From an uncultured Eubacteriales bacterium (GTDB lineage: Bacteria > Bacillota > Clostridia > Lachnospirales > Lachnospiraceae): a stretch of 64,000 nt of DNA. Both the position numbers and the translations under genes were made by a program. Below the pieces are notes generated by a model. It saw nothing but the letters and a program-made list of their open reading frames with translations, did no database searches and was not told the DNA's origin. The stretch lies in the NCBI GenBank assembly GCA_900314885.1, contig OMWY01000003.1, forward strand, positions 1 to 64,000, in the 5' to 3' direction. The first letter of the stretch is position 1, and each line of letters starts with the position of its first letter. Shown in pieces: positions 1 to 64,000 of this stretch.

Positions 1-566
1 TCACAAAGAACATCAACCGGATTACCCGTCACATGTCCTCCCTTGAGGAGGACATTTGCCCCATATTTATGAGAAATGAATTTCGCCCCGTCAATCATTT
101 CTTCTTCCGAATCTATTAGGCAGTCATCCGATATAAAATAATCCGCCTCGGGGATATTTGGTGTTATTAACGCAACCTCTGGAAATAATAAGTCAGCCAT
201 TTCATAAAAGGCTTCCTCACTAAGGAGTCTCCTCCCCGATGTGCTGAAAATTATCGGGTCGAGGACAATATTTTCAAGCTTGTAATCCTCTATGATGTCA
301 GCTATGATACGAACTTTATTCGCTGAATACACCATTCCGATTTTTACAGCGTCCGGAAAAATATCAGTGATATCAGCCCGCAATTCATTTTCAAATACAT
401 CATCGGGAATTTCAAATATATCCTTTACTTCCATTGTGTTCTGGGCAGTGACCGCCGTTATTGCGGTCATGCCATAGACACCATTTGCAAACATTGTCTT
501 AAGATCAGCTTCTATACCCGCGCCACCACCGGAATCACTGCCTGCTATGGTTAATACCTTTTTCAT
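1..566 (-). CDS. thiD: Hydroxymethylpyrimidine/phosphomethylpyrimidine kinase (partial, C-terminus off window)
   Basis: Translation from the ATG at 566 begins MKKVLTIAGSDSGGGAGIEA, the ribokinase-fold ThiD signature, and stays open to the window edge (about 188 residues of a normal 260-270). ThiD phosphorylates HMP and HMP-P in the cytoplasm to give HMP-PP, the pyrimidine half of thiamine. The ATG overlaps the thiW stop (ATGA), so it is the last visible gene of the thiM-thiE-thiW-thiD operon and should share the TPP riboswitch. The C-terminal part cannot be assessed. No biosynthetic thiC or thiG is visible, so salvage is the likely role. Confidence 0.93.
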   Translation of the reverse strand, partial: MKKVLTIAGSDSGGGAGIEADLKTMFANGVYGMTAITAVTAQNTMEVKDIFEIPDDVFENELRADITDIFPDAVKIGMVYSANKVRIIADIIEDYKLENIVLDPIIFSTSGRRLLSEEAFYEMADLLFPEVALITPNIPEADYFISDDCLIDSEEEMIDGAKFISHKYGANVLLKGGHVTGNPVDVLC

Positions 567-1099
567 GCTTTAGCCTTTTTCATAAGCTCATTCTCATTTA
601 AAGCGTGCTGCATATAATAAAGAGCTCCTGTCTTCTTAAAGACAAATATCAATATCGCGGCAAAAATTGAACCGCCTACTGTACTTACAAGGAATGGAAT
701 AACATAGGTAAATAATGCCGCCTCACGCCCCATTATAAATGATGCTATAGGGTAGCTAAGCATACCACCTAAAATTCCCGTGCCTAAAACCTCGGCGATA
801 CAGGTAGGAATAATCTTCTTTAATTTATCATATGCTATTCCGGCAAGCAACGCTCCAACCATGGACCCCGGGAAGGCGAGAAGTGTGCCTGTGCCTAGAA
901 GATTCCTGATTAATGACGTACAAAAGGCTATCCCCAAGCCATAAAATGGTCCTAAGATAACAGCAGAGAGTACATTTACCATATGCTGTACAGGGAAGCA
1001 TTTTGAAGCTCCGATAGGAATGGAAAATGCTGATAATATTACAGCAAGGGCCGTAAACATTCCGGCAACAGCGAGTTTCTTGACATTGATCTTTTTCAT
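563..1099 (-). CDS. thiW: Energy-coupling factor transporter S component ThiW
   Basis: 178 residues, highly hydrophobic, with about five to six membrane segments after a short basic N-terminus (MKKINVKKLAVAGMFTAL). The first segment contains the ALAVILSAFSIPIGASKCFPVQHM stretch typical of the ThiW S-component, which binds the thiazole moiety for an ECF transporter; the EcfA/EcfT energising module is not in the window. It lies between thiE (40-bp gap) and thiD (4-bp ATGA overlap), so uptake is genetically coupled to ThiM and ThiE, which use the thiazole. Assignment to thiazole rather than another thiamine precursor is from family knowledge and operon context. Confidence 0.88.
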   Translation of the reverse strand: MKKINVKKLAVAGMFTALAVILSAFSIPIGASKCFPVQHMVNVLSAVILGPFYGLGIAFCTSLIRNLLGTGTLLAFPGSMVGALLAGIAYDKLKKIIPTCIAEVLGTGILGGMLSYPIASFIMGREAALFTYVIPFLVSTVGGSIFAAILIFVFKKTGALYYMQHALNENELMKKAKA

Positions 1100-1138
1100 T
1101 TTTAATACCTCTTTTATAAATATTTTTAGTACACAAGA

Positions 1139-1771
1139 TTAATAAAAGTACTTCTGAGACAAATCCAGTAATTTCTTAGCTGACTCAGAAATATTATCTG
1201 AATTAAATATGGCGCTTATAACGGCAATACCGGCTACTCCGGTACCACTCAATTCGTTTATATTATTTACGCCGATTCCTCCAATCGCTACGACAGGAAT
1301 ATTAACGCACCCGGTTATTTCCTTGTACATTTCAGTTGTTACGGGGACAGTATCAGACTTTGTAATGGAAGGAAAGGCTGCGCCTACGCCAAGGTAGTCA
1401 GCGACATCCTCCTCGGCCCTCAAGGCTTCAGTAAGATTATGTGCGGTAGCGCCGATTATCGCCTCCGTTCCCAATAATCTTCTCGCATCCTTAATCGAAC
1501 CGTCCTTTTGTCCCAAATGAACTCCGTCCGCCTTGACCTTGTAAGCCACATGAGGATTATCATTTATTATTAACGGAATTCCATATTTTTCGCAAATAGG
1601 TTTTAAAAGCAAAGCCTCAGATATTAATTCATCCTCGCCTGCTTCCTTATCACGCAGCTGAAGCATGGTAATTCCACCCTTACAGGCTTCAAGAACAGCC
1701 TCGGTTTTACTTCTTCCATTCAAATATCGCCAGTCGGTGATTGCGTATAATTGTAATTTTTCTTTATTCAT
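1139..1771 (-). CDS. thiE: Thiamine-phosphate synthase
   Basis: 210 residues, the usual ThiE length. TIM-barrel enzyme that joins HMP-PP and THZ-P to thiamine phosphate. Visible signatures: the QLRDKEAGEDE segment (diphosphate/Mg binding), LIINDNPHVA and DGVHLGQKDG in the middle, and the glycine-rich phosphate-binding VVAIGGIGVNNINEL near residues 160-175. The start at 1771 overlaps the thiM stop by 8 bp, typical of translational coupling. All key motifs are present and it looks functional. Confidence 0.95.
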   Translation of the reverse strand: MNKEKLQLYAITDWRYLNGRSKTEAVLEACKGGITMLQLRDKEAGEDELISEALLLKPICEKYGIPLIINDNPHVAYKVKADGVHLGQKDGSIKDARRLLGTEAIIGATAHNLTEALRAEEDVADYLGVGAAFPSITKSDTVPVTTEMYKEITGCVNIPVVAIGGIGVNNINELSGTGVAGIAVISAIFNSDNISESAKKLLDLSQKYFY

Positions 1772-2540
1772 AATACTCGCTTAATTCATCAATTAAAAAT
1801 GTCCTGAAGGTCTCAGTTCCCGCGTGACCTGACAACTTCATTTTTCTCTCTGCTTCAAGGGCAGAGTCGCCGTAAAATTTTAAAGCTTCACAGGTCATGT
1901 CAAATTCGGCAGTCTTACTGTTATCCATATCAGCGGCAAGGGCTGCGGTTAGTACGCCGGAGAGCATGCATCCTCCTCCGGTTATTTTTGTAAGCAATGG
2001 TGTTCCGGTATTGATATATTCTATTCTTTCTCCGGAAACAGCCATATCTGTCTCACCGGTAATTGCTAGAATAAATCCTGTTTCCTTTGAGAAATCGGAA
2101 AATATTTTCGCGTATGAGTCGATATCCGATTGCCCTTTATCTGCCTCCGACAAAATCATCCCTGTCGCTAGAAAATATATTTCTCTGAGATTTCCCCTTA
2201 TCACTAGCCTATCCGCCGACCTCAATATTTTTTTTATGAAGTCCCGTCTAAGGCCTGTACTAAAGCATGCTACAGGGTCAAGCACAAGGGGAATAGCTTT
2301 CTTCTTTGCCGCCTCAAGGGACAGGAAGTAGCTCTTAATTCTTGTGTTATCCGGCGTGCCCGTATTTAAGAGAAGGGCGTCCACCCCTTCGGTTATTTCG
2401 TAAACCTCCATCGGCGATATTGCGGCGATTGGTATAGCGCCAAGGGCAAGAATACTGTCAACCACAAATGGCAGCGAGGCATTATTTGAAATAACATGAA
2501 TTTTTGGTTTGCTTTTTCTTATTTTTTCTCTGATATTCAT
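1764..2540 (-). CDS. thiM: Hydroxyethylthiazole kinase
   Basis: 258 residues from the ATG at 2540 (MNIREKIRKSKPKIHVISN), matching the usual ThiM N-terminus. Ribokinase-like fold phosphorylating hydroxyethylthiazole. The LDPVACFSTGLRR and ITGGGCMLSGVLTAALA motifs (anion hole and catalytic Cys/Gly-rich loop) are visible. An upstream in-frame ATG at 2606 exists but lies inside the intrinsic terminator of the riboswitch, so it is very unlikely to be used. No strong Shine-Dalgarno is visible before 2540, leaving some start uncertainty. First gene of the salvage operon. Confidence 0.92.
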   Translation of the reverse strand: MNIREKIRKSKPKIHVISNNASLPFVVDSILALGAIPIAAISPMEVYEITEGVDALLLNTGTPDNTRIKSYFLSLEAAKKKAIPLVLDPVACFSTGLRRDFIKKILRSADRLVIRGNLREIYFLATGMILSEADKGQSDIDSYAKIFSDFSKETGFILAITGETDMAVSGERIEYINTGTPLLTKITGGGCMLSGVLTAALAADMDNSKTAEFDMTCEALKFYGDSALEAERKMKLSGHAGTETFRTFLIDELSEYYE

Positions 2541-2593
2541 AATTAGCGCTGAGAGTATTTGCGTGGAAAAATCGCGACAAAAGAACCGATACA

Positions 2594-2627
2594 GAAAAAC
2601 GCACATACCAAAATAAAGTATATGCGT
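2594..2627 (-). terminator. Riboswitch-controlled intrinsic terminator upstream of thiM
   Basis: On the minus strand ACGCATATAC (2627-2618) pairs with GTATGTGCGT (2608-2599) allowing G-U pairs, and is followed by TTTTT at 2599-2595. It lies 16 nt after the TPP aptamer and before the thiM start, the standard transcription-attenuation expression platform. Confidence 0.82.
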
Positions 2628-2642
2628 CTCTTATCAATAAGC

Positions 2643-2717
2643 ATCCCTACGTTGGCATTATCCAAATCAGGTTAACGGTCGTGCAATGCACCTCTCAGCC
2701 TTTCAGCTCCCGTGTTC
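2643..2717 (-). promoter_or_regulatory. TPP riboswitch (THI element)
   Basis: Minus-strand sequence contains the conserved aptamer blocks in order: GGGAGC, GGCTGAGAGG, GACCGTTAACCTGAT, GGATAATGCCAACGTAGGGA. These are the pyrimidine- and pyrophosphate-sensing cores of the TPP aptamer. The aptamer precedes an intrinsic terminator and thiM, so thiamine pyrophosphate should switch the operon off by premature termination. Confidence 0.95.
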
Positions 2718-2752
2718 TATATTAAATTGTATGCGTTACCGCAACGAAACCT

Positions 2753-2781
2753 ACTATAACACAATAGAAATAGAAAGTCAA
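2753..2781 (-). promoter_or_regulatory. Sigma-70 type promoter of the thi operon
   Basis: Minus strand: -35 TTGACT (2781-2776), 17-nt spacer, -10 TATAGT (2758-2753). It places the transcription start about 30 nt before the TPP aptamer. Confidence 0.8.
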
Positions 2782-2802
2782 GATATAAATAATATTCTTA
2801 TT

Positions 2803-2852
2803 AGCCTCCCTCTTGAGGGAGGTGTCACGACTTAGTCGTGACAGAAGGAGTA
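2803..2852. repeat. Short palindromic repeat element (CTCCCTC family), copy 1
   Basis: Two adjacent hairpins: GCCTCCCTC/GAGGGAGGT (2804-2823) and GTCACGACT/AGTCGTGAC (2824-2842). The stop codon of the PHP phosphatase gene (2825-2827) lies inside the second palindrome, so the element supplies the last residues of that protein. The element at 63541-63616 shares the first hairpin and the TGTCA that follows it. Confidence 0.7.
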
Positions 2853-3619
2853 GTAAAAGGATTCCTCAATTCCACTGTTTCAAGCAGATGAAGTCCATAA
2901 GCCTTAACCATCTTTTCTCCCTTGGGAAGACTCACTTCATCATATACCACATCCGCGCTGTGAGCGTCAGACCCGAAAATCACATCACAGCCTTCCTCTC
3001 CCGCTATCTTAAAGAATCGAGGATTAGGATAATTTCTGTTTGAGCGAAGCCCCTGGAAATTTATTTCAAGTGGAATATGTAATTCACTTGCTTTTTTACA
3101 AAGCTTCCTCATCCAATAATCATATATCTTTTCATCCCCGACAAAATTCATAACATCAGGATGAGCAAAATAAGTGAAGCGTCCTGTCTCAAGGGCTTCC
3201 GCAGTCTGATAATAATATCTCTCAAGAGTTTTCGGATCATCAGTTTCCATAAAAGGACTCACATCTTTTATTTCGTTTCCGAGCCAGTGCTGGCCTAAAA
3301 TAAAATATTCGATAGGGAACCGGCTTTCGAACTTAATGAGTTCATCAAAATATGCCGGATAATATTCCACTTCAAGTCCAATATGAATTTCTATATCATC
3401 CTTATATTCTTCCCTTAATTTGCTGACCGTAGTTACATAATCCTCGAGCTGGTCCATTTTCATTTTAGAATGGTCAACAAAATCTCCCGGATATGGCTGT
3501 GGCGTATGGTCGGAAAATCCGAGTATCTTAAAATGTCCTATAGCCGCTTCTATATATTCACGCTCAGTCCCGGTTGCATGGTTACACCGCCAGGTATGAG
3601 TGTGGTAATTTGCTATCAT
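2825..3619 (-). CDS. PHP-domain phosphatase, histidinol-phosphatase (HisJ/HisK) family
   Basis: 264 residues. N-terminal MIANYHTHTWRCNHATG carries the PHP metal ligands (HTHTxRCNH), followed by GFSDHTPQPYPG, a GLEVEYYP block, the LGQHWLG motif, YFAHPDVMN, EINFQGLR and FGSDAHSA near the C-terminus. The order matches histidinol-phosphatases of the PHP type, which dephosphorylate L-histidinol phosphate with a polynuclear metal centre. No other his gene is nearby, so a different phosphoester substrate is possible. It lies 10 bp downstream of corA. The last residues come from a palindromic repeat. Confidence 0.85.
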   Translation of the reverse strand: MIANYHTHTWRCNHATGTEREYIEAAIGHFKILGFSDHTPQPYPGDFVDHSKMKMDQLEDYVTTVSKLREEYKDDIEIHIGLEVEYYPAYFDELIKFESRFPIEYFILGQHWLGNEIKDVSPFMETDDPKTLERYYYQTAEALETGRFTYFAHPDVMNFVGDEKIYDYWMRKLCKKASELHIPLEINFQGLRSNRNYPNPRFFKIAGEEGCDVIFGSDAHSADVVYDEVSLPKGEKMVKAYGLHLLETVELRNPFTTPSVTTKS

Positions 3620-3629
3620 TAATAAAACC

Positions 3630-4562
3630 TCACATCATCTTCTTAATCTTAAGAATCAATACCATAACAAGGCAGGCAATAATATTAATTATCATCACAA
3701 TTAAAAAGCCTGCGGAAAGATTTCCAAAAGGTAACTTCACATTCATTCCCCAAACGCCTGTGATAATCGTAGGAATAGCCATTACAATTGTCATGGATGT
3801 AAGGAATTTCATGGTGTCATTCATTCTGTTATTAATAACAGTTGAAAATAGCTCGCTTGTAGCTTTAATGATATCCTGGTAAATCTTTGTAGTTTCTATC
3901 GCCTGCATATTTTCGATAATTGTATCATCGAGCAGCTCCTCATCTTCCTCATGCTCACGAAGAATCCTGTAGCGCTTTATCCTGTCAAGGACAGAAGAAT
4001 TCGCCCTAAGTGAAGTCGCGAAGTACACGAGGTTTGACTCAAGGTAATGGAGACGCATAAGATCGCGGTCCTCGAGACCTTCATTTACCTTATTCTCAAT
4101 CTCTGTTCTCGACCTGTCGATTTTCCTGAGAAGATTCTGGTAGACAAGGCAGCAGTTATATATAACCTGTGTCGCGAATCTCTTAGGTTTCTTGGTAGAG
4201 AAATTCCTTATACGCTGGTCAACAAAATCCTTTACTACATTCGTCTCTTTTGAGCAAACAGTTATTACCGCCCCATTTGCTATAATTATTCCAAGAGGGA
4301 TGGTAGTATAGGATATATCTACATTTACCATCTCCTGAGTTGGAATATCTATAAGAATAAGAGTATAATTCTCCTCGGTGATTACACGCGAGGACTCATC
4401 CTCATCGAGAGCGGCACGGACATCAGCAAGCTCTATATTATACTCTTCACTGACCTTTTCGCACTCATGCTCAGTGGGGTTAGTAAGCTTAATCCAGCAG
4501 CCGGGCTGCTCATTTTTAATTTCGCCTATTCTCCCATTTTCTGTAATATAAACACTAAACAT
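3630..4562 (-). CDS. corA: CorA-family divalent cation transporter
   Basis: 310 residues. Long cytoplasmic N-terminal alpha/beta and helical domain (1-245), then two C-terminal membrane helices. The first ends in the selectivity motif GVWGMNV (G-M-N is diagnostic for CorA Mg2+/Co2+ channels) and a Lys-rich tail follows the second. The start at 4562 has a Shine-Dalgarno ATAGGAGAG. Likely pentameric in the membrane, importing Mg2+ or a related divalent ion; the exact metal cannot be told from sequence. Downstream of galE with a 58-bp gap, in the same direction. Confidence 0.92.
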   Translation of the reverse strand: MFSVYITENGRIGEIKNEQPGCWIKLTNPTEHECEKVSEEYNIELADVRAALDEDESSRVITEENYTLILIDIPTQEMVNVDISYTTIPLGIIIANGAVITVCSKETNVVKDFVDQRIRNFSTKKPKRFATQVIYNCCLVYQNLLRKIDRSRTEIENKVNEGLEDRDLMRLHYLESNLVYFATSLRANSSVLDRIKRYRILREHEEDEELLDDTIIENMQAIETTKIYQDIIKATSELFSTVINNRMNDTMKFLTSMTIVMAIPTIITGVWGMNVKLPFGNLSAGFLIVMIINIIACLVMVLILKIKKMM

Positions 4563-4620
4563 CCGACCGCTCTCCTATAACATCAATAAAAGTATGGATA
4601 CGTGTTGCTTACGCTACACA

Positions 4621-5637
4621 TCATTTGCGATAACCATCAGGATTCTGCGACTGCCATCTCCAAGAGTCTTCGCACATCTTCTCTATGCCGAATTCTGCCT
4701 TGAAACCAAGTTCCTTCTCTGCCTTAGACGGATCGCAATAGCACTCAGGAATATCCCCATCACGACGAGGCTTGAACTCATAAGGAAGCTCCTTACCGCA
4801 GGCCTTCTCAAAAGCATGGAATACATCAAGCACAGAGTATCCCTGACCTGTACCGAGATTATAAATTCTTACATCAGGCGCTTCGCTAAACTTCTTAAGC
4901 GCTAATACATGGCCTCTCGCGAGATCTACAACGTGGATATAATCCCTGATGCAGGTGCCATCCTTAGTAGGATAATCATTTCCGAAAATGCCAAGCTTCG
5001 CGAGCTTCCCAACAGCCACCTGAGAAATGTACGGTACAAGGTTGTTAGGAATTCCCTTAGGATCCTCGCCTATAAGTCCACTCTCGTGAGCTCCGATAGG
5101 GTTAAAGTAGCGAAGTAAAATAACTGAAAAATCAGGATCAGCCGTATGGAAATCGGTAAAAATCTGCTCCTGCATCATCTTGGTAGCTCCATATGGTGAA
5201 AATGCCTTGCCGTGAGGCAGATCCTCTGTTATAGGGAGCCTGCTCGGATTTCCGTATACTGTGGCGGATGATGAGAAAATAATATTCTTTACGCCATGTT
5301 CACGCATGGAAGCGCATAAAGTAAGAGTGCCGGTTAAATTGTTGTGATAATATTCAAGAGGCTTATGAACGGACTCACCTACAGCCTTATAGCCTGCGAA
5401 ATGGATTACAGCGTCTATTTTATTCTCATCGAAAATCTTATCCATGGCGGCTCTGTCGAGCATGTCGGCCTCATAGAATTTTACGGATTTCCCGGTGATT
5501 TTTTCAACACGATTAATCGCTTCACGGCTTGAATTATACAGGTTATCGAATACAACAACCTCATGTCCCGCCTTAAGAAGCTCTACGCACGTATGACTTC
5601 CTATGTAGCCTGCGCCACCTGTTACTAAAACTCTCAT
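4621..5637 (-). CDS. galE: UDP-glucose 4-epimerase
   Basis: 338 residues from the ATG at 5637, chosen because AAAGGAG lies just upstream and MRVLVTGGAGYIGSHT starts the NAD-binding Rossmann fold at residue 1. An earlier in-frame ATG at 5682 would add 15 non-homologous residues. Catalytic SDR residues are visible: SSSATVYG (Ser) and YGATK (Tyr/Lys), plus RYFNPIGAH and the C-terminal RDGDIPECY motif. It interconverts UDP-glucose and UDP-galactose for polysaccharide synthesis or galactose use. No Leloir partners are in the window; it sits in a cell-envelope-like cluster with PBP1A. Confidence 0.95.
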   Translation of the reverse strand: MRVLVTGGAGYIGSHTCVELLKAGHEVVVFDNLYNSSREAINRVEKITGKSVKFYEADMLDRAAMDKIFDENKIDAVIHFAGYKAVGESVHKPLEYYHNNLTGTLTLCASMREHGVKNIIFSSSATVYGNPSRLPITEDLPHGKAFSPYGATKMMQEQIFTDFHTADPDFSVILLRYFNPIGAHESGLIGEDPKGIPNNLVPYISQVAVGKLAKLGIFGNDYPTKDGTCIRDYIHVVDLARGHVLALKKFSEAPDVRIYNLGTGQGYSVLDVFHAFEKACGKELPYEFKPRRDGDIPECYCDPSKAEKELGFKAEFGIEKMCEDSWRWQSQNPDGYRK

Positions 5638-5662
5638 ACCTTTGTCTCCTTTGTGTAAGAAT

Positions 5663-6142
5663 CTAGAGTTCTTCAAAAGCAATTTCCTTCTGCTTTAAGA
5701 AGATAGACATATCGGTATCCCAAAGATTGCCGACAGTCTTTTGTATCATAAAATCAGCTAATGAAGCGCCGGTCGTAAGGGTAACGACTCCGTTTTCAAA
5801 GCTGATATTAAGGAACAAACCGGCGTTCTGCCCTGCAGGGCCACCACATTCCGTAACAATTTTATCCGTGGAAGCATCGTTTAATTTAAGTACAGCCTTT
5901 ATCGACAGAGGCGCTCTGCTTCCCTTAACAAGAGATGAGGCAATGGGCCGCACATCAGCCCATTTTACATACCCGCTTTTCTCCTCTTCATTATCAAACC
6001 ATGCGGCATTTTTCTCGCCATTTACGGAAAAAGAAATATCCTTCTTTATCTCTAAATCAACCAGCAGAAAATTGTCAAACACATTTTCAAGCAGGAATTT
6101 ATTCATAAATTCCTTAACGCTTACAACCTTAAATGCCTTCAT
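5663..6142 (-). CDS. DUF5721-like protein of unknown function
   Basis: 159 residues, soluble, no signal peptide or membrane segment. It resembles a small clostridial family (DUF5721 from memory) that often sits near yigZ in Lachnospiraceae. The middle is rich in beta-strand-like segments (FLLVDLEIKKDISFSVNG, WADVRPIASSLVKG). The start overlaps the yigZ stop by 4 bp (ATGA), which implies co-translation. No catalytic motif is recognised. Confidence 0.7.
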   Translation of the reverse strand: MKAFKVVSVKEFMNKFLLENVFDNFLLVDLEIKKDISFSVNGEKNAAWFDNEEEKSGYVKWADVRPIASSLVKGSRAPLSIKAVLKLNDASTDKIVTECGGPAGQNAGLFLNISFENGVVTLTTGASLADFMIQKTVGNLWDTDMSIFLKQKEIAFEEL

Positions 6143-6801
6143 AAAAATATCGCTCTATTGTTTTCCTCATAGTAATCTTTTACTTCTTTTCTTACAGCGC
6201 TTTCTTCCGTAAGCGAACCGCCTGTCATTTCAGTAAGATTCTTATAAAATACAGACTCCTTCTCGACAGTTAATATCACCGGGATTTCCACCTTCTCGCC
6301 ATAAACAATATCACCGATTAAAATCCCTGCGTTATCGCATAGTCTCTGAATTCTCGCAAGTAGTGTATAATCAATATTGAATGTGACTATACTGCCTGTC
6401 TTGACTTCCTTTATTTTTGCGTTAAAAAGTGCTGCCTTGGCGGCTTCCGTGTAGGCTCTTACGAGCCCGCCCGTACCTAACAGAGTCCCTCCGAAATATC
6501 TCGTAACGATAATCATCGCGTCCATAAGATTAGCCCCGGACAGGACGTCAAGAATCGGTTTCCCCGCAGTTCCCGAGGGTTCTCCGTCATCGCTTGAATG
6601 GCGGAGCCCTCCGTCACCCTTAAGTATATAAGCGCTGCAGCTGTGAGACGCGTCATAATATTTCTTCTTCGTATCCTTAAGGGCAGCGGCCGCTTCCTCT
6701 TCGCTTGCTGCTTTGATGAGCTTTGCGATGAACTTTGATTTCTTAACCTCGGTAAGTCCCTCACCGGCCTTTATTACCGTAAAATAACTATTACTGTCCA
6801 T
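6139..6801 (-). CDS. yigZ: YigZ/IMPACT-family protein
   Basis: 220 residues. N-terminal IMPACT domain with KSKFIAKLIKAASEEEA, HSCSAYIL, SDDGEPSGTAGKPIL and VTRYFGGTLLGTGGLVRAYTEAA, the signature of the YigZ family, followed by a ferredoxin-like C-terminal domain of about 70 residues. Bacterial members are proposed to act near translation or proteolysis, but no bacterial reaction is established. It overlaps the PBP1A stop by 11 bp and DUF5721 by 4 bp. Confidence 0.9.
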   Translation of the reverse strand: MDSNSYFTVIKAGEGLTEVKKSKFIAKLIKAASEEEAAAALKDTKKKYYDASHSCSAYILKGDGGLRHSSDDGEPSGTAGKPILDVLSGANLMDAMIIVTRYFGGTLLGTGGLVRAYTEAAKAALFNAKIKEVKTGSIVTFNIDYTLLARIQRLCDNAGILIGDIVYGEKVEIPVILTVEKESVFYKNLTEMTGGSLTEESAVRKEVKDYYEENNRAIFL

Positions 6802-9472
6802 CGGTATTCTCCGCGTTCACAGTCGTACCTGTTCCGTCATCAGAGTAGTCATTTGGAAGAGCGTCATCAGGACTTGTTGCCTCTTCAGGTACTTCTGATT
6901 CCGCTGCCGTTTCCGCGTCATGAACCTTGCAGGTATCATTCTTCGCGTCACCGGAAATTATATAAGGAGTGTCCTTAGTCTTATAAGTTCTGACAACTTC
7001 CTTGCCTTTTGAATCCTTCTGGACTATCTTCTCTTCCTTGACCAGATAAACCTTCTCACTTACCTGATCCTCCGGGCAATATTTGGTCGCGATCTTGCCG
7101 GAAGCCTTGCATATTTTCACTTTTACGTGACAGGTACAGGTCTCCGTAGGCACACTTCCCTTAGCGAAATATTCCTTCTTCGCGCAAGATCCTCCCTCAG
7201 CCTTATCGCAAAGGCCTGATACCGCAAGCTTACCGCATTTAGTACATATCGTAGCGGTAGTTATCGATGAAGGTCTTACAAATGACGCATCCTTAAGTTT
7301 CTTCTTCACAATAATCTGGTCCATAATATTTTTCCAGATAGGAAGATGGTACTGTGAAAAGTTCGACTGGTTCTTATTATTGTCGTATCCGGCCCATACA
7401 GTACAGGTATAATATGGAGTAAATCCGGAAATCCAGATATCGTTATATTCTGTACTTGAACCCGTCTTTGCCGCCTGACCCATGGCTGTATCGGCAAGAG
7501 CAGCCCTGGTACCGGTGGCGCCTGAAGCCGTAAGCACATCATGCATGGCATCAGTAAGAAGGAAGGATGTGGAATCCTTCATAACCTGTCTTACTACAGG
7601 CTTATTTTCAAGAATAACATTTCCATCGTGGTCGAGTACCTTGCTGTAAAATGACGGTGACGTATATATGCCCTGATTTGCTATGGCAGAGTAAGCCGCA
7701 GTAACCTCAAGGTTGCTGACACCAAGCGAGAGACCACCTAAAGCAAGGGCAAGATTAGCGTCATCTTCGGTTATTGTCGTAAAGCCTAAGCTGTCAAGGT
7801 AAGCAAGCGCAGGCTGGAGCCCAACATCCTCAAGGGTTTTGACCGTTACGATATTCATAGACCTGTAAATTCCGCGACGGTAAGTCGAGAGTCCCTCATA
7901 GGAATCCCCCCACCAGTTATGGACCTCCTTGTCACTGTTAGGATAATAGTATACTCCGTCATCCTGTACGCTTGCGAGAGTATCTCCATGCATATCGAGA
8001 GCGGGAAGATAGGTTGACAGAACCTTAAAGAGTGACCCGGGTTGTCTCGTTGAATCGGTAGCCCTGTTAAGAGTAAGATTCCCGGCCTTCTTGCCGCGTC
8101 CTCCGACAATCGCAACTACAGCGCCGGTTGTCGGATCCATAACGGTAACCGATACCTGAGGCTCAATTGTATATGTAGCCTTCTCACCCAATATCTCGTC
8201 ATCAGGGCCGACAACCTTAGCCTTAAACTTATCTATATAAGGCTTAGCGTCCTTCTTCTCGGTAAAGAGCATATCCTCAAGACCAAACATCTGCTTAATA
8301 TGGCCCTCGGAATAATTTGTGGTTTTGCCGTCCTTATCTTTTACTGAGAGCGCGTAGGTAAGCTGCCACCTCTCAGGGACATTCGCGTAGTAGGTCTCAT
8401 CCTTTACTGTCTTATTACAGATACTCTGAATAGTAGGGTCCTGATAAGTATAAATAGAGAGACCACCTGAATTAAGCAGGTTATATGCCTGGGTTGTCGA
8501 ATACCCTTTTTTCGCGACAAGGTCATTTACTACCTGCTCAATTGTCGCGTCAACGTAATATGAGTAAACGTTAGAGCTGCTGTTAGTTATATCTGTATTT
8601 ACAGCCTGAATTCTCGCGTAAACGTCATCTGCCATAGCCTCATTATACTCATCCTCGCTGATATAGCCCTGTTCGAGCATTTTTTTAAGAATTTCATTTC
8701 TACGCGCAGCGTTGGTCTCAGGGTTGGTAATAGGGTTGTTGGCAGTAGGATTCTTCGTGATTCCCGCTATAACCGCGGCTTCTGAAATGGTAAGTTCACT
8801 TACATCCTTGCCAAAGTATCTCTGCGAAGCCGTCTGCACGCCGAGAGTATTCTGACCCAGATTAATAGTATTCAGGTAGTACTCAAGTATCTGATCCTTT
8901 GAATAAATGCCCTCAAGCTTGATAGCGAGGTACTGCTCCTGGATTTTACGTTCTACCTTAGCAAGGGTAGTCGACTCCTCGCCTCCTTCAAAAACCTGAT
9001 TCTTGAGGAGCTGCTGGGTAATAGTGGAAGCACCCTGCGCATTGTCGCCGCCGCTCGCGAGTATTGTAAGTCCGGCCCTGAAAATGCCCCTCACATCAAT
9101 GCCGCCATGCTCATAAAAACGCTCATCCTCTATCGCTATAAAGGCCTTCTGAACACAATCCGGAATCTGGTCGAGTGTCTTATAGACCCTGTTGGCTCCG
9201 GCCCCGACTACGGTGTTCATTTTTTTACCCTTAACGTTATAGATGGTCGTCTGAAAGCCTGTTGGGACAACATTTATGGAGTTGATGTCAGGAGACCTGT
9301 CAAGAATCCCCTTCGCTGCTCCATATACAGCGTACGCCCCACACACAAAGAAAGCGACGATAAAAACAAGCAGGAGTCTCACAAGCCAAACCGCCGCTTT
9401 ACTTGATATCTTAGTCGGTATCGAGCGATAGCGTCTCCGCCTCGCTATAACCTTTTCTTTTCCGTAATTCAT
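6791..9472 (-). CDS. Class A penicillin-binding protein (PBP1A-type glycosyltransferase/transpeptidase)
   Basis: 893 residues. Cytoplasmic Arg-rich N-terminus, one membrane anchor (about 28-52), GT51 domain with EDERFYEHGG and GASTITQQLLKNQ, then a transpeptidase domain with all three motifs: SLFK (SxxK) after STRQPG, SMN (SxN) and KTGSS (KTG). The C-terminal 150 residues hold Cys pairs (CTKCG, CTCHVK, KYCPED) and an acidic Thr/Asp tail; paired Cys tails are common in clostridial PBP1. It polymerises and cross-links peptidoglycan outside the membrane. The ATG overlaps the lysR stop (ATGA), so the regulator and PBP are co-transcribed. Confidence 0.95.
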   Translation of the reverse strand: MNYGKEKVIARRRRYRSIPTKISSKAAVWLVRLLLVFIVAFFVCGAYAVYGAAKGILDRSPDINSINVVPTGFQTTIYNVKGKKMNTVVGAGANRVYKTLDQIPDCVQKAFIAIEDERFYEHGGIDVRGIFRAGLTILASGGDNAQGASTITQQLLKNQVFEGGEESTTLAKVERKIQEQYLAIKLEGIYSKDQILEYYLNTINLGQNTLGVQTASQRYFGKDVSELTISEAAVIAGITKNPTANNPITNPETNAARRNEILKKMLEQGYISEDEYNEAMADDVYARIQAVNTDITNSSSNVYSYYVDATIEQVVNDLVAKKGYSTTQAYNLLNSGGLSIYTYQDPTIQSICNKTVKDETYYANVPERWQLTYALSVKDKDGKTTNYSEGHIKQMFGLEDMLFTEKKDAKPYIDKFKAKVVGPDDEILGEKATYTIEPQVSVTVMDPTTGAVVAIVGGRGKKAGNLTLNRATDSTRQPGSLFKVLSTYLPALDMHGDTLASVQDDGVYYYPNSDKEVHNWWGDSYEGLSTYRRGIYRSMNIVTVKTLEDVGLQPALAYLDSLGFTTITEDDANLALALGGLSLGVSNLEVTAAYSAIANQGIYTSPSFYSKVLDHDGNVILENKPVVRQVMKDSTSFLLTDAMHDVLTASGATGTRAALADTAMGQAAKTGSSTEYNDIWISGFTPYYTCTVWAGYDNNKNQSNFSQYHLPIWKNIMDQIIVKKKLKDASFVRPSSITTATICTKCGKLAVSGLCDKAEGGSCAKKEYFAKGSVPTETCTCHVKVKICKASGKIATKYCPEDQVSEKVYLVKEEKIVQKDSKGKEVVRTYKTKDTPYIISGDAKNDTCKVHDAETAAESEVPEEATSPDDALPNDYSDDGTGTTVNAENTDGQ

Positions 9473-10374
9473 CTTCTATTCCCTTCAAGAAGGATTTGCA
9501 AAAAATTCTCTGCCTCAGGCTTGACCTTACGCTTCAAAGGCTTCACAGCCGCTATACTTCTAGGCTGTATCTCGCGTTCAGTCTTGATAGTAAAAAGCTC
9601 AACGTCACTTTTGGAAAGGCAGAAATCCGGTACGCAGGCAATTCCTATACCTATCTTGGCAAGGTCTATCAGCAGATCGTTGCTCTCAAGCTCTACCGAA
9701 GGAGTAAGAACTACCCCGTTCTTCTTAAAAAAATCAGAAATATATTTTGCCGTAGCCGAACCGCTTTCAAGCATCATTATCGGATACCTGTTAAAATCGG
9801 CAAGAGCCATTTTCATTTTCATAAGCTCAGGAAAGGCTGTCTTTCCCGCAATAAAAACATCCTTGAATGTGAGAAGATCGATAACCTTAGTATCTCTTGA
9901 AAACGCTCCGTTTGGTGAGTTCGCGATCGCAAGGTCCGCCCTGCCCTCCTGTAGAAACCTTACACAGGCGACACTAGTGCCATTTAACACACTTATACGG
10001 ACATTCGGATATTTCCTGTGAAATATCTTCAGGTAAGGCTTTAAAATGTACCGACAGATCGTATCACTCGCGGCTACAGAGAGACTACCTTCCATGAGGT
10101 CAGCGCTCTCTTTAATCTCCTTCTCGCCGGCAAGCATAAGGTGAATAGCGGGCTCTACGTAGTTTAACAGGACCTCGCCTTCATCCGTAAGGCTGACTGA
10201 CTTGGTTGACCTGGTAAAAATCTTATGCCCCAACTCCTTCTCAAGAGTCTTGACAGACTGGCTCACAGCCGACTGAGAAATATACAGCTCCTTGCTTGCT
10301 TCTGAGAACGACAGGGTTTTCGCTACATAGTAAAAAACCTTGTAAAGCTCAAAATCTATATTAGTATTGTTCAA
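9469..10374 (-). CDS. LysR-family transcriptional regulator
   Basis: 301 residues from a TTG start at 10374, chosen because GGGAG sits 8 nt upstream; the longer reading from the TTG at 10389 would begin inside that Shine-Dalgarno. N-terminal winged HTH (FELYKVFYYVAKTLSFSEAS, ISQSAVSQSVKTLEKELG) and a periplasmic-binding-like effector domain (LEGSLSVAASDTICRYILKPYL onwards). It leads the operon lysR-PBP1A-yigZ-DUF5721-galE-corA, unlike the usual divergent LysR layout, so it may control its own cell-wall operon. The effector is unknown. Confidence 0.88.
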   Translation of the reverse strand: MNNTNIDFELYKVFYYVAKTLSFSEASKELYISQSAVSQSVKTLEKELGHKIFTRSTKSVSLTDEGEVLLNYVEPAIHLMLAGEKEIKESADLMEGSLSVAASDTICRYILKPYLKIFHRKYPNVRISVLNGTSVACVRFLQEGRADLAIANSPNGAFSRDTKVIDLLTFKDVFIAGKTAFPELMKMKMALADFNRYPIMMLESGSATAKYISDFFKKNGVVLTPSVELESNDLLIDLAKIGIGIACVPDFCLSKSDVELFTIKTEREIQPRSIAAVKPLKRKVKPEAENFLQILLEGNRR

Positions 10375-10413
10375 AATTAATACTCCCAATCAATCTTACA
10401 CATTAGCCTTATT

Positions 10414-10442
10414 ATTGTACCATATCAAATGTAAAAAAACAA
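10414..10442 (-). promoter_or_regulatory. Probable promoter of the lysR-PBP1A operon
   Basis: Minus strand -35 TTGTTT (10442-10437), 17-nt spacer, -10 TACAAT (10419-10414), about 40 nt upstream of the TTG start. Confidence 0.55.
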
Positions 10443-10480
10443 GTTCACATTCAGCGCAAAGTGCGCAAATCTGATTGCAA

Positions 10481-10517
10481 AAAAAGAAAAGGGAAAGGCC
10501 CCAAAACCTTTCCCTTT
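10481..10517 (-). terminator. Intrinsic terminator of purL
   Basis: Minus strand AAAGGGAAAGG (10517-10507) pairs with CCTTTCCCTTT (10498-10488), followed by TCTTTTT. It starts 8 nt after the purL stop. Confidence 0.9.
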
Positions 10518-10524
10518 ATTCCTC

Positions 10525-13500
10525 TTAAGTGAAGTAGCTCACGCCACTTTCAAATATTTTCTCATCCTGAGCTCCATATATATTCGTAGCCACATGGTCA
10601 CCGATACGTTCCGAATGAGCCATCTTACCCAAGATATGGCCTGTAGGATCCGTAATTCCTTCTATAGCCATATATGAACCGTTAGGGTTGAAATCCTCAT
10701 CCATTGTAGGATGACCGTCAGCGTCTACATACTGGAAGGCTATCTGCCCATTTTCGCGGAGCTTCTTAAGCCATTCATCATTTGCGACAAATCTTCCCTC
10801 ACCATGAGAAGCAGGAATTGTATAAACGCCACCCAGCTCAAGCTTCATGAGCCATGGAGACTTATTTGATACTGCCTTCGTATAGACTGACCTAGAAACA
10901 TGACGACCGATCGAGTTTCTCGTAAGCGTAGGCGAGTCAGGTCCAATCTCGGTTATTTTTCCATAAGGCACAAGGCCAAGCTTAATAAGTGCCTGGAAGC
11001 CATTGCAGATACCGAGAATAAGTCCGTCACGGTCAAGTAGTCCGGCTACTGCGTCAGCTATCGCAGGATTTCTCATAACAGAAGCGATAAACTTCGCCGA
11101 GCCGTCAGGCTCATCACCGGCTGAGAAACCGCCAGGGAACATGATCATCTGCGAATTATTTATAGCCTTAGCAAAATCATTTACGGAAGCCTTAATGTCC
11201 TCTTCGTTTCTGTTTCTGAAAACAACGGTTTCAGGAACCGCGCCTGCTTTTGTAAATGCCTTACCCGCGTCATATTCGCAGTTTGTGCCCGGGAATACAG
11301 GTATGAATACACGCGGCTTAGCTACCTTAACCCTAGAGCTGTAGGTCTCCTTAGCGTCGTAGTGAAGCTCAGGAACCGTTACATTTTCAATACCTGACCT
11401 TGTAGGATATACCTTCTCAAGGCGGTTTCGCCACAGCTTCATAGCTTCATCTATCGTAAATGAGCCATTCTTAAGCTCAAAAATGCTGTCAGAACTTACC
11501 TCGCCGAGACTTGTGACTTTAAGACCGCTCTTCATTACTTCATCAAGCCTGTCCGCAGGCACTTCGGCTACAATAGAAGCAAACCTAGGCTTAAAATATT
11601 CTGCCTCATCGAGGTCCTTATCCATCTTTACGCCAAGCTTATTGCCGAAAGCCATCTTGCTCACAGCTTCTACGATTCCGAATCGGCCGGCAACAAAGGC
11701 TGAAACTATCGCCTTGTCCTTTATAAGCTTTGTTATTCCGGCCATGGTCCTCTTAAAGTCTTCATAATCCGGAAGCTCATATTTATCAAGCGCAAAGTCG
11801 AACATGACTATCTTATTTCCGGCCTTTTTAAATTCATCAGAAATGACATTTTCGCTCTCTGACACATCAACGGCGAAGGAAACAAGCGTAGGCGGAACAT
11901 CTATATCATTAAATGTTCCGGACATGGAATCCTTGCCGCCGATAGAAGCGAGACCTAAACTCATCTGCGCCTCAAAGGCACCTAGAAGAGCCGCAAGCGG
12001 CTTACCCCAGCGCTTAGGATCGGTACCCGGATGACCAAAGTACTCCTGGAAAGTAAAATGTACCTTATCAAGGTCGCCACCGGAAGCCACAATCTTAGCC
12101 GCCGAACTTATAACCGAATAAACTGCCCCATGATATGGGCTCCATGACATGATATAAGGGTCGAAGCCATAGCTCATCATGGTAACCGTATCGCTATCCA
12201 TTCCATCCATAGGGAGCTTCGCTATCATTGTCTGGTTAGGTGTCTCCTCGTATTTGCCGCCGAATGGCATGGTGACAGTAGCCGCGCCAATTGACGAGTC
12301 AAACATCTCTGAGAGTCCCCTCTTCGAGCAGACGTTGAGATCTGATAGCGTATTAAGCCATCTCTCACAAGGGCTTCCGCTTATCTCTTCGTCTGCCTTG
12401 TATCCCTCTTTAAAATAATCCCCTGCTGGTATCTCTACCTCCGCGCTCGTCTCAGCGTGAGCGCCATTCGTGTTGAGAAACTTTCTCGAAATATTTACAA
12501 TCTCTTTGCCTCTCCACTCCATTACAAGACGTGGGTCCTCTGTAACCTCTGCGGCCACAACAGCCTCTAGGTTTTCCTCTGCAGCGTATGAGAGCATAGT
12601 GTCGACGTCCGAAGGAGCTACAACAAGCGCCATACGCTCCTGGGACTCAGAAATGGCAAGCTCAGTACCGTCAAGGCCTGCGTATTTCTTAGGAACCCTG
12701 TCAAGGTAAATGTGAAGACCATCAGCAAGCTCACCTATAGCGACTGAAACTCCGCCCGCTCCAAAGTCGTTACATTTCTTGATGAGCTTAGTTACCTCAG
12801 GACGCCTGAAGAGCCTCTGAATCTTACGCTCTGTAGGTGCGTTTCCCTTCTGAACCTCGGCTCCGCAGACCTCGATAGACTTCGTGGTGTGGCTCTTTGA
12901 TGAACCTGTCGCGCCGCCTATACCGTCACGGCCTGTACGACCGCCAAGAAGGATAATTTTGTCACCCGGTTCTGAATCCATGCGGATGACATTTTTACGT
13001 CTCGCTGCTCCCATTACGGCACCGATTTCCATACGCTTCGCGACATAATTCGGATGATAGATCTCGTCTACAAGGCCTGTCGCAAGACCAATCTGGTTGC
13101 CGTATGAGCTGTAGCCCTGGGCTGCTCCCGTAACGAGCTTTCTCTGAGGAAGCTTGCCCTCTATCGTGTCAGCGATAGGAACAGTAGGATCAGCGGCACC
13201 CGTAACACGCATGGCCTGGTATACGTAGCCTCTTCCCGAAAGAGGATCACGAATCGCCCCGCCGAGGCATGTCGCCGCTCCACCGAAAGGCTCGATCTCA
13301 GTCGGGTGGTTGTGAGTCTCGTTTTTGAAGAAAACAAGCCACTCCTCCGTCTGCTCGCTGCCATCAGGAAGCTTTTCCTTAACGGGAACTACTATGGAGC
13401 ATGCGTTTATCTCATCCGTATCCTCCATATCCGTAAGCTTCCCTTCGCGTCTAAGCTCCTTCATACCCGCGAGCGCAATATCCATGAGAGATATGTACTT

Positions 13501-14310
13501 GCCGCTCTTTCCCTCTGAGAGCTTCCTATGGGCCTCTTTATATTTTTCAAATGAAGCGCGTATAGGCTCAGCGTACTCGCCGTCGTCAATCTTCACGTCC
13601 TTAAGCTCCGTAAGGAAGGTAGTATGACGGCAGTGGTCAGACCAGTATGTATCAAGCATCCTGATCTCTGTCATGCTCGGATCGCGCTTCTCGTCATTTT
13701 TAAAGTAATCCTTTATGAAAAGAAAGTCAGCATAGCTCATAGCAAGGTTGAGACTTGTATAGAGCTTCTTAAATTCAAGCGAATCCATGGAAATGAAGCC
13801 ATCAAGAACAGCTACGTCAGACGGTTCAGGATAAGTATCAACGAGTGTTTCGGGCTTATCCTCGGAAGCAACTCTTGAATCGACAGGATTCACTACGTAC
13901 TCTTCTATCTTCTTAAGCTCAGCGTCACTTATACTGCCCTTAATCACATAAGTTGTGGCTGACTTGATAACAGGCTCCTCAGTCTCATTAAGAAGCTTGA
14001 CGCACTGGGCCGCGCTATCTGCTCGCTGGTCAAACTGGCCCGGTAAATATTCCACTGAAAAAGCCTTCTCCCCGACTTCTACAGGGAACTTCTCCTCATA
14101 CAGATCATCTACAGGCGGCTCTGAGAATACAATGGTCTTAGCCTTCTCGTATGTAGCGTCGGTAACATTCTCAACGTCATACCTGATAAGAACTCTTACA
14201 GCCTCGATATCATTAAGGCCGATATATGACGATATCTCTTCCTTCAATTCACCCGCGCGGACCGCGAAATCCGCCTTCTTCTCTACGTAGATACGTCTGA
14301 CTTTACTCAT
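10525..14310 (-). CDS. purL: Phosphoribosylformylglycinamidine synthase, single-chain
   Basis: 1261 residues, the clostridial single-polypeptide form that fuses PurS-, PurL- and PurQ-like parts. ATP-grasp-like AIR-synthase repeats are visible (SDHCRHTTF, KNETHNHPTEIEPFGGAATCLGG, KSHTTKS, GGVSVAIGELADG, GGKDSMSGTF) and a C-terminal glutamine amidotransferase with PVFPGTNCEYD, FPGGFSAGD, the nucleophile in GICNGFQ and SHGEGRF. It converts FGAR, glutamine and ATP to FGAM in purine synthesis. Monocistronic: own promoter upstream, terminator downstream, no neighbouring pur genes. No purine riboswitch is visible in the short leader. Confidence 0.97.
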   Translation of the reverse strand: MSKVRRIYVEKKADFAVRAGELKEEISSYIGLNDIEAVRVLIRYDVENVTDATYEKAKTIVFSEPPVDDLYEEKFPVEVGEKAFSVEYLPGQFDQRADSAAQCVKLLNETEEPVIKSATTYVIKGSISDAELKKIEEYVVNPVDSRVASEDKPETLVDTYPEPSDVAVLDGFISMDSLEFKKLYTSLNLAMSYADFLFIKDYFKNDEKRDPSMTEIRMLDTYWSDHCRHTTFLTELKDVKIDDGEYAEPIRASFEKYKEAHRKLSEGKSGKYISLMDIALAGMKELRREGKLTDMEDTDEINACSIVVPVKEKLPDGSEQTEEWLVFFKNETHNHPTEIEPFGGAATCLGGAIRDPLSGRGYVYQAMRVTGAADPTVPIADTIEGKLPQRKLVTGAAQGYSSYGNQIGLATGLVDEIYHPNYVAKRMEIGAVMGAARRKNVIRMDSEPGDKIILLGGRTGRDGIGGATGSSKSHTTKSIEVCGAEVQKGNAPTERKIQRLFRRPEVTKLIKKCNDFGAGGVSVAIGELADGLHIYLDRVPKKYAGLDGTELAISESQERMALVVAPSDVDTMLSYAAEENLEAVVAAEVTEDPRLVMEWRGKEIVNISRKFLNTNGAHAETSAEVEIPAGDYFKEGYKADEEISGSPCERWLNTLSDLNVCSKRGLSEMFDSSIGAATVTMPFGGKYEETPNQTMIAKLPMDGMDSDTVTMMSYGFDPYIMSWSPYHGAVYSVISSAAKIVASGGDLDKVHFTFQEYFGHPGTDPKRWGKPLAALLGAFEAQMSLGLASIGGKDSMSGTFNDIDVPPTLVSFAVDVSESENVISDEFKKAGNKIVMFDFALDKYELPDYEDFKRTMAGITKLIKDKAIVSAFVAGRFGIVEAVSKMAFGNKLGVKMDKDLDEAEYFKPRFASIVAEVPADRLDEVMKSGLKVTSLGEVSSDSIFELKNGSFTIDEAMKLWRNRLEKVYPTRSGIENVTVPELHYDAKETYSSRVKVAKPRVFIPVFPGTNCEYDAGKAFTKAGAVPETVVFRNRNEEDIKASVNDFAKAINNSQMIMFPGGFSAGDEPDGSAKFIASVMRNPAIADAVAGLLDRDGLILGICNGFQALIKLGLVPYGKITEIGPDSPTLTRNSIGRHVSRSVYTKAVSNKSPWLMKLELGGVYTIPASHGEGRFVANDEWLKKLRENGQIAFQYVDADGHPTMDEDFNPNGSYMAIEGITDPTGHILGKMAHSERIGDHVATNIYGAQDEKIFESGVSYFT

Positions 14311-14351
14311 AAACTCACTCCTTCTGACATGTTTGTCAACGAACTGAATGT

Positions 14352-14380
14352 ATTATAGCACACAATCATTCATAAGTAAA
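14352..14380 (-). promoter_or_regulatory. purL promoter
   Basis: Minus strand -35 TTTACT (14380-14375), 17-nt spacer, -10 TATAAT (14357-14352), about 40 nt before the purL ATG. The leader is too short for a purine aptamer. Confidence 0.65.
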
Positions 14381-14428
14381 TATAATAAATAGCTTTTTAT
14401 TTATAAGTATAATTAATAAATAAGCCTC

Positions 14429-14457
14429 TTTACTTTTCGATACTCAAGTTGTATAAT
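14429..14457 (+). promoter_or_regulatory. Promoter of tRNA-Thr
   Basis: Plus strand -35 TTTACT (14429-14434), 17-nt spacer, -10 TATAAT (14452-14457), 25 nt upstream of the tRNA. It is divergent from the purL promoter. Confidence 0.65.
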
Positions 14458-14482
14458 ATCATAGTGCTTTTAAGAGCGCCAT

Positions 14483-14555
14483 GCTACTGTGGCTCAGTTG
14501 GTAGAGCAGCTGATTCGTAATCAGCAGGTCACCGGTTCAAGTCCGGTCAGTAGCT
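14483..14555 (+). tRNA. tRNA-Thr (anticodon CGT)
   Basis: 73-nt cloverleaf: acceptor GCTACTG/CAGTAGC, D-arm GCTC-AGTTGGTA-GAGC, anticodon stem GCTGA/TCAGC with loop TTCGTAA (anticodon CGT, reads ACG), variable AGGTC, T-arm ACCGG-TTCAAGT-CCGGT, discriminator T. CCA is not encoded. Confidence 0.95.
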
Positions 14556-14559
14556 ATTG

Positions 14560-14625
14560 TCTGTTGTCGCGTCGCTTGCGACGCGGCCAAGGATGAGCGA
14601 AGATTGTCGCGTCGCTTGCGAAGCG
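14560..14625. repeat. GC-rich palindromic repeat next to tRNA-Thr (GATGAGCG family)
   Basis: An 18-bp direct repeat occurs at 14564-14581 and 14604-14621 (40-bp period), each unit being an imperfect or perfect palindrome; the first forms CGCGTCGC-TT-GCGACGCG (14568-14585). The linker contains GGATGAGCGAAG. The 44091-44189 element has the same layout (ATTGTCGC hairpin, then GATGAGCG..AG, then ATTGTCG). No T-run follows, so it is not a simple terminator. Confidence 0.65.
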
Positions 14626-14657
14626 AATCCGGCGATTTCTAAATTCCTCGGGAAGTT

Positions 14658-15353
14658 TTATCTTCCTTCTGTTATCTCTTTCTTGTAAACCATGTACGCA
14701 TATACCACGGATGCAATCGATGCAAGGATAATGTAAAAAACTGCTATCATTATTGCAGCAAACGAATTTTTCATAAACGTTGCCGTTATAATAGTCAACA
14801 AACCTGCAGCAATGATTGCAATCGCCCCGAATCTATTGCTCTTTCTCCATGTCGTTTCGTTATACCTGCTCCAGCTTACCCTTACTCCTACATTGCTGTT
14901 AATTCGCGTCTTTGTCATGACGTTCCCGATTAAAATGAAAAATATTCCCATCAGAATGCAGGTAACTTTAGCTATATCCACTGTTTCCCTTTCTGCTCCG
15001 GAAATGGCTTCGGTATAGGAGCCATATAAGAGGAATCCCTGCATAACGGTAAACATCGCGGCCATACACAAGCCGGCAATGCCGATTACCTTTGCATTTG
15101 ACCTTGCTCCGGCGCTTTCCTTTTCATCAGATACTTTTTCAGCCTTCCTATCATAGTGTCTGATAAAGAGTGTCCAGAATAATGACATGAGCAGAATGAT
15201 AATCGGAAATATCATGTTCTCGTATTTGGACCCCCAGCGATCAATATTCCCGCTCATATCGTAATGCATCGGCACACGGTCAGGCATATACTGAAGAACA
15301 ATAGCTGTTCCTATAAGCGCGATAAAAGATATAATCCACATAATCTTCTTCAT
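14658..15353 (-). CDS. SdpI-like membrane protein (DUF1648/SdpI)
   Basis: 231 residues with about six membrane segments. The N-terminus has the DUF1648 pattern (VPMHYDMSGNIDRWGSKYENMIFPI) and the C-terminal half the SdpI pattern (GNVMTKTRINSNVGVRVSWSRYNETTWRKSNRFG). In Bacillus, SdpI gives immunity to the SdpC killing factor and, by sequestering SdpR at the membrane, induces its own operon. Here the ATG overlaps the sdpR-like stop (ATGA), the same sdpRI organisation, but no sdpABC toxin genes are in the window. It could protect against foreign SDP-like toxins; this is inference. Confidence 0.87.
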   Translation of the reverse strand: MKKIMWIISFIALIGTAIVLQYMPDRVPMHYDMSGNIDRWGSKYENMIFPIIILLMSLFWTLFIRHYDRKAEKVSDEKESAGARSNAKVIGIAGLCMAAMFTVMQGFLLYGSYTEAISGAERETVDIAKVTCILMGIFFILIGNVMTKTRINSNVGVRVSWSRYNETTWRKSNRFGAIAIIAAGLLTIITATFMKNSFAAIMIAVFYIILASIASVVYAYMVYKKEITEGR

Positions 15354-15619
15354 TTCTTGTCACCTCCGAATTGTCCTATCCACAGAAGCAGTTCATCAAA
15401 GACCGAAGTATTGATCTCATAGTAGATGAAATTCTTCTGCTTATATTCCATGATCAGATCTGCATTCTTAAGCAATTTCAGGTGGTAAGACAAAGCTGCC
15501 GGTGTAACCCCAAGCCCCTCAGCTATCTCTCCGGCATTCATCCGGCCGTTTTTGAGCATTACGAGTATATCCCGGCGTTGTTTATCTGCCAGCACCTTAA
15601 AAATATTTGTGTCGCCCAT
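15350..15619 (-). CDS. ArsR/SmtB-type autorepressor, SdpR-like
   Basis: 89 residues, one winged HTH domain (LADKQRRDILVMLKNGRMNAGEIAEGLGVTPAALSYHLKLLKNADLI). No metal-binding Cys motif of classical ArsR sensors is seen. It is followed with 4-bp overlap by the sdpI-like gene and preceded by a perfect 20-bp palindrome between promoter and start, consistent with autorepression of the sdpRI pair. Confidence 0.9.
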   Translation of the reverse strand: MGDTNIFKVLADKQRRDILVMLKNGRMNAGEIAEGLGVTPAALSYHLKLLKNADLIMEYKQKNFIYYEINTSVFDELLLWIGQFGGDKK

Positions 15620-15641
15620 TTAGCCCGCTTCCATCGAAACT

Positions 15642-15661
15642 ATTTAAAATTAATTTTAAAT
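15642..15661. promoter_or_regulatory. Perfect 20-bp palindromic operator of the sdpR/sdpI-like operon
   Basis: The 20-bp sequence ATTTAAAAT...ATTTTAAAT reads identically on both strands and lies between the -10 (15671-15676) and the sdpR start at 15619. An AT-rich partial copy (AAAATATTTTTAAATTC) lies upstream of the -35 near 15710-15725. This is the position expected for an ArsR-type repressor. Confidence 0.75.
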
Positions 15662-15670
15662 TCTGTAGTC

Positions 15671-15699
15671 ATTATAAACCAAAAGGTGGATTCTGTCAA
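15671..15699 (-). promoter_or_regulatory. Consensus promoter of the sdpR/sdpI-like operon
   Basis: Minus strand TTGACA (15699-15694), 17-nt spacer, TATAAT (15676-15671): a perfect consensus, which suggests high expression when derepressed. Confidence 0.9.
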
Positions 15700-15854
15700 G
15701 GGCTATTTCAAAATATTTTTAAATTCTTGGTGAATCCAGGACCACGCCTCCGTCGATCGCCTTCCTTTTCAATGGGTCAAGCAAGAACAGACAAAATTAT
15801 CACGACGACCGCGGCTAGATTAATGCCTCTGAATTTATAATTCTTTCCTATGCT

Positions 15855-16064
15855 TCAATATTCCTTTGTAACTTCCTTCACACCATACTTCCGCTTGAAT
15901 TCCTCCAGATCAGAAGGATTCCGGATCAACATGACCTCTTCAAACTTCCCGGTCTCCAGATCCTTGAAGCCTGCGACCTGTTCCCCGTTACAGATGGAAC
16001 AATGAAGAACGGCCTGCTTGCCGATAAGGTCGAAATGCTCTTGTTTTTTCTTTCTGGAAAACAT
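15855..16064 (-). CDS. Small conserved hypothetical protein with CSICNGEQ motif
   Basis: 69 residues, soluble. Basic start MFSRKKKQEHFDL, central CSICNGEQVAGFKDLETGKFEEV, and a C-terminal LEEFKRKYGV segment. The family is widespread in gut Firmicutes but has no known function; databases sometimes carry misleading enzyme names for it. The ATG shares one base with the TGA of the preceding small frame (TGATG), so the two were co-translated. The CxxC pair could bind a metal, but only one pair is present. Confidence 0.65.
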   Translation of the reverse strand: MFSRKKKQEHFDLIGKQAVLHCSICNGEQVAGFKDLETGKFEEVMLIRNPSDLEEFKRKYGVKEVTKEY

Positions 16065-16232
16065 CAGTCATCACTCTTCTTTCCCTTCTTAAGTACTGTC
16101 CGAATTGCCTCCGCCAATGTTTCATCAGGAAGTCCGGAAACTGCTTTTTCCCTTTGCGAACGGGTGCGGAGTCAGAAAAGTCCGAATGTCCTCACTGGTG
16201 ATGTCATCTATGTTTTTGTCACCGTTCTTCAT
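16064..16232 (-). pseudogene. Frameshifted small gene upstream of the CSICNGEQ protein
   Basis: The ATG at 16232 opens a frame MKNGDKNIDDITSEDIRTFL... that hits a stop after 35 codons. Removing one A in the GGGAAAAAGC run (about 16143-16148) restores a 55-residue protein ending TLAEAIRTVLKKGKKSDD, whose TGA overlaps the next ATG. This is best read as a single-base insertion in an A-run (mutation, sequencing error or slippage). Function unknown. Confidence 0.5.
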
Positions 16233-16262
16233 TACAAACTATCTTCACGACAAACTGAAATT

Positions 16263-16499
16263 TTACAACTTCTTTTGTAAATAAATCATGTCCACCAACT
16301 GTTTTCCACATTCAATTATAGGATGATCATAATTATCGATAAAGAAGTTCTTTACCCTGTGAGATCTGACGAAACCACATTTTTCATAAAACGGTACAGT
16401 CAAAAGGCTGTCTCCTGTACCAACCTGAAGGACGGAAATTATACAAGATTTATTATAAGTAAAGTTTACCACTCTTTGTGTTGTGTTGCAGTATACCAA
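16263..16499 (-). pseudogene. GNAT acetyltransferase, C-terminal remnant
   Basis: Residues from about 24 on ([34 protein letters not shown]) match the last third of GNAT enzymes: the Q/GxGxx-derived helix, the FYEKCGF motif and the NYDxPI..DM tail. The acetyl-CoA-binding N-terminal two thirds are absent. The 5' end of the frame is not acetyltransferase sequence but repeat R2 (16446-16501), which marks the truncation point. Confidence 0.75.
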
Positions 16500-16501
16500 A
16501 T
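16446..16501. repeat. Dispersed repeat R2, copy 1
   Basis: 56 bp containing AAAGTTTACCACTCTTTGTG. It matches 19441-19496 with about 7 differences. It abuts the broken end of the GNAT remnant. Confidence 0.7.
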
Positions 16502-16561
16502 GAACTTTTTAACAGCGGGACTATCATGATTCCGATAGTTTCAATGTCCTTCATCCGATTG

Positions 16562-16846
16562 CTATCTCTCCCACGTGCATTTAGTGTTAGGATAATATCC
16601 CATGTTTTTAATTCCGGCCTTCTTAAGCGTTTTAAGTTGCGCTGAGAAGCTCTTCTGGCTTAACCAACGTTCTTTCTCCCAGTCATAAGACTGAATCTTC
16701 ACAATAGTCCTGTCCGTACCGCCTGCCTTTTTCACAGCATTGGCTACACTACGCAAGAAGGCAAGCGGATGTTTCTCATGATCCATATAGGGGTAATCCA
16801 TGACGACGATTTCATGCTTTTCCTGCTTTCTGGAAGCCATATCCAT
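16562..16846 (-). pseudogene. Remnant resembling the C-terminal domain of a PgaB-like polysaccharide N-deacetylase/GH
   Basis: 94-residue frame. From MDYPYMDHEKHP on it resembles the end of the C-terminal glycoside-hydrolase-like domain of PgaB (IVKIQSYDWEKERWLSQKSF, then LKKAGIKNMGYYPNTKCTWE). A full protein exceeds 600 residues and the deacetylase domain is missing. The match is from pattern memory and moderate. The likely source is a decayed exopolysaccharide gene. Confidence 0.45.
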
Positions 16847-16876
16847 TATTCTTCAGCCTGTCTGCCGGTTTCAATA

Positions 16877-17815
16877 TCAGTCATCTTCCCGATGACTCTT
16901 CCCTTTTTCTTTGTGCTTCATCCCAGCCTTCCGCACAGCCTCATTCTGGTTGACCTGATACTGCTCTTCCTCTGCACAAAATTCTTCATCTTCATCCATG
17001 ATGTTCCTTACGATCAGGCTCCTTGTCAGCCTGTCTGCCCGGCTCTCTTCTGCATTCAGTTTTTCCCGTCTTCTGACGTAGAAGTAGCCAAGCGTGCTGA
17101 ACACGACTGCTCCGAGAAAGTTTACGAACAGATCCTTCAACGTGTCCAGAATTCCGATATCCAGATAGCCTCCTTCTACTGTATACGTCTGTCCGTCCGC
17201 TGTATGTATGACCGTGTCCGTGATATTCTTTACGGCAATGATCTTCTGACTGTGTGTAGAATCCAGGCTGACCGACTGGAAGTTCTGCACGATGAAATCC
17301 TTTTGCATGTCCTGACCGAAAAACAGATCTGCCGCGCACTCGATAAATTCCCACAGAACACCTATGGTCATGGAAAAGCAGAACGCAACCAGAGCAAGAT
17401 AAAAAGGCGACAGGTCGACGCGCTTGCTGTGCCGGTTTAAAAGGTCGACCAGGGAAAAACCGACAGCTGCAGCCAGGAATCCGTTTATGGTATGCAGCAT
17501 CGTATCCCAGCCAGGGATAGCAGTGTAGAAAGCATCCACCTCTCCCAGAATCTCCGCCGCGAAAATAAAGAGGTAGATAATGGCTTCAAAGATAGTCGGT
17601 ATTTCTATCTTGAAGTGGTCTTCCAAGAGACTCGGTATCAAAAATAATAATAAAGACAGAATGCAGATGGCAAAGCCTTCGAAGTTTTTTGTCAAAAGCT
17701 GTCGAACGGCCACCAGTATGACGAGGACCCGCAGAACAGAATAGACACGGAAGGCAACCGGGTCACGCCGTATCCGAACACGGAGATAACTGATATAGTT
17801 TCTGATCTTTTTCAT
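16877..17815 (-). CDS. Polytopic membrane protein, YjdF/DUF2238-like (paralog A)
   Basis: 312 residues. About six to seven membrane segments in the first 160 residues, with a conserved PGWDTMLHTINGFLAAAVGF block and GVLWEFIE; then a soluble stretch (DMQKDFIVQNFQSVSLDSTHSQKI), a last membrane segment and a charged tail (NIMDEDEEF). It is nearly identical to 25988-26917 except in the tails. The D..H..E pattern in the membrane resembles the DUF2238/YjdF family, function unknown; the match is tentative. It is 21 bp downstream of a TVP38-family gene, an arrangement also seen in decayed form at 27 kb. Confidence 0.7.
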   Translation of the reverse strand: MKKIRNYISYLRVRIRRDPVAFRVYSVLRVLVILVAVRQLLTKNFEGFAICILSLLLFLIPSLLEDHFKIEIPTIFEAIIYLFIFAAEILGEVDAFYTAIPGWDTMLHTINGFLAAAVGFSLVDLLNRHSKRVDLSPFYLALVAFCFSMTIGVLWEFIECAADLFFGQDMQKDFIVQNFQSVSLDSTHSQKIIAVKNITDTVIHTADGQTYTVEGGYLDIGILDTLKDLFVNFLGAVVFSTLGYFYVRRREKLNAEESRADRLTRSLIVRNIMDEDEEFCAEEEQYQVNQNEAVRKAGMKHKEKGKSHREDD

Positions 17816-17836
17816 ATTATTTTTTCCTCCATGTGA

Positions 17837-18538
17837 TCACTTCTGTCTGTCCTCTTTTTTCTTCTCCGAATGTACTCTCCGGTACCAAAACATACCGACC
17901 GCCGTCAATGCCATGATGCCGATTAGTACACCAGCGAAAAGGCCATACTTCTCACCTGCCAGGGCATGACCGGAAAGCGTAGAGAGCAGGATGGCCGGGA
18001 ACCTCCCCGCCAGGCTGAACAGCAAAAATTCCCTTATGGATAGATCTGTCAGGCCCAGGATATAAGACATCAGATCCTTAGGTATTCCCGGAATCAGAAA
18101 CAGTAGTAAGATCACTGTTCTTGACCGGTCTGTCGTTTTCAGGAACTTTGCCTTTTCTATCTCTTCCGGTTTGAAAAAAAGCTCGACAAATGCTATACCG
18201 AAACGGCGTGTCAGCAGAAAAACCAGCAATCCTCCAAGCGTCATGCCGATATCGCAAATGATAGCACCCGGCAAGAGGCCGAAAGCATATCCTGCCGCGA
18301 TTTCAAACGGACCGCCCGGAACGACGGCAGCAAAGACCTGCAGGATCAGAAGGCCGATAAATCCAAAGACGCTCACCGGCCCGGTCTTCTGTACGGCTTC
18401 ACGAAGTTCCTCCGGATGATCGGCAAGGCCGGCAACAGGCTTTGCCAGCAGGATTGTTATGATGATCATCAGAGCAATGGCAGAAACAAAAAATGAAGCA
18501 CTGATGATCTTCTTTTTTCTTTCATTGATACTCTTCAT
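17837..18538 (-). CDS. TVP38/TMEM64 (DedA/VTT) family membrane protein
   Basis: 233 residues, about five to six membrane segments. The VTT core is clear: GPFEIAAGYAFGLLPGAIICDIGMTLGGLLVFLLTRRFG with F..G..FG..PG, then FLIPGIPKDLMSYILGLTDLS, the re-entrant loop of the DedA superfamily, which includes phospholipid scramblases/transporters. It ends in a basic tail. Upstream partner of the YjdF-like gene. An internally deleted homolog lies at 26948-27087. Confidence 0.88.
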   Translation of the reverse strand: MKSINERKKKIISASFFVSAIALMIIITILLAKPVAGLADHPEELREAVQKTGPVSVFGFIGLLILQVFAAVVPGGPFEIAAGYAFGLLPGAIICDIGMTLGGLLVFLLTRRFGIAFVELFFKPEEIEKAKFLKTTDRSRTVILLLFLIPGIPKDLMSYILGLTDLSIREFLLFSLAGRFPAILLSTLSGHALAGEKYGLFAGVLIGIMALTAVGMFWYRRVHSEKKKEDRQK

Positions 18539-18599
18539 GGCAAATAAAAAAATTTCCGCCCATCCTATTTCAACACTTCATCAGCTATCGACATAGCCA

Positions 18600-18908
18600 T
18601 TATTCCTTTACGACATCAAGATGCTGTCTGCTTTCGAATCCGTCGTTCTTCAAATCCGAATCCATCAGGTCCGGTCTGTTATGAAAATCATTTTCAATTA
18701 CGCCAAGACCGGCAATAATTTTATTTCCGTCGAGGCACAGGTACCATCCATATTCTGTTTCTCCGCTCAAAAATGCTTCCATGCATTCCAGATAGGCTTC
18801 TTTCGGAACACCCCACTTGCTATGAAACCATTCCGCAGCTTTATCTTTCATCGATGGCATTTCTGCCAAAGTAATATACTTATAATCACTCATATCGCAT
18901 AAGCTCAA
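18600..18908 (-). pseudogene. GNAT acetyltransferase, N-terminal remnant
   Basis: The frame starts best at MSDYKYITLAEMPSM (about 18893). It follows a GNAT N-terminus (KDKAAEWFHSKWGVPKEAYLECM, YGWYLCLDGNKIIAGLGVIENDFHNRPDL), then switches to an unrelated 21-residue tail (about residue 82 on) and stops. The acetyl-CoA-binding domain is missing. Truncated at the opposite end to the 16263-16499 remnant. Confidence 0.7.
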
Positions 18909-19046
18909 CGATTTCTTATCCTTTTACATATCTGTTCATCAGAAAAGAAACCTGGCACATAGCTATGTCCTCCTTTTTTTATCTTTTAATTAATTCCAAA
19001 ATTCCGCCGTTCCATCCAACGGTCGATAGTTTCTGAATTTATATTC

Positions 19047-19232
19047 TTATATAATATTACTCTTTCCACCAGCGGAATTGCAAATAGCGGTTTCTGCTGT
19101 TTTACTAAAAAATTGATATCCCGACTCACTGTCTTCTGTGATAATATGGTCAGGATTTTCTGCTACGTAAGTATTTTCCGGATATATTTCATACATCTCA
19201 TTATAAACTTCAATATTATAAATGGCCTTCAT
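19047..19232 (-). pseudogene. Remnant of the P-loop/Toprim-like ATPase (second copy of the 32.5-kb module)
   Basis: Reads MK then AIYNIEV...HIITEDSESGYQFF...NSAGGKSNII. It aligns to residues 128-197 of the intact ATPase at 32504-33496 (AIYEIV...HIITEDSNSGYQFY...SANGNTNII). The Walker A half (about residues 3-127) is gone, in frame, with the start codon and MK kept. Shortly downstream another frame carries a short basic C-terminal tail. Clear homology, clearly non-functional as an ATPase. Confidence 0.75.
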
Positions 19233-19266
19233 ACTATCGCCTCAAAAATTCTCCTTTTAAAACCGT

Positions 19267-19426
19267 CTACATCAACTCATCCATATTTGTAACAACCTGC
19301 TTATTATTTTCTATAATAATAGAAAAATTATCACATTCTCCAAAGTCCATCATATATCCCAATCTTACAAATATATCCTTGCTTTCTGAGATTTTTAGCA
19401 ACCACTTAGCATAATTATTACCATCC
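19267..19426 (-). pseudogene. Remnant of the DUF4869 gene (second copy of the 32.5-kb module)
   Basis: Minus-strand translation gives DGNNYAKWLLKISESKDI...LGYMMDFGECDNFSIIIEN and a TAG stop at 19267. It aligns to residues 90-140 of the intact DUF4869 protein (GDNCAKWVLKIAEQKDL...HIMHFEGNFEIKIMN). Only the C-terminal third survives. It precedes the ATPase remnant in the same order as the intact module. Confidence 0.7.
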
Positions 19427-19440
19427 TAACATTCTATCAA

Positions 19441-19779
19441 AGATTCGTTATAAATAAAGTTTACCACTCTTTGTGTTGTACTGCAATATACTAAATTGCG
19501 TCAATGTCAATCTGCGCAAGCCTAACAGAAGTCTTACTATTCGTAATATGTATAGCAGCTATAGCTTCAAGGTCATATCTATGGTTTGCCACTATTCTGA
19601 CTGTCAGCGAAATCACACAAATAATAGCAACCACGATTTTTCTGATACTAACTATCTTAATCTCTTCTTCCATCCTTGTCAAAGTTTTTTATTTGTTTTG
19701 ACAATACTTGATTTCATAAAAATAAAAAAAGCTGCTCACAGCCGAATTTCTTCGCCATGAACAGCCCTTCCTTATCATT
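19441..19779. other. Non-coding stretch: repeat R2 copy 2 (19441-19496), otherwise nothing recognised until the GH3 terminator
   Basis: The first 56 bp are repeat R2 (about 7 differences from 16446-16501) and begin just beyond the broken end of the DUF4869 remnant. Between 19497 and 19720 there are short hydrophobic frames on both strands with no recognisable family or ribosome-binding site; I treat them as chance. Confidence 0.55.
19722..19765 (-). terminator. Intrinsic terminator of the GH3 gene
   Basis: Minus strand GCTGTTCA (19765-19758) pairs with TGAGCAGC (19738-19731), allowing one G-U, with a 19-nt internal loop, followed by TTTTTTT. It lies 15 nt after the GH3 stop. Confidence 0.7.
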
Positions 19780-22725
19780 TCAATCGAATCTGAACCAGCA
19801 TATCCTCGCGTCGCCTTTTATTTCAATTGTCAGGGTACCTTCATTTTTATCCGGCAGAGTATCACACATCAGTTCCACTTCCTGGTAAACAGCAGGCCAA
19901 CGATCAGGCTGAGGGTCTCCCTCCTTTAACGAGTTCTCGCGGAATACAGCTTCCTCCGTATAAGAGCCTGTGTCACCTCTAAATGTCGCGATACATTTTC
20001 CATCGGCCAGTACATTAACCTCACAGCGTTTCTCCGCCTTCAAAAGAATATAGCATTTCTTCCATATACTTTTAAAATGACAGTCTCTTAAAGTGATAGT
20101 ACAAGGAGCCGTGATATTTCGAGGACTCACGGAGGTAAATCCAAAGTGTCCCTCAAGAAGCTCGACGTTCTCATAGTCATCGTAGCTGTCAGCCCTGTAT
20201 CTCTTGCTTAAATCTCTGCATCCTGTCTGCACACCCGGCACGAAGAGACTCACTGTGAGCGTCTCATCGGCACTCGAGTGACCGGCAAAAAATCTATAAT
20301 TCCCTTCTACCAGAATCATACTGTTGCTTATTGTATCATAATATTCCAATTCACGAGTTGGCACATTCAATGAGACTATACGTTTCTCACCCGGCAATAG
20401 ATCTTTTACCCTTGTAAACGCTATAAGCTGCCTTGATGGGCGAGGCACCCTGCCTTCAGGCGCGCGGCAGTATATTTCAACCACCTCATCCGATATAAAT
20501 GATCCGGTATTGGCTACGGTCAGCGTCACATTTATCATGGTCCGATCAGCTAGCGTTACATCTAAGTCAGACCACTTAAACGTAGTATATGAAAGCCCAT
20601 ATCCGAACGGGAAAATAACCTCGCCGTCATAATACCGATACGTTCTATGGCCGCGAATTATATCATAATCATTGATATCAGGAAGATCATCGTCACTCCT
20701 GTACCAGGTCTGGTTTAACCTTCCCGAAGGTGAGACTTTGCCGAACAGAATATCCGCTAAAGCGGTTCCCATCTCTTCACTTCCGCTAGCACTCCAGAGC
20801 ATGGCGTCAACATCCTTTTCCGCCCCATTCATGGAATATGGATAATTAGAAAGCATTACAACAATGACCCTTTTTGAAGCAGATCTTACAGCTTCAAGCA
20901 GACGCTGCTCATGAAGCGGCAACGCTATACTTGCCCGGTCTATTTCCTCTTTTGCGTTAACCATAGGATTGCAGCCCAATGCGAAGACTACTGTCTCAGC
21001 CTTTTTCGCCGCGCTCACCGCCTGCTCTATACCATCGCTTACTATATCCACATGGATGTCTGCCGGAACGCCATTGATGTCAGCATATAAGCTGCCATCT
21101 TCCCTTACACAGACCGGGACATGAAATCTGTTCGTAAGCCGTGTCGCCCCATCCTTTTCAGTCTCAAGATGAAAAATCTCCATTACGAACCAGTCTAAAG
21201 CGCTATTCCTGTCAGCTGTAAGCCTGCCTCTTGATTCGGGAGCCTTATCGGTATGATATTGTCGAGACTGAAGATACCTGCCTGTCCTCTCCGAACGAAA
21301 TAGTATGCTTCCGTAACCCCAGTCTTCCATGACGAAGGTATCTCCTGTCTTTCCTCCAGGCGCAAGCGCAGCGGTATTGTCATCACGGATATATACTTCC
21401 CTGTCGTTAATCCGAAGGCGAACCCTGTCCCATGCGTCAAAGGCTTCATATTTTCTGCCGGATAATTCTTCAATACCATCTCGAAGAGTTTTCCTGTATG
21501 GCGGAACTCCGCCATACCAGTCATTAAATGAGACATCGGAAACAGGCCCTACGAGTGTAAGACCATCTAAATCTTTCTCCTGTAAAGGAAGAATTCCTTT
21601 GTCATTTTTTAGCAGTACAACGCTTTCCTGTGTAAATTTTCTGCAAAATTCCCTGGTTCCAGGAGTGTCGATGTCTGCTTCCGTAACCCTGTCATATGGA
21701 TTCCGATTATTTCTGTCATAGATACCGAGCCGTAGCCTCGTTCGAAAAGTGTTCCTTATTGCGGTGTCGACTTCTTCCTCGGTAATAATTCCAAGCTCAT
21801 AAGCCTCTTTAGCTGCACGATTCACCTCATCTGCCGGGTCAGACATAGCGTCAACTCCGGCATGTAATGCTCCGGCAATTGTCTCAGCATGAGTTCCATA
21901 ATAATGGTGGAGTCTCGCGACGAGTGCCATAGCGCCGCCATCGCTTACCACATGTCCGTGAAGCCCAAACTTATCCTTTAAAATAGACTGAACCTGTGGG
22001 TTAAGAATTCCCGGAGTGCCATTTATCCTGTTATAAGCGGTCATTACAGCTTCCGCATGGCCGTCCATTATAGCCCGCCTAAAGGGCTCAAGGTAGAATT
22101 CGTACATATTTCGGGAATCAATTGACGAATTTTTCCAGCCGCGACCATTCTCTGTATTATTAGCGTAAAAATGCTTTAACGTCGCAGCGCATCTGAGATA
22201 ACGAGGATCGTCCCCCTGCATTCCTTTTATGTAGGAAGAAGCCATAGCGCCGGTGAGGACCGGATCCTCACCATAACCTTCTTCATTCCTACCCCAGCGA
22301 GGATCACGCTCAAGATCAACCGTTGGAGCCCATCTTGAAAGGCCACCGTCAGGATGCCTGTGATATATGACTCTCGCCTCTGTGCCTACAATCTCGCCGG
22401 CCTTTCGTATAGCTTCGATATCCCAGGTAGAGCTCATCCCTATCGGCTGTGGAAATGATGTAGTGATATCCGGCTTGCCTGATTCATCCAGATCATTCCT
22501 TTCTACTACACCGTGAGCTGCCTCGCCGCCTAGATAGGTTCCTCTGATACCAAGGCGTGGAATATCAGCGCCAATGGATGACAGAAGTGTTAGTTTCTCA
22601 TCTATCGTGAGATTCTCTATAAGCCAGTCAAGTCTTCTTTCAATCGGTTCACTATCGTCCCAGAATAATGTATCCATATCCGTATTATCCAGCTTTCCCC
22701 AAATACTGTCTTCTTTATTTTCCAT
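19780..22725 (-). CDS. Glycoside hydrolase family 3 beta-glucosidase/beta-xylosidase with fascin-like insertion
   Basis: 981 residues from the ATG at 22725 (AAGGGG upstream; the earlier ATG at 22764 would add 13 residues without a site). No signal peptide, so cytoplasmic. GH3 N-domain: RWAPTVDLERDPRWGRNEEGYGEDP, KHFYANN, the nucleophile Asp in HVVSDGGAM, then the GH3 C-domain split by a roughly 150-residue insertion. The insertion (RVRLRINDREVYIRDDN...RSERTGRYLQ...DWFVMEIFHL) looks like a fascin/beta-trefoil fold. Fn3-like C-domain (GYGLSYTTFKW...NTGSFISDEVVEIY) and a final beta-rich, CBM6-like region follow. Likely hydrolyses plant oligosaccharides inside the cell. Confidence 0.92.
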   Translation of the reverse strand: MENKEDSIWGKLDNTDMDTLFWDDSEPIERRLDWLIENLTIDEKLTLLSSIGADIPRLGIRGTYLGGEAAHGVVERNDLDESGKPDITTSFPQPIGMSSTWDIEAIRKAGEIVGTEARVIYHRHPDGGLSRWAPTVDLERDPRWGRNEEGYGEDPVLTGAMASSYIKGMQGDDPRYLRCAATLKHFYANNTENGRGWKNSSIDSRNMYEFYLEPFRRAIMDGHAEAVMTAYNRINGTPGILNPQVQSILKDKFGLHGHVVSDGGAMALVARLHHYYGTHAETIAGALHAGVDAMSDPADEVNRAAKEAYELGIITEEEVDTAIRNTFRTRLRLGIYDRNNRNPYDRVTEADIDTPGTREFCRKFTQESVVLLKNDKGILPLQEKDLDGLTLVGPVSDVSFNDWYGGVPPYRKTLRDGIEELSGRKYEAFDAWDRVRLRINDREVYIRDDNTAALAPGGKTGDTFVMEDWGYGSILFRSERTGRYLQSRQYHTDKAPESRGRLTADRNSALDWFVMEIFHLETEKDGATRLTNRFHVPVCVREDGSLYADINGVPADIHVDIVSDGIEQAVSAAKKAETVVFALGCNPMVNAKEEIDRASIALPLHEQRLLEAVRSASKRVIVVMLSNYPYSMNGAEKDVDAMLWSASGSEEMGTALADILFGKVSPSGRLNQTWYRSDDDLPDINDYDIIRGHRTYRYYDGEVIFPFGYGLSYTTFKWSDLDVTLADRTMINVTLTVANTGSFISDEVVEIYCRAPEGRVPRPSRQLIAFTRVKDLLPGEKRIVSLNVPTRELEYYDTISNSMILVEGNYRFFAGHSSADETLTVSLFVPGVQTGCRDLSKRYRADSYDDYENVELLEGHFGFTSVSPRNITAPCTITLRDCHFKSIWKKCYILLKAEKRCEVNVLADGKCIATFRGDTGSYTEEAVFRENSLKEGDPQPDRWPAVYQEVELMCDTLPDKNEGTLTIEIKGDARICWFRFD

Positions 22726-22787
22726 AAGTAACCCCTTACAAATATAATAGCAAAAATCTGCCATTACATTTTTCTTAGCGAATTTCT

Positions 22788-23267
22788 TTATAAAAGATCC
22801 TTTTCATATAACAGATAACCATCCGTATTTCCCTTGAATGAAAAACCGATACGGGCGAGTACCCTGATAGAAGTCGTATTTGCTTCATCCACTTCTGCAT
22901 TTACAAGCCGGACCTTTTGGTTCTTCAGGAAGTTACATAGGCCCAAAACCGCTTCGGCGCAGTACCCCTTTCCGGTGTATCTTTTATTCAAGGTATAGCC
23001 GATTTCCGCAGTATTTTTTTCAAGCTTCAGATAAAGGTCGCCTATCAGCGCATCATCGCAGAGAATTGCGAGCTGCGCTCCCAAGCCGAAGTCCTGCTCC
23101 TTCAAGAGTTCCTTACAATACTCTTCCCTGCTAAGGCACTTAAAGCCCTGATATTTCATCCATTCGGAGTCATTCCGGTACTCCATGAACCCTTCTATGT
23201 CATCCGTCACAAAAGATGATACGCAGAGTCTCTCTGTTTTAAAATAAATTTTTCTATCCTCTAACAT
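22788..23267 (-). CDS. GNAT-family N-acetyltransferase (RimJ/RimL-like)
   Basis: 159 residues. Starts MLEDRKIYFKTERLCVSSF, typical of RimJ/RimL-type enzymes. The acetyl-CoA loop region reads IGYTLNKRYTGKGYCAEAVLGL and the C-terminal motif ANTTSIRVLARIGFSFKG. Full length, unlike the GNAT remnants nearby. Substrate unknown (protein N-terminus or small amine). 14 bp downstream of the macrodomain gene, so probably co-transcribed. Confidence 0.88.
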   Translation of the reverse strand: MLEDRKIYFKTERLCVSSFVTDDIEGFMEYRNDSEWMKYQGFKCLSREEYCKELLKEQDFGLGAQLAILCDDALIGDLYLKLEKNTAEIGYTLNKRYTGKGYCAEAVLGLCNFLKNQKVRLVNAEVDEANTTSIRVLARIGFSFKGNTDGYLLYEKDLL

Positions 23268-23281
23268 CCTGGTATCCCTAT

Positions 23282-24067
23282 TTAAAGTTCTTCGATAGTT
23301 TCCCTATCATGATATATTTCCTCATCGATATCTTTGAAAACATTGAAAATAACCTTATTTACCGAAGTGCCTTTCATGAGGTACTCTCGCACTGTATCCA
23401 CCGCAATCTCAGCTGCGCGTTCATTAGGGAACATGAATACGCCGGTTGAAATGCAACAGAAGGCTACACTCGTTAGGTTATTTTCTGCCGCGAGGTCAAG
23501 GCATGAATTATAACATGATGCCAGCAGTCGCTCGTGCTCCTTCGTAAGTTTCCCCTGAACAATAGGTCCTACCGTGTGTAGTACATACTTGCATGGCAGG
23601 TTATAAGCCTTTGTAATCTTTGCCTGGCCCGTCGGCTCATCGTATCCCTGCTTATCCATAATTCTCGCGCAATCAAGTCGCAGCTGGACTCCGGCAAAAG
23701 TGTGAATGCAGTTGTCTATACAGGTATGATTCGGAACATAACAGCCTGTCATTCCACTGTTTGCCGCATTTACTATGGCATCAACGGCAAGTCTTGTGAT
23801 ATCTCCCTTCCAGATTGCGAGCCCTTCTTCATTAAATGAAATATCATCAAGACTGACAATTCCCTTTTCCGCTGCTTCTTCCTTAAGGTACGCATCCTGA
23901 ACCGAAAGGAAATCATCATCGATTTCCATCGGCATTCGGACATTCATGAGTCCCCGGAGAAGCCTGCGCTGACCACCTTCGTCAGCAGGAATCTCAGCAT
24001 CACGATATTCCGGATTCTCATCGAGGAGCCACCTTATCAGATATTTTCTTCGTTCTGTCTGGTTCAT
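23282..24067 (-). CDS. Zinc-containing macrodomain protein-ADP-ribose hydrolase
   Basis: 261 residues from the ATG at 24067 with GGAAGGAGATT upstream. N-terminal helical region (about 1-90) and a macrodomain with AIVNAANSGMTGCYVPNHTCIDNCIHTFAG, whose C..H..C layout is the zinc loop of Zn-macrodomains; later VLHTVGPIV and CCISTGVFMFPNERAAEIAV. Such enzymes remove ADP-ribose from proteins and in some firmicutes pair with SirTM, GcvH-L and LplA2. None of those partners is visible; a GNAT gene follows instead. Confidence 0.9.
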   Translation of the reverse strand: MNQTERRKYLIRWLLDENPEYRDAEIPADEGGQRRLLRGLMNVRMPMEIDDDFLSVQDAYLKEEAAEKGIVSLDDISFNEEGLAIWKGDITRLAVDAIVNAANSGMTGCYVPNHTCIDNCIHTFAGVQLRLDCARIMDKQGYDEPTGQAKITKAYNLPCKYVLHTVGPIVQGKLTKEHERLLASCYNSCLDLAAENNLTSVAFCCISTGVFMFPNERAAEIAVDTVREYLMKGTSVNKVIFNVFKDIDEEIYHDRETIEEL

Positions 24068-24192
24068 ACAATCTCCTTCCAAGCTGGGCAATTCTTTGTA
24101 ATAAATAATCAATGGATGTAATGATTGTAGTTACATTGTATAATATAAATATACTACTTTTCTTTTGTAATGTCAATAGTTACATCTGATTA

Positions 24193-25533
24193 TTACCACA
24201 GAATGGCATACTCATCAGAATTGGCTGTCTTGTAAGTGTTTCCCCGGAAAATAATGTCTTTGGTCCACTTCTTTCCCATTTCAGACCTGACAAACAAAGT
24301 CTTATCGGAAGCCGCCTCGAATATATTATTTTCTATTCTAATTCCCCGGCACTTCGATAATGTAAGAATTGCTCCTTCAGGGTCTGTCCCACTGTTTTTG
24401 CAGGTATTTTCTCTTACCGTGACACCCTTCACCCAGCCTAGGTTTGTCTCATATCCACCGATTGTAATACCGGCTTCAGGACAGTCAGAAATCTTATTTC
24501 CGGCCACTAGTATTTTACAAGTGGCGTATTCATCACTCTTTTGCTGTTCCTCTGCGCCTACCTCAATCCCTCCGCTACAGGCAATTATCGTATTATCGCG
24601 GAATTCTATCCCTTGCGCACCATCTACGTAAAGTCCATAGGATGTGGCGTAGGCTGACTTGCAGTTCTTAACTGTATTGCCAATAGCTTCACAGCTTACC
24701 GGGAAATCCTTTGAAGGATCCGGACAGTAGCTATAATTTCCGGTAAAATCTATACCGATATTACCGGTATTGTCAATCGTGTTCCCCTCAACCGTCACAT
24801 TCGTGACATGACCTGCGACCGAAATACACTCAGCCCAGCCGGTAGCGCAATTCTTAATCGTATTTTTGTAAATAAAAATATCCTCAATAGCTTCCTTCGC
24901 GCTATCTCCGAAGAGAAGAATTCCATTTGCGCAATGATCCTCGACAGAAGGATCAGGAACCGTGATGTCTTCCATGCTGCAGTTATCAATAATCAGGTGG
25001 TCACACCCCGGCTCAACGTATATTCCACATGCAGACTGCCCCTCTGCGTGAGCGATGGAAATTCCTGACAAGCGAACATACGAACAATCTGAAAGCCGAA
25101 TCATGACAGGCCCATCAGGAAGCGCCGGGTCATCGGAAGCCTCGGACAGGCCACTCCCATCAAAAACCGGAGCGGCTCCGGGAGCAGCCTCAAGCGTAAT
25201 ATAATTATCCTCTGTACCATGAAGTCCGGAAATATCTAGTATTTCCCTATAATCCCCAGTCTTTAATAAGAGAGTATCTCCGGCCTTTAGGTCGGAAATT
25301 ATCTCAGAAAGTTCATCCCCTTCTTCCGCTTCGTAAACCCTTCCACTACCCTCAAAGCTGTCGTTTCGCACAGCCTTCATAGCCGTCTCAAAAGTATCAT
25401 TTGATTCTTCTACTTGTACGGATGTAGCTCCTGTATTCTCTCTATTCTTGTTAAGATTCAACAAAAGCATTGCCGTTATCGCCGCAGAGAGCAATAAAAT
25501 AAAGCTGAAAATTTTCAATAAAGTTTTCGTCAT
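24193..25533 (-). CDS. Membrane-anchored right-handed parallel beta-helix protein
   Basis: 446 residues from the ATG at 25533 (AGGCGAGG upstream). N-terminal membrane anchor/uncleaved signal (LLKIFSFILLLSAAITAMLLL), a linker, then a chondroitinase-B/pectate-lyase-like beta-helix with repeated VxVExNTIxN, IFIYKNTIKN, IEFRDNTIIAC and IENNIFEA rungs to the C-terminus. Probably an extracytoplasmic polysaccharide-binding or lyase-like protein. It lacks clear catalytic residues that I can identify. R1 repeat copy 1 lies just upstream of the gene. Confidence 0.8.
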   Translation of the reverse strand: MTKTLLKIFSFILLLSAAITAMLLLNLNKNRENTGATSVQVEESNDTFETAMKAVRNDSFEGSGRVYEAEEGDELSEIISDLKAGDTLLLKTGDYREILDISGLHGTEDNYITLEAAPGAAPVFDGSGLSEASDDPALPDGPVMIRLSDCSYVRLSGISIAHAEGQSACGIYVEPGCDHLIIDNCSMEDITVPDPSVEDHCANGILLFGDSAKEAIEDIFIYKNTIKNCATGWAECISVAGHVTNVTVEGNTIDNTGNIGIDFTGNYSYCPDPSKDFPVSCEAIGNTVKNCKSAYATSYGLYVDGAQGIEFRDNTIIACSGGIEVGAEEQQKSDEYATCKILVAGNKISDCPEAGITIGGYETNLGWVKGVTVRENTCKNSGTDPEGAILTLSKCRGIRIENNIFEAASDKTLFVRSEMGKKWTKDIIFRGNTYKTANSDEYAILW

Positions 25534-25610
25534 ACCTCGCCTACTATCACAGAAATCCCATTTGCTATATCCTTCGCATCTATATGAAGAAACCCCTGTC
25601 AAGAACCGAA

Positions 25611-25675
25611 CCCTTACTAAATAATATCACATAAATAAGGAATGTACAAGCATTTTGGGGTCAGGCCCCAATGTC
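25611..25675. repeat. Dispersed repeat R1, copy 1
   Basis: About 65 bp, ending in the hairpin TTGGGGTCAGGCCCCAA. It matches 31889-31953 with 4 differences. It lies between the beta-helix gene and a histidine kinase remnant. Confidence 0.8.
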
Positions 25676-25699
25676 TGTAAAAAATTATTCTCAGGCTGT

Positions 25700-25980
25700 C
25701 TGGCAGCGGTTCTACTGCTTGCGGCCCTCCCCATTGAAAGCGGCCCGCTCCGGGCAGAGGCAAAAGAATTGACAAAAACAGATACCATACCCCCATGTAC
25801 GGCCAGAACATTCTTTGTAAAATACAGGGCAATCCCATAATACCCGGATAAGTGACGGCTCTGATTCTCTCTGTAGAACTGCTGATTCGCCTTCAATAGG
25901 CCTTCTTCTGTAAAGCCCTTTCCAAGCAGATGATGCGACTGGAAGAGCAGCTTGGGAAAATAAAGAATCGTCGATGAAAA
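25700..25980 (-). pseudogene. Sensor histidine kinase, HATPase_c C-terminal remnant
   Basis: The frame reads GKGFTEEGLLKANQQFYRENQSR then SGYYGIALYFTKNVLAVHGGMVSV, matching the F/G2 boxes of the histidine kinase ATPase domain (FSPE..LKHA..QF..GD.SR...HYGMGLYI...HGG). The sensor, HisKA and N-box regions are missing. The 3' part runs into repeat R1. No response regulator is near. Confidence 0.7.
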
Positions 25981-25987
25981 CTTTATT

Positions 25988-26917
25988 CTATGACTGCTTT
26001 TTCTTTTTTCCTTTATACTTCCGCCCGACGTTTTGCGCCGCAGCTTCCTGATTCTCCTGATACCGTTCTTCTTCAGCACGGAATTCTTCGTCCTCGTCCA
26101 TGATGTTCCGGACAATCAGGCTCCTTGTCAGTTTGTCTGTCCGGTTCTCTTCCGCATTCAGTTTTTCCCGTCTTTTTACATAGAAGTAGCCGAGCGTACT
26201 GAAGACGACCGCCCCGATGAAGTTGACAAACAGATCCTTCATTGTATCCAGAATACCGATATCGAGATATCCGCCCTCAATTATATATGTTTTTCCATCC
26301 GCAGTATGAATGACCGTGTCCGTGATGTTTTTTACGGCGATGATTTTCTGACTGTGTGTAGGATCCAGGCTGACCGACTGGAAATTCTGAACAATGAAAT
26401 CCTTCTGCATGTCCTGGCCCAGAAAAAGATCCGCAAAGCATTCTATGAATTCCCACAGAACACCGATCGTCATGGAAAAACAGAAGGCGGCAAGAGCCAG
26501 ATAGAAAGGTGACAGGTCGACCCGCTTACTGTGGCGGTTCAGGAGGTCGACCAGAGAAAAACCGACAGCAGCAGCCAGAAAGCCGTTGATCGTGTGCAGC
26601 ATCGTGTCCCATCCGGGAATCGCCGTATAGAAGGCATCCACCTCACCCAGAATCTCCGCCGCAAAAATGAAGAGATAGATGATGGCTTCAAATACGGTCG
26701 GTATCTCTATCTTGAAATGGTCCTCCAAAAGGCTCGGAATCAGAAATAATAATAAAGACAGGATGCATATCGCAAAGCCTTCAAAGTTTTTCGTCAGAAG
26801 CTGCCGGATCGCCACCAGAATGACGAGAATCCGAAGAACGGAATAGATCCGGAAAGCCACCGGATCTATTTTGATCCGGATCCGGAGATAACTGATGTAG
26901 TCACGGATTTTCTTCAT
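25988..26917 (-). CDS. Polytopic membrane protein, YjdF/DUF2238-like (paralog B)
   Basis: 309 residues, colinear and close to identical with paralog A (16877-17815): same membrane segments, PGWDTMLHTINGFLAAA, GVLWEFIECFADLFLGQDM and NIMDEDEEF. They diverge only in the last about 25 residues (here QNVGRKYKGKKKKQS). Both copies look intact. The TVP38 gene that should precede it is internally deleted (26948-27087). This is a segmental duplication or two acquisitions of one block. Confidence 0.7.
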   Translation of the reverse strand: MKKIRDYISYLRIRIKIDPVAFRIYSVLRILVILVAIRQLLTKNFEGFAICILSLLLFLIPSLLEDHFKIEIPTVFEAIIYLFIFAAEILGEVDAFYTAIPGWDTMLHTINGFLAAAVGFSLVDLLNRHSKRVDLSPFYLALAAFCFSMTIGVLWEFIECFADLFLGQDMQKDFIVQNFQSVSLDPTHSQKIIAVKNITDTVIHTADGKTYIIEGGYLDIGILDTMKDLFVNFIGAVVFSTLGYFYVKRREKLNAEENRTDKLTRSLIVRNIMDEDEEFRAEEERYQENQEAAAQNVGRKYKGKKKKQS

Positions 26918-26947
26918 GAAACTTACCTTTCTTTCATTGATTTATCG

Positions 26948-27087
26948 TCATCCTCTGGTTTTTCCTTCCGTATGCTTCTTCCGATACCAGAGCATGCCGG
27001 ATGCTGTAAGCACCAAAATAGCAAACAGGATGCCGTAAAGATGGCTATGCTGATGATCCTTTTTTTCTTTACCTCATTTGCTTCCAT
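26948..27087 (-). pseudogene. TVP38/TMEM64 gene with large internal deletion
   Basis: Starts MEANEVKKKRIISIAIF, like the intact gene's first 17 residues (MKSINERKKKIISASFF). After about 14 codons a different frame gives the C-terminal end HSHLYGILFAILVLTASGMLWYRKKHTEG, matching the intact YGLFAGVLIGIMALTAVGMFWYRRVHSE. About 180 residues including the whole VTT core are deleted. Confidence 0.75.
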
Positions 27088-27162
27088 AATGTAAAATCTA
27101 ATAAAACACAGTATACACATCGCCCCCTAAGTTCCACTGCGGGAAGGGCCTGTGCGCCGGGG

Positions 27163-27863
27163 TTATCCGATCCGGTCCGGATCAAATTTAATCGGCAGAC
27201 CGTCAACTTCAAGTACGCCTTTTTCCTTACCTTCAGAAGATATACTGTCATTCAAAATGTCTTCGCAGCCTTTTCTGAAATCCGAGACCACTTTGAGGTC
27301 TACAGAATAAGCTGCATGCCCGCCATAAAGACTGCTGACAGCCCCCTTATCAATCAACTCCTGCATCTTACCAAGGCTCTCGATATAGGTGGAGATCGGC
27401 TGACTCTCCTTCAGCTGAAGAAGCACGCCGGAGTTTGTGAGGGAATCTCCTGTGAACAGGGATTTCGTCCAACTGTCCAGCAGGCATATGGACCCCGGTG
27501 TATGCCCGGGCGTTTCTACAACTTCCAGTGTCCGGCCGCCCAGATCAAACTTCCCGTCTTCCGGAAGAGGCTTCCAGTCTTCCTTGATTGGCATTTCCTC
27601 TATCGCCTTGTTCTGATACTTCATGATGATGTTAACCAGAAATCCTGAGTCTTTCATGGAGTCTTCCAGCGTTGCCGGATCATTCCACATTTCGATTGAT
27701 TCAGCGCTTCTGAATAGGCGTAAACGCCATCCGCAATCTTCTCAAACTTCGGCATGGTCACCCTGCCCAGACTGCGGAGATAAAGATTCCCGCCGATTCC
27801 AAGAGCGGCAATGATTACCAGAATAATAATCAACGCTTTCATTCTGCCCTTCTTCTTTTTCAT
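27163..27863 (-). pseudogene. Metallo-beta-lactamase-fold hydrolase, internally deleted and frameshifted
   Basis: N-terminal part (27863 down to about 27690): basic start, one membrane segment or signal (LIIILVIIAALGIGG), then KFEKIADGVYAY, the usual beginning of an MBL fold. C-terminal part (from about 27690): WNDPATLEDSMK..., ETPGHTPGSICLL, FTGDSLTNSGVL and LYGGHAAYS. The HxHxDH metal site between them is gone and the two parts are in different frames. Non-functional. Confidence 0.8.
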
Positions 27864-27900
27864 ACCTATTTCCTTTCAAAGCATTCGCTCTGCTTTTCCC

Positions 27901-29464
27901 CTACGATGCAAACTGACTTAAGTACAGCTGCTCATACTTGCCGTGCCGGGCCATAAGCTCATCGTGGTTTCCGGCTTCTTTGATGTCTCCGTTTTCCATA
28001 TAAAGGATCATGTCCGCATCCCGGATGGTGGAAAGGCGGTGAGCGATTACAAAGCTTGTCCGGCCTTTCATCAGTTTTGCCATTGCATCCTGAATCTTCT
28101 GTTCCGTATAGGTGTCCACGTTGCTGGTGGCCTCATCGAGAATCATGATCTCGGGGTCACAGGCCATGGCGCGGGCAATCGCCAGACGCTGCCGCTGACC
28201 GCCGGACAGGTTCGTTCCGCCCTGAGCGATATGCTCATGGTATCTGTCTGTTTTCTTTTCAATGAATTCGTCCGCGCAGGCGATCTCAGCTGCCCGTTTC
28301 CAGTCTTCTTCCTGTCCGGATTCATCTCCGAAATTCAGGTTCGAGGCGATGTCACCTGTAAAAAGGACATTTTTCTGAGGCACATAGCCGATACGCCTTC
28401 TGAGGTCGGAAAGGCGCCACTTCCTCACATCCACGCCGTCCACCAGGATAGGCAAACGTGACGTCCCGGAATTCAATGCTGCCTTTTTCTGTTCCCACTG
28501 CCTCCTCGCCGTCCTTCATGGAGTTCTCTGTTTCGAGCACTTCCCGGATCCGGCCCGCACAGGCATAGGCATTGGGGAACATCATGATGACAGCTGCCAG
28601 AAGAATTACGGACATCAGAATCATGCTGATATACTGGCTGTTCGCCACCAGGGCGCCGACTTCCATCTCCCCGATGCCTACGTAATAGGAACCAAGGCCC
28701 ATGACCGCTGCCGTTGTCACTCCGAAGATGACCTGGATCACCGGCATGAGGGCTCCGGTCAGGCGCCCGGACTTCATCATTACTTTTGTATATTCCTGAT
28801 TCTCATCCCGGAAGCGGTCCATCTCTGTCTGCTGCCGGTTGAAGGCACGTATGACGCGCACACCCTCAAGCGTCTCCAGGAATAGGCTGTTCATGCGGTC
28901 CATCTTTTTTCTCATGGATACAGAGTAGCGGGCAGCCGCCAGAATAATGACGGCCGCGCTGATGAGAAGGACCGGAATTGCCACATTCAGGACCGAGCTG
29001 ACTTTGCCGCCGGTTGCTGCAGAAAGCACCATGCCTGCTATCGCCATCAGAGGGGCCATCACGCCCATGCGGAGAAGCAAAGTCAGGAAAGACTGCACAT
29101 TCGTGACATCCGAGGTACTTCTGGCAACCAGGGAAGCCGTCCCAAACCTGTCCATGTCCGCAGCCGAAAGATCCTGCACCTTGTGAAAGATTTCCTTCCG
29201 AAGACCGGCCGCAAAGCCTGTGGATATTTTTGCGGAAAGCGCTGTTGTAACAATGTTGGCCACACAGGTAATCACTGCCATAACTGCCATGATGATGGCT
29301 ATGGTAATGATGTAGCTCCTGCTTTCCTCTGCGATTCCCTTGTCAATCATTGTGGCGAGCAGAGTCGGCAGCATCATTTCCGCAACTGTTCCGATCATCA
29401 TCAGGACAAGCAGCCCGGCCAGATATTTTTTATTGATCTTCACGCATGAAAATAGCGTCCTCAT
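27901..29464 (-). pseudogene. ABC exporter (permease-ATPase half-transporter) lacking Walker A through an internal deletion
   Basis: From 29464: six-helix exporter domain, 1-310, and the start of the ATPase (GSIEFRDVTFAYP). The frame then breaks. From about 28476 the other frame continues ILVDGVDVRKWRLSDLRRRIGYVPQKN, LSGGQRQRLAIARA, MILDEATSNVD and IAHRLST. Roughly 55-60 residues with the Walker A P-loop are missing. The join TATCCTGGTGG fits both expected flanks (Y-P-G and I-L-V), consistent with deletion between short direct repeats. Divergent from a TetR gene that presumably regulated it. Confidence 0.85.
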
Positions 29465-29494
29465 TCTATTCCCTTCCCCCCGTCCTTTTTGAAG

Positions 29495-29523
29495 TTGACA
29501 AAATTGTTTTTATGTGATATATT
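29495..29523 (+). promoter_or_regulatory. Promoter of the TetR gene
   Basis: Plus strand TTGACA (29495-29500), 17-nt spacer, TATATT (29518-29523). The -10 lies inside the palindromic operator. Confidence 0.75.
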
Positions 29524-29531
29524 TATATCAC
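29514..29531. promoter_or_regulatory. Palindromic operator between divergent TetR and ABC genes
   Basis: GTGATATA-TT-TATATCAC, a perfect 8-bp inverted repeat. It covers the -10 of the TetR promoter and lies just downstream of the -10 of the ABC promoter, so one bound repressor could block both. Confidence 0.8.
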
Positions 29532-29539
29532 TTGAGATT

Positions 29540-29568
29540 AATATACTCTTATTTGAGACAGTCGTCAA
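29540..29568 (-). promoter_or_regulatory. Promoter of the ABC exporter pseudogene
   Basis: Minus strand TTGACG (29568-29563), 17-nt spacer, TATATT (29545-29540), 8 nt before the operator. Confidence 0.75.
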
Positions 29569-29628
29569 CGGGGTTTTTCAAAGTGATACAAAAACGCTGA
29601 TTATTCTCATAAGAGACGGAGGAAAGCT

Positions 29629-30147
29629 ATGAACAGAAGGGAAATGCTTACATTGGAACTGAGAGAAGATATTGGACAGGCCATTATCGACCTGATGAAA
29701 GAAAAGCCGCTGGAAAAGATTACAGTGGATGAATTTTCCGAAAAGGCAAATGTCGGCCGGGCCACCTTCTACCGCCAGTTTCATTCCAAGGAAGAGGCGA
29801 TTTCCTACAAGCTGAACCGGGACTGGGCGCACTTCGCCAAGAAGCGTGGATACACTTTTGAAGAGACTGCCCCGAAGGAATTCTCAAAGGCTTTCTTTGA
29901 ATTCATCTATTCCATTCGGGAAACGAACAGTCTTCTGATAGAAAACGGCTGCGAACATTGTATATTTGATGCCACACGCCTTGCATTTGAAAACATAAAT
30001 GAGAAGACAAACAGGAAAGAATATTATCATGACCACTTCCGGGCATACGGCCTGCTCGGCCTGGTGGAGGGATGGATCGACGCGGACTATGACCTTACGA
30101 TTGATGAGATGGCGGATCTGGTGGTCGAATATTTTTACAAGGTCTGA
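29629..30147 (+). CDS. TetR-family transcriptional regulator
   Basis: 172 residues. N-terminal HTH (IGQAIIDLMKEKPLEKITVDEFSEKANVGRATFYRQFHSKEEAISYKL) and an all-helical C-terminal domain of the TetR_C group (LLIENGCEHCIFDATRLAFE...GLVEGWIDADYDLTIDEMADLVVEYF). Start after GGAGGAAAGCT. It appears intact although its probable target, the divergent ABC exporter, is broken. The palindrome at 29514-29531 is its likely operator. Confidence 0.9.
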   Translation: MNRREMLTLELREDIGQAIIDLMKEKPLEKITVDEFSEKANVGRATFYRQFHSKEEAISYKLNRDWAHFAKKRGYTFEETAPKEFSKAFFEFIYSIRETNSLLIENGCEHCIFDATRLAFENINEKTNRKEYYHDHFRAYGLLGLVEGWIDADYDLTIDEMADLVVEYFYKV

Positions 30148-30159
30148 TTCACACGGTAC

Positions 30160-30423
30160 CTGCGGCAGGTCAAAGATCTCGCCTGATGCTTCATAGATGT
30201 GAAAAACCTCAAGTGCGGTCCGGGATGCCTCGGTCGGATAGATCTGCGCCATATATGGGTTCTTCTCAAAGATTTCAAGAAGCCGTTCTGTTCCGATGTT
30301 TCGCACCTTACCGCGAAGGTTCACGGAGACGGAAGACATGGTATCCTCGCCTTTTAAGCCAGTGAGCGCTACAAAGCCGTGCTTCATCAGCCGGTCATAG
30401 AAAGCCTTCCCTCGCGCAGTCAG
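30160..30423 (-). pseudogene. Pyridoxamine 5'-phosphate oxidase-like (PPOX) family remnant
   Basis: Frame GKAFYDRLMKHGFVALTGLKGEDTMSSVSVNLRGKVRNIGTERL, then NPYMAQIYPTEASRTALEVFHIYEASGEIFDLP, resembling the middle of a flavin-binding PPOX-class protein. Both ends are missing: one runs into the TetR gene end and the other into non-coding sequence. No upstream start or site is seen. Confidence 0.6.
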
Positions 30424-30465
30424 GAATTATAATCCGTCCTCATCTGAGAGCATAAGATCTGATTT

Positions 30466-31500
30466 TTAGTAAAGCACCCGGTAAATAGTTGAAATTGGCA
30501 AGCCGACAACATTGTTATAGTCGCCTCTGATTTCCTTCACAAGGACAGCTCCCTTTCCCTGTATGCCATAGGAGCCGGCTTTATCGAATGGTTCTCCTGT
30601 TTCAATATATGCCTGAATGCCTTGCTCGGATAGCGGATAGAATGTAACATCTGTTGAAACTGATAATGTCGTTCTATAGAGTATTTTTCCTTTATATGTA
30701 CGTATGATGCTGACACCGGTATATACCTGATGGGTATTGCCAGAAAGGAGTGTCAGCATTTTTTCTGCCATTTTTTTATCCTTTGGTTTTCCTAGAATTT
30801 TCCCCTCACAGGACACAGCTGTATCTGCTCCAAGAATCCAATCATTTTGATGTCTCTCAATAACAGAGGATGCCTTTCTGAAAGAAAGCTCCTCTACATA
30901 CTGATCCGGTATTGTCTCAGAAGTGAATTCATCCACATCAGACGGATCAAGAGAAAACTCAATACCGATCTGCGCTAAAAGCTCTCTTCGTCTTGGCGAG
31001 CCAGAGGCAAGTACAAGATGATTTTTAAAGGTTAATCGATCAATGAGCGCTGTGCATCCCTTCACAATATCCTGGTAAGCTGTTTCAAAATCTCCCGTAT
31101 ACCATGGATCTGATACGTCTCTGGGCGTATCTGCAAAGTCCAGTAATAGCCACATTTTATGATCCGGATCACCGCCTGCAATATTCTCCATTCTTCGGAG
31201 ATTCAATGCGTCCATCCCAATCAGGAGATCATAATACCGGTAATCTTCCTTCGTCATAAGCCGTGCACGTTTTCCTTCGCAGCTGATTCCATGCTCTAAA
31301 AGCTTTGCCTTAGCAGGAGGATATACCAGGTTTCCAACCCCTCTGTAAATTTCTTCCGTTGAAACTGCCGCAGATGCTACCTCATAGCGATCCTTTAATC
31401 CATGCTTTTCTGCATAATCGCGAAAGAAAAATTCCGCGATTGGTGATCTGCAAATATTGCCGTGGCACACAAAAAGTATCTTTATAGGCTCTTTCGTCGT
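30466..31500 (-). CDS. Low-molecular-weight protein tyrosine phosphatase fused to a Maf nucleotide pyrophosphatase; start codon apparently ACG
   Basis: 344 residues if read from 31500. Domain 1 (1-150): KILFVCHGNICRSP (LMW-PTP CX5R P-loop) and DPWYTGDFETAYQDI (DPW/Y general acid region). Domain 2 (155-344): LVLASGSPRRRELLAQIGI, ILGADTAVSCEGKILGKPKD, YTGVSIIRT, AGSYGIQGKGA, the Maf pattern. The Shine-Dalgarno AGGAGG stands 6 nt before ACG-ACG-AAA-GAG; a T-to-C change could have turned ATG into ACG. No in-frame ATG is near. The same frame continues upstream into an aldose-epimerase remnant, where a GTG at 31647 is the nearest formal start. Expression is therefore uncertain. Confidence 0.75.
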   Translation of the reverse strand, partial: TTKEPIKILFVCHGNICRSPIAEFFFRDYAEKHGLKDRYEVASAAVSTEEIYRGVGNLVYPPAKAKLLEHGISCEGKRARLMTKEDYRYYDLLIGMDALNLRRMENIAGGDPDHKMWLLLDFADTPRDVSDPWYTGDFETAYQDIVKGCTALIDRLTFKNHLVLASGSPRRRELLAQIGIEFSLDPSDVDEFTSETIPDQYVEELSFRKASSVIERHQNDWILGADTAVSCEGKILGKPKDKKMAEKMLTLLSGNTHQVYTGVSIIRTYKGKILYRTTLSVSTDVTFYPLSEQGIQAYIETGEPFDKAGSYGIQGKGAVLVKEIRGDYNNVVGLPISTIYRVLY

Positions 31501-31888
31501 GTCACACCTCCTCTCATCATTTGTATGAAAATTTACAAAACACCCGGTACGTCGGCACTCCCCGCCTGTAGTGCTTATGGTCAGAGGGCACATGAACGCC
31601 GGATGCGCTCCAATCATGAACGGCATGCACTCGTCTTCCGTCGTCACACGCCAAACGACCTTTACCGCATTTCATTCCAGAATATAACCGATCTGCAGAT
31701 GGAAATGATAAGGATATTTCTGCAATGTTTCCTCAGAGTAGTCGAGGCGGAACCAAAGCCCGTCTGAACGTCCTTCAAAGATAAAATCCATATCATGGGC
31801 AAAACCGTGCTGGTCCATTTCATATTCCTTCCCGTCATTCCGGTATCGGCCTCCCGATACAGCACCTACGAATGGGAAGAGAACCGGA
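31501..31888 (-). pseudogene. Aldose 1-epimerase family protein, middle segment
   Basis: Reads PVLFPFVGAVSGGRYRNDGKEYEM, QHGFAHDMDFIFEGRSDGLWFRLDY, SEETLQKYPYHFHLQIGYILE, then a TGA in place of the expected Trp, then NAVKVVWRVTTEDECMPFMIGAHPAF. It is a near copy of the N-terminal half at 34344-34655 plus the next segment that is deleted there. Both gene ends are missing; its 5' side is repeat R1 and its 3' side runs in frame into the LMW-PTP::Maf gene. Confidence 0.8.
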
Positions 31889-31953
31889 CACTTACTAAAT
31901 AATACCACATAAATAAGGAATGTACAAGTATTTTGGGGTCAGACCCCAATGTC
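31889..31953. repeat. Dispersed repeat R1, copy 2
   Basis: Matches 25611-25675 with 4 differences over 65 bp. It ends in TTGGGGTCAGACCCCAA, a perfect 8-bp inverted repeat around one base. It lies at the 5' break of the aldose-epimerase segment. Confidence 0.8.
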
Positions 31954-32069
31954 CACTAATGTCTCAGTAGTAAAACGGCTACCATTCTTTACATACGCAG
32001 TAAAGCACCTTTCCGTTAAAAGTAAAATGCCACGATTGCCCTCTCACCCTACCCGTTTATTAAGGCCTT

Positions 32070-32498
32070 CTAGTCCGACTCGTCCATCTGCCACATCATG
32101 GCAAAGAAGGACTGCACGTCGGATGTCAGTTTTTTCGGCTTTTCCTGCATTCCCCTCTTGTACCACTCGCTCATGAGGCCGAAAAGGAAGTTGGCCCAGG
32201 CGATCTTCATATAGGCCGTGATATTTTCATCCGCCTCGTCATAGCCAAGCATGGAGATGATGAGGTCCAGAAGAAGCTTCTCCTGGCCGGAGGCAAAAAG
32301 CACATCCAGAAGCTTTCTGTTCTTCCAGAAGTACTGCAGCAGGGCTTCTTTGATATACTCTTCCGTCTTTGCCATTTTTTCCTCAAGAATAATTTCACTT
32401 CCACTCGCCCGGGCCGGAGCACTTCCTGAAAACCCGGGGAAGAATTCTCTTCTAAGCATCCAGCATGCTTGGGACATTGTAGTTCGGTAACCATTCAT
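32070..32498 (-). pseudogene. TetR-family regulator, C-terminal remnant
   Basis: From about residue 40 (EEKMAKTEEYIKEALLQYFWKNRKLLDVLFASGQEKLLLDLIISML) to FAMMWQMDESD it is a TetR C-terminal ligand-binding domain. The N-terminal HTH is replaced by unrelated sequence (MNGYRTTMSQACW...). 5 bp downstream of the ATPase stop, but there is no sign that it belongs to that module. Confidence 0.65.
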
Positions 32499-32503
32499 TC
32501 CAT

Positions 32504-33496
32504 TTATTTTCTTCGCTCCACAGCTCTTTTTCTTATCGGCTCCGGCATTACATCTATCACCTTTTTTATGTTTTTATCCTGAAGATAAAACGCATTAAGA
32601 ACTGTCTTGCTATATTTCGATATACCATCGGACAATCGAATAAGTAAATCAGTAAAATATCTCTCCCAGCTTATGTATTCACTGCATTCTATATAATTGT
32701 AAGGAGCCCTGAGAATATCATTCAGTTCAGCTGATGACACTACATGAGCTGAAAGCAAAATATACTCAAATGATTCCGGCATCCAGAAAGCAATTCTATG
32801 GTTCCTGACATCATCAGAATATGCCATGCAATCCTCAACCATAGCACCAAATGCTGCCCCGTCAGAAATAACAAGTGTGTCACCTTGTATCTCTTTGAGC
32901 CTTGATATTATATTAGTGTTACCGTTTGCAGAAATAACCTGACTGTCACTGAATAAATGAAGATAGAATTGATACCCTGAATTACTGTCTTCAGTTATAA
33001 TATGTTCCATCCTGTTACCGGATATATCCGGATAATTGCTGTACAATTCACGCAATTCATGGAAACTCTCCTTAACATCAGGATGCTGGCTTCCTGATAC
33101 TATTTCATATATTGCATGAACACTGTACGGCAGTACCTTTATCGGCGATCTGTTTACTATGACAAAATAATTATCAGATGTACCTACATATTCAGCAAAA
33201 TCTTTACTAAATACAAAATTATTGTTCTCTTCGATAAAAACTACGTTATTATGTAGAGGTGTCAAAATGTCTTCCCAACTCCTCCCTATTTCTCCTCGAA
33301 GATAAACAAAATATGGAGCATCAGCATAAACAGAAAATCCCGATTCACGCCCGCTTAACAAATATTCATACATCATTCTGAGAAGTGTTGTTTTGCCGGT
33401 ACCACTGTCACCCTTTATGACCGAAATATTTCTTGTAATATCAAACGCAAACACAGTTCTCTTGCTTCGCACTTCAAAATGGTATTTACCCTTCAT
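32504..33496 (-). CDS. P-loop ATPase with Toprim-like second half (module with DUF4869)
   Basis: 330 residues, soluble. Walker A GDSGTGKTT (29-37), an acidic hydrophobic strand VVFIEE (85-90) as possible Walker B, and YFVIVNRS (110-117). No ABC signature LSGGQ. Residues 164-220 (HIITEDSNSGYQF, then SANGNTNII, then LVISDGAAFG) follow the spacing of a Toprim fold (acidic strand, Gly-rich turn, Asp-bearing strand) as in OLD/GajA-type nucleases; this is pattern inference, and the usual DxD is not intact. The start overlaps the DUF4869 stop by 11 bp. Function unknown. Confidence 0.8.
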   Translation of the reverse strand: MKGKYHFEVRSKRTVFAFDITRNISVIKGDSGTGKTTLLRMMYEYLLSGRESGFSVYADAPYFVYLRGEIGRSWEDILTPLHNNVVFIEENNNFVFSKDFAEYVGTSDNYFVIVNRSPIKVLPYSVHAIYEIVSGSQHPDVKESFHELRELYSNYPDISGNRMEHIITEDSNSGYQFYLHLFSDSQVISANGNTNIISRLKEIQGDTLVISDGAAFGAMVEDCMAYSDDVRNHRIAFWMPESFEYILLSAHVVSSAELNDILRAPYNYIECSEYISWERYFTDLLIRLSDGISKYSKTVLNAFYLQDKNIKKVIDVMPEPIRKRAVERRK

Positions 33497-33938
33497 TTAC
33501 AAGTGCCTCCGCTTCAAGAAGTCCTTCAACATATTCCGCAGGATTATGAACGATCTTTCCGGTATTCATAATCTTAATTTCAAAGTTGCCTTCGAAGTGC
33601 ATGATATGCTGCAGGTACACAGTCAGGTCTTTCTGCTCTGCAATCTTTAATACCCATTTAGCACAGTTGTCTCCGCAATTGGACATATTGTATGTATATG
33701 AATCATCCTTAAGCATCAGTATCAGGACCTTAACGCCTCCTGATAATTCTCTGGGAGTAATAGCTCCAAGGACAGGGCTTTCAATGACATGTGGGCTTAC
33801 TACGTTTGAATGGTCCACGTCAAGAATCATCTTTTTAACCAAATCATCCTCCAGCCACTCATCCTCATAGACATTGTCAAAATAAGCAGGAGCATCGGTC
33901 ATATATTCTGTTCCACCATAATACCAAATCTTCAGCAC
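33486..33938 (-). CDS. DUF4869-like protein (module with P-loop ATPase)
   Basis: 150 residues from a GTG start at 33938. Acidic, soluble, begins MLKIWYYGGTEY. Conserved-looking blocks: YFDNVYEDEWLEDDLVKKMI.DVD, VIESPVLGAITPRELSGGVK, and the Cys-bearing SNCGDNCAKWVLKIAEQKDL. I recall this as the DUF4869 family, which has no known function and is commonly followed by a small P-loop protein. It overlaps the 45-aa gene upstream by 7 bp and the ATPase by 11 bp, so the three products are probably made in fixed ratio. Confidence 0.8.
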   Translation of the reverse strand: MLKIWYYGGTEYMTDAPAYFDNVYEDEWLEDDLVKKMILDVDHSNVVSPHVIESPVLGAITPRELSGGVKVLILMLKDDSYTYNMSNCGDNCAKWVLKIAEQKDLTVYLQHIMHFEGNFEIKIMNTGKIVHNPAEYVEGLLEAEALVNEG

Positions 33939-34069
33939 TTAACTACCTCGCATAAACCAAATTGAATATTTTTCCGGAGAATAGGGTCATCGCTATTCAT
34001 GGCCATGATCTTGTAATATTCCATGTTCATTTGTTTGCGCTTGATATCATCGATATTTGACTTTTTCAT
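33932..34069 (-). CDS. 45-residue small protein, first gene of the DUF4869/ATPase module
   Basis: The ATG at 34067-34069 has GAGAGGT about 8 nt upstream. It encodes MKKSNIDDIKRKQMNMEYYKIMAMNSDDP...FGLCEVVKC, then TGA at 33932-33934, which overlaps the GTG of the DUF4869 gene. Basic N-terminal helix, no membrane segment. The tight overlap and good ribosome site support a real gene. Function unknown. Confidence 0.65.
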   Translation of the reverse strand: MKKSNIDDIKRKQMNMEYYKIMAMNSDDPILRKNIQFGLCEVVKC

Positions 34070-34116
34070 AAACATATACCTCTCAGAATTCCTCTTATCC
34101 TATATTTCCCACTAAA

Positions 34117-34655
34117 TCATGTCTCTATGGTAATGGAAAAACTCCGTTCAAACAATTCGTCCTTTCTGACCAATTGCTCATATTCCCGTTCGGCGAGACT
34201 GCCACAAAACCCGACTCTGTCAGTTCGGCCATACCATGGCTCAAGGCAAACAAAAGGTACATCACCCGCCGGAGACCATATACCAAAAAGCGGAGCATCA
34301 AAGCTTATAGTGAGAAATGGCTGCTCCCCTTCATCCTCCAGTGTCAATTCGTGCAGCTTATTTCCTCAGAATAGTCAAGGCGGAACCAAAGCCCGTCTGA
34401 ACGTCCTTCAAAGATAAAATCCATATCACGGGCAAAACCGTGCTGGCCCATTTCATATTCCTTCCCGTCAGTCCGATATCGGCCTCCCGACACAGCACCT
34501 ACGAATGGGAAGAGAACCGGTGAATGCCGCTTCCAGTAAGCTTCACCTGACCAGATATACTCCGCGCCGGTCGACTTGTTTATCAGGTGACAGAGCTCAG
34601 CTCCATGCTCGGCAACGGAAATCTTTAGTTTCTCATTTTCAAGAATATGTTCCAT
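34117..34655 (-). pseudogene. Aldose 1-epimerase family gene with internal deletion
   Basis: First frame (34655-34344): MEHILENEKLKISVAEHGAELCHLINK...PVLFPFVGAVSGGRY...LWFRLDYSEE, then the frame breaks. Second frame (34347-34117): LTLEDEGEQPFLTISFDAP...FVCLEPWYGRTD...SFSITIET, the family C-terminus. The middle third with the catalytic His is lost. The deleted portion partly survives as the separate copy at 31501-31888, so at least two gene copies once existed here. The ATG at 34655 has a normal upstream region. Confidence 0.85.
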
Positions 34656-34837
34656 TTTATTTTCCTTTCACTTAAAATCATTTCTGACATCCCGTACTCT
34701 ATACAAAGCATAACTTCGCCATGAGTGATTTCTCACCCACTCCGAAGTCTATATTCACCATGCGGCTTCACTGTACCCGAAGTAACTTGCGGACCTATGG
34801 CTGCTTATGAATAAAGTTTAACTCTCCGCAACACGCA

Positions 34838-35512
34838 TTATTTTCCATACTTTTCAACAAAATCCTTAACCGAGACAGGCTTGGAATAATAATAGCCCTG
34901 GAAGTAGTCACATCCATATTCCCGCAATTGGTCAGCCATTTCGGCTGTTTCAACACCTTCAGCCGTCACGGTAAATCCAATCTTGTGAAAAGCCTGCACC
35001 ATTTCAGGTAGGATATTCTGCTCTCCCGACAGACTTGATCTCACAAAGGAAATATCCAACTTAATATTTGTAAATGGATTGCTGATAGCTCTGGACAGGC
35101 TGGAATAGCCGGAACCGAAGTCATCAAGTACAATCTGGAACTGATTCTTTCGGAAGGCATTTATCTTCTCCTCCAGCGAATTGTCAGCAATATAGGCCTC
35201 TTCCGTAATTTCCAGATGAATACCGCTTTTTGAAATGTCATAGCTCTCGACAATTCCGGCGAACTCATTTGAAAGGTTAAGATTCACAAATTGCCCCGGA
35301 GAAACATTTACATTGATCCACTGAAGCCCCGGTACAGACTTCTCCTTTAAAAAGGCACAGGCCTTTTCCAGCATCTCTCGCCCCATACCCTCGATAAGTC
35401 CTGTTTCTTCAGCAATCGGAATAAAGTCATTTGGATAAATCCAGCCTTCCTTCTCGTCATAGAGGCGAGCGAGGGCCTCCGCCCCTAGCAGATTGCCTGT
35501 CTTAGCATCCAT
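34838..35512 (-). CDS. EAL-domain c-di-GMP phosphodiesterase (downstream half of an amber-split gene)
   Basis: 224 residues from the ATG at 35512. Complete EAL catalytic set: GAEALAR (EAL), INVNVSPGQF (Asn), LEITEEAYI (Glu), DDFGSGYSS, IKLD (Lys), AEGVET and YFQGYYYSKP (Gln). The normal EAL start Q-P-I is interrupted: the upstream frame reads ...VRMFL-TAG-PIMDAKTG, a CAG-to-TAG change. If translated alone from this ATG it lacks the first strand and the membrane sensor. No strong Shine-Dalgarno is seen before 35512. Confidence 0.85.
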   Translation of the reverse strand: MDAKTGNLLGAEALARLYDEKEGWIYPNDFIPIAEETGLIEGMGREMLEKACAFLKEKSVPGLQWINVNVSPGQFVNLNLSNEFAGIVESYDISKSGIHLEITEEAYIADNSLEEKINAFRKNQFQIVLDDFGSGYSSLSRAISNPFTNIKLDISFVRSSLSGEQNILPEMVQAFHKIGFTVTAEGVETAEMADQLREYGCDYFQGYYYSKPVSVKDFVEKYGK

Positions 35513-35518
35513 AATTGG

Positions 35519-36703
35519 CTATAAAAACATACGGACATCATTTGTCGCCACCTTATCGTTCAGAATATGGTAGACCAAATTTCTCCTGTGAAAAGCGTCC
35601 ACCTTAGACTGGTCTAGTATTACTGTTTCATTCTTCTTCGTTTCAAAGATAACGGATTTCATATCCGTCTGAAAAAGACCTATGTCAGTCGGTATACAGC
35701 CCGGATCAGGAGCGACCTCCACGTAGCCGGCATCAAAATATATTTCAAGACTTCTTGCTGAAAATGAGCTCTGACAGCGTTTTGAAAAGGCCTCTCGTAT
35801 GTCAGGATTTTTCTTTCCGCACAGAACCACTAACTGGCCGTCACCCACATAGAAAGGATAAGTGTCAGGCTGTTCCATCATGAACTCTCCGGCCAATCGC
35901 ACTGCCCTTCGTACAGACGTGGAAAGGTAAATGTTACGAAGCACTCTGTAATTGGTCAAACCGACTCCATAAATCCGATGGGTGGCAAACTGTCCATTTT
36001 CAAACATCATCTCCATGCCGTCAAAGTTGAAGGTATTCGCGTCAGTACTGCGGTAAAGGGAAGGATTTTCAACCGCAAGGTAGAAAAGCAGGAAAACAAT
36101 GGAGCTAAGAATATCTGACATAATGAGGTAAGGAAAGATAATGTCGCAGACACCTATGGCAGCCTGCACGACAATAGCACCGCTGAAGTAGAGTATCACC
36201 CGTCTGTCGGCATTTTCCCTAATCGGACCTATTAGTATCAAAGCTTCAAAAAAGCAAATAATGAAAATAATGACATCGATTAAGATATACCATCCTGTAA
36301 GTCTAAAGACGTTACCATTGATAACGAAAAAATTACCGCTCGCCATTCCAAAACCGGTAAGAGCTTCCGCCACAAGAAGCCCTATTAAGTTAGTGATCCG
36401 CGCGGAAATATTTAACCGCATGGCAGAGTTCGTTATAAAATACCACAAAAAAGCAAAATATCGTAAAATATCAAAAAAATAGAATCCCACATTAAGAAAA
36501 AGAGCAAGGGCCACAGGGTATGCGGAAAGATCTGCGTCCACATAGGCAGAGAACAGGTTGAAAAAGGTTGTGACCAGGTTAATGCCGATAGCGACAGCAT
36601 ACACACGACTGTGCTCAACAGGCAGTCGTCGCTCAACAACATATGTCGCGAGAAATATGACGAGAAGAATTATGGCAGGTAGTTCAAAATTTAAATCAAA
36701 CAT
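35519..36703 (-). CDS. Membrane sensor and degenerate GGDEF domain (upstream half of the amber-split phosphodiesterase)
   Basis: 394 residues from the ATG at 36703 (GAGGTGTG upstream; preferred to 36730). Eight or so membrane segments up to about residue 215, then a cytoplasmic region where a GGDEF domain would be, with no GGDEF motif, then VRMFL and TAG at 35519-35521. With the downstream frame it makes one membrane-anchored EAL phosphodiesterase of about 620 residues. Either recently inactivated, or amber is read through in this strain. Confidence 0.8.
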   Translation of the reverse strand: MFDLNFELPAIILLVIFLATYVVERRLPVEHSRVYAVAIGINLVTTFFNLFSAYVDADLSAYPVALALFLNVGFYFFDILRYFAFLWYFITNSAMRLNISARITNLIGLLVAEALTGFGMASGNFFVINGNVFRLTGWYILIDVIIFIICFFEALILIGPIRENADRRVILYFSGAIVVQAAIGVCDIIFPYLIMSDILSSIVFLLFYLAVENPSLYRSTDANTFNFDGMEMMFENGQFATHRIYGVGLTNYRVLRNIYLSTSVRRAVRLAGEFMMEQPDTYPFYVGDGQLVVLCGKKNPDIREAFSKRCQSSFSARSLEIYFDAGYVEVAPDPGCIPTDIGLFQTDMKSVIFETKKNETVILDQSKVDAFHRRNLVYHILNDKVATNDVRMFL

Positions 36704-36825
36704 ATCACACCTCAATTGCCAACACTTCAAAATAGTTCTGACTATTCAGTACCACTGCAAAATATGCCTATATTATACCACATAACTATTACAGATGTAA
36801 ACCTGCCGAAAAAAGAAAATGACAA

Positions 36826-36859
36826 TATTTTAAAGCCCACAGGTTATACCTGTGGGCTT
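36826..36859 (-). terminator. Intrinsic terminator of pyk
   Basis: Minus strand AAGCCCACAGG (36859-36849) pairs with CCTGTGGGCTT (36843-36833), followed by a T/A-rich tail. 26 nt after the pyk stop. Confidence 0.8.
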
Positions 36860-36884
36860 ACTATCTAAACAAAATCTCTCCAGA

Positions 36885-38297
36885 TTATATCTCTTCAACC
36901 TTAATCAGATTCGTAGATCCCGGCACTCCGTTCGCTACGCCACCGGTGATAACAATCTTATCTCCCTTATTAAAGTCCATAGTCTCCTCAGCGACCTTCT
37001 TTCCCTGATAGAAAAGAACATCAGTTGAAGGATACTGCTCGCACATCTTAGGCGTTACGCCCCATGAGAGCGCTAGCTTGCGCCACGTAACCTCGTTGCT
37101 CGTCATACCGATTATGTCGACAGGTCCTCTGAACCTCGAAACCATCCTTGCCGTGCGGCCTGACATTGTACAAGCGACGATAACCTTAGCGTCTATATCT
37201 ATAGCCATCTGGCAGGTCGCGTGACTGATGGCGTCTACCGTATTCTTGATATAGAAGTCAGTATTGTGGAACCTCTTAGCGTAATTAATATTCTGCTCCG
37301 TCTCTACACAGATGGACGCCATTGACTTAACAGCCTCAACAGGATATTTTCCCGCCGCTGTCTCGCCGGAAAGCATTACCGCGCTGCTGCCGTCGTATAC
37401 CGCGTTAGCGACATCCGAGGCCTCGGCCCTAGTAGGGCGCGGATTATGAATCATGGATTCAAGCATTTCAGTCGCCGTAATAACACGCTTTCCTAAAAGA
37501 CGGCACTTCGTAATGATATGCTTCTGGATTGCCGGAAGCTTCTCAAAAGGAATCTCGACACCCATATCTCCTCTCGCGACCATGATTCCGTCGCAGGCCG
37601 TGCAGATATCCTCTATATTGTCACATCCGGACTGATTTTCGATTTTCGCTATAAGCTCTATCTTGTTTCCGCCGTGAGCGTCGAGGAAATTTTTCACGTC
37701 AAGGAGGTCCTGCTTGACAGATACAAACGAGCACGCCACGAAGTCAACGTCCTGCTCTATACCAAAGAGAAGGTCGCTCTTATCCTGCTCTGAGAGATAT
37801 TCCTGCAAAATGTGCTTACCCGGGAAGGCCATGCTCTTCTTATCTGAGAGTACGCCGCCTGCTTCAACGACTGTATTTATATTCGAGCCCTTAATATCGG
37901 TGACTTTGAAAATAACAAGGCCATTGTTCACAAGGATTGTGTCTCCCTCTGCCATTTCCTTCGCTAGGCCCTTGTAGCTTACGGATACCTTAGTCTCATC
38001 ACCTGCCACGTCATCTGTTGTAAAGGTAAACCTGTCACCGTCGTGAAGCTCAATTGAGCCGTTTTTAAATGTTCCTATTCGGTACTCGGGTCCCTTGGTG
38101 TCAAGCATTATCGCTATAGGCAGATTAAGTTCCTTCCTTAATTTCTTAATATTCGCGACACGTCCCGCGTGTTCCTCGTGGGTGCCATGCGAGAAGTTAA
38201 GTCTCGCTACGTTCATGCCCGCAAGCATGAGTTCCTTAAGCATGTCAGGGCTCTCACTGGCCGGTCCTATCGTCGCTACAATTTTTGTCTTTCTCAT
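36885..38297 (-). CDS. pyk: Pyruvate kinase
   Basis: 470 residues, the short form without the extra C-terminal PEP-utiliser domain found in many Bacilli. MRKTKIVATIGPAS start, ARLNFSHG, MLDTKGPEYR, the active-site IAKIENQSG and MVARGDMGVEIPFEKLP, and RPTRAEASDVANAVYDGSSAVMLSGETAAG. It converts PEP and ADP to pyruvate and ATP. The ATG overlaps the trmD TAA by one base (TAATG), so it is translationally joined to the ribosome-maturation operon, where rplS is more usual. Confidence 0.97.
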   Translation of the reverse strand: MRKTKIVATIGPASESPDMLKELMLAGMNVARLNFSHGTHEEHAGRVANIKKLRKELNLPIAIMLDTKGPEYRIGTFKNGSIELHDGDRFTFTTDDVAGDETKVSVSYKGLAKEMAEGDTILVNNGLVIFKVTDIKGSNINTVVEAGGVLSDKKSMAFPGKHILQEYLSEQDKSDLLFGIEQDVDFVACSFVSVKQDLLDVKNFLDAHGGNKIELIAKIENQSGCDNIEDICTACDGIMVARGDMGVEIPFEKLPAIQKHIITKCRLLGKRVITATEMLESMIHNPRPTRAEASDVANAVYDGSSAVMLSGETAAGKYPVEAVKSMASICVETEQNINYAKRFHNTDFYIKNTVDAISHATCQMAIDIDAKVIVACTMSGRTARMVSRFRGPVDIIGMTSNEVTWRKLALSWGVTPKMCEQYPSTDVLFYQGKKVAEETMDFNKGDKIVITGGVANGVPGSTNLIKVEEI

Positions 38298-39055
38298 TAT
38301 AATTTTCCTTCCTTTTTATCCGGTAATATAGTTTTCTTCGGCAATTTATGGGTCCTCAAATATTCCTCGTACATCTCAGGTCTTCTCTCATAAGTGCGCT
38401 TCAGGGCCTGCTCGAGCTTCCATTGTTCTATCTTCGCATGGTCTCCCGAAAGCAATATTTCAGGAACCCTTAGGCCCCTGTACTCAGGCGGTCTCGTATA
38501 CTGAGGATATTCTAAGAGTCCATCCGTAAATGATTCGCCCACAGCAGACTCTTCATTGTTAAGGACGCCGGGAATAAGTCTTGAAATCGCGTCTATCATT
38601 ATGCAGGCAGGCATCTCACCGCCCGTAAGCACATAATCGCCTATAGAGACATAGTCGGTAGCCACAAGCTCCAGAGCCCTCTCATCTATCCCCTCATAGT
38701 GGCCGCAGAGAAAAATGAGATATTCTTCCTTGGAAAAATCGACAGCCATCTGTTCTGTAAACCTTGTGCCCTGCGGGGTAACATAAACTGTCCTAGGCTT
38801 CACTCCATCCGGCAGACCCATTTCAGAGCATATCGCCTCGTGGCATCTGCATACAGGGTCAGGCTGCATGAGCATCCCCGCGCCACCACTGTAGCAGTAA
38901 TCATCGACCTTTTTATGCTTATCAAGAGTATAATCCCTGATATTCACGGCATTTACGGATATTATGCCCTTCTCCCTCGCGCGGCCTATTATGCTTCCGC
39001 CAAGGCAGGCCTCAATCATTTCCGGAAACAGAGTCATCACATAAAAATTCGTCAT
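38297..39055 (-). CDS. trmD: tRNA (guanine-N1-)-methyltransferase
   Basis: 252 residues. SPOUT methyltransferase making m1G37. Visible TrmD motifs: FYVMTLFPEMIEA, VDDYCYSGGAGMLMQPDP, LCGHYEGIDERA, SIGDYVLTGGE (trefoil knot) and the C-terminal RPPEYRGLRVPEILLSGDH. 4-bp overlap with rimM upstream and 1-bp overlap with pyk downstream. Confidence 0.97.
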   Translation of the reverse strand: MTNFYVMTLFPEMIEACLGGSIIGRAREKGIISVNAVNIRDYTLDKHKKVDDYCYSGGAGMLMQPDPVCRCHEAICSEMGLPDGVKPRTVYVTPQGTRFTEQMAVDFSKEEYLIFLCGHYEGIDERALELVATDYVSIGDYVLTGGEMPACIMIDAISRLIPGVLNNEESAVGESFTDGLLEYPQYTRPPEYRGLRVPEILLSGDHAKIEQWKLEQALKRTYERRPEMYEEYLRTHKLPKKTILPDKKEGKL

Positions 39056-39606
39056 TCGTCCATCCCCGGTATTATATGAACAGTCATCCTGTTATTTTCT
39101 GTATCAACATCCTTTATGAATTCCGGAACATACGGAATCAGGATTTCCTTCTTAGCTTCAGTTTTTACTACAAGGACATTGTTCGCGGCGGTTTCAAGCA
39201 TATCGGAAGCCTTACCCAGCTTCGCTCCATCCTCTCCGTAGACATCCAGTCCTATGATATCCCCTATAAAATGCTCTCCTTCAGCCAGACTGACAGCGTC
39301 CTCGCGGGCTACAAGCAGGTCCATGCCCTTGTATTTTTCCACGTCCTCGATTCTGTCAATTCCAGTAAATTTTAGTATGGCCATACCCTTAAAGAATTTC
39401 ACTCCTTCTACGTGAAGCTCCTTAAGGTTTTTGTTATCATCAGTTGCGCGTTTTATGTCAAGACTACCCTTTCCCGAATTCATATCAAGAAAAACACGGT
39501 CAAGTGACTTATATCGTTCAAGGTCATCGGTAGTCGGGAAGACGTTCATTTCTCCCTTGATTCCATGCGTACTGGTGAGCACGCCAACTCTAAGATAATC
39601 TTTCAA
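39052..39606 (-). CDS. rimM: Ribosome maturation factor RimM
   Basis: 184 residues. N-terminal RimM beta-barrel (LRVGVLTSTHGIKGEMNVFPTTDD) and C-terminal PRC-barrel (GEHFIGDIIGLDVYGEDGAKLG...KEILIPYVPEFIKDVD). It assists 30S head maturation near S19. It lies between khpA and trmD in the conserved order. Confidence 0.95.
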   Translation of the reverse strand: MKDYLRVGVLTSTHGIKGEMNVFPTTDDLERYKSLDRVFLDMNSGKGSLDIKRATDDNKNLKELHVEGVKFFKGMAILKFTGIDRIEDVEKYKGMDLLVAREDAVSLAEGEHFIGDIIGLDVYGEDGAKLGKASDMLETAANNVLVVKTEAKKEILIPYVPEFIKDVDTENNRMTVHIIPGMDE

Positions 39607-39670
39607 TTAAAATACCTCATAACACGACAAAAAGGAGGCGAACCTCCCTTTGTCATAAAGTTTAGCTTTA

Positions 39671-39898
39671 TTACTTTATCTCCACGTTCACCCTTATGTT
39701 ATCCCTTGCAGCTGCTGCCTTGGTGACTGTGCGAATAGCTCTCGCGATCTTTCCCTGCTTTCCGATCACTTTACCCATATCTTCATCCGCTACGTGAAGA
39801 AGGATCTTAGTCTCCCCATTCTCTACAGTCTCGGTCGTCTCAACCTTATCAGGATTATCAACAAGTGCCGTGGCGATAGTCTGGACCAGTTCTTTCAT
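39671..39898 (-). CDS. khpA: KH-domain RNA-binding protein KhpA
   Basis: 75 residues from the ATG at 39898 (AAAGGAG upstream; the ATG at 39913 would add five residues). Single KH domain with the GxxG loop in MGKVIGKQGKIARAIRTV. KhpA forms an RNA-binding pair with KhpB and affects cell division and translation in firmicutes. Located between rpsP and rimM as usual. Confidence 0.94.
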   Translation of the reverse strand: MKELVQTIATALVDNPDKVETTETVENGETKILLHVADEDMGKVIGKQGKIARAIRTVTKAAAARDNIRVNVEIK

Positions 39899-39930
39899 AA
39901 CTACTCCTTTCACTCACGACTCCGTGATTA

Positions 39931-40173
39931 TCACTCGGTTACGCCGGCTCTCTTAAGAAGCTTGCCAACTGTCTCGGTAGGCTTAGCGCCATTGCCGATC
40001 CACTTCTTAGCAAGGTCCGCGTCAATCTTGATCTCTGATGGTTCCTTGTTAGGATCGTATGTACCGATCTGCTCGATGAAATTGCCGTGCTGAGCAACTC
40101 TCTCATCAGCTACAACTACTCTGTAGAAAGGCTTCTTCTTCATGCCCATTCTCATTAATCTGATCTTTACCAT
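39931..40173 (-). CDS. rpsP: 30S ribosomal protein S16
   Basis: 80 residues from the ATG at 40173, preceded by TTTGGAGGAATTTC. Begins [23 protein letters not shown], the S16 signature. Standard position between ffh and khpA. A hairpin TTGCGCA-TT-TGCGCAA lies in the ffh-rpsP gap. Confidence 0.97.
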
Positions 40174-40232
40174 TTTGAAATTCCTCCAAAAAATTATGTA
40201 TAATATTTGTCTTGCGCAAATGCGCAATTATA

Positions 40233-41585
40233 TTAGAAAGGAAGGCGGAACTTATTGTTTCCGAAGCCTCCACGTTTCTTACCCTTCATCATACCGCCCA
40301 TCTGCTTCATCAGCTTCTTCATCTGATCCATCTGCTTAGTGAGACGGTTTACTTCAGCTATAGGAACACCCGCTCCCTTAGCTATACGGCTCTTACGAGA
40401 CATATTTATCAGAGCCGGGTTGGCGCGCTCTTCCTTAGTCATGGAATAGATGATAGCCTTGACCCTGTCCATCTGCGACTCATCCACGTCATTGTCGCCT
40501 ATCCTGCTCGTGAACTGGGTCGGCATCATACCGAGGATACTCTTCACGCCACCGAGCTTCGATACCTGCTCGAACTGATCTAACATATCGTTGTAGTCAA
40601 ATTCAGCCTTTTTGATTCTCTTCTCAAGCTCCTTTGACTTCTCCATATCCATGGTGCTCTGGGCCTTATCAATGAGAGTTAAGATATCTCCCATGCCGAG
40701 AATTCTGTTAGCCATACGGTCGGGATAGAACTCCTCAAGGTCGGTCAGCTTCTCTCCCATGCCGGCATAGATAATAGGCTTTCCGGTAACGGCTCTTATC
40801 GAAAGTGCCGCGCCGCCTCTGGTATCGCCATCGAGCTTCGTAAGGATAACACCGTCGAGGCCTATCTTCTCATCGAAGGTCTTCGCCACATTCACAGCTT
40901 CCTGACCCGTCATGGCATCAACCACAAGAAGGGTCTGGGTTACGGAAACGGTATTCTTGATCTCGACAAGCTCATCCATCATGTCTTCATCAATCTGAAG
41001 ACGTCCGGCTGTATCAAGGAACAAGAGGTTCTCTCCGTTTTCTTTGGCGTGAGCGACCGCAGCCTTCGCTATATCGGCAGGCTTATAACCGTCACCCATC
41101 GAAAATACGGGGATTCCGACCTTCTCACCATTTACCTGCAGCTGCTTAATAGCGGCGGGACGGTAAATATCACAGGCTACAAGGAGAGGCTTCACCTTGC
41201 CGACAGCGAGCTTCTTAGCAAGCTTCGCTGTGGTTGTTGTCTTACCTGCGCCCTGGAGACCGCACATCATGACGATTGTAATTTCATTTGACGGTAAAAT
41301 GGTCAGCTCCTTCTTCTCGGAGCCTAAGAGCTTCACCATCTCCTCATTTACAATCTTAACTACCATCTGCCCCGGGGTCAGAGACTTCATAACCTCTTCA
41401 CCGACGGCCCGCTCTTCTACTGACTTAATAAAGTCCTTGACTACCTTAAAATTAACATCCGCCTCAAGGAGGGCAATCTTAACCTCCTTAAGCGCTGCCT
41501 TAACGTCTGCCTCAGTTAACTTTCCCTTGCCGCGAAGGTTCTTAAATACCTGCTGCAATCTGCCTGTCAGACTGTCAAATGCCAT
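40233..41585 (-). CDS. ffh: Signal recognition particle GTPase Ffh
   Basis: 450 residues. N domain helices, G domain with CGLQGAGKTTTTAKLA (P-loop), DIYRPAAIKQL, DTAGRLQIDEDMM, LTKLDGDTRGGAALS, and the methionine-rich M domain (MKKLMKQMGGMMKG) that binds signal peptides and 4.5S RNA. Targets nascent membrane proteins to FtsY. Its 10-bp gap from ylxM suggests co-transcription. Confidence 0.97.
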   Translation of the reverse strand: MAFDSLTGRLQQVFKNLRGKGKLTEADVKAALKEVKIALLEADVNFKVVKDFIKSVEERAVGEEVMKSLTPGQMVVKIVNEEMVKLLGSEKKELTILPSNEITIVMMCGLQGAGKTTTTAKLAKKLAVGKVKPLLVACDIYRPAAIKQLQVNGEKVGIPVFSMGDGYKPADIAKAAVAHAKENGENLLFLDTAGRLQIDEDMMDELVEIKNTVSVTQTLLVVDAMTGQEAVNVAKTFDEKIGLDGVILTKLDGDTRGGAALSIRAVTGKPIIYAGMGEKLTDLEEFYPDRMANRILGMGDILTLIDKAQSTMDMEKSKELEKRIKKAEFDYNDMLDQFEQVSKLGGVKSILGMMPTQFTSRIGDNDVDESQMDRVKAIIYSMTKEERANPALINMSRKSRIAKGAGVPIAEVNRLTKQMDQMKKLMKQMGGMMKGKKRGGFGNNKFRLPF

Positions 41586-41595
41586 ATAAAACCTC

Positions 41596-41931
41596 CTAAA
41601 GCAATTCCCTTAAGTTATCTAAAAGTGACACGTATTCAGGGGCATCAGAGTAAATCGAAAGCTTGTCTATGATATCGGCCGCCTTCTCTTCCTTATCAAT
41701 CAGAGAAAGCTTCTTCTCGATATCCTCGAGTTGGACAAAGCTTCTCTTAAGTGAGTCATACACGCCCTGCCTTGTGATTCCGGAACCCTCCGCAATCTCT
41801 GACAGTGACATATCATCCTCAAAATACTCGGCAAAAAGTCTGCCGGCATTTTCCTTAAGGAGGCTGCCATAGCAGTCATACAGCTTCGCTGCTCTGACCC
41901 TCGTATCGATATCATCAAAATTTTTCTGCAT
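41596..41931 (-). CDS. ylxM: YlxM-family (UPF0122) helix-turn-helix protein
   Basis: 111 residues. LYDCYGSLLKENAGRLFAEYFEDDMSLSEIAEGSGITRQGVYDSLKRS matches YlxM (sigma-factor-like HTH), an SRP-associated protein encoded just upstream of ffh in firmicutes. A consensus promoter lies so close upstream (-10 at 41940-41945) that the message would start only about 2 nt before the ATG. Confidence 0.93.
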   Translation of the reverse strand: MQKNFDDIDTRVRAAKLYDCYGSLLKENAGRLFAEYFEDDMSLSEIAEGSGITRQGVYDSLKRSFVQLEDIEKKLSLIDKEEKAADIIDKLSIYSDAPEYVSLLDNLRELL

Positions 41932-41939
41932 ACCTGCCT

Positions 41940-41968
41940 ATTATACTATATAAAAGAAAGGCTGTCAA
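41940..41968 (-). promoter_or_regulatory. Consensus promoter of the ylxM-ffh operon, overlapping the preceding terminator
   Basis: Minus strand TTGACA (41968-41963), 17-nt spacer, TATAAT (41945-41940). The -35 hexamer is the 3' arm of the terminator hairpin at 41960-41986. Confidence 0.85.
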
Positions 41969-41986
41969 GTATTTTTCTTGACAGCC
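41951..41986 (-). terminator. Intrinsic terminator of the secreted beta-helix gene
   Basis: Minus strand GGCTGTCAAG (41986-41977) pairs with CTTGACAGCC (41969-41960), followed by TTTCTTTTA. Within 30 nt of the stop at 42012. Confidence 0.85.
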
Positions 41987-42011
41987 GTATGTATTTATTT
42001 CAGTACAATTT

Positions 42012-43439
42012 TTATTGAACATTCGCGGCATCACCGTCGGCACTATCTGCATCGTCCTCATCCGCCCCTTGATCATCCGTATCATCATTTGCTGCAAGGG
42101 CATCATACTCTTCCTTGGTGATATAAGCATTCGTCTCCGCATCATATTCCCAGACATCACCGTTTACATGAATTTCCGGGTCAAACACATTGTCATATAC
42201 GTTATTGGCTGATATATAGTCTGTCTTCAAATAGCTCATTCTGCCCGCCAGCAGGACGCAGGCGGTATTTTCAAATAAACAGTTATCGACCATCAGCTTG
42301 TTAATACGTATACCTGCAATCGGCTTCGCGTATGATTTCTTAGTATTATAAGCAAAATTAGTAAATGTACAACTACCTATCGTGGCATTTTCCCAATTAT
42401 TCGCGCGAATTCCGTATTTGGCGCAATTATCGAATATACAGTTACTCACGTTTATGTTCTTATGCGGATATCCCTTTGTAATGTTGTGATCTCCGATGCC
42501 CGAAACGACATTTTTAAATGTACATCCGTCAATATAGACATCCCTGTTCCCGGTTTTATCGAGTGATGACCAGGTGATATAGAAACCCTTTATCTCAGGA
42601 TTGTCTATATTTATTGCTTCGCGGAAACCATCTCTGTCGGAAAGATTCTTAAATTCACAGTCCTTTATGTGTATATTTTTACCGGCATCAAGCTCAATAA
42701 AATGACCATTATAGCAGTTTTTAAAGGTTATACCCGATATGGTGACATTACGGTTGTGGCCCATTTCTATAGCGATTGCTCCTAAAGGCTTAACCTTCCT
42801 TTCGACATTTTTCAGGTCAATAACGCAATCTCCTTTAGCGATAAACTGTATGTCGTGCACACCATTATATTTTTTGTAAGCCTTGTTATACTTACCCGGC
42901 TTATATTTAGCTGATTTATAAGCAATGCTAGGCGTACAGAGCATAAACATTGAGAGGGAAGGCTCATAGGTAACCTTCTTTTTTTTGACCTTGCCCTTAT
43001 ACCTCTTAAATGTCTTCTTTAATACGACGCCATCCTCAAAGATTATCTTAACATTACTTGGTACGTATACCGTATTGTTGAGATAATATGTGCCTCTTTT
43101 TAAAATGAGTGTCCCGCCGCCCATCTTCTCAAAACGTGCCATATAGGACCGCATGGTGTAAGTGTTTTTGGTGACTTTCTTATAGGTCGATCCCCTGTAG
43201 GCCTTGCTGCATGGCTTGGAACTTGGAGTGATTGTTACCACCTTTTTCCACTTCTTTTTAGAAGTCAGCTTTGCTGTCTTTTTCTTTGCTGTCGTTTTCT
43301 TTGTTTTCTTTGACTTATTAGATGCCATAACCTTTACATCTTCCGTAACGGCAGCGTTCCCTGTCGCTGCTTTTACCGGATTATTGCATGCCCCGAAAGC
43401 AAAGATAAAAGACAGAAGGATAATAAATAACTTCTTCAA
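42012..43439 (-). CDS. Secreted right-handed parallel beta-helix protein
   Basis: 475 residues. N-terminal signal peptide (MKKLFIILLSFIFAFGACNNP), with either a weak lipobox (FGAC) or cleavage after VKA. A Lys/Thr-rich stretch follows (KSKKTKKTTAKKKTAK, residues 42-65), suggesting contact with anionic wall polymers. From about 95 the pectate-lyase-like helix: GGGTLILKRGTYYLNNTVYVPSNVKI, VTISGITFKNC, IHIKDCEFKNL, INVSNCIFDNC, ATIGSCTFTNF. The C-terminal tail is Asp/Ala-rich. It could bind or cleave pectin-like polysaccharide; catalytic residues are not evident. Terminators lie on both sides. Confidence 0.85.
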   Translation of the reverse strand: MKKLFIILLSFIFAFGACNNPVKAATGNAAVTEDVKVMASNKSKKTKKTTAKKKTAKLTSKKKWKKVVTITPSSKPCSKAYRGSTYKKVTKNTYTMRSYMARFEKMGGGTLILKRGTYYLNNTVYVPSNVKIIFEDGVVLKKTFKRYKGKVKKKKVTYEPSLSMFMLCTPSIAYKSAKYKPGKYNKAYKKYNGVHDIQFIAKGDCVIDLKNVERKVKPLGAIAIEMGHNRNVTISGITFKNCYNGHFIELDAGKNIHIKDCEFKNLSDRDGFREAINIDNPEIKGFYITWSSLDKTGNRDVYIDGCTFKNVVSGIGDHNITKGYPHKNINVSNCIFDNCAKYGIRANNWENATIGSCTFTNFAYNTKKSYAKPIAGIRINKLMVDNCLFENTACVLLAGRMSYLKTDYISANNVYDNVFDPEIHVNGDVWEYDAETNAYITKEEYDALAANDDTDDQGADEDDADSADGDAANVQ

Positions 43440-43472
43440 TCTGTTATCTCTTTTCTATAGATATTTGACAAT

Positions 43473-43503
43473 AAAAAAGAGCGGACAACGTTATCCGCTC
43501 TTT
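43473..43503 (-). terminator. Intrinsic terminator of the CYTH-GGDEF transcription unit
   Basis: Minus strand AAAGAGCGGA (43503-43494) pairs with TCCGCTCTTT (43485-43476), followed by TTTTATTG. Confidence 0.85.
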
Positions 43504-43589
43504 AATGCCCTAAAAACATTATAATTTTTTAAACTGTATGTGTCAAGATAAATTTTACCCAAATTTTACATTGTTACTTTGCTGATTTT

Positions 43590-44057
43590 CTACTTTTGCT
43601 TTGAAAGCTCAGAATTCCTATATCTCCTGTCCGACGAGACATCCTCAGTAAACCATAAAGGCTTGACAAAGCCTTCCGCTGCCTCCAGCGATGGAAATTC
43701 AACCTCTGCGAAGCGAAGTCCCTCATGCGAGCCGTGAAATACATCCACCTCCGCTATCAGGCCACCATCAAGCGGTACAAGGTACCTGGTCTTTGATAAA
43801 GGCGGATAATCAGCCTTCTCAAGCAGATGATCATAGGCATCAGCCGAAATCGGAATCTCATATTCCTCATTTACAAGGGTGGTCTCAACCGCCTTTCCCA
43901 CAGGTTTACTCTTTATAGTGAGAAAATATTCGTCATCCCGTTTTCTCACGCGAACAGTAGGCATATCGCATAGATACGCCTGTTCAATCTCGTACTTCTT
44001 ATAATCCGAAATATCTCCCGGAATCTCCGTAATTAAAAATTTTTTCTCTATCTCCAA
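43590..44057 (-). CDS. CYTH-domain protein
   Basis: 155 residues. Begins MEIEKKFLI, the ExExK motif of the CYTH triphosphate tunnel fold, then VRVRKRDDEYFLTIKSK, ...NEEYEIPI, KTRYLVPL, AEVDVFHG and FAEVEFPS, alternating charged strands that line the tunnel. Bacterial members hydrolyse inorganic triphosphate or thiamine triphosphate; the substrate here is unknown. Downstream of the GGDEF gene beyond an inserted palindromic element. Confidence 0.9.
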   Translation of the reverse strand: MEIEKKFLITEIPGDISDYKKYEIEQAYLCDMPTVRVRKRDDEYFLTIKSKPVGKAVETTLVNEEYEIPISADAYDHLLEKADYPPLSKTRYLVPLDGGLIAEVDVFHGSHEGLRFAEVEFPSLEAAEGFVKPLWFTEDVSSDRRYRNSELSKQK

Positions 44058-44068
44058 CCTTATACACC

Positions 44069-44211
44069 CTGCTGACTTTCAACCATTGATTGTCGCTTTG
44101 CGGAGCAATGCGACCCGCGATGAGCGTAGCGAATATTGTCGTGCCACGAAGTGGTACGACCTACGGCTTCTCTTCAAAGAAAGTCAGCTCTGCTGACTTT
44201 CTACCATCGAT
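44069..44211. repeat. 99-bp palindromic element flanked by 22-bp direct repeats at the 3' end of the GGDEF gene
   Basis: Direct repeats 44069-44090 and 44190-44211 (22 bp, 2 mismatches) flank a GC-rich palindromic core at 44091-44189. The core has an imperfect GTCGC-type hairpin, GATGAGCGTAGCG and a second hairpin GTCGTGCCAC/GTGGTACGAC. GAAAGTCAGC (44179-44188) also inverts the flanking GCTGACTTTC. The right repeat lies inside the GGDEF gene (codons for MVESQQ). The left copy still encodes MVESQQGV and a stop, apparently the original C-terminus. Confidence 0.7.
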
Positions 44212-45197
44212 ACATTCTCGCTGTCAAACAAAAGCGATACATTATACTTCTCAGCGAAGGAAGAATAATTCTTCACTATCCTGTCCGCTACATGGCGCGT
44301 ATCCGAATCTCTGGCACCGATAAGCATAACAAGATACTGGCACGAGCTGTACTTCGTAGCCACGTCACCGATTCTGAGGCTTATCTTTATCACATTTTCA
44401 AGATCAAACATAGCCTCAGACAGAGTCACCGGATCCACTGCCCGTCCATCCTTCTTCGAAAGAGTGAACAGCACAATCTCTATAGCCGTCTGCTGCCTGT
44501 CAGAATATCTCGCAAGAAACTGATAAATATGTCTGAAGCCCTCATATTCAACCTTCAGCGCTCCCTGAGGCTTGTGACGCTCGGTAATCATGGACTTTAC
44601 CATATTCATATCAGCTGTCGTATCAACCCTTTGCAGATCGAAAGGGGTAGCTTCAGCCACGCTAAAGTCATTTTTCCCATTCTTTTTCACCTGTCGCAGG
44701 GCTTCACCGGCCTTCCGATAGAGTGAAATAAAGTCATATCCGTTTCCCGGTGTATTCGATATACCGATTGATACAGTAACATCCCCTTCAAGGTTCATGG
44801 AAGAGAATCCGTCATTTGAGGCATTCATCAGCTTATTCGCTATGCTCTCTATATCCTTGTAGGTAAGCTTGCCGGTTAAGAAAACCCCAAACTCATCACC
44901 TGAGAGCCTCGCTGCTATATCCTTTTCCCTGAATGAACCCTTAAGGACACCGGCGAGCTCCACAAGGCAGGCGTCTCCCATGATATGTCCGTATTTCTCA
45001 TTTACCGATGAAAAATTGTCGATATTTATGAGGAAGAGAGCACCGGCATTACGGCCACCCTCTATATAATTATCGACGTGTTCAGCCAGGTATGGCTGAT
45101 TGTATAAGCCTGTCAGAGCATCCTTCTCAGATGAACTCTGCAGCTTAACCAGCTTTTCGGCTATTTTAGCATCAAGCTTTCTTTCCGAACTATCCAT
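44184..45197 (-). CDS. Diguanylate cyclase (GGDEF) with degenerate second domain
   Basis: 337 residues, no membrane segment. Short N-terminal helix, then a GGDEF domain (KDALTGLYNQPYL, LFLINIDNFSSVNEKYGH, RLSGDEFGVFL at 97-107). SGDEF is a tolerated active-site variant; no RxxD inhibitory site is visible. Residues 230-330 look like a second, GGDEF-related domain without the motif. Probably makes c-di-GMP in the cytoplasm. The last residue and stop are supplied by the palindromic insertion. Confidence 0.88.
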   Translation of the reverse strand: MDSSERKLDAKIAEKLVKLQSSSEKDALTGLYNQPYLAEHVDNYIEGGRNAGALFLINIDNFSSVNEKYGHIMGDACLVELAGVLKGSFREKDIAARLSGDEFGVFLTGKLTYKDIESIANKLMNASNDGFSSMNLEGDVTVSIGISNTPGNGYDFISLYRKAGEALRQVKKNGKNDFSVAEATPFDLQRVDTTADMNMVKSMITERHKPQGALKVEYEGFRHIYQFLARYSDRQQTAIEIVLFTLSKKDGRAVDPVTLSEAMFDLENVIKISLRIGDVATKYSSCQYLVMLIGARDSDTRHVADRIVKNYSSFAEKYNVSLLFDSENVSMVESQQS

Positions 45198-45218
45198 GAT
45201 GCTCCCCCTTCTTCATAT

Positions 45219-46820
45219 TCACCTGTCAAATCTGTCGCAAAGACTGTTAATCTGGTCAGCGAACTTCGCAAGATCCTTGTTCGCCCCGCCCTTATTGTGA
45301 TTGATGACAGTCATAAGTCTCTCTCCCGCGGCAACGAGCCTGTCAAATACAGCATTAGCCCTTGCCTTCTTATCCTTATCATCCTTCTTAACAGGAACCG
45401 GCTCAGCCTCGTAGACCCATTCGCCACCGGCAAGGTCAAATATAGACCCGCTGTATGGAGCCTTCGCCTTAAAGCCCTGCTCCTTAAGAGAATTTACAAA
45501 ATTCTGACATGTCAGGTCTTCGCCGTGAACAATAAACACATTCTGCGGTTTCGGTGAAAAGGCGTTAATCCAGGTTAAAAGGCCGTTCTTATCAGCATGT
45601 CCCGAAAGGCCCGAAAGCTTATATATATGGGCTGCGACCTTTATATCCTCACCAAATATCCTTACCTCATCTGCGCCTTCTATAAGAGCCCTGCCAAGAG
45701 TCGCGTGAGCCTGGTAGCCCACAAATACTACCGAGCACTCAGGCCGCCAGAGGTTATGCTTAAGATGATGCCTTATGCGGCCGGCATCGCACATGCCGGA
45801 AGCCGAAATAATTACCTTTGGCTTCTTATCATTATTTATAGCTACGGATTCACTGCTTGTAACGGCTGTCTTAAGTCCCTCAAAGGCTATAGGATTGATT
45901 CCTTTGTTTACCAGCTCCATAGCCTCATGGTCGAAGCACTCATACATATTTTTGTTAAATATCTGGGTAGCTTCTATGCCAAGAGGTGAATCTATCACTA
46001 CCTCGAAGCCATCATGTCCGTGAACGAGCTTATCTTCCTTTATCTTCCTGATAAAATACAGAATTTCCTGAGTTCTGCCTACGGCAAACGAAGGAATTAC
46101 CACATTTCCACCCGCGTCAAAGGTCTTCTGGATAATATCGGTAAGCGTTTTCACAAAATCGTCTGACTGATCATGAAGTCTGTCACCGTATGTGGATTCC
46201 ATTACGACATAATCCGCGCTTGTAGTATAAGCGGGATCCTTTATGAGCGGCTGGTTATAATTTCCTATGTCACCGGAGAAGCATATGGTCTTTCTTACAC
46301 CGGCTTCATCTATAAATAACTCAATTGAGGCAGATCCTAAGAGATGACCCACGTCAGTAAAGCGCATATCAATGCCATCGCAGAGCTTCAGCTTCTCGCC
46401 ATAAGGAACGCTTGTGAAAAGCTTAAGAGTTCCGGTTACGTCATCCGTGGTATAAAGAGGTATATACTCAGGTTTGCCGGCACGTTTAGCCTTCCTGTTA
46501 CGCCATTCGGCTTCAAATTCCTGAATATGAGCCGAATCCATCAGCATGATTCCGGCAAGCTCACAGGTAGGCTTAGTCGCTATTATCTTACCGCGAAATC
46601 CCTTTATATAAAGAGAAGGAATCATACCAATATGGTCGATATGAGCATGTGTAACAAGAACATAATCAATATCAGAAATACTCACAGGGAGCGAAGCGTT
46701 TTCAAAGACATTAATCCCCTGCTCCATGCCGTAATCAATAAGAATATTCTTGCCACACGCCTGCAAGAAATGCGCCGAACCTGTGACCTCATGGTCAGCC
46801 CCTATAAAGGTTAGCCTCAT
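45219..46820 (-). CDS. MBL-fold/beta-CASP RNA-processing hydrolase
   Basis: 533 residues. Metallo-beta-lactamase core with VTHAHIDHIGMIPSLY (HxHxDH), DVGHLLGSASIEL, CFSGDIG and ESTYGD; beta-CASP part with VVIPSFAVGRTQEILY, VIISASGMCDAGRIRHHLKHNL; C-terminal LSGHADKNGLLTWI and FIVHGE. The pattern is that of CPSF/YSH1-like ribonucleases in bacteria. The C-terminal extension of about 80 residues is charged. Likely an RNA hydrolase; target unknown. Confidence 0.9.
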   Translation of the reverse strand: MRLTFIGADHEVTGSAHFLQACGKNILIDYGMEQGINVFENASLPVSISDIDYVLVTHAHIDHIGMIPSLYIKGFRGKIIATKPTCELAGIMLMDSAHIQEFEAEWRNRKAKRAGKPEYIPLYTTDDVTGTLKLFTSVPYGEKLKLCDGIDMRFTDVGHLLGSASIELFIDEAGVRKTICFSGDIGNYNQPLIKDPAYTTSADYVVMESTYGDRLHDQSDDFVKTLTDIIQKTFDAGGNVVIPSFAVGRTQEILYFIRKIKEDKLVHGHDGFEVVIDSPLGIEATQIFNKNMYECFDHEAMELVNKGINPIAFEGLKTAVTSSESVAINNDKKPKVIISASGMCDAGRIRHHLKHNLWRPECSVVFVGYQAHATLGRALIEGADEVRIFGEDIKVAAHIYKLSGLSGHADKNGLLTWINAFSPKPQNVFIVHGEDLTCQNFVNSLKEQGFKAKAPYSGSIFDLAGGEWVYEAEPVPVKKDDKDKKARANAVFDRLVAAGERLMTVINHNKGGANKDLAKFADQINSLCDRFDR

Positions 46821-46834
46821 AGCTTCTCCTGACT

Positions 46835-46866
46835 TTTACGGAGCTGTCTTATGACACCTCCGTAAA
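46835..46866 (-). other. Hairpin between pgm and the beta-CASP gene
   Basis: Minus strand TTTACGGAG (46866-46858) pairs with CTCCGTAAA (46843-46835), with an inner GTGTC/GACAG arm. There is no T-run, so it may be a processing or stabilising structure rather than a terminator. Confidence 0.5.
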
Positions 46867-46880
46867 GCTTATTATTAATA

Positions 46881-48602
46881 TTAGTCCGCGATCTTCTCAA
46901 GTCCCGCCATAAGCTCATCGAGTTTCTTATCAGCGTCATCAAGACTCGTGCCCTTGATTCCCGCGTAGAACTTGATCTTAGGCTCAGTACCTGAAGGTCT
47001 CGCGCAGGCCCAGGCATCATTTTCCATCTCAAAGTAGAGAACATTGCTCTTAGGAAGACCGGTTGTGCCTGTCTCTCCCGTCTCAAAATTCTTCACAGTG
47101 TCATTCTCATAATCCCTGAATGACTTAACCTTAAGACCCGCGATTTCCTTAGGAGGCTCGGTACGAAGACGCTCCATGGTAGCGGCTATCTGCTTAGCGC
47201 CATCCTCACCGGCCAGAGTCTTCGTATAGATGCCTTCCTTAAAGTATCCATATTTCTCGTAAATATTAAGCATCTGATCCCAGAGGGTGAGACCCTTATC
47301 CATATAGTAGGCAGCAGCCTCGCAAAGTCCGGTTACAGCCATGATTCCATCCTTATCCCTTGCATGGGTACCGATAAGGCAGCCATAGCTCTCCTCGAAG
47401 CCGAACTCATAGGTTCCGTCGTGCTTCTGCTCCATGTACTTAATCTGTTCACCGATATATTTGAAGCCTGTAAGTACCTCAATATAGCGGAGTCCATAGC
47501 TCTCAGCAACCTTCTTCGCAAGATTCGATGATACAATAGTCGTGATAAGAGTGCTGTCAGGCTTAAGAAGTTCCTTCTCCTTCTTCTGAGAGAGCTCATA
47601 CTCAGCAAGAAGAATTCCCGACATATTTCCGGTAAATACCTTATACTCGCCGGTCTTTGTATCCTTAGCGTAGACACCAAGCCTATCGGCATCCGGGTCA
47701 TTCGCGAGAACGATATCCGCGTCAACCTCCTTAGCAAGCTTGAGAGCAAGAGTAAATGCCTTCTTATCCTCAGGATTAGGATAATCAAGAGTCGTGAAGT
47801 CGCCATCAGGCTCCTCCTGCTCCTTAACTATATATACATGCTTGAAGCCAAGCTCTCTAAGCATCCTCTGAACAGGAACATTTCCTGTACCATGGAATGG
47901 TGTGTAAACTATCTTAAGCTTGTCAGCGTTCTTCTTAATAACCTCAGGATTTAAAATGAGTCTCTTAAGCTCAGCCGTATAAGCGTCGTCTATCTCACTT
48001 CCGATTGTGAAATAGAGACCCTTCTTAATAGCCTCGATCCTGTCCATAGTCTTGATATCAGAGAAAGCCGTATTCTTAACAAGGTCAATAATATCCTTGT
48101 CTACAGGCGCGGTAATCTGGCATCCGTCATCCCAGTATACCTTGTAGCCGTTATACTGAGGCGGATTGTGGCTTGCGGTAACCATGATACCGGCTGTACA
48201 GCCAAGGGTCCTTACAGCGTAAGAAAGCTCAGGTGTAGGACGAAGAGCATTGAAAATATATGACTTGATACCATTCGCGTTAAGCACAAGGGCAGCAGCG
48301 TCAGCGAACTCAGGTGACATGTGCCTTGAGTCAAATGATATAGCAACGCCCCATGACTCGCGTCCCTTAGATTTGATATAATCAGCAAGTCCCTGGGTAG
48401 CGCGTCTTACTGTATAGAGATTCATACGGTTAGTACCCGCTCCGATTACTCCGCGGAGCCCGCCAGTACCGAACTCAAGGTCCTTATAGAACCTGTCTCT
48501 TATCTCAGCGTCATCGCCCTTAATAGCCTCAAGCTCCTTCTTCGTAGCTTCATCGAATACAGGGCTTGTGAGCCACTCGTTGTAAAGTTTCTTATCGTCC
48601 AT
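46881..48602 (-). CDS. pgm: Phosphoglucomutase/phosphomannomutase (alpha-D-phosphohexomutase)
   Basis: 573 residues, PgcA-like length. Catalytic serine loop TASHNPPQYNGYKVYW, metal loop ANDPDADRLGV, sugar loop EESYGCLIG and phosphate loop RPSGTEPKIKFY. It interconverts glucose-1-phosphate and glucose-6-phosphate, feeding UDP-glucose synthesis and so GalE. AGGAGAGG upstream of the ATG at 48602; own promoter. Confidence 0.95.
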   Translation of the reverse strand: MDDKKLYNEWLTSPVFDEATKKELEAIKGDDAEIRDRFYKDLEFGTGGLRGVIGAGTNRMNLYTVRRATQGLADYIKSKGRESWGVAISFDSRHMSPEFADAAALVLNANGIKSYIFNALRPTPELSYAVRTLGCTAGIMVTASHNPPQYNGYKVYWDDGCQITAPVDKDIIDLVKNTAFSDIKTMDRIEAIKKGLYFTIGSEIDDAYTAELKRLILNPEVIKKNADKLKIVYTPFHGTGNVPVQRMLRELGFKHVYIVKEQEEPDGDFTTLDYPNPEDKKAFTLALKLAKEVDADIVLANDPDADRLGVYAKDTKTGEYKVFTGNMSGILLAEYELSQKKEKELLKPDSTLITTIVSSNLAKKVAESYGLRYIEVLTGFKYIGEQIKYMEQKHDGTYEFGFEESYGCLIGTHARDKDGIMAVTGLCEAAAYYMDKGLTLWDQMLNIYEKYGYFKEGIYTKTLAGEDGAKQIAATMERLRTEPPKEIAGLKVKSFRDYENDTVKNFETGETGTTGLPKSNVLYFEMENDAWACARPSGTEPKIKFYAGIKGTSLDDADKKLDELMAGLEKIAD

Positions 48603-48639
48603 GGTTACCTCTCCTTTGGTAAGTTTATAGTATAATAAA

Positions 48640-48668
48640 AGTATAATCTATAAGCGAAAATTTATCAA
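48640..48668 (-). promoter_or_regulatory. pgm promoter
   Basis: Minus strand TTGATA (48668-48663), 17-nt spacer, TATACT (48645-48640), about 40 nt before the ATG. Confidence 0.75.
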
Positions 48669-48684
48669 CCGTAATTCCAAAATA

Positions 48685-49332
48685 TCACAAACCTTTTATC
48701 AGGTCCGGAAGCTTCTTAAAATCATCGCAAACTTCTACCGCTCCCGCCTTCTTCATATCATCTATATTTCCAAAGCCAAATGTCACGGCAATAGCAGGAA
48801 TTCCAACCTTGTCAGCTCCCTCGATATCATACATCGTGTCACCAATAAGGACCATAGCGCTGCTATCTCCGCCCTCGCGACGAATAAGTTCCCTTAGGAC
48901 TTCCTCTTTGGTATCTATTCTTCCGTCATCAGTGGCGCCTGTTACGTCATCGAAATATTTCTCTATGTCAAAATGCTCCAAAATCTTGTGGCACATTTTC
49001 TCAGGCTTCGAGGAGCCCATAGCGATACGGTAGCCCTGCTCTCTTAATTCCTTAAGGGCGTATTCCGTATTATCCATGAGTCTGCACTCAAAGACACCTA
49101 TAGTATTATAGCGCTCCCTGTATATTTCTATACCTTCCCGGGCCTCAGCCTCAGTCATTTCAAAAAATGTGGTGAAACTGTATATAAGTGGAGGCCCTAT
49201 ACAGCAGTTAAGCTTAGTAAGGTCATCCACCTCCTTGTTGAAATGCTTAAGCGCATAATTGACGGACTTTGTGACTCCCTCTGACGAATCTATGAGTGTT
49301 CCGTCAAGGTCAAACACTACTGTTTTAATCAT
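48685..49332 (-). CDS. HAD-superfamily phosphatase (phosphoglycolate-phosphatase type)
   Basis: 215 residues. DxD motif in TVVFDLDGTLIDSSEG, cap domain, motif II MGSSKP, motif III with Lys in TKEEV, motif IV LIGDTMYDIEGAD. Close to Gph/PgpB-type small-molecule phosphatases; the substrate cannot be told. It lies 10 bp after prfA and is probably co-transcribed. Confidence 0.88.
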   Translation of the reverse strand: MIKTVVFDLDGTLIDSSEGVTKSVNYALKHFNKEVDDLTKLNCCIGPPLIYSFTTFFEMTEAEAREGIEIYRERYNTIGVFECRLMDNTEYALKELREQGYRIAMGSSKPEKMCHKILEHFDIEKYFDDVTGATDDGRIDTKEEVLRELIRREGGDSSAMVLIGDTMYDIEGADKVGIPAIAVTFGFGNIDDMKKAGAVEVCDDFKKLPDLIKGL

Positions 49333-49342
49333 TTTCTCTCCT

Positions 49343-50413
49343 TCATGAAGCCTGTTCCATCCGCATCAGCTTCGCAGTCTGGTCGCTCGTTACGAGGTTA
49401 TCAATAATCTCATCAAGGTCACCATTCATAACCGCGTCTATATTGTGGGTTGTGAACTTTATTCTGTGATCGGTGACCCGCCCCTGTGGGAAGTTATAGG
49501 TCCTTATCTTCTCAGACCTGTCACCGGTACCGACCTGGCTCTTCCTTATCTCATCTTCCTCGCTGTGAGCCCTTTCACGTTCAAGCTCATAGAGCATGGC
49601 GCGAAGAATCTTTAGGGCCTTGTCCTTGTTCTTAAGCTGGGATTTCTCGTCCTGGCAGGAAATTACGATACCGGTAGGAATATGGGTAAGCCTTACTGCC
49701 GAATCGGTCGTATTTACGCACTGACCACCATTTCCCGAAGCCCTGAATACATCAAACTTAACATCATTCATATCGATGTCAACGTCCACCTCTTCAGCCT
49801 CCGGCATAATTGCTACAGTAGCGGTACTCGTATGGATCCTTCCACCTGACTCAGTTACCGGAATCCTCTGAACACGGTGAACACCGCCCTCATACTTGAG
49901 CCTCGAATACGCGCCCCGGCCAATAACCATAAAAGTAATTTCCTTAAAACCGCCTATACCGTTTTCATTGGAATTCATGGTATCTATCTTCCAGTTGTTC
50001 TTCTCGGCAAATCTCGTATACATTCTAAAGAGGTCTCCCGCGAAGAGGGCAGCCTCATCACCACCCGCTCCGGCTCTAATCTCAACTATAACATTCTTCT
50101 CATCATTAGGGTCCTTAGGAAGCAGAAGAAGCTTTATATCATTTTCAAGCTCGGGAGCCTTTGACTTCGCCTCTGATAATTCCTCCTTCGCTAACTCCTT
50201 TAATTCAGGATCGGATTCATTATCAATAAGAGCGAGACAGTCATTAATCTGCTTCTCATTTTCCTTATATTCCCTGTATTTCATGACGATTGGTTCAAGC
50301 TCGGACTGTTCCTTCATTAAGCCTGTAAGCCTGTCCCCGCTAAGCTCCCCGCTTGCCATCTCGTCCATAATTTCATCATAGCGTCCAGAAAGATTATCGA
50401 TATTTTCAAACAT
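49343..50413 (-). CDS. prfA: Peptide chain release factor 1
   Basis: 356 residues from the ATG at 50413 (AAAGGAAAA upstream; the start at 50443 would add ten residues and overlap prmC). The [22 protein letters not shown] segment has the GGQ peptidyl-hydrolysis motif, whose Gln PrmC methylates. Recognises UAA/UAG, directly relevant to the amber codon seen at 35519. Adjacent to prmC. Confidence 0.96.
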
Positions 50414-50424
50414 ATTTTTTCCTT

Positions 50425-51273
50425 TCAGAGAAATGTACCGCACACAACGCGGTCATTTTCACCTAAATCCTTAATCACCTTAATATCGTCAAATCCTTCA
50501 TGCGCTAATATCTGTGAAACAGCATCTGCCTCATCATATCCGATTTCATAGAAAATCCTCCCATTCCTTCGCAAATGGTCCGACAGCTTCTCACTAATTT
50601 TCCTGTAAAAATATAATCCATCATCACTCCCGTCAAGAGCGAGCAAAGGCTCATGATCCTTTACCTCAGGGGCAAGAGTAGAAATTACAGAGCTCTTGAT
50701 ATACGGCGGATTAGAAACTATTATATCAAATTTGCCATCTATATTATCAAATAAATCACTAAGAATAAAATTAATTTTTACGTCATTTTTTTCGGCATTC
50801 CTTTTAGCTATAGAAAGCGCCTTTCCGGAAATATCCGATGCCGTAACGCTTGCGGGTTTTCCAAGCTTCGCGAGAGCTATGGCAATACACCCGCTCCCTG
50901 TACATAGGTCTAAGATGCTTTTCCCCGAGGCCTCCTTAAGGACCTCCTCAATCATTGTCTCGGTATCCTGCTCAGGAATCAGAACATTTTCATCGACATA
51001 AAAGGGAAGACCACAAAAGTACACCTCATTAACAATATAGGCGAGCGGTACATGGCTCGCCCGCCTGTTAACTAATTCATTATATTTTTCTTCTATTTCA
51101 GAGAATGACAATCCATTTACGGAAATATTATCATCATCGCGACAGAGAAAGAAGTCAGCGTGAGAAAGCCCGGTGATGTGCTCTATAAGTAGCCAGGCAT
51201 CTATTTTATAATCATCGTCGCCTGACTTCTGTAATATATTTTCTCCATTCTTTACCAGTTCATGAAGCGTCAT
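50425..51273 (-). CDS. prmC: Release factor glutamine methyltransferase
   Basis: 282 residues. N-terminal helical domain, then a SAM-binding Rossmann fold with [19 protein letters not shown] and the NPPY motif ([12 protein letters not shown]) that docks the glutamine. Modifies the GGQ of PrfA/PrfB. The ATG overlaps the DUF1385 stop by 4 bp. Confidence 0.96.
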
Positions 51274-52577
51274 TTAATCCCACCGTTTTTCTTGATTTCA
51301 TCAGCGTTCTTGCTGTTAAAGAATCTGTCAAGGGCATTTAAAATCTCATCGTCATCTTCCACCACCGGCTCAGCCATAGTAGGCCTCTTAACAGGAGCCT
51401 TACGGCGTCTGTCGGCTGCAGCCGCGCTGGTTGCGTGTTTTACCGCGTGACCACTGTCAGACCTTACGACATTATCATCCAAAAGCTTCGCCACATCAAA
51501 GCCATGCCAGAGGGCATCATCAAGCTCATTTCTCTCGGGAGCCTTTGAAGCGATCTCAGGCTTGCCACCTTCTGCGCCGGTCAGACCGGATTTTTCGACA
51601 GCCGTAACAGCTCTTGTGGCTGCGGCTTTCTTAGCTTTCTGAGTCTTCTTAGCCTTAGCCTTTACCGCAGTCTCAGAAGGCGTATCCGCTAAAAATGCCT
51701 TCCAGTCAAATACGGCTTCCACACTCTTAATCCCGACAAGTATCATATCATCGTCAGGTTCCTTCGTGGTAAGACCCTGAAGCCACAGGCCCGGCTCAGC
51801 GAGAGCGAGAATAACCTTATTCTCACTTCTTCCCGCTACTCTTATAAACTCGTATACAATTCCCGCTATAACAGGTACAAGTAAAAGCCTGATTACGAGG
51901 CGAAGAACGCCATTATCAACCCTTATGAACATGAATAAAATGATGGACAGAACGACAACATAGAGCAAAAAGCTCGTACCGCATCTCCTGTGCCGTCTGG
52001 TCTGATTTTTGACGTTCGCTACGGTGAGTGGCAGGCCATTTTCTATGCAGTTTATACACTTATGCTCTGCCCCATGATACATATAGGTCCGCTTTATATC
52101 TTCAACCTTCGATATAGCTACCATATAGCCGATGAGAACAGCAAGTCTGATTACGCCTTCTATAACCGTAAGCCAGATATCGCTTGTAATAATCCTGCCG
52201 AACAATCTTGAGAGTAAAAATGGAACTATCATAAAAAGAAATACAGCAAAAGCAAGTGAAAGCGCTACGACGGCAGCCGTCATCGCGTTATCACCCTTTG
52301 TGCTCTTTTCTTTATCCTTCTCGTCTGTCTCATCATCATAAAACGATGACGAAAAATTAAGTGCCTTGATTCCTATATATAAAGACTCGATAAATACCAC
52401 GATTCCGCGGATAAACGGTATCCTAAAAAAAGCGTTCTTCTCAGTTGCGCTGTGAAAATTATCGGTCTTGACTTCTATCTCTTTGTCAGGTTTTCTGACT
52501 GCCACGGCGTATTTGTCACCATTTCGCATCATGACGCCTTCTATGACAGCCTGTCCCCCTATGCCGGAATATCTCAT
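51270..52577 (-). CDS. DUF1385 (YqhQ-like) membrane protein
   Basis: 435 residues. The N-terminal GGQAVIEGVMMRNGDKYAVAVRK is the DUF1385 hallmark. Membrane segments lie about 110-140, 150-170 and 210-250; the MYHGAEHKCINCIENGLPLTVANVKNQTRRHRRCGTSFLL block is also characteristic. The C-terminal about 120 residues are an Ala/Lys-rich charged extension not typical of the core family. Function unknown, but the gene is routinely linked to rpmE, prmC and prfA in firmicutes. Confidence 0.88.
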   Translation of the reverse strand: MRYSGIGGQAVIEGVMMRNGDKYAVAVRKPDKEIEVKTDNFHSATEKNAFFRIPFIRGIVVFIESLYIGIKALNFSSSFYDDETDEKDKEKSTKGDNAMTAAVVALSLAFAVFLFMIVPFLLSRLFGRIITSDIWLTVIEGVIRLAVLIGYMVAISKVEDIKRTYMYHGAEHKCINCIENGLPLTVANVKNQTRRHRRCGTSFLLYVVVLSIILFMFIRVDNGVLRLVIRLLLVPVIAGIVYEFIRVAGRSENKVILALAEPGLWLQGLTTKEPDDDMILVGIKSVEAVFDWKAFLADTPSETAVKAKAKKTQKAKKAAATRAVTAVEKSGLTGAEGGKPEIASKAPERNELDDALWHGFDVAKLLDDNVVRSDSGHAVKHATSAAAADRRRKAPVKRPTMAEPVVEDDDEILNALDRFFNSKNADEIKKNGGIK

Positions 52578-52598
52578 TACTTATGCTCCCGTTTTTTC

Positions 52599-52630
52599 TA
52601 AAAAAGCAGGTTGAGATGACTCAACCTGCC
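52599..52630 (-). terminator. Intrinsic terminator after rpmE
   Basis: Minus strand GCAGGTTGAG (52629-52620) pairs with CTCAACCTGC (52615-52606), followed by TTTTTTAG. 24 nt after the rpmE stop and 22 nt before DUF1385, so it may act as an attenuator. Confidence 0.9.
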
Positions 52631-52653
52631 TCTGTAATCTGAGACTGAAAGAA

Positions 52654-52860
52654 TCAGTCCTTCTTAAGGCCGTACTTCTTATTGAACTTATCAATAGCTC
52701 CGCGAGCTGAAGCTGCCTTCTGCTGGCCAGTGTAGAATGGATGGCACTTAGAGCATACATCTACGTGCATTTCTTTCTTGGTTGAGCCTACGGTAAATGT
52801 ATTGCCGCAGTTGCAGGTTACCTTGCACTCATAATAAGCCGGATGAATTCCTTCTTTCAT
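52654..52860 (-). CDS. rpmE: 50S ribosomal protein L31, zinc-binding type
   Basis: 68 residues from the ATG at 52860 (CAGGAAGGTG upstream; the frame extends to 52935 without a site). Starts [22 protein letters not shown]. Four Cys in CxC...CxxC ([14 protein letters not shown]) mark the zinc-containing form rather than the Zn-independent paralog. Confidence 0.96.
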
Positions 52861-52988
52861 AATAACACCTTCCTGTTCTTGTTTGGTTGGATTTTGCCAA
52901 CCGGGTTTATTCGTACCTATTGCGCAAAAGCGCACACAACGATAGCTATTATACCATAGTTAATCGCAAAATGCAACTAAAAATTACA

Positions 52989-53143
52989 GTAACTGTTCAG
53001 CACCCCAATTCGCAGTTTCTTCGAAACTGCTCATGTGGAGCTTCAGAGGGGGCTAAGCCCCCTCTCCAGACATATATATCCATCAATTATGGGGATGCAA
53101 GCATCCCAAATTGATGAAATTTATATGTCTGCTGAATAGTTAC
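52989..53143. repeat. 155-bp nested-hairpin element with 14-bp terminal inverted repeats
   Basis: Ends GTAACTGTTCAGCA (52989-53002) and TGCTGAATAGTTAC (53130-53143) are inverted repeats with one G-U mismatch. Inside: GCAGTTTC/GAAACTGC (53012-53030), AGAGGGGGC/GCCCCCTCT (53045-53065), CAGACATATA/TATATGTCTG (53067-53131) enclosing CATCAATT...GGGATGC-AA-GCATCCC...AATTGATG (53081-53116). It fills the rpmE-clpX gap and ends 3 bp from the clpX stop. MITE-like by shape; it may serve as the clpX 3' end. Confidence 0.65.
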
Positions 53144-53146
53144 AAA

Positions 53147-54697
53147 TTACATAGGATTCTGTTTTTGTATTCTGAACGGCTCGCTACGCATTTCAATAAG
53201 AGGTGAGCCCTTGCCGTTAACGTAATCGCCGGTTATGGTAACCCTACCTATATTGTCATCCTTAGGAATCTCATACATGATATCAAGCATGAATTCCTCT
53301 ATGATAGCTCTTAATGCCCTGGCGCCGGTCTTCTTCTCGAGAGCCTTCTTCGCTATGGCCCGCTTTGCGTCATCATCGAAGGCAAGATCGACCTCATCGA
53401 GCGCAAGGAGCCTCTGATACTGGCGTAAAATGGCGTTCTTAGGCTCCGACAGAATCTGCATAAGCATCTCTTCAGTAAGACCATCAAGGGCAAATACTAT
53501 AGGAAGACGGCCTAAGAACTCAGGAATCATGCCATATTCGCGAAGATCCTCGGTAGTAACCTTATGTAAAATATTAGGATCGTTATCATACTTATCCTTA
53601 AGGTCCGAAGTGAAGCCAATTCCCGACTGCTTGTTAAGTCTCTTCTTGATTATCTCAGGCAGGTCAGGAAAAGCGCCACCGCAGATAAATAGGATATTAG
53701 ACGTATTCATGGTCGTCATAGGCACCATGGCGTTCTTACTCGTAGAGCCGACAGGAACCTCAACGTCAGCGCCCTCAAGAAGCTTAAGAAGGCCCTGCTG
53801 GACAGCCTCACCGCTCACATCACGACTGTTTGAATTGCGCTTCTTAGCTATCTTATCTATCTCGTCTATAAATACAATGCCATTTTCGGCTTCTTTTACA
53901 TCATTATCGGCGGCCGCAAGTAGCTTACTTAAGACGCTTTCGACATCGTCACCTATATAGCCCGCCTCAGTCAGAGTTGTCGCGTCGGTTATAGCAAGAG
54001 GAACCTGAAGGAGCTTGGCGAGAGTCTTAACGAGATATGTCTTGCCGGATCCCGTAGGCCCTATCATTAGCATATTTGACTTCTCTATCTCTATATCTCC
54101 GTTCTTCTCAGCTTCAATCCTCTTGTAGTGGTTATATACAGCGACAGCGATTTCCTTCTTAGCGTGTTCCTGCCCTACCACGTACTCATCGAGCTTAGCC
54201 TTAATGATATGAGGCGCCGGAAGATTATTAAAGTCAAGAGCCGGCTTCTTCTTTTTCTTCTTTTTATTAGGCTTTATATTCGGCTGCATGAATTCAGGCA
54301 TAAAGCCAAATGGCATGAAGCCACCGAAGCCCTGATTATTGTTCTTATTTTCCTCATCATTTTCTTCATCGGACTCAACTACATCAGGGTTTGTATCCGT
54401 CGATGGAACATTGTTTCCTTCAATGTCCGCATCCTCTACGTCCTCACCTGATTTGCCCTTGGAACCGGCCTGTCCATTGTTGCTTCCATTTCCTGAAAAC
54501 GGTCCCTGGCCGTTAAAGCCAAAAGGCCCCGGAAATGGTGAATTCGCTATGGTGTCAAGTGATTTCTGCATACAGTCAGTGCAGATATTAAGCCCCGGAG
54601 CCAGGCGGATAAGCTTTCCGACCTCGCTTGACGGTCTGTGGCACATACTGCAGTACTGCTCTTCATTATTGTTTGAATTGTTATTATTGTCTGCCAT
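53147..54697 (-). CDS. clpX: ATP-dependent Clp protease ATP-binding subunit ClpX, with long linker
   Basis: 516 residues, about 90-100 more than usual. Zinc-binding domain (YCSMCHRPSSEV...NICTDCM), then an unusually long, Asn/Gly/acid-rich linker (about 55-150), then a complete AAA+ module: MLIGPTGSGKTYLVKTLA (Walker A), GIVFIDEIDKIAKK (Walker B), the GxVG-type pore loop region, GLLKLLEGADV, PEFLGRLPIVFALDGL and KTGARALRAIIEE. Unfolds substrates for ClpP. A separate clpP is not in the window. Confidence 0.96.
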   Translation of the reverse strand: MADNNNNSNNNEEQYCSMCHRPSSEVGKLIRLAPGLNICTDCMQKSLDTIANSPFPGPFGFNGQGPFSGNGSNNGQAGSKGKSGEDVEDADIEGNNVPSTDTNPDVVESDEENDEENKNNNQGFGGFMPFGFMPEFMQPNIKPNKKKKKKKPALDFNNLPAPHIIKAKLDEYVVGQEHAKKEIAVAVYNHYKRIEAEKNGDIEIEKSNMLMIGPTGSGKTYLVKTLAKLLQVPLAITDATTLTEAGYIGDDVESVLSKLLAAADNDVKEAENGIVFIDEIDKIAKKRNSNSRDVSGEAVQQGLLKLLEGADVEVPVGSTSKNAMVPMTTMNTSNILFICGGAFPDLPEIIKKRLNKQSGIGFTSDLKDKYDNDPNILHKVTTEDLREYGMIPEFLGRLPIVFALDGLTEEMLMQILSEPKNAILRQYQRLLALDEVDLAFDDDAKRAIAKKALEKKTGARALRAIIEEFMLDIMYEIPKDDNIGRVTITGDYVNGKGSPLIEMRSEPFRIQKQNPM

Positions 54698-54716
54698 AAA
54701 TATTTTCCTTTTTATA

Positions 54717-55376
54717 TTAATCTGAATCCCTGAGAGCGGCTTTCGCTAATCTGTCCGCTTCCTCGTTATATTTTACACCCGAATGGCCCTTAACGCTAAT
54801 AAAAGTTATGTTAATATTTTCCTTTGCCTTATCCACGTAATCACGGTAATTTTGCGTTCCCGTGAGGTTAGCCTTCCATAGCCTCATCGGCCACGCCGCA
54901 ACGCCTTCGTAGTCATGGTAAATGGTAAGCTTATTATAACCATTTTCTAAAGCGTATGCAATAGCCATTTCGGAAGCCTTTATTTCCCCGGCCACATTTC
55001 TCATCTTAGCAAGCTCCGCGTCATCGGTTTTCTTGCTGAGTCTATCGATTACGTTGTCATTATAAATCATGACCGCTCCGCTTCCAAATACCGTGCCGCC
55101 GAAGTAGCTTCCATCTACGTAAGCCTCGAGACCCTTTTCTTTCTTTGTAAAGGCGGGCTCTTCCGAAATGCAGATAGGCTTTAAGGTTCTTTCACCGGCA
55201 GGCTTCTCACTCTCGGGAGCCTTCCCTATATTTATGAAGTCGCGTGCCTCCGCTTCTGTTGGAAAGCTCTTATACTGGGCTCCCGAGAAGCCGTCAACCT
55301 GAGCCTTGCAGTCAGCCCAGGTTGTGAAAATGCCTGTCTTCCTGCCTTTTCTTACAGCGTAATATTTTTTCGTCAA
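54717..55376 (-). CDS. rnhA: Ribonuclease H1 with N-terminal viroplasmin/HBD domain
   Basis: 219 residues. N-terminal hybrid-binding domain ([46 protein letters not shown]), linker, then the RNase H fold with catalytic acids in [21 protein letters not shown] (Glu), IYHDYEG (Asp) and [11 protein letters not shown]. Removes RNA from RNA-DNA hybrids. The ATG overlaps the dnaJ stop by 4 bp, so it shares the CIRCE-controlled promoter. Confidence 0.95.
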
Positions 55377-56350
55377 TCTGCCATAGCCCTTTCGTAAGCT
55401 TTTAGTTTATCGGCCGCATCCCTTGAAAGGTGGGTCGGAACCGATATCTCAACCGTAAGATACATATCGCCCTTCTCAGAAGGATTCTTCATAGACGGGG
55501 CTCCCTTGCCGCGAAGTCTGATTTTCGTACCCGACTGCATGCCCGGCTTAATCTTAGTCATTACATCACCATACGGGGTCTCAGCCCTTGCCTCTCCTCC
55601 GAATACAGCTGTGGTATATGGAACCATAAGCTTTCCGTATATGTCCATGCCCTCTTGCGTAAATCTCTCGTCAGGCAGAACATTCACAAGAAGGTACAAG
55701 TCTCCGTTCTCGCCTCCATTAAGGCCCGGGCCGCCCTTGCCGCGAAGTCTTATCTTCTTACCGCTTTCTATGCCCGCAGGGATCTTAACCGTCAGAGCTT
55801 CGCTGTTACCTCTCTCATCGCGGATATTTATGGTCTTAGAGCATCCATGAAATGCCTCGTCAAAGGTCACAGTAATAGAGCTCTCTGCATCATTCCCCTT
55901 CTCTGCCGCAGTCTGCCCCCGGTTAAAGAAGCTGTCATTATGGAAGAAGTCTGAGCCACCGTTTCCACCGCCGAAGCCACCGAACATATTTCTTAATATA
56001 TCGTTGATGTCTCCGCCGTTAAATCCGTTCGAGCTGTAAGAGTAGTTTCCGTTTCCTCCATCAGAAGTGAAATGAAATGAGAACGGTCCTCCGTTTGCTC
56101 CGTTAAAATGCATACCGGCTCCGTTTGTATCGTCGAAGCCGAATGTATCGTAGGCCTGCTTCTTCTTAGGATTGCTAAGCGTCTCATAGGCTTCCGCTGC
56201 TTCGGCGAACCTTGCCGCCGCTTCCTTATTGCCCTTGTTGGTATCAGGGTGATACTTCTTAGCGAGCTTGTGATAGGCCCGCTTTATCTGCTCAGGCGTA
56301 GCATCACGGCTTACGCCGAGCACTTCGTAGTAATCTCTTTTAGATGCCAT
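55373..56350 (-). CDS. DnaJ/CbpA-type J-domain co-chaperone (no zinc finger)
   Basis: 325 residues. J-domain with KYHPDTNKG (HPD), then a Gly/Phe/Asn-rich region (about 75-150) and two DnaJ C-terminal beta-barrels ([51 protein letters not shown]). The CxxCxGxG zinc repeats of classical DnaJ are absent, so it is a type II/CbpA co-chaperone. Promoter overlapped by CIRCE. Confidence 0.93.
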
Positions 56351-56379
56351 ATAAATCGCCTTCTTTCTCCCTAATTATC

Positions 56380-56408
56380 ATTATACACGCAAAATTAGCA
56401 CTCGTCAA
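56380..56408 (-). promoter_or_regulatory. dnaJ-rnhA promoter
   Basis: Minus strand TTGACG (56408-56403), 17-nt spacer, TATAAT (56385-56380). The -35 lies within the CIRCE element. Confidence 0.8.
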
Positions 56409-56421
56409 GAGGAAGTGCTAA
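56395..56421. promoter_or_regulatory. CIRCE operator (HrcA binding site)
   Basis: TTAGCACTC (56395-56403), 9-nt spacer, AAGTGCTAA (56413-56421). One mismatch from the consensus TTAGCACTC-N9-GAGTGCTAA. It overlaps the -35 of the dnaJ promoter, implying HrcA heat-shock repression. Confidence 0.93.
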
Positions 56422-56460
56422 CATTTTACTGTTCAGACCCAACAAATATATAAAGCAATA

Positions 56461-56488
56461 CAAAAGAGGACCGGCATTACCGGTCCTC
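56461..56488 (-). terminator. Intrinsic terminator of the sortase gene
   Basis: Minus strand GAGGACCGG (56488-56480) pairs with CCGGTCCTC (56474-56466), followed by TTTTG. Confidence 0.85.
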
Positions 56489-56513
56489 CAGCTAGGAAAT
56501 CACTATCAAAAAT

Positions 56514-57377
56514 TTACTTGTTATCAATTCTTACGCAGCTTACCACAAACCTCTTATCGGTAGTGTAGGTTTCAGCACATGTTGACAAATTCAATATCTC
56601 AGGCATATCTGAGAAATCAATATCTCCCGGACTATACACCATCGAATTCGACTTAATATAATTTAGAAGCTTCTTATACCTCGCCTCATCGGTCACATTA
56701 GCATAAGCCTCAGAACCATTTGTCGTGGTAAACCATGCAAATATACGATAGCTATTCTTGCCGTTCGGTGTATAAACATAGACATTTGCATTACCGTCAT
56801 AAATGTCTATCTTGTCATCCTTAACCTGTAAAAGTTTAGCGAACATAGAGCCATCCTTCATATTGTGGCCAAAAAGAAAGTCACTATATCCGCTAAAGTC
56901 AGGCTTGCTCTGTCCGTCAAGGAAAATACAGCCGGCTGTGCTGGACTTGCCATCAAAGGTCTTACGTAAATATTCACCCGGATAATTATCCTTTACGGCA
57001 GGATAGCTTATAGCAAGACCCGGTATATAAACCCATCCTACATAATCAGGATTTAATTTAAGAAGGGCCTCACTGTCTACCGAAAGGTATTCATCACTTT
57101 GAATATTGTCAGTGTCTCCCATCCCATCTCCCGCTTCACCGAGAGGTGTGGCATCACTTCCTATATTAATTACATCACCGCTCCCGGCACCTTCCAGGGA
57201 ATCGGTAATAAGCGCATACTGGTTAGCTAGTTCCGTGTACTCATTTTCAGCAAGTGAATAATCTCGTTCAACGCTTCGAATATATACTATCTCGCAAGCA
57301 GCAAAAACCAGGAGTAATACAATAGCGGTCTTCCTTATAACTCCCGAGTACTTTTTCAACACATTCATTATCATCAC
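56514..57377 (-). CDS. srtB: Class B sortase
   Basis: 287 residues. One N-terminal membrane anchor (TAIVLLLVFAACEIVYI), a linker with Gly/Asp-rich sequence, then the sortase beta-barrel: VGWVYIPGLAISYPAV, FLDGQSKPDFSGYSDFLFGHNMKDGSMF with the catalytic His in FGHNM, catalytic Cys in LNLSTCAET, and Arg in DKRFVVSC. Class B features include the GH-N-M and STC motifs. The gene follows the 1408-aa surface protein after a terminator-like hairpin; the pair suggests that the large protein is its substrate. Confidence 0.93.
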   Translation of the reverse strand: MMIMNVLKKYSGVIRKTAIVLLLVFAACEIVYIRSVERDYSLAENEYTELANQYALITDSLEGAGSGDVINIGSDATPLGEAGDGMGDTDNIQSDEYLSVDSEALLKLNPDYVGWVYIPGLAISYPAVKDNYPGEYLRKTFDGKSSTAGCIFLDGQSKPDFSGYSDFLFGHNMKDGSMFAKLLQVKDDKIDIYDGNANVYVYTPNGKNSYRIFAWFTTTNGSEAYANVTDEARYKKLLNYIKSNSMVYSPGDIDFSDMPEILNLSTCAETYTTDKRFVVSCVRIDNK

Positions 57378-57387
57378 AATCTTTCAG

Positions 57388-57416
57388 TAAAAGGCCAGCC
57401 GGACGGACCGGCTGGC
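57388..57416 (-). terminator. Hairpin terminator/attenuator between the surface protein and sortase genes
   Basis: Minus strand GCCAGCCGG (57416-57408) pairs with CCGGCTGGC (57402-57394), followed by CTTTTAC. The T-run is short, so partial read-through into the sortase gene (start at 57377) is likely. Confidence 0.7.
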
Positions 57417-57434
57417 AAATAAATCAACTTACTA

Positions 57435-60400
57435 TTAACGTCTGTTAGCTTTTCTCTTCTTGAGATCTTCAATAGCGAGACCTGCGGCAGTGATAATAGC
57501 TGTTGCGCTTGCTGCAGCTGCAAACGGAACGTTTGAGGTATCACTTGTCTGCTCTGATCTGCCATCTGCAATAGTATCCGAACCACCGGCAGGGGTAGCA
57601 TCCTCTGTAACATCTACTTCAGAATCTGAATCAGAGGTTGTCTCAGGATTGCTATCCTCATTAACTACCTCGTCAGTAGTATCTGTCGTATCAGTATCTC
57701 CGGCAGGAGTATTATCATCAGCAACAGTAACGACCTCTGAATCACCGTCATCAGGATTTGTGGCCTCTGTTGTTGTGGTTCCGGGGCCCGCTGGAGTGGT
57801 ATCATCGGTAACAGTAACTTCAACCGGTGTGGTAGAAGGAGCTGTCTCTGCAGGAGTCGTGCTTGGGCCTGCAGGAGTGGTATCACTAGGAACATCTACA
57901 ACTGTAGGTGTGGTAGCAGGTGTGTCTGAGCCTGAAGTATCTGAACTGTTGGTATCGGAGCCACTTGTGTTAGAACCGTTTGTATCAGAACCTGAGGTAT
58001 TAGAGCCGATTGTGTCAGAGCCTGTATTAGATGGATCTGACTGACCGCCACCATTATCACGTCCCTGATTATCGGTATCGCCACCCTTGGTAGGATCATC
58101 GACATCGCCACCTGTTGTAGGCTGATCGATTGCGCTGCCTGATGGAACGTAGATAGCTGACTTTGATGCCGTATCGGTAGCAACAGTCTTAGCCTCTTCT
58201 AGCTTCTTCTCTGCATTATCAAGGTTTTCCTGAGCCTTGTTGAGGTTATCCTGAGCCTTATTAAGCTGTTTCAGAAGGTCAACTAAGTTTGCCTCTAAGA
58301 GACCCTTATTTTTTATCTCATTCTTAAGATCTGTTACCTTATTCTTAGCGGCTTCATACTCTTTCTTAGCATCAGCGACCTTAATAGCGGCATCGCTAGC
58401 CTGCTTGATATATTCATTTCTCTTTGTAGTTGTCGCTTCCTGCTCTGATGAAAGCTTATAAAGAAGATAATTGATTTCTCTAAGCTTCTGTTCAGCTGAC
58501 TTAGCTTTCTCATCGGCGCTAATTGCGTTCTTAGAAGCAACATCTACAATCTTCTGAACATCATCAACAGCTACAGCAGCATTTGAAGCCGCTTTGATTG
58601 CTGCATCCGAAGCATTCCTAGCTTTAACAGCTGATTCGCTGGCATTTTTTGTATAGCTCTGTGCATCAACTGCTGACTTTGTAGCAGCGTTAACATATCC
58701 TATACCATCATCGCTGTTATTCTTAAGTTCATTATCTAACTTCTTCTGTAGCTTATCAGCATCTGCCTTAGCAGCCTCTGCAACTAAAACAGCATACTTA
58801 GCGCGGAAGCCCTCAAGATACTGATCCTTTGCAGCTATCTGCTTTTCAAATGTATCTATGGCATCTAATAGCTTCCCCTTCTGTATTTCATTGTCCACGA
58901 TTAACTGAAATCCAGGTAAGTAGTTAACAAGGTCGACAAAATAAGATCCATTGCTAAAATTCTTATCAAGCTTATCTCTAATAACCCATCTCTTTACAAT
59001 GTCTTTAAGAGAAAGCTCATTAGCCCAATCAGAGACTAACATAGTATATTGTGCCTGATTGATACCTTCGCCGTATTTATTTAAATCAGCCCCGGTCTCA
59101 GCAATTATTGCGTTAAAGTTTTCGACAAATTTCTGTTTAGCATCGTTCAGATAAGCAGTCTCAGCCTTCTTAACACCTGCATCAATCTGATCTTCGACGG
59201 CTTTTTTATCAGCCTTAGCGGCATCGAATTTACCATTAAGGTCAACAAGCTCATCGTTCATATCACCAAGTGCGCTATTTAATTTATTAAGATCTTTGTT
59301 AAGAGTCTTGTAATTCTTCTTCAGAGTATCGCAAGCATCATCAGCAGTGTTCCAGATTGCTTCCTGATTCTCTTTCTCGGTCTTTGCGTTGGCTTTTATA
59401 GTCTCCTGGTCGGCAATCTTATTATTTGCGTCGTTAATGCTAGCCTCAGCTTTATTCTTTTTATTAACCGCATCCTGATATTTCTCCGGATCATATGTGC
59501 TATGCCAGCCAAAAAGCCAATATCCAGACTCAGGGCCATAAAAACTAATGGCAACATTAGCTTCGAAAATTTCTCTATTCGCTTTCCGTATGGTCGTATT
59601 GCACTTGCCAATTTCTTCATCCGCTGAATCTATTTTCTTTTCGCAATTTATTATCTCAGTATTAGCAGCTGATTTTATTTCTTCCTGCTTTTTCAGTTCC
59701 TGATTATTAGTATCTATCTCACTTTGCTTTGAAGCAACCAGTTTTTTCTGATCCTCAATCTTACCAATCTGATTAGTTACAGCTTTTTCTGCGGTCTGAA
59801 CAGGTTTATTATAAGGATTGTCGTTTTCAAGGTCATAGTTGAAGTCGGTAACTCTCTTTGCCTCATCTTCTGCCTTCTCTACAGCAGGCGCTACCTTATC
59901 AATATTTTCCTGTACCTTGCCATTAGCAACATTAAGATCATTGCTTAAACCGCTCTTTCCATCAATACCGATAATTTTGTTGAGCTCGTCTAAAGCTGAA
60001 GTCTTAGCATCGTTTGCTTTTGATGCCTCATCATTTGCCTTGATGTATTCATTTTCTGCAGCCTTAGCAAATTCAATTGACTTAATAGCTGAAGCTGAAG
60101 CTGTTTCAGCATCTGCCTTAGCTTCATCTACCTTCTTCTGAGCATCATCAATAACCTCATCGGCATTTTCAACATTTGCTTTTATAGCTGTTACAGCAGC
60201 ATCAGCATTCTTTTGAGCAGTTTCAGCATTACCTACCGCTGTTGTATACGCCTGATCTGCCTCATTTACAGCCTTTTCATAACCTTCAATTAGCTTTACG
60301 CTATCGTCAAATGTATGATCAGGAATATCTTCTTTATTAGCAACAACATTGGCAGCATCCTTTGTGCTCTTATAGAATGCACCATACATGTCAAGCTCAC

Positions 60401-61661
60401 CGTCTTTTAGCTTCTTCTTATCTTCGTAATACTTATTATAATATGCTTTAAGATCTTTATCTGTAAGATCAACCGAGTACTGTTCTTTACCATATATTGA
60501 AGCAAGTGCGTTATACAATGCCACCTGATCTATAAAAATATCCATGGCATTATCACGAGCAATAGCAGCTTCTGATACAGCCTTACCGGCTTTATCTGCA
60601 GCTATCTGAGCCACTGCGGCTGCGCTGGCGACGTCATCCTTGCTGGCATTATTCTCAATAAGAGTATTTACCTTCGCAAGCGCATCATTTGCATTCTTAG
60701 CTTCCTGTTCTGCTACCGCTGCGGCAGAAACAGCACTGCCACTAGCTGCATCAGCCTTCTTAGCAAGCTCTTCACCGGAAACCTTAATATTTTGGGTCTT
60801 AGTATTTAATGTATCTATGTCCTTGCTGACACCACTGTTTCCATCTTCTCCATGAACATATTTGTCAAAGGAGTTAGCATCAATCGTAGCGAGATTAGCT
60901 GCATCAGACTCTTTTTTAGCTAAGACGGCAGCAGAGCTAGCATTACTTTCCTCGTCAGCAAGAGCCTTATTGCTCTTATCTACCTCATCTTCTACAATTG
61001 CGCTTTGAGAAGCGGCTTCAATTGCTTTTTTGTTGGCTTCATTAACATAACCATTTACAGCATCAGCATTATCCTTAGTATAAGCATCAGCTGCTTTATC
61101 GGTAGCGTCTTTACCTGCAGAAACTGCAGCATCTTTTTTCTCTATAGCGACCGCAGAGCTTGTAGCCGCATTTTCTGAAGCTGCCTTAGCTGCATCAGCC
61201 GCTGCTCCTGCAGCAATAGATGCACCTGAAGCTGCATCCACAGCAGCATCAAGGTTCTTCTTTACCTTTTCAGCTTCAATAGTAGCATTGCTTGCCGCTA
61301 TAGCTGCTGCGCTTGCAGTATTGGATGCCTTCTCAGCTTCATCTGCATGGCTGTCGAGATACTGAATGCCAGCATCTTTGTTATGAAAATCCTTAGCCTC
61401 ATCATCTCGATAGTTTGATGAATCATCACCGGCATCTTCAGCCGTTACAGCACCTTTGTGTTCTCCACCTATGAGAGTCCAATAGTCATAGTCTATAGGC
61501 GTGTATTTTTGTTTTTCTGGATTTGTAATCTCATCACACTTTACATTTACATCCTGCTTTGAAGTGTCATCTGTTGCCGCATAGGTGTTTACAGGGGATA
61601 CTGCCATGGAGGCTGCAAGTCCCGCAGTGATAACTTTTGTCACAATCTTCTTGTTGGACAT
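57435..61661 (-). CDS. Large Ala-rich coiled-coil surface protein, probable sortase substrate
   Basis: 1408 residues. Signal peptide MSNKKIVTKVITAGLAASMAVSPVNTYA. Residues about 100-1150 are Ala/Lys/Asp/Glu-rich with many ASNAA, ADAA and KAEE heptads, predicting long coiled coils; the only non-repetitive islands are near 430-480 and 780-830. A Thr/Ser/Asp-rich wall-spanning region follows with short tandem units (GSDTNGS/GSNTSGS; TPAG-containing units). C-terminus: SEQTSDTSN, a hydrophobic segment (FAAAASATAIITAAGLAI) and KKRKANRR, the layout of a sorting signal, although no LPXTG or NPQTN is present. Its promoter has a G9 tract. Possibly an adhesin or fibril. Confidence 0.85.
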   Translation of the reverse strand: MSNKKIVTKVITAGLAASMAVSPVNTYAATDDTSKQDVNVKCDEITNPEKQKYTPIDYDYWTLIGGEHKGAVTAEDAGDDSSNYRDDEAKDFHNKDAGIQYLDSHADEAEKASNTASAAAIAASNATIEAEKVKKNLDAAVDAASGASIAAGAAADAAKAASENAATSSAVAIEKKDAAVSAGKDATDKAADAYTKDNADAVNGYVNEANKKAIEAASQSAIVEDEVDKSNKALADEESNASSAAVLAKKESDAANLATIDANSFDKYVHGEDGNSGVSKDIDTLNTKTQNIKVSGEELAKKADAASGSAVSAAAVAEQEAKNANDALAKVNTLIENNASKDDVASAAAVAQIAADKAGKAVSEAAIARDNAMDIFIDQVALYNALASIYGKEQYSVDLTDKDLKAYYNKYYEDKKKLKDGELDMYGAFYKSTKDAANVVANKEDIPDHTFDDSVKLIEGYEKAVNEADQAYTTAVGNAETAQKNADAAVTAIKANVENADEVIDDAQKKVDEAKADAETASASAIKSIEFAKAAENEYIKANDEASKANDAKTSALDELNKIIGIDGKSGLSNDLNVANGKVQENIDKVAPAVEKAEDEAKRVTDFNYDLENDNPYNKPVQTAEKAVTNQIGKIEDQKKLVASKQSEIDTNNQELKKQEEIKSAANTEIINCEKKIDSADEEIGKCNTTIRKANREIFEANVAISFYGPESGYWLFGWHSTYDPEKYQDAVNKKNKAEASINDANNKIADQETIKANAKTEKENQEAIWNTADDACDTLKKNYKTLNKDLNKLNSALGDMNDELVDLNGKFDAAKADKKAVEDQIDAGVKKAETAYLNDAKQKFVENFNAIIAETGADLNKYGEGINQAQYTMLVSDWANELSLKDIVKRWVIRDKLDKNFSNGSYFVDLVNYLPGFQLIVDNEIQKGKLLDAIDTFEKQIAAKDQYLEGFRAKYAVLVAEAAKADADKLQKKLDNELKNNSDDGIGYVNAATKSAVDAQSYTKNASESAVKARNASDAAIKAASNAAVAVDDVQKIVDVASKNAISADEKAKSAEQKLREINYLLYKLSSEQEATTTKRNEYIKQASDAAIKVADAKKEYEAAKNKVTDLKNEIKNKGLLEANLVDLLKQLNKAQDNLNKAQENLDNAEKKLEEAKTVATDTASKSAIYVPSGSAIDQPTTGGDVDDPTKGGDTDNQGRDNGGGQSDPSNTGSDTIGSNTSGSDTNGSNTSGSDTNSSDTSGSDTPATTPTVVDVPSDTTPAGPSTTPAETAPSTTPVEVTVTDDTTPAGPGTTTTEATNPDDGDSEVVTVADDNTPAGDTDTTDTTDEVVNEDSNPETTSDSDSEVDVTEDATPAGGSDTIADGRSEQTSDTSNVPFAAAASATAIITAAGLAIEDLKKRKANRR

Positions 61662-61760
61662 AATGGATTTACTCCGTGGTGGGGCGCTAATCCCACCGGC
61701 CTGATCAGATCACGTCCCTTTCACACGTGAACGATCTTGAATGTTAATATTTTCTTAAAC
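61662..61760 (-). promoter_or_regulatory. Structured 5' leader of the surface-protein gene
   Basis: The minus-strand leader between promoter and ATG has the hairpins TTCAC-GT-GTGAA and GTGGG...CCCAC, with an outer pairing of GATC and ACGTGATC segments. The ribosome site CACGGAG follows the second hairpin. It does not match the conserved core of c-di-GMP-I or -II aptamers. It could be a stability or translation-control structure. Confidence 0.45.
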
Positions 61761-61773
61761 TTTAATAAGTCCG

Positions 61774-61804
61774 ATTTTATCAGACCCCCCCCCGAATTTG
61801 TCAA
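61774..61804 (-). promoter_or_regulatory. Promoter of the surface-protein gene with a G9 tract in the spacer
   Basis: Minus strand -35 TTGACA (61804-61799); then AATTC, nine G (61793-61785) and TCTG; then ATAAAAT. The -10 may be TAAAAT (61779-61774, 19-nt spacer) or GATAAA (61781-61776, 17-nt spacer). Change in G-tract length would alter the spacer and hence promoter strength. Confidence 0.75.
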
Positions 61805-62136
61805 GCCTTTTTAGCAAATTATTTTGACAAATTTTCATTTTTGTAATAATAACAATGGATAAAGTAGGTGATTATATCATAGATTTTCAAGATAAGCAAG
61901 CTTTTTTAGCTAATTAGCTAGGCAGATATTCCATTTTGCAAAAATATAAGTGGACCAGGCACTGGGTTGTTCTGGCTATTTATCTCCATACGGCATTTCC
62001 GTCGTGACACCGGGACTTAAGACCTATAAGATGCTCTACCGGCTTTCAGGACAAGGGCACTATTGATATTAAACAGATAAAAAGTCACGCCCTGTTAGGT
62101 GTGCTTTTTTCTTGTAAGCCTTATTTGCTGCATGGT
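61805..62136. other. Intergenic region without recognised gene
   Basis: AT-rich, with no frame that has a family match or ribosome site. Around 62085-62111 a weak plus-strand hairpin CACGCC/GGTGTG is followed by CTTTTTT, a possible terminator without a recognisable upstream gene. The two neighbouring genes are divergent. Confidence 0.5.
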
Positions 62137-62167
62137 GTGCATATTTTATGTGGGATAAAATATGCAC
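62137..62167. promoter_or_regulatory. 13-bp perfect inverted repeat upstream of the DUF4143 ATPase gene
   Basis: GTGCATATTTTAT (62137-62149) and ATAAAATATGCAC (62155-62167) around a 5-bp centre. A further direct copy TGCATATTTTATG lies at 62171-62183, inside the promoter. Looks like an operator array. Confidence 0.65.
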
Positions 62168-62169
62168 GC

Positions 62170-62198
62170 TTGCATATTTTATGAGAATGATGTATAAT
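62170..62198 (+). promoter_or_regulatory. Promoter of the DUF4143 ATPase gene
   Basis: Plus strand TTGCAT (62170-62175), 17-nt spacer, TATAAT (62193-62198), 25 nt before the ATG. The -35 and spacer overlap a copy of the operator half-site. Confidence 0.8.
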
Positions 62199-62222
62199 TC
62201 TATATGAAAGCGAGGTGACCTA

Positions 62223-63524
62223 ATGCTTAATAGAAATGTATATAACGATTTAAAAAAATGGAAAAATTCTACAGGCAAGAAGACCTGTCTCCTTCTCGGT
62301 GGAGTGAGACAGTGCGGCAAAACTTTTATTGTCAGAGAGTTTGGAAGGCAAGAATATGAGAGCTTCGTTGAGATAAATTTTATCATGGAGCCTCGTATGA
62401 AAGATGTATTTAGCGGCAACATAGAAGTAAATAATATAATAAAGAGAATAAAGCTCTTAAAGCCATCAGCTTCGTTCATTCCGGGAAAGACTCTCCTTTT
62501 CCTAGACGAGATACAAGATTGCCCTGAGGCGAGAACATCCCTTAAGTTTTTTGCTGAAGACAGGCAGTATGATGTTATCGCGTCAGGATCTCTTCTAGGT
62601 GTAGGTTTCGGAGATGTTCATTCTATACCTGTTGGTTATGAAAGCAGAATCAGAATGTACCCTCTTGATTTTCATGAATTTTTATGGGCGAATGGCATTG
62701 ACGAAGACGCAATCAGCGATTTAAAAAAATACAGCGATGGCTTAACGAAAGTAAACAGCGCAGTTGACTCTACATTGATTGAAAAGCTACGCGAATACAT
62801 GGTTGTCGGTGGTCTCCCCGATGCAGTGAACGAATATATAGCTTCCGGAGATTACGCAAGCGTTCATGAAGTACAAGAGCGTATTTTAATGGACTACCAG
62901 GACGACATCGCAAAATATGCCGAATCGGGTGATAGAATCAAGGCAAAACAGTGCTTTCTTTCTATTCCCAAGCAGCTAACAAAGGATAATCATAAATTTC
63001 AATATTCTGTTGTTGAAAAAAGAGGCACCGCAAGAAAATTTGCTAATAGTATTGACTGGCTCACAGCGTCAGGGATGATTTATGTTTCGAATAATGTTAA
63101 TACTCCATCTTTTCCGCTGAAAGCATATTCGATAGATGACCAGTTCAGAATCTATTTATGTGATATTGGCTTGTATAACGCAATGTTTGGGTATCAGATG
63201 AAGGAAGCTATTATATCAGATAAATTAACAGGGCCGGCAAAGGGCTCTGACTACGAAGCATTAATAGCTGATATATTTTCAAAAAAGGGATACAAGCTCT
63301 ATTATTATAAACGTGCTGATTCTACCTTGGAAATAGAATTTCTTCTTGAAAAGGATGCCGAAGTTGTACCTGTAGAGGTGAAAGCGAAAAAGGGCCCGAC
63401 AAAATCTTTAAATGAGATATTGAAGGATGATAATATAACAGCAGGTTACAAGCTTTCTAACCGGAATACAGGAAGAGAAGATAAGAAAATAATACTGCCA
63501 CTCTATATGGCGATGTTCTTGTAG
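62223..63524 (+). CDS. AAA ATPase with DUF4143 domain
   Basis: 433 residues, start preceded by GAGGTGA. N-terminal AAA_14 domain: LLLGGVRQCGKTFIVREFG (Walker A), KTLLFLDEIQDCPEARTSLKFF (Walker B), IASGSLLGV (sensor), RMYPLDFHEFL. C-terminal DUF4143 part: MVVGGLPDAV, YSIDDQFRIYLCDIGLYNAMFG, KGSDYEALIADIF and an end with an E..PVEVKAKKGPTKSL core like a PD-(D/E)XK nuclease-type fold. A widespread, often mobile or multi-copy family without settled function. Intact, single gene with its own operator-bearing promoter. Confidence 0.93.
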   Translation: MLNRNVYNDLKKWKNSTGKKTCLLLGGVRQCGKTFIVREFGRQEYESFVEINFIMEPRMKDVFSGNIEVNNIIKRIKLLKPSASFIPGKTLLFLDEIQDCPEARTSLKFFAEDRQYDVIASGSLLGVGFGDVHSIPVGYESRIRMYPLDFHEFLWANGIDEDAISDLKKYSDGLTKVNSAVDSTLIEKLREYMVVGGLPDAVNEYIASGDYASVHEVQERILMDYQDDIAKYAESGDRIKAKQCFLSIPKQLTKDNHKFQYSVVEKRGTARKFANSIDWLTASGMIYVSNNVNTPSFPLKAYSIDDQFRIYLCDIGLYNAMFGYQMKEAIISDKLTGPAKGSDYEALIADIFSKKGYKLYYYKRADSTLEIEFLLEKDAEVVPVEVKAKKGPTKSLNEILKDDNITAGYKLSNRNTGREDKKIILPLYMAMFL

Positions 63525-63540
63525 GTTTCAGTTCATGTTA

Positions 63541-63616
63541 GGTCGTAGCCGACTCTCCCAGCCTAACGGCTGGGTCCCTCTCTACTACAATTGACAGCTC
63601 CCTCAAAGAGGGAGCC
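63541..63616. repeat. Short palindromic repeat element (CTCCCTC family), copy 2
   Basis: CCCAGCC-TAAC-GGCTGGG (63557-63574) and GCTCCCTC-AAA-GAGGGAGC (63597-63615). Inverted relative to 2803-2852, with which it shares the CTCCCTC hairpin followed by TGTCA. It follows the DUF4143 stop and may act as its 3' end. Confidence 0.65.
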
Positions 63617-63724
63617 TATATCTGCCTCTTCGAGTGCGGATGCTGTCGTAGAAGTAAGGAAATTACTGCAACTAAAGGAATGGTATGAGAATTCATAACC
63701 ATCATGGCCAAAAAGCATATTTAA

Positions 63725-64000
63725 TTAAGCCTTTGCGAGTATCTTTTCTTCTATTCGCTTTACTTCCTCAACAGGCAATTTTAAGAAGCCCGCAACCTGT
63801 TCAGCCGAGTTACCGCTCTTCAGTGCCTGAATAATTAATTCTTCCCTACCTTCTTCTCTTCCTTCTGCATTCGATTCGTCAATCAATTCCTGCATTATAT
63901 CACACATAGTTTCTATACCTCCCTCGTCGCTTTTACAGTGTTTCTTGTTCTCCGACGTTATCGGGAACTTAGAACTATAACTATTATCATCTGTAAACAC
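63725..64000 (-). CDS. Rpn/PD-(D/E)XK nuclease-family transposase-like protein, C-terminal end (partial)
   Basis: 91 codons up to the window edge; the apparent GTG at 64000 is probably just an internal codon. Ends CDIMQELIDESNAEGREEGREELIIQALKSGNSAEQVAGFLKLPVEEVKRIEE, the charged GREEGREE helix and short HTH-like tail typical of Rpn-family recombination-promoting nucleases in Clostridia. The nuclease core is outside the window, so activity cannot be judged. Confidence 0.65.
   Translation of the reverse strand: MFTDDNSYSSKFPITSENKKHCKSDEGGIETMCDIMQELIDESNAEGREEGREELIIQALKSGNSAEQVAGFLKLPVEEVKRIEEKILAKA

Follow-up and report, generated by a model that had tools for sequence, protein, structure and literature searches.

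What do the three short genes at positions 32504-34069 of the window (the whole stretch of 64,000 nucleotides that was analysed) encode, and do they belong together? The sequence-only reading regarded them as a three-gene module made up of a 45-residue protein, a DUF4869 protein and a P-loop ATPase with a Toprim-like half. Re-derivation of the coordinates gave the same three open reading frames, all on the minus strand, and both overlaps that had been described. The gene referred to here as A (32504-33496) encodes a protein of 330 residues, in which a small P-loop ATPase (residues ~1-150) is fused to a half (~160-330) resembling Toprim and a protein called T below. The gene referred to as D (33486-33938, GTG start) encodes the DUF4869 protein of 150 residues, which resembles an ABC head without Walker A, and overlaps A by 11 bp (33486-33496). 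The third ORF (33932-34069) overlaps D by 7 bp (33932-33938). It has 45 residues when read from its second ATG (34069) and 47 codons (33932-34075) when the first start is used.

The proposal of a three-gene module was only partly borne out. D and A are a recurrent pair in many genomes, whereas the 45-residue ORF had no relative near other D-A copies, at other places of the genome it comes from or in 200 family genomes. Since no counterpart exists in these places, this ORF was rejected as a component; it is a local ORF, and the conserved unit is D together with A. A second, decayed copy, which had also been claimed, is real. It lies on the minus strand at about 19038-19434 and contains stops, with remnants of A at ~19038-19232 and of D at ~19255-19434. 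In addition, another contig of the same genome carries a full D-A pair (locus L020), and the genes just upstream of an orphan D (L080) encode an HpaII-type restriction enzyme and a cytosine methylase.

The neighbourhood of DUF4869 was surveyed in a sample of 200 family genomes, of which the named relatives are Lachnospiraceae. Profile searches found D in 39 of the 200 genomes and A in 29. The survey confirmed the suggested co-occurrence with the ATPase, D and A being a nearly obligate adjacent pair, while co-occurrence with the 45-residue gene was not found. D nearly always comes first, with a short gap or overlap, and A occasionally does; each A of at least 300 residues in these genomes adjoins an intact D. 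The distance matrices of D and A were correlated with r = 0.897 (n = 29 pairs; permutation maximum 0.53), which points to co-evolution of the two proteins. The pair is spread across the Lachnospiraceae and also occurs in Oscillospiraceae and Collinsella. Genome samples of the phylum and class gave no D outside its own family; these samples were too narrow, as plasmid records later gave D-A pairs of Oscillospiraceae and Coriobacteriaceae. The pair also occurs on plasmids of Agathobacter rectalis and the actinomycete Collinsella aerofaciens, on a conjugative plasmid of Ruminococcus albus 7, and on a few phage-labelled scaffolds of human faecal origin that carry no annotation. Among the viral contigs of IMG/VR, A was found at one locus only and T was not found. 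D-A is a compact pair of genes that is often transferred among gut bacteria. One genome (G111, loci L081-L093) contains thirteen DUF4869 matches, belonging to several subfamilies and located at different places.

A second group of D relatives is accompanied by two separate partners, a P-loop protein of ~140 residues and a protein T, and D is always present. The genes of these split forms are joined by stop-start overlaps, in the order T-D-A (L129, L135, L136, L138) or D-A-T (L086, L087, L089, L132). In profile comparisons, the N-terminal half of A matched the small ATPase with an E-value of 4.9e-13, and its C-terminal half matched T of the T-D-A type with an E-value of 1.5e-8 over 146 columns. 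T of the D-A-T type matched T of the T-D-A type (E = 1.7e-6) and showed no direct profile match to DUF4435 or to the C-terminal half of A. On these matches, the A protein of the window is a fusion of ATPase and T, and the real trio is D, the small ATPase and T. That A is naturally split into two genes is an independent reason to regard its second half as a separate domain. T of the T-D-A type (L129, L135, L136, L138, L090) also has a conserved C-terminal cysteine cluster, GECW..CC.., possibly a metal site.

D is a member of PF16163 (E = 8e-52; 174.9 bits against a gathering cut-off of 28.9). No function is recorded for DUF4869 and no mention of it was found in the literature searched. The sequence-only reading had missed that DUF4869 has a near-invariant motif resembling the ABC signature, the motif that A lacks. 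The most conserved residues across highly divergent members are F20, LSxGxK (65-70) and GxN (89-91). In the window, the LSGGVK of D (33729-33746, minus strand) lies at the start of a predicted helix. No Pfam-level link connects DUF4869 with ABC proteins. A profile of 73 D sequences nevertheless matched ABC ATPases from the same loci with an E-value of 6.5e-5 and a score of 36.6, a score reached by none of 60 column shuffles (maximum 16.7). The alignment runs in register from signature on signature, via the Walker B position and the H-loop, to the next strands. Both D subfamilies, compared separately, ranked an ABC set first, with E-values of 3e-4 and 9e-3. D thus has the signature at a helix start and the order of Walker B strand and H-loop found in ABC heads, while the acidic residues of Walker B are lost and no P-loop or Walker A occurs in the chain.

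The structure model agreed with the profiles. In the AlphaFold model of D (pLDDT 83, pTM 0.73), a helix begins with LSGG. In a Foldseek search of the PDB, 42 of the 50 matches listed were to Csn2 or to heads of ABC or SMC ATPases; leaving out Csn2, 34 remain. None was individually significant (best E 0.1), and the highest query TM was 0.43, to the AriA-AriB complex. Profile and structure evidence, which differ in kind, are therefore in agreement on the likeness to ABC proteins. As a part of the whole best explanation given below, and with the same slightly better than even chance, D would be a degenerate ABC-type ATPase head that has lost Walker A and kept the LSxGxK signature.

The N-terminal half of A lacks what D retains. 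As had been claimed, A contains the Walker A sequence GDSGTGKTT and no ABC signature. Walker A (GDSGTGKT, residues 29-36) is encoded at 33389-33412 on the minus strand; G29, S31, G34 and K35 are invariant in 28 aligned A homologues, and the signature is absent from all 28. A also has a strand resembling Walker B with an acidic pair (residues 85-90); R116, which comes after the next strand, is invariant. Searches of the three window proteins against Pfam, NCBIfam, PADLOC and PHROGs gave only DUF4869 and generic P-loop matches. The best Pfam match of A was AAA_22 with 21.9 bits, under the cut-off. Weak matches to the ABC-type defence ATPases LmuB, AriA, PtuA and mad8 recurred. A PDB sequence search with the A, D and T profiles gave only P-loops and chance matches. 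Since A has no signature, and D has LSxGxK and a likeness to ABC proteins, we infer that D supplies the signature in trans to the ATP site of A, the two forming a split ABC ATPase. To our knowledge, a functional ABC ATP site divided over two polypeptides, one of them without Walker A, would be unusual; the literature searched held no precedent for it.

These observations lead to the following explanation, to which we assign a probability of roughly 0.52. The module, an ATPase combined with a nuclease, would have reached the locus by horizontal transfer. In it, D and A would enclose ATP in a head-to-tail arrangement, with D donating the signature and A donating Walker A and Walker B, and A would be fused to T, a metal nuclease resembling DUF4435 and Toprim. 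The composite ATP site would hold the nuclease in an inactive state. A trigger, for which a phage product is the most likely candidate, would then release or activate the nuclease, and the cell would be halted as in PARIS. Comparison supports this explanation through the composition and linkage of D, A and T, the co-evolution, the ABC likeness of D, the missing signature of A and the homology of fused and split T. The D-A contact, the Toprim chemistry, the inhibitory role of D, the defence role, the nucleic-acid target, the trigger and the benefit are elements that we infer. The pair appears to encode a nuclease driven by ATP, with an ATP site to which two proteins contribute, and the module is probably a phage-defence or toxin-like system. 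The wider statement, that a Walker-A-less ABC half, DUF4869, completes the ATP site of a separate signature-less P-loop protein, and that the obligate split ABC ATPase so formed controls a Toprim-like nuclease in a three-component defence system of gut Clostridia with interchangeable fused and split genes, has close to an even chance of being correct.

The strings HIITED, SANGN and VISDG, on which the suggestion of a Toprim fold was based, are all present in the second half of A. The proposed core (residues ~160-250; 32747-33019, minus strand) contains invariant acidic residues and four predicted strands alternating with helices. Invariant in 28 homologues are E169-D170, D212, G217 and E241-S-F-E244. 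In the AlphaFold model of A (pLDDT 72, linker below 50), four strand-helix units are followed by helices only, as a helical tail. T and the C-terminal half of A both matched DUF4435 (eight sequences) with E-values of ~2e-3, above all 60 shuffles each, in a test so insensitive that the known Toprim pair of DUF4435 and OLD reached only 0.09. The segments line up as VED...GGK...LDRD...IENYL in DUF4435 of L200, IED...NNS...FDNSFD...CFEYLL in T and TED...NGN...SDG...SFEYIL in A. The strict DxD after strand 3 is not kept; the position reads DGA in type I A, DxxxDN in T of the T-D-A type and DxxPNN in T of the D-A-T type. Pfam gave no DUF4435 row for either the C-terminal half of A or T, and no OLD-like TOPRIM (PF20469).

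The alternative is that a regulatory domain, receiver-like or otherwise Rossmannoid, forms this half and that D-A is an ATP-dependent switch or regulator. Foldseek of the whole A chain returned weak receiver matches and no Toprim structure, the C-terminal half of A matched a receiver set with an E-value of 3.8e-3, and the missing DxD points in the same direction. Receivers have five strands and share the strand order 2-1-3-4 with Toprim. The 2-1-3-4 order of Toprim has been described previously (PMC7049728). Since the strand order is shared, the receiver matches do not exclude Toprim. Only four strands are predicted in A before the helices, T of the T-D-A type matched DUF4435 (1.8e-3) better than receivers (0.15), and the glutamate after strand 4 is invariant in A and aligned with a conserved glutamate of DUF4435. 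A regulatory domain in place of a nuclease is thus quite unlikely. The beta-alpha order and E169 after strand 1 fit Toprim, and a Toprim-like second half is the better reading and a likely one, although it is not proven. The ATPase-plus-Toprim plan gains from the natural split of A and from the matches to T and, weakly, to DUF4435, whereas the fold itself was not recovered.

The pattern of gene loss bears on two further alternatives. Among the fused-type loci from an unbiased D search, both genes were intact in 22. In 16 only D was intact, A being broken or absent; in four both genes were broken, and no locus had an intact A with a broken D. A is 2.2 times longer than D, so that by length alone about one-third of the single losses would be expected in D; the chance of 0 of 16 is ~0.0025 if the loci are independent, which they are not fully. 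This asymmetry is as expected if A is harmful without D. It favours a toxin-antitoxin pair, in which D would be an antitoxin that binds the toxin A directly, no ATP site would be shared and the pair would be kept mainly by addiction. The retention of LSxGxK in orphan D genes and the many copies per genome, up to the thirteen noted above in one genome, are consistent with such a pair. It should be noted that a D-based search would miss copies without D, yet an A-based search found none. A plain antitoxin, however, would leave unexplained the ABC-like architecture of D and the conservation of its motif, as well as its stay with two further proteins in the split forms. A mere toxin-antitoxin pair is unlikely, though the two readings overlap and D could be both. 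At one locus (L096, 5277-6894), a transposase-like ORF of 390 residues lies between D and a broken A.

The insertion sites suggest how the copies arrive. The window module is bracketed by a 160-bp direct repeat. Its left copy (31728-31887) is a piece of an aldose-epimerase gene, its right copy (34361-34520; Pfam Aldose_epim) is 96% identical, and the epimerase gene is not intact. Five of 71 copies, the window included, lie between direct repeats of local host sequence with 22 to 52 exact bases; none of 200 mismatched controls exceeded 15. The other four are L004 (7489-7545 / 8983-9039), L129 (4927-5038 / 6837-6946, the 3' end of the upstream gene), L136 (5141-5180 / 6935-6973) and L105 (966-1212 / 2776-3026). 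In four of the five, nothing but D-A or T-D-A lies between the repeats, and the unit therefore enters genomes on its own. Terminal transposon motifs shared by the copies were not found, only local duplications of varying length; entry is an insertion that duplicates target sequence of varying length. Such flanking duplications, the many broken copies and neighbours that differ at almost every site would suit a selfish or neutral cassette that brings no host benefit, inserts illegitimately and decays steadily. The unit, however, has no transposase or recombinase, D stays intact with its motif in copies without A, and D and A co-evolve over deep divergence. A cassette of this kind is very unlikely.

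The split ABC ATPase with a Toprim-like nuclease was finally compared with known systems. PARIS stops growth upon phage infection (PMC9122126, PMC12409363). It likewise combines an ATPase (the ABC ATPase AriA) with a DUF4435-like nuclease (AriB, a DUF4435/Toprim tRNase), fused or separate; its AriA-AriB complex is the match of D with the best TM, and the segment pattern in the C-terminal half of A resembles DUF4435. The effector of PARIS is sequestered by its ATPase until a phage trigger frees it. In the present module, unlike PARIS, the ATPase is spread over two proteins, DUF4869 is an extra subunit, and the distribution covers Lachnospiraceae and a few relatives. A gave no AAA_15 or AAA_21 row in Pfam and no DUF4435 over the published cut-offs (PMC9122126). 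OLD and Gabija GajA, in which ABC ATPase and Toprim form one chain, share with type I A the order of ATPase and then Toprim-like half and the helical tail after the core. A differs in having no inserted dimerisation region, no ABC signature, no match to OLD-like TOPRIM (PF20469) and 330 residues against about 525-650. Because the defining tests failed, we do not assign the module to PARIS or OLD. Two unlike heads with complementary motifs also occur in heterodimeric ABC ATPases that have one degenerate site; here one partner apparently lacks Walker A and the other the signature, so that only one composite site is possible.

Among 169 Pfam families of neighbours, none occurred in more than 4 of 114 proteins. 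In a few copies the adjoining genes are for restriction-modification (HpaII type, and around L118 type I hsdS/hsdR), for a TOTE primase (L135) or for BrxL-type proteins, while the neighbours are mostly ordinary and all different; a defence-island setting in general was not found. Since the neighbourhoods are mostly ordinary, the defence role rests on analogy, by which PARIS/OLD-like defence or abortive infection would be the most likely function. If correct, the explanation would add to the ATPase-Toprim defence systems (OLD, Gabija, PARIS) a form missed by profile-based defence finders. It also gives DUF4869 a first testable role, and joins into one system two proteins that are annotated just as a DUF and as hypothetical (e.g. 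WP_012741428.1 with WP_055237862.1 in Agathobacter rectalis).

Three further features of the window are worth recording. Just downstream of A, a 142-residue ORF (32070-32498, minus strand) resembles the C-terminal portion of TetR-type regulators but gave no Pfam match. An ABC exporter gene (27901-29464, minus strand) is apparently split by a frameshift, the transmembrane part lying at 28352-29464 and the ATP-binding part, in another frame, at 27901-28476. Finally, in one ORF (30466-31647, minus strand) a low-molecular-weight phosphotyrosine phosphatase (residues 57-201) is followed by a fused Maf-like protein (210-392); the two parts score well over their Pfam cut-offs.
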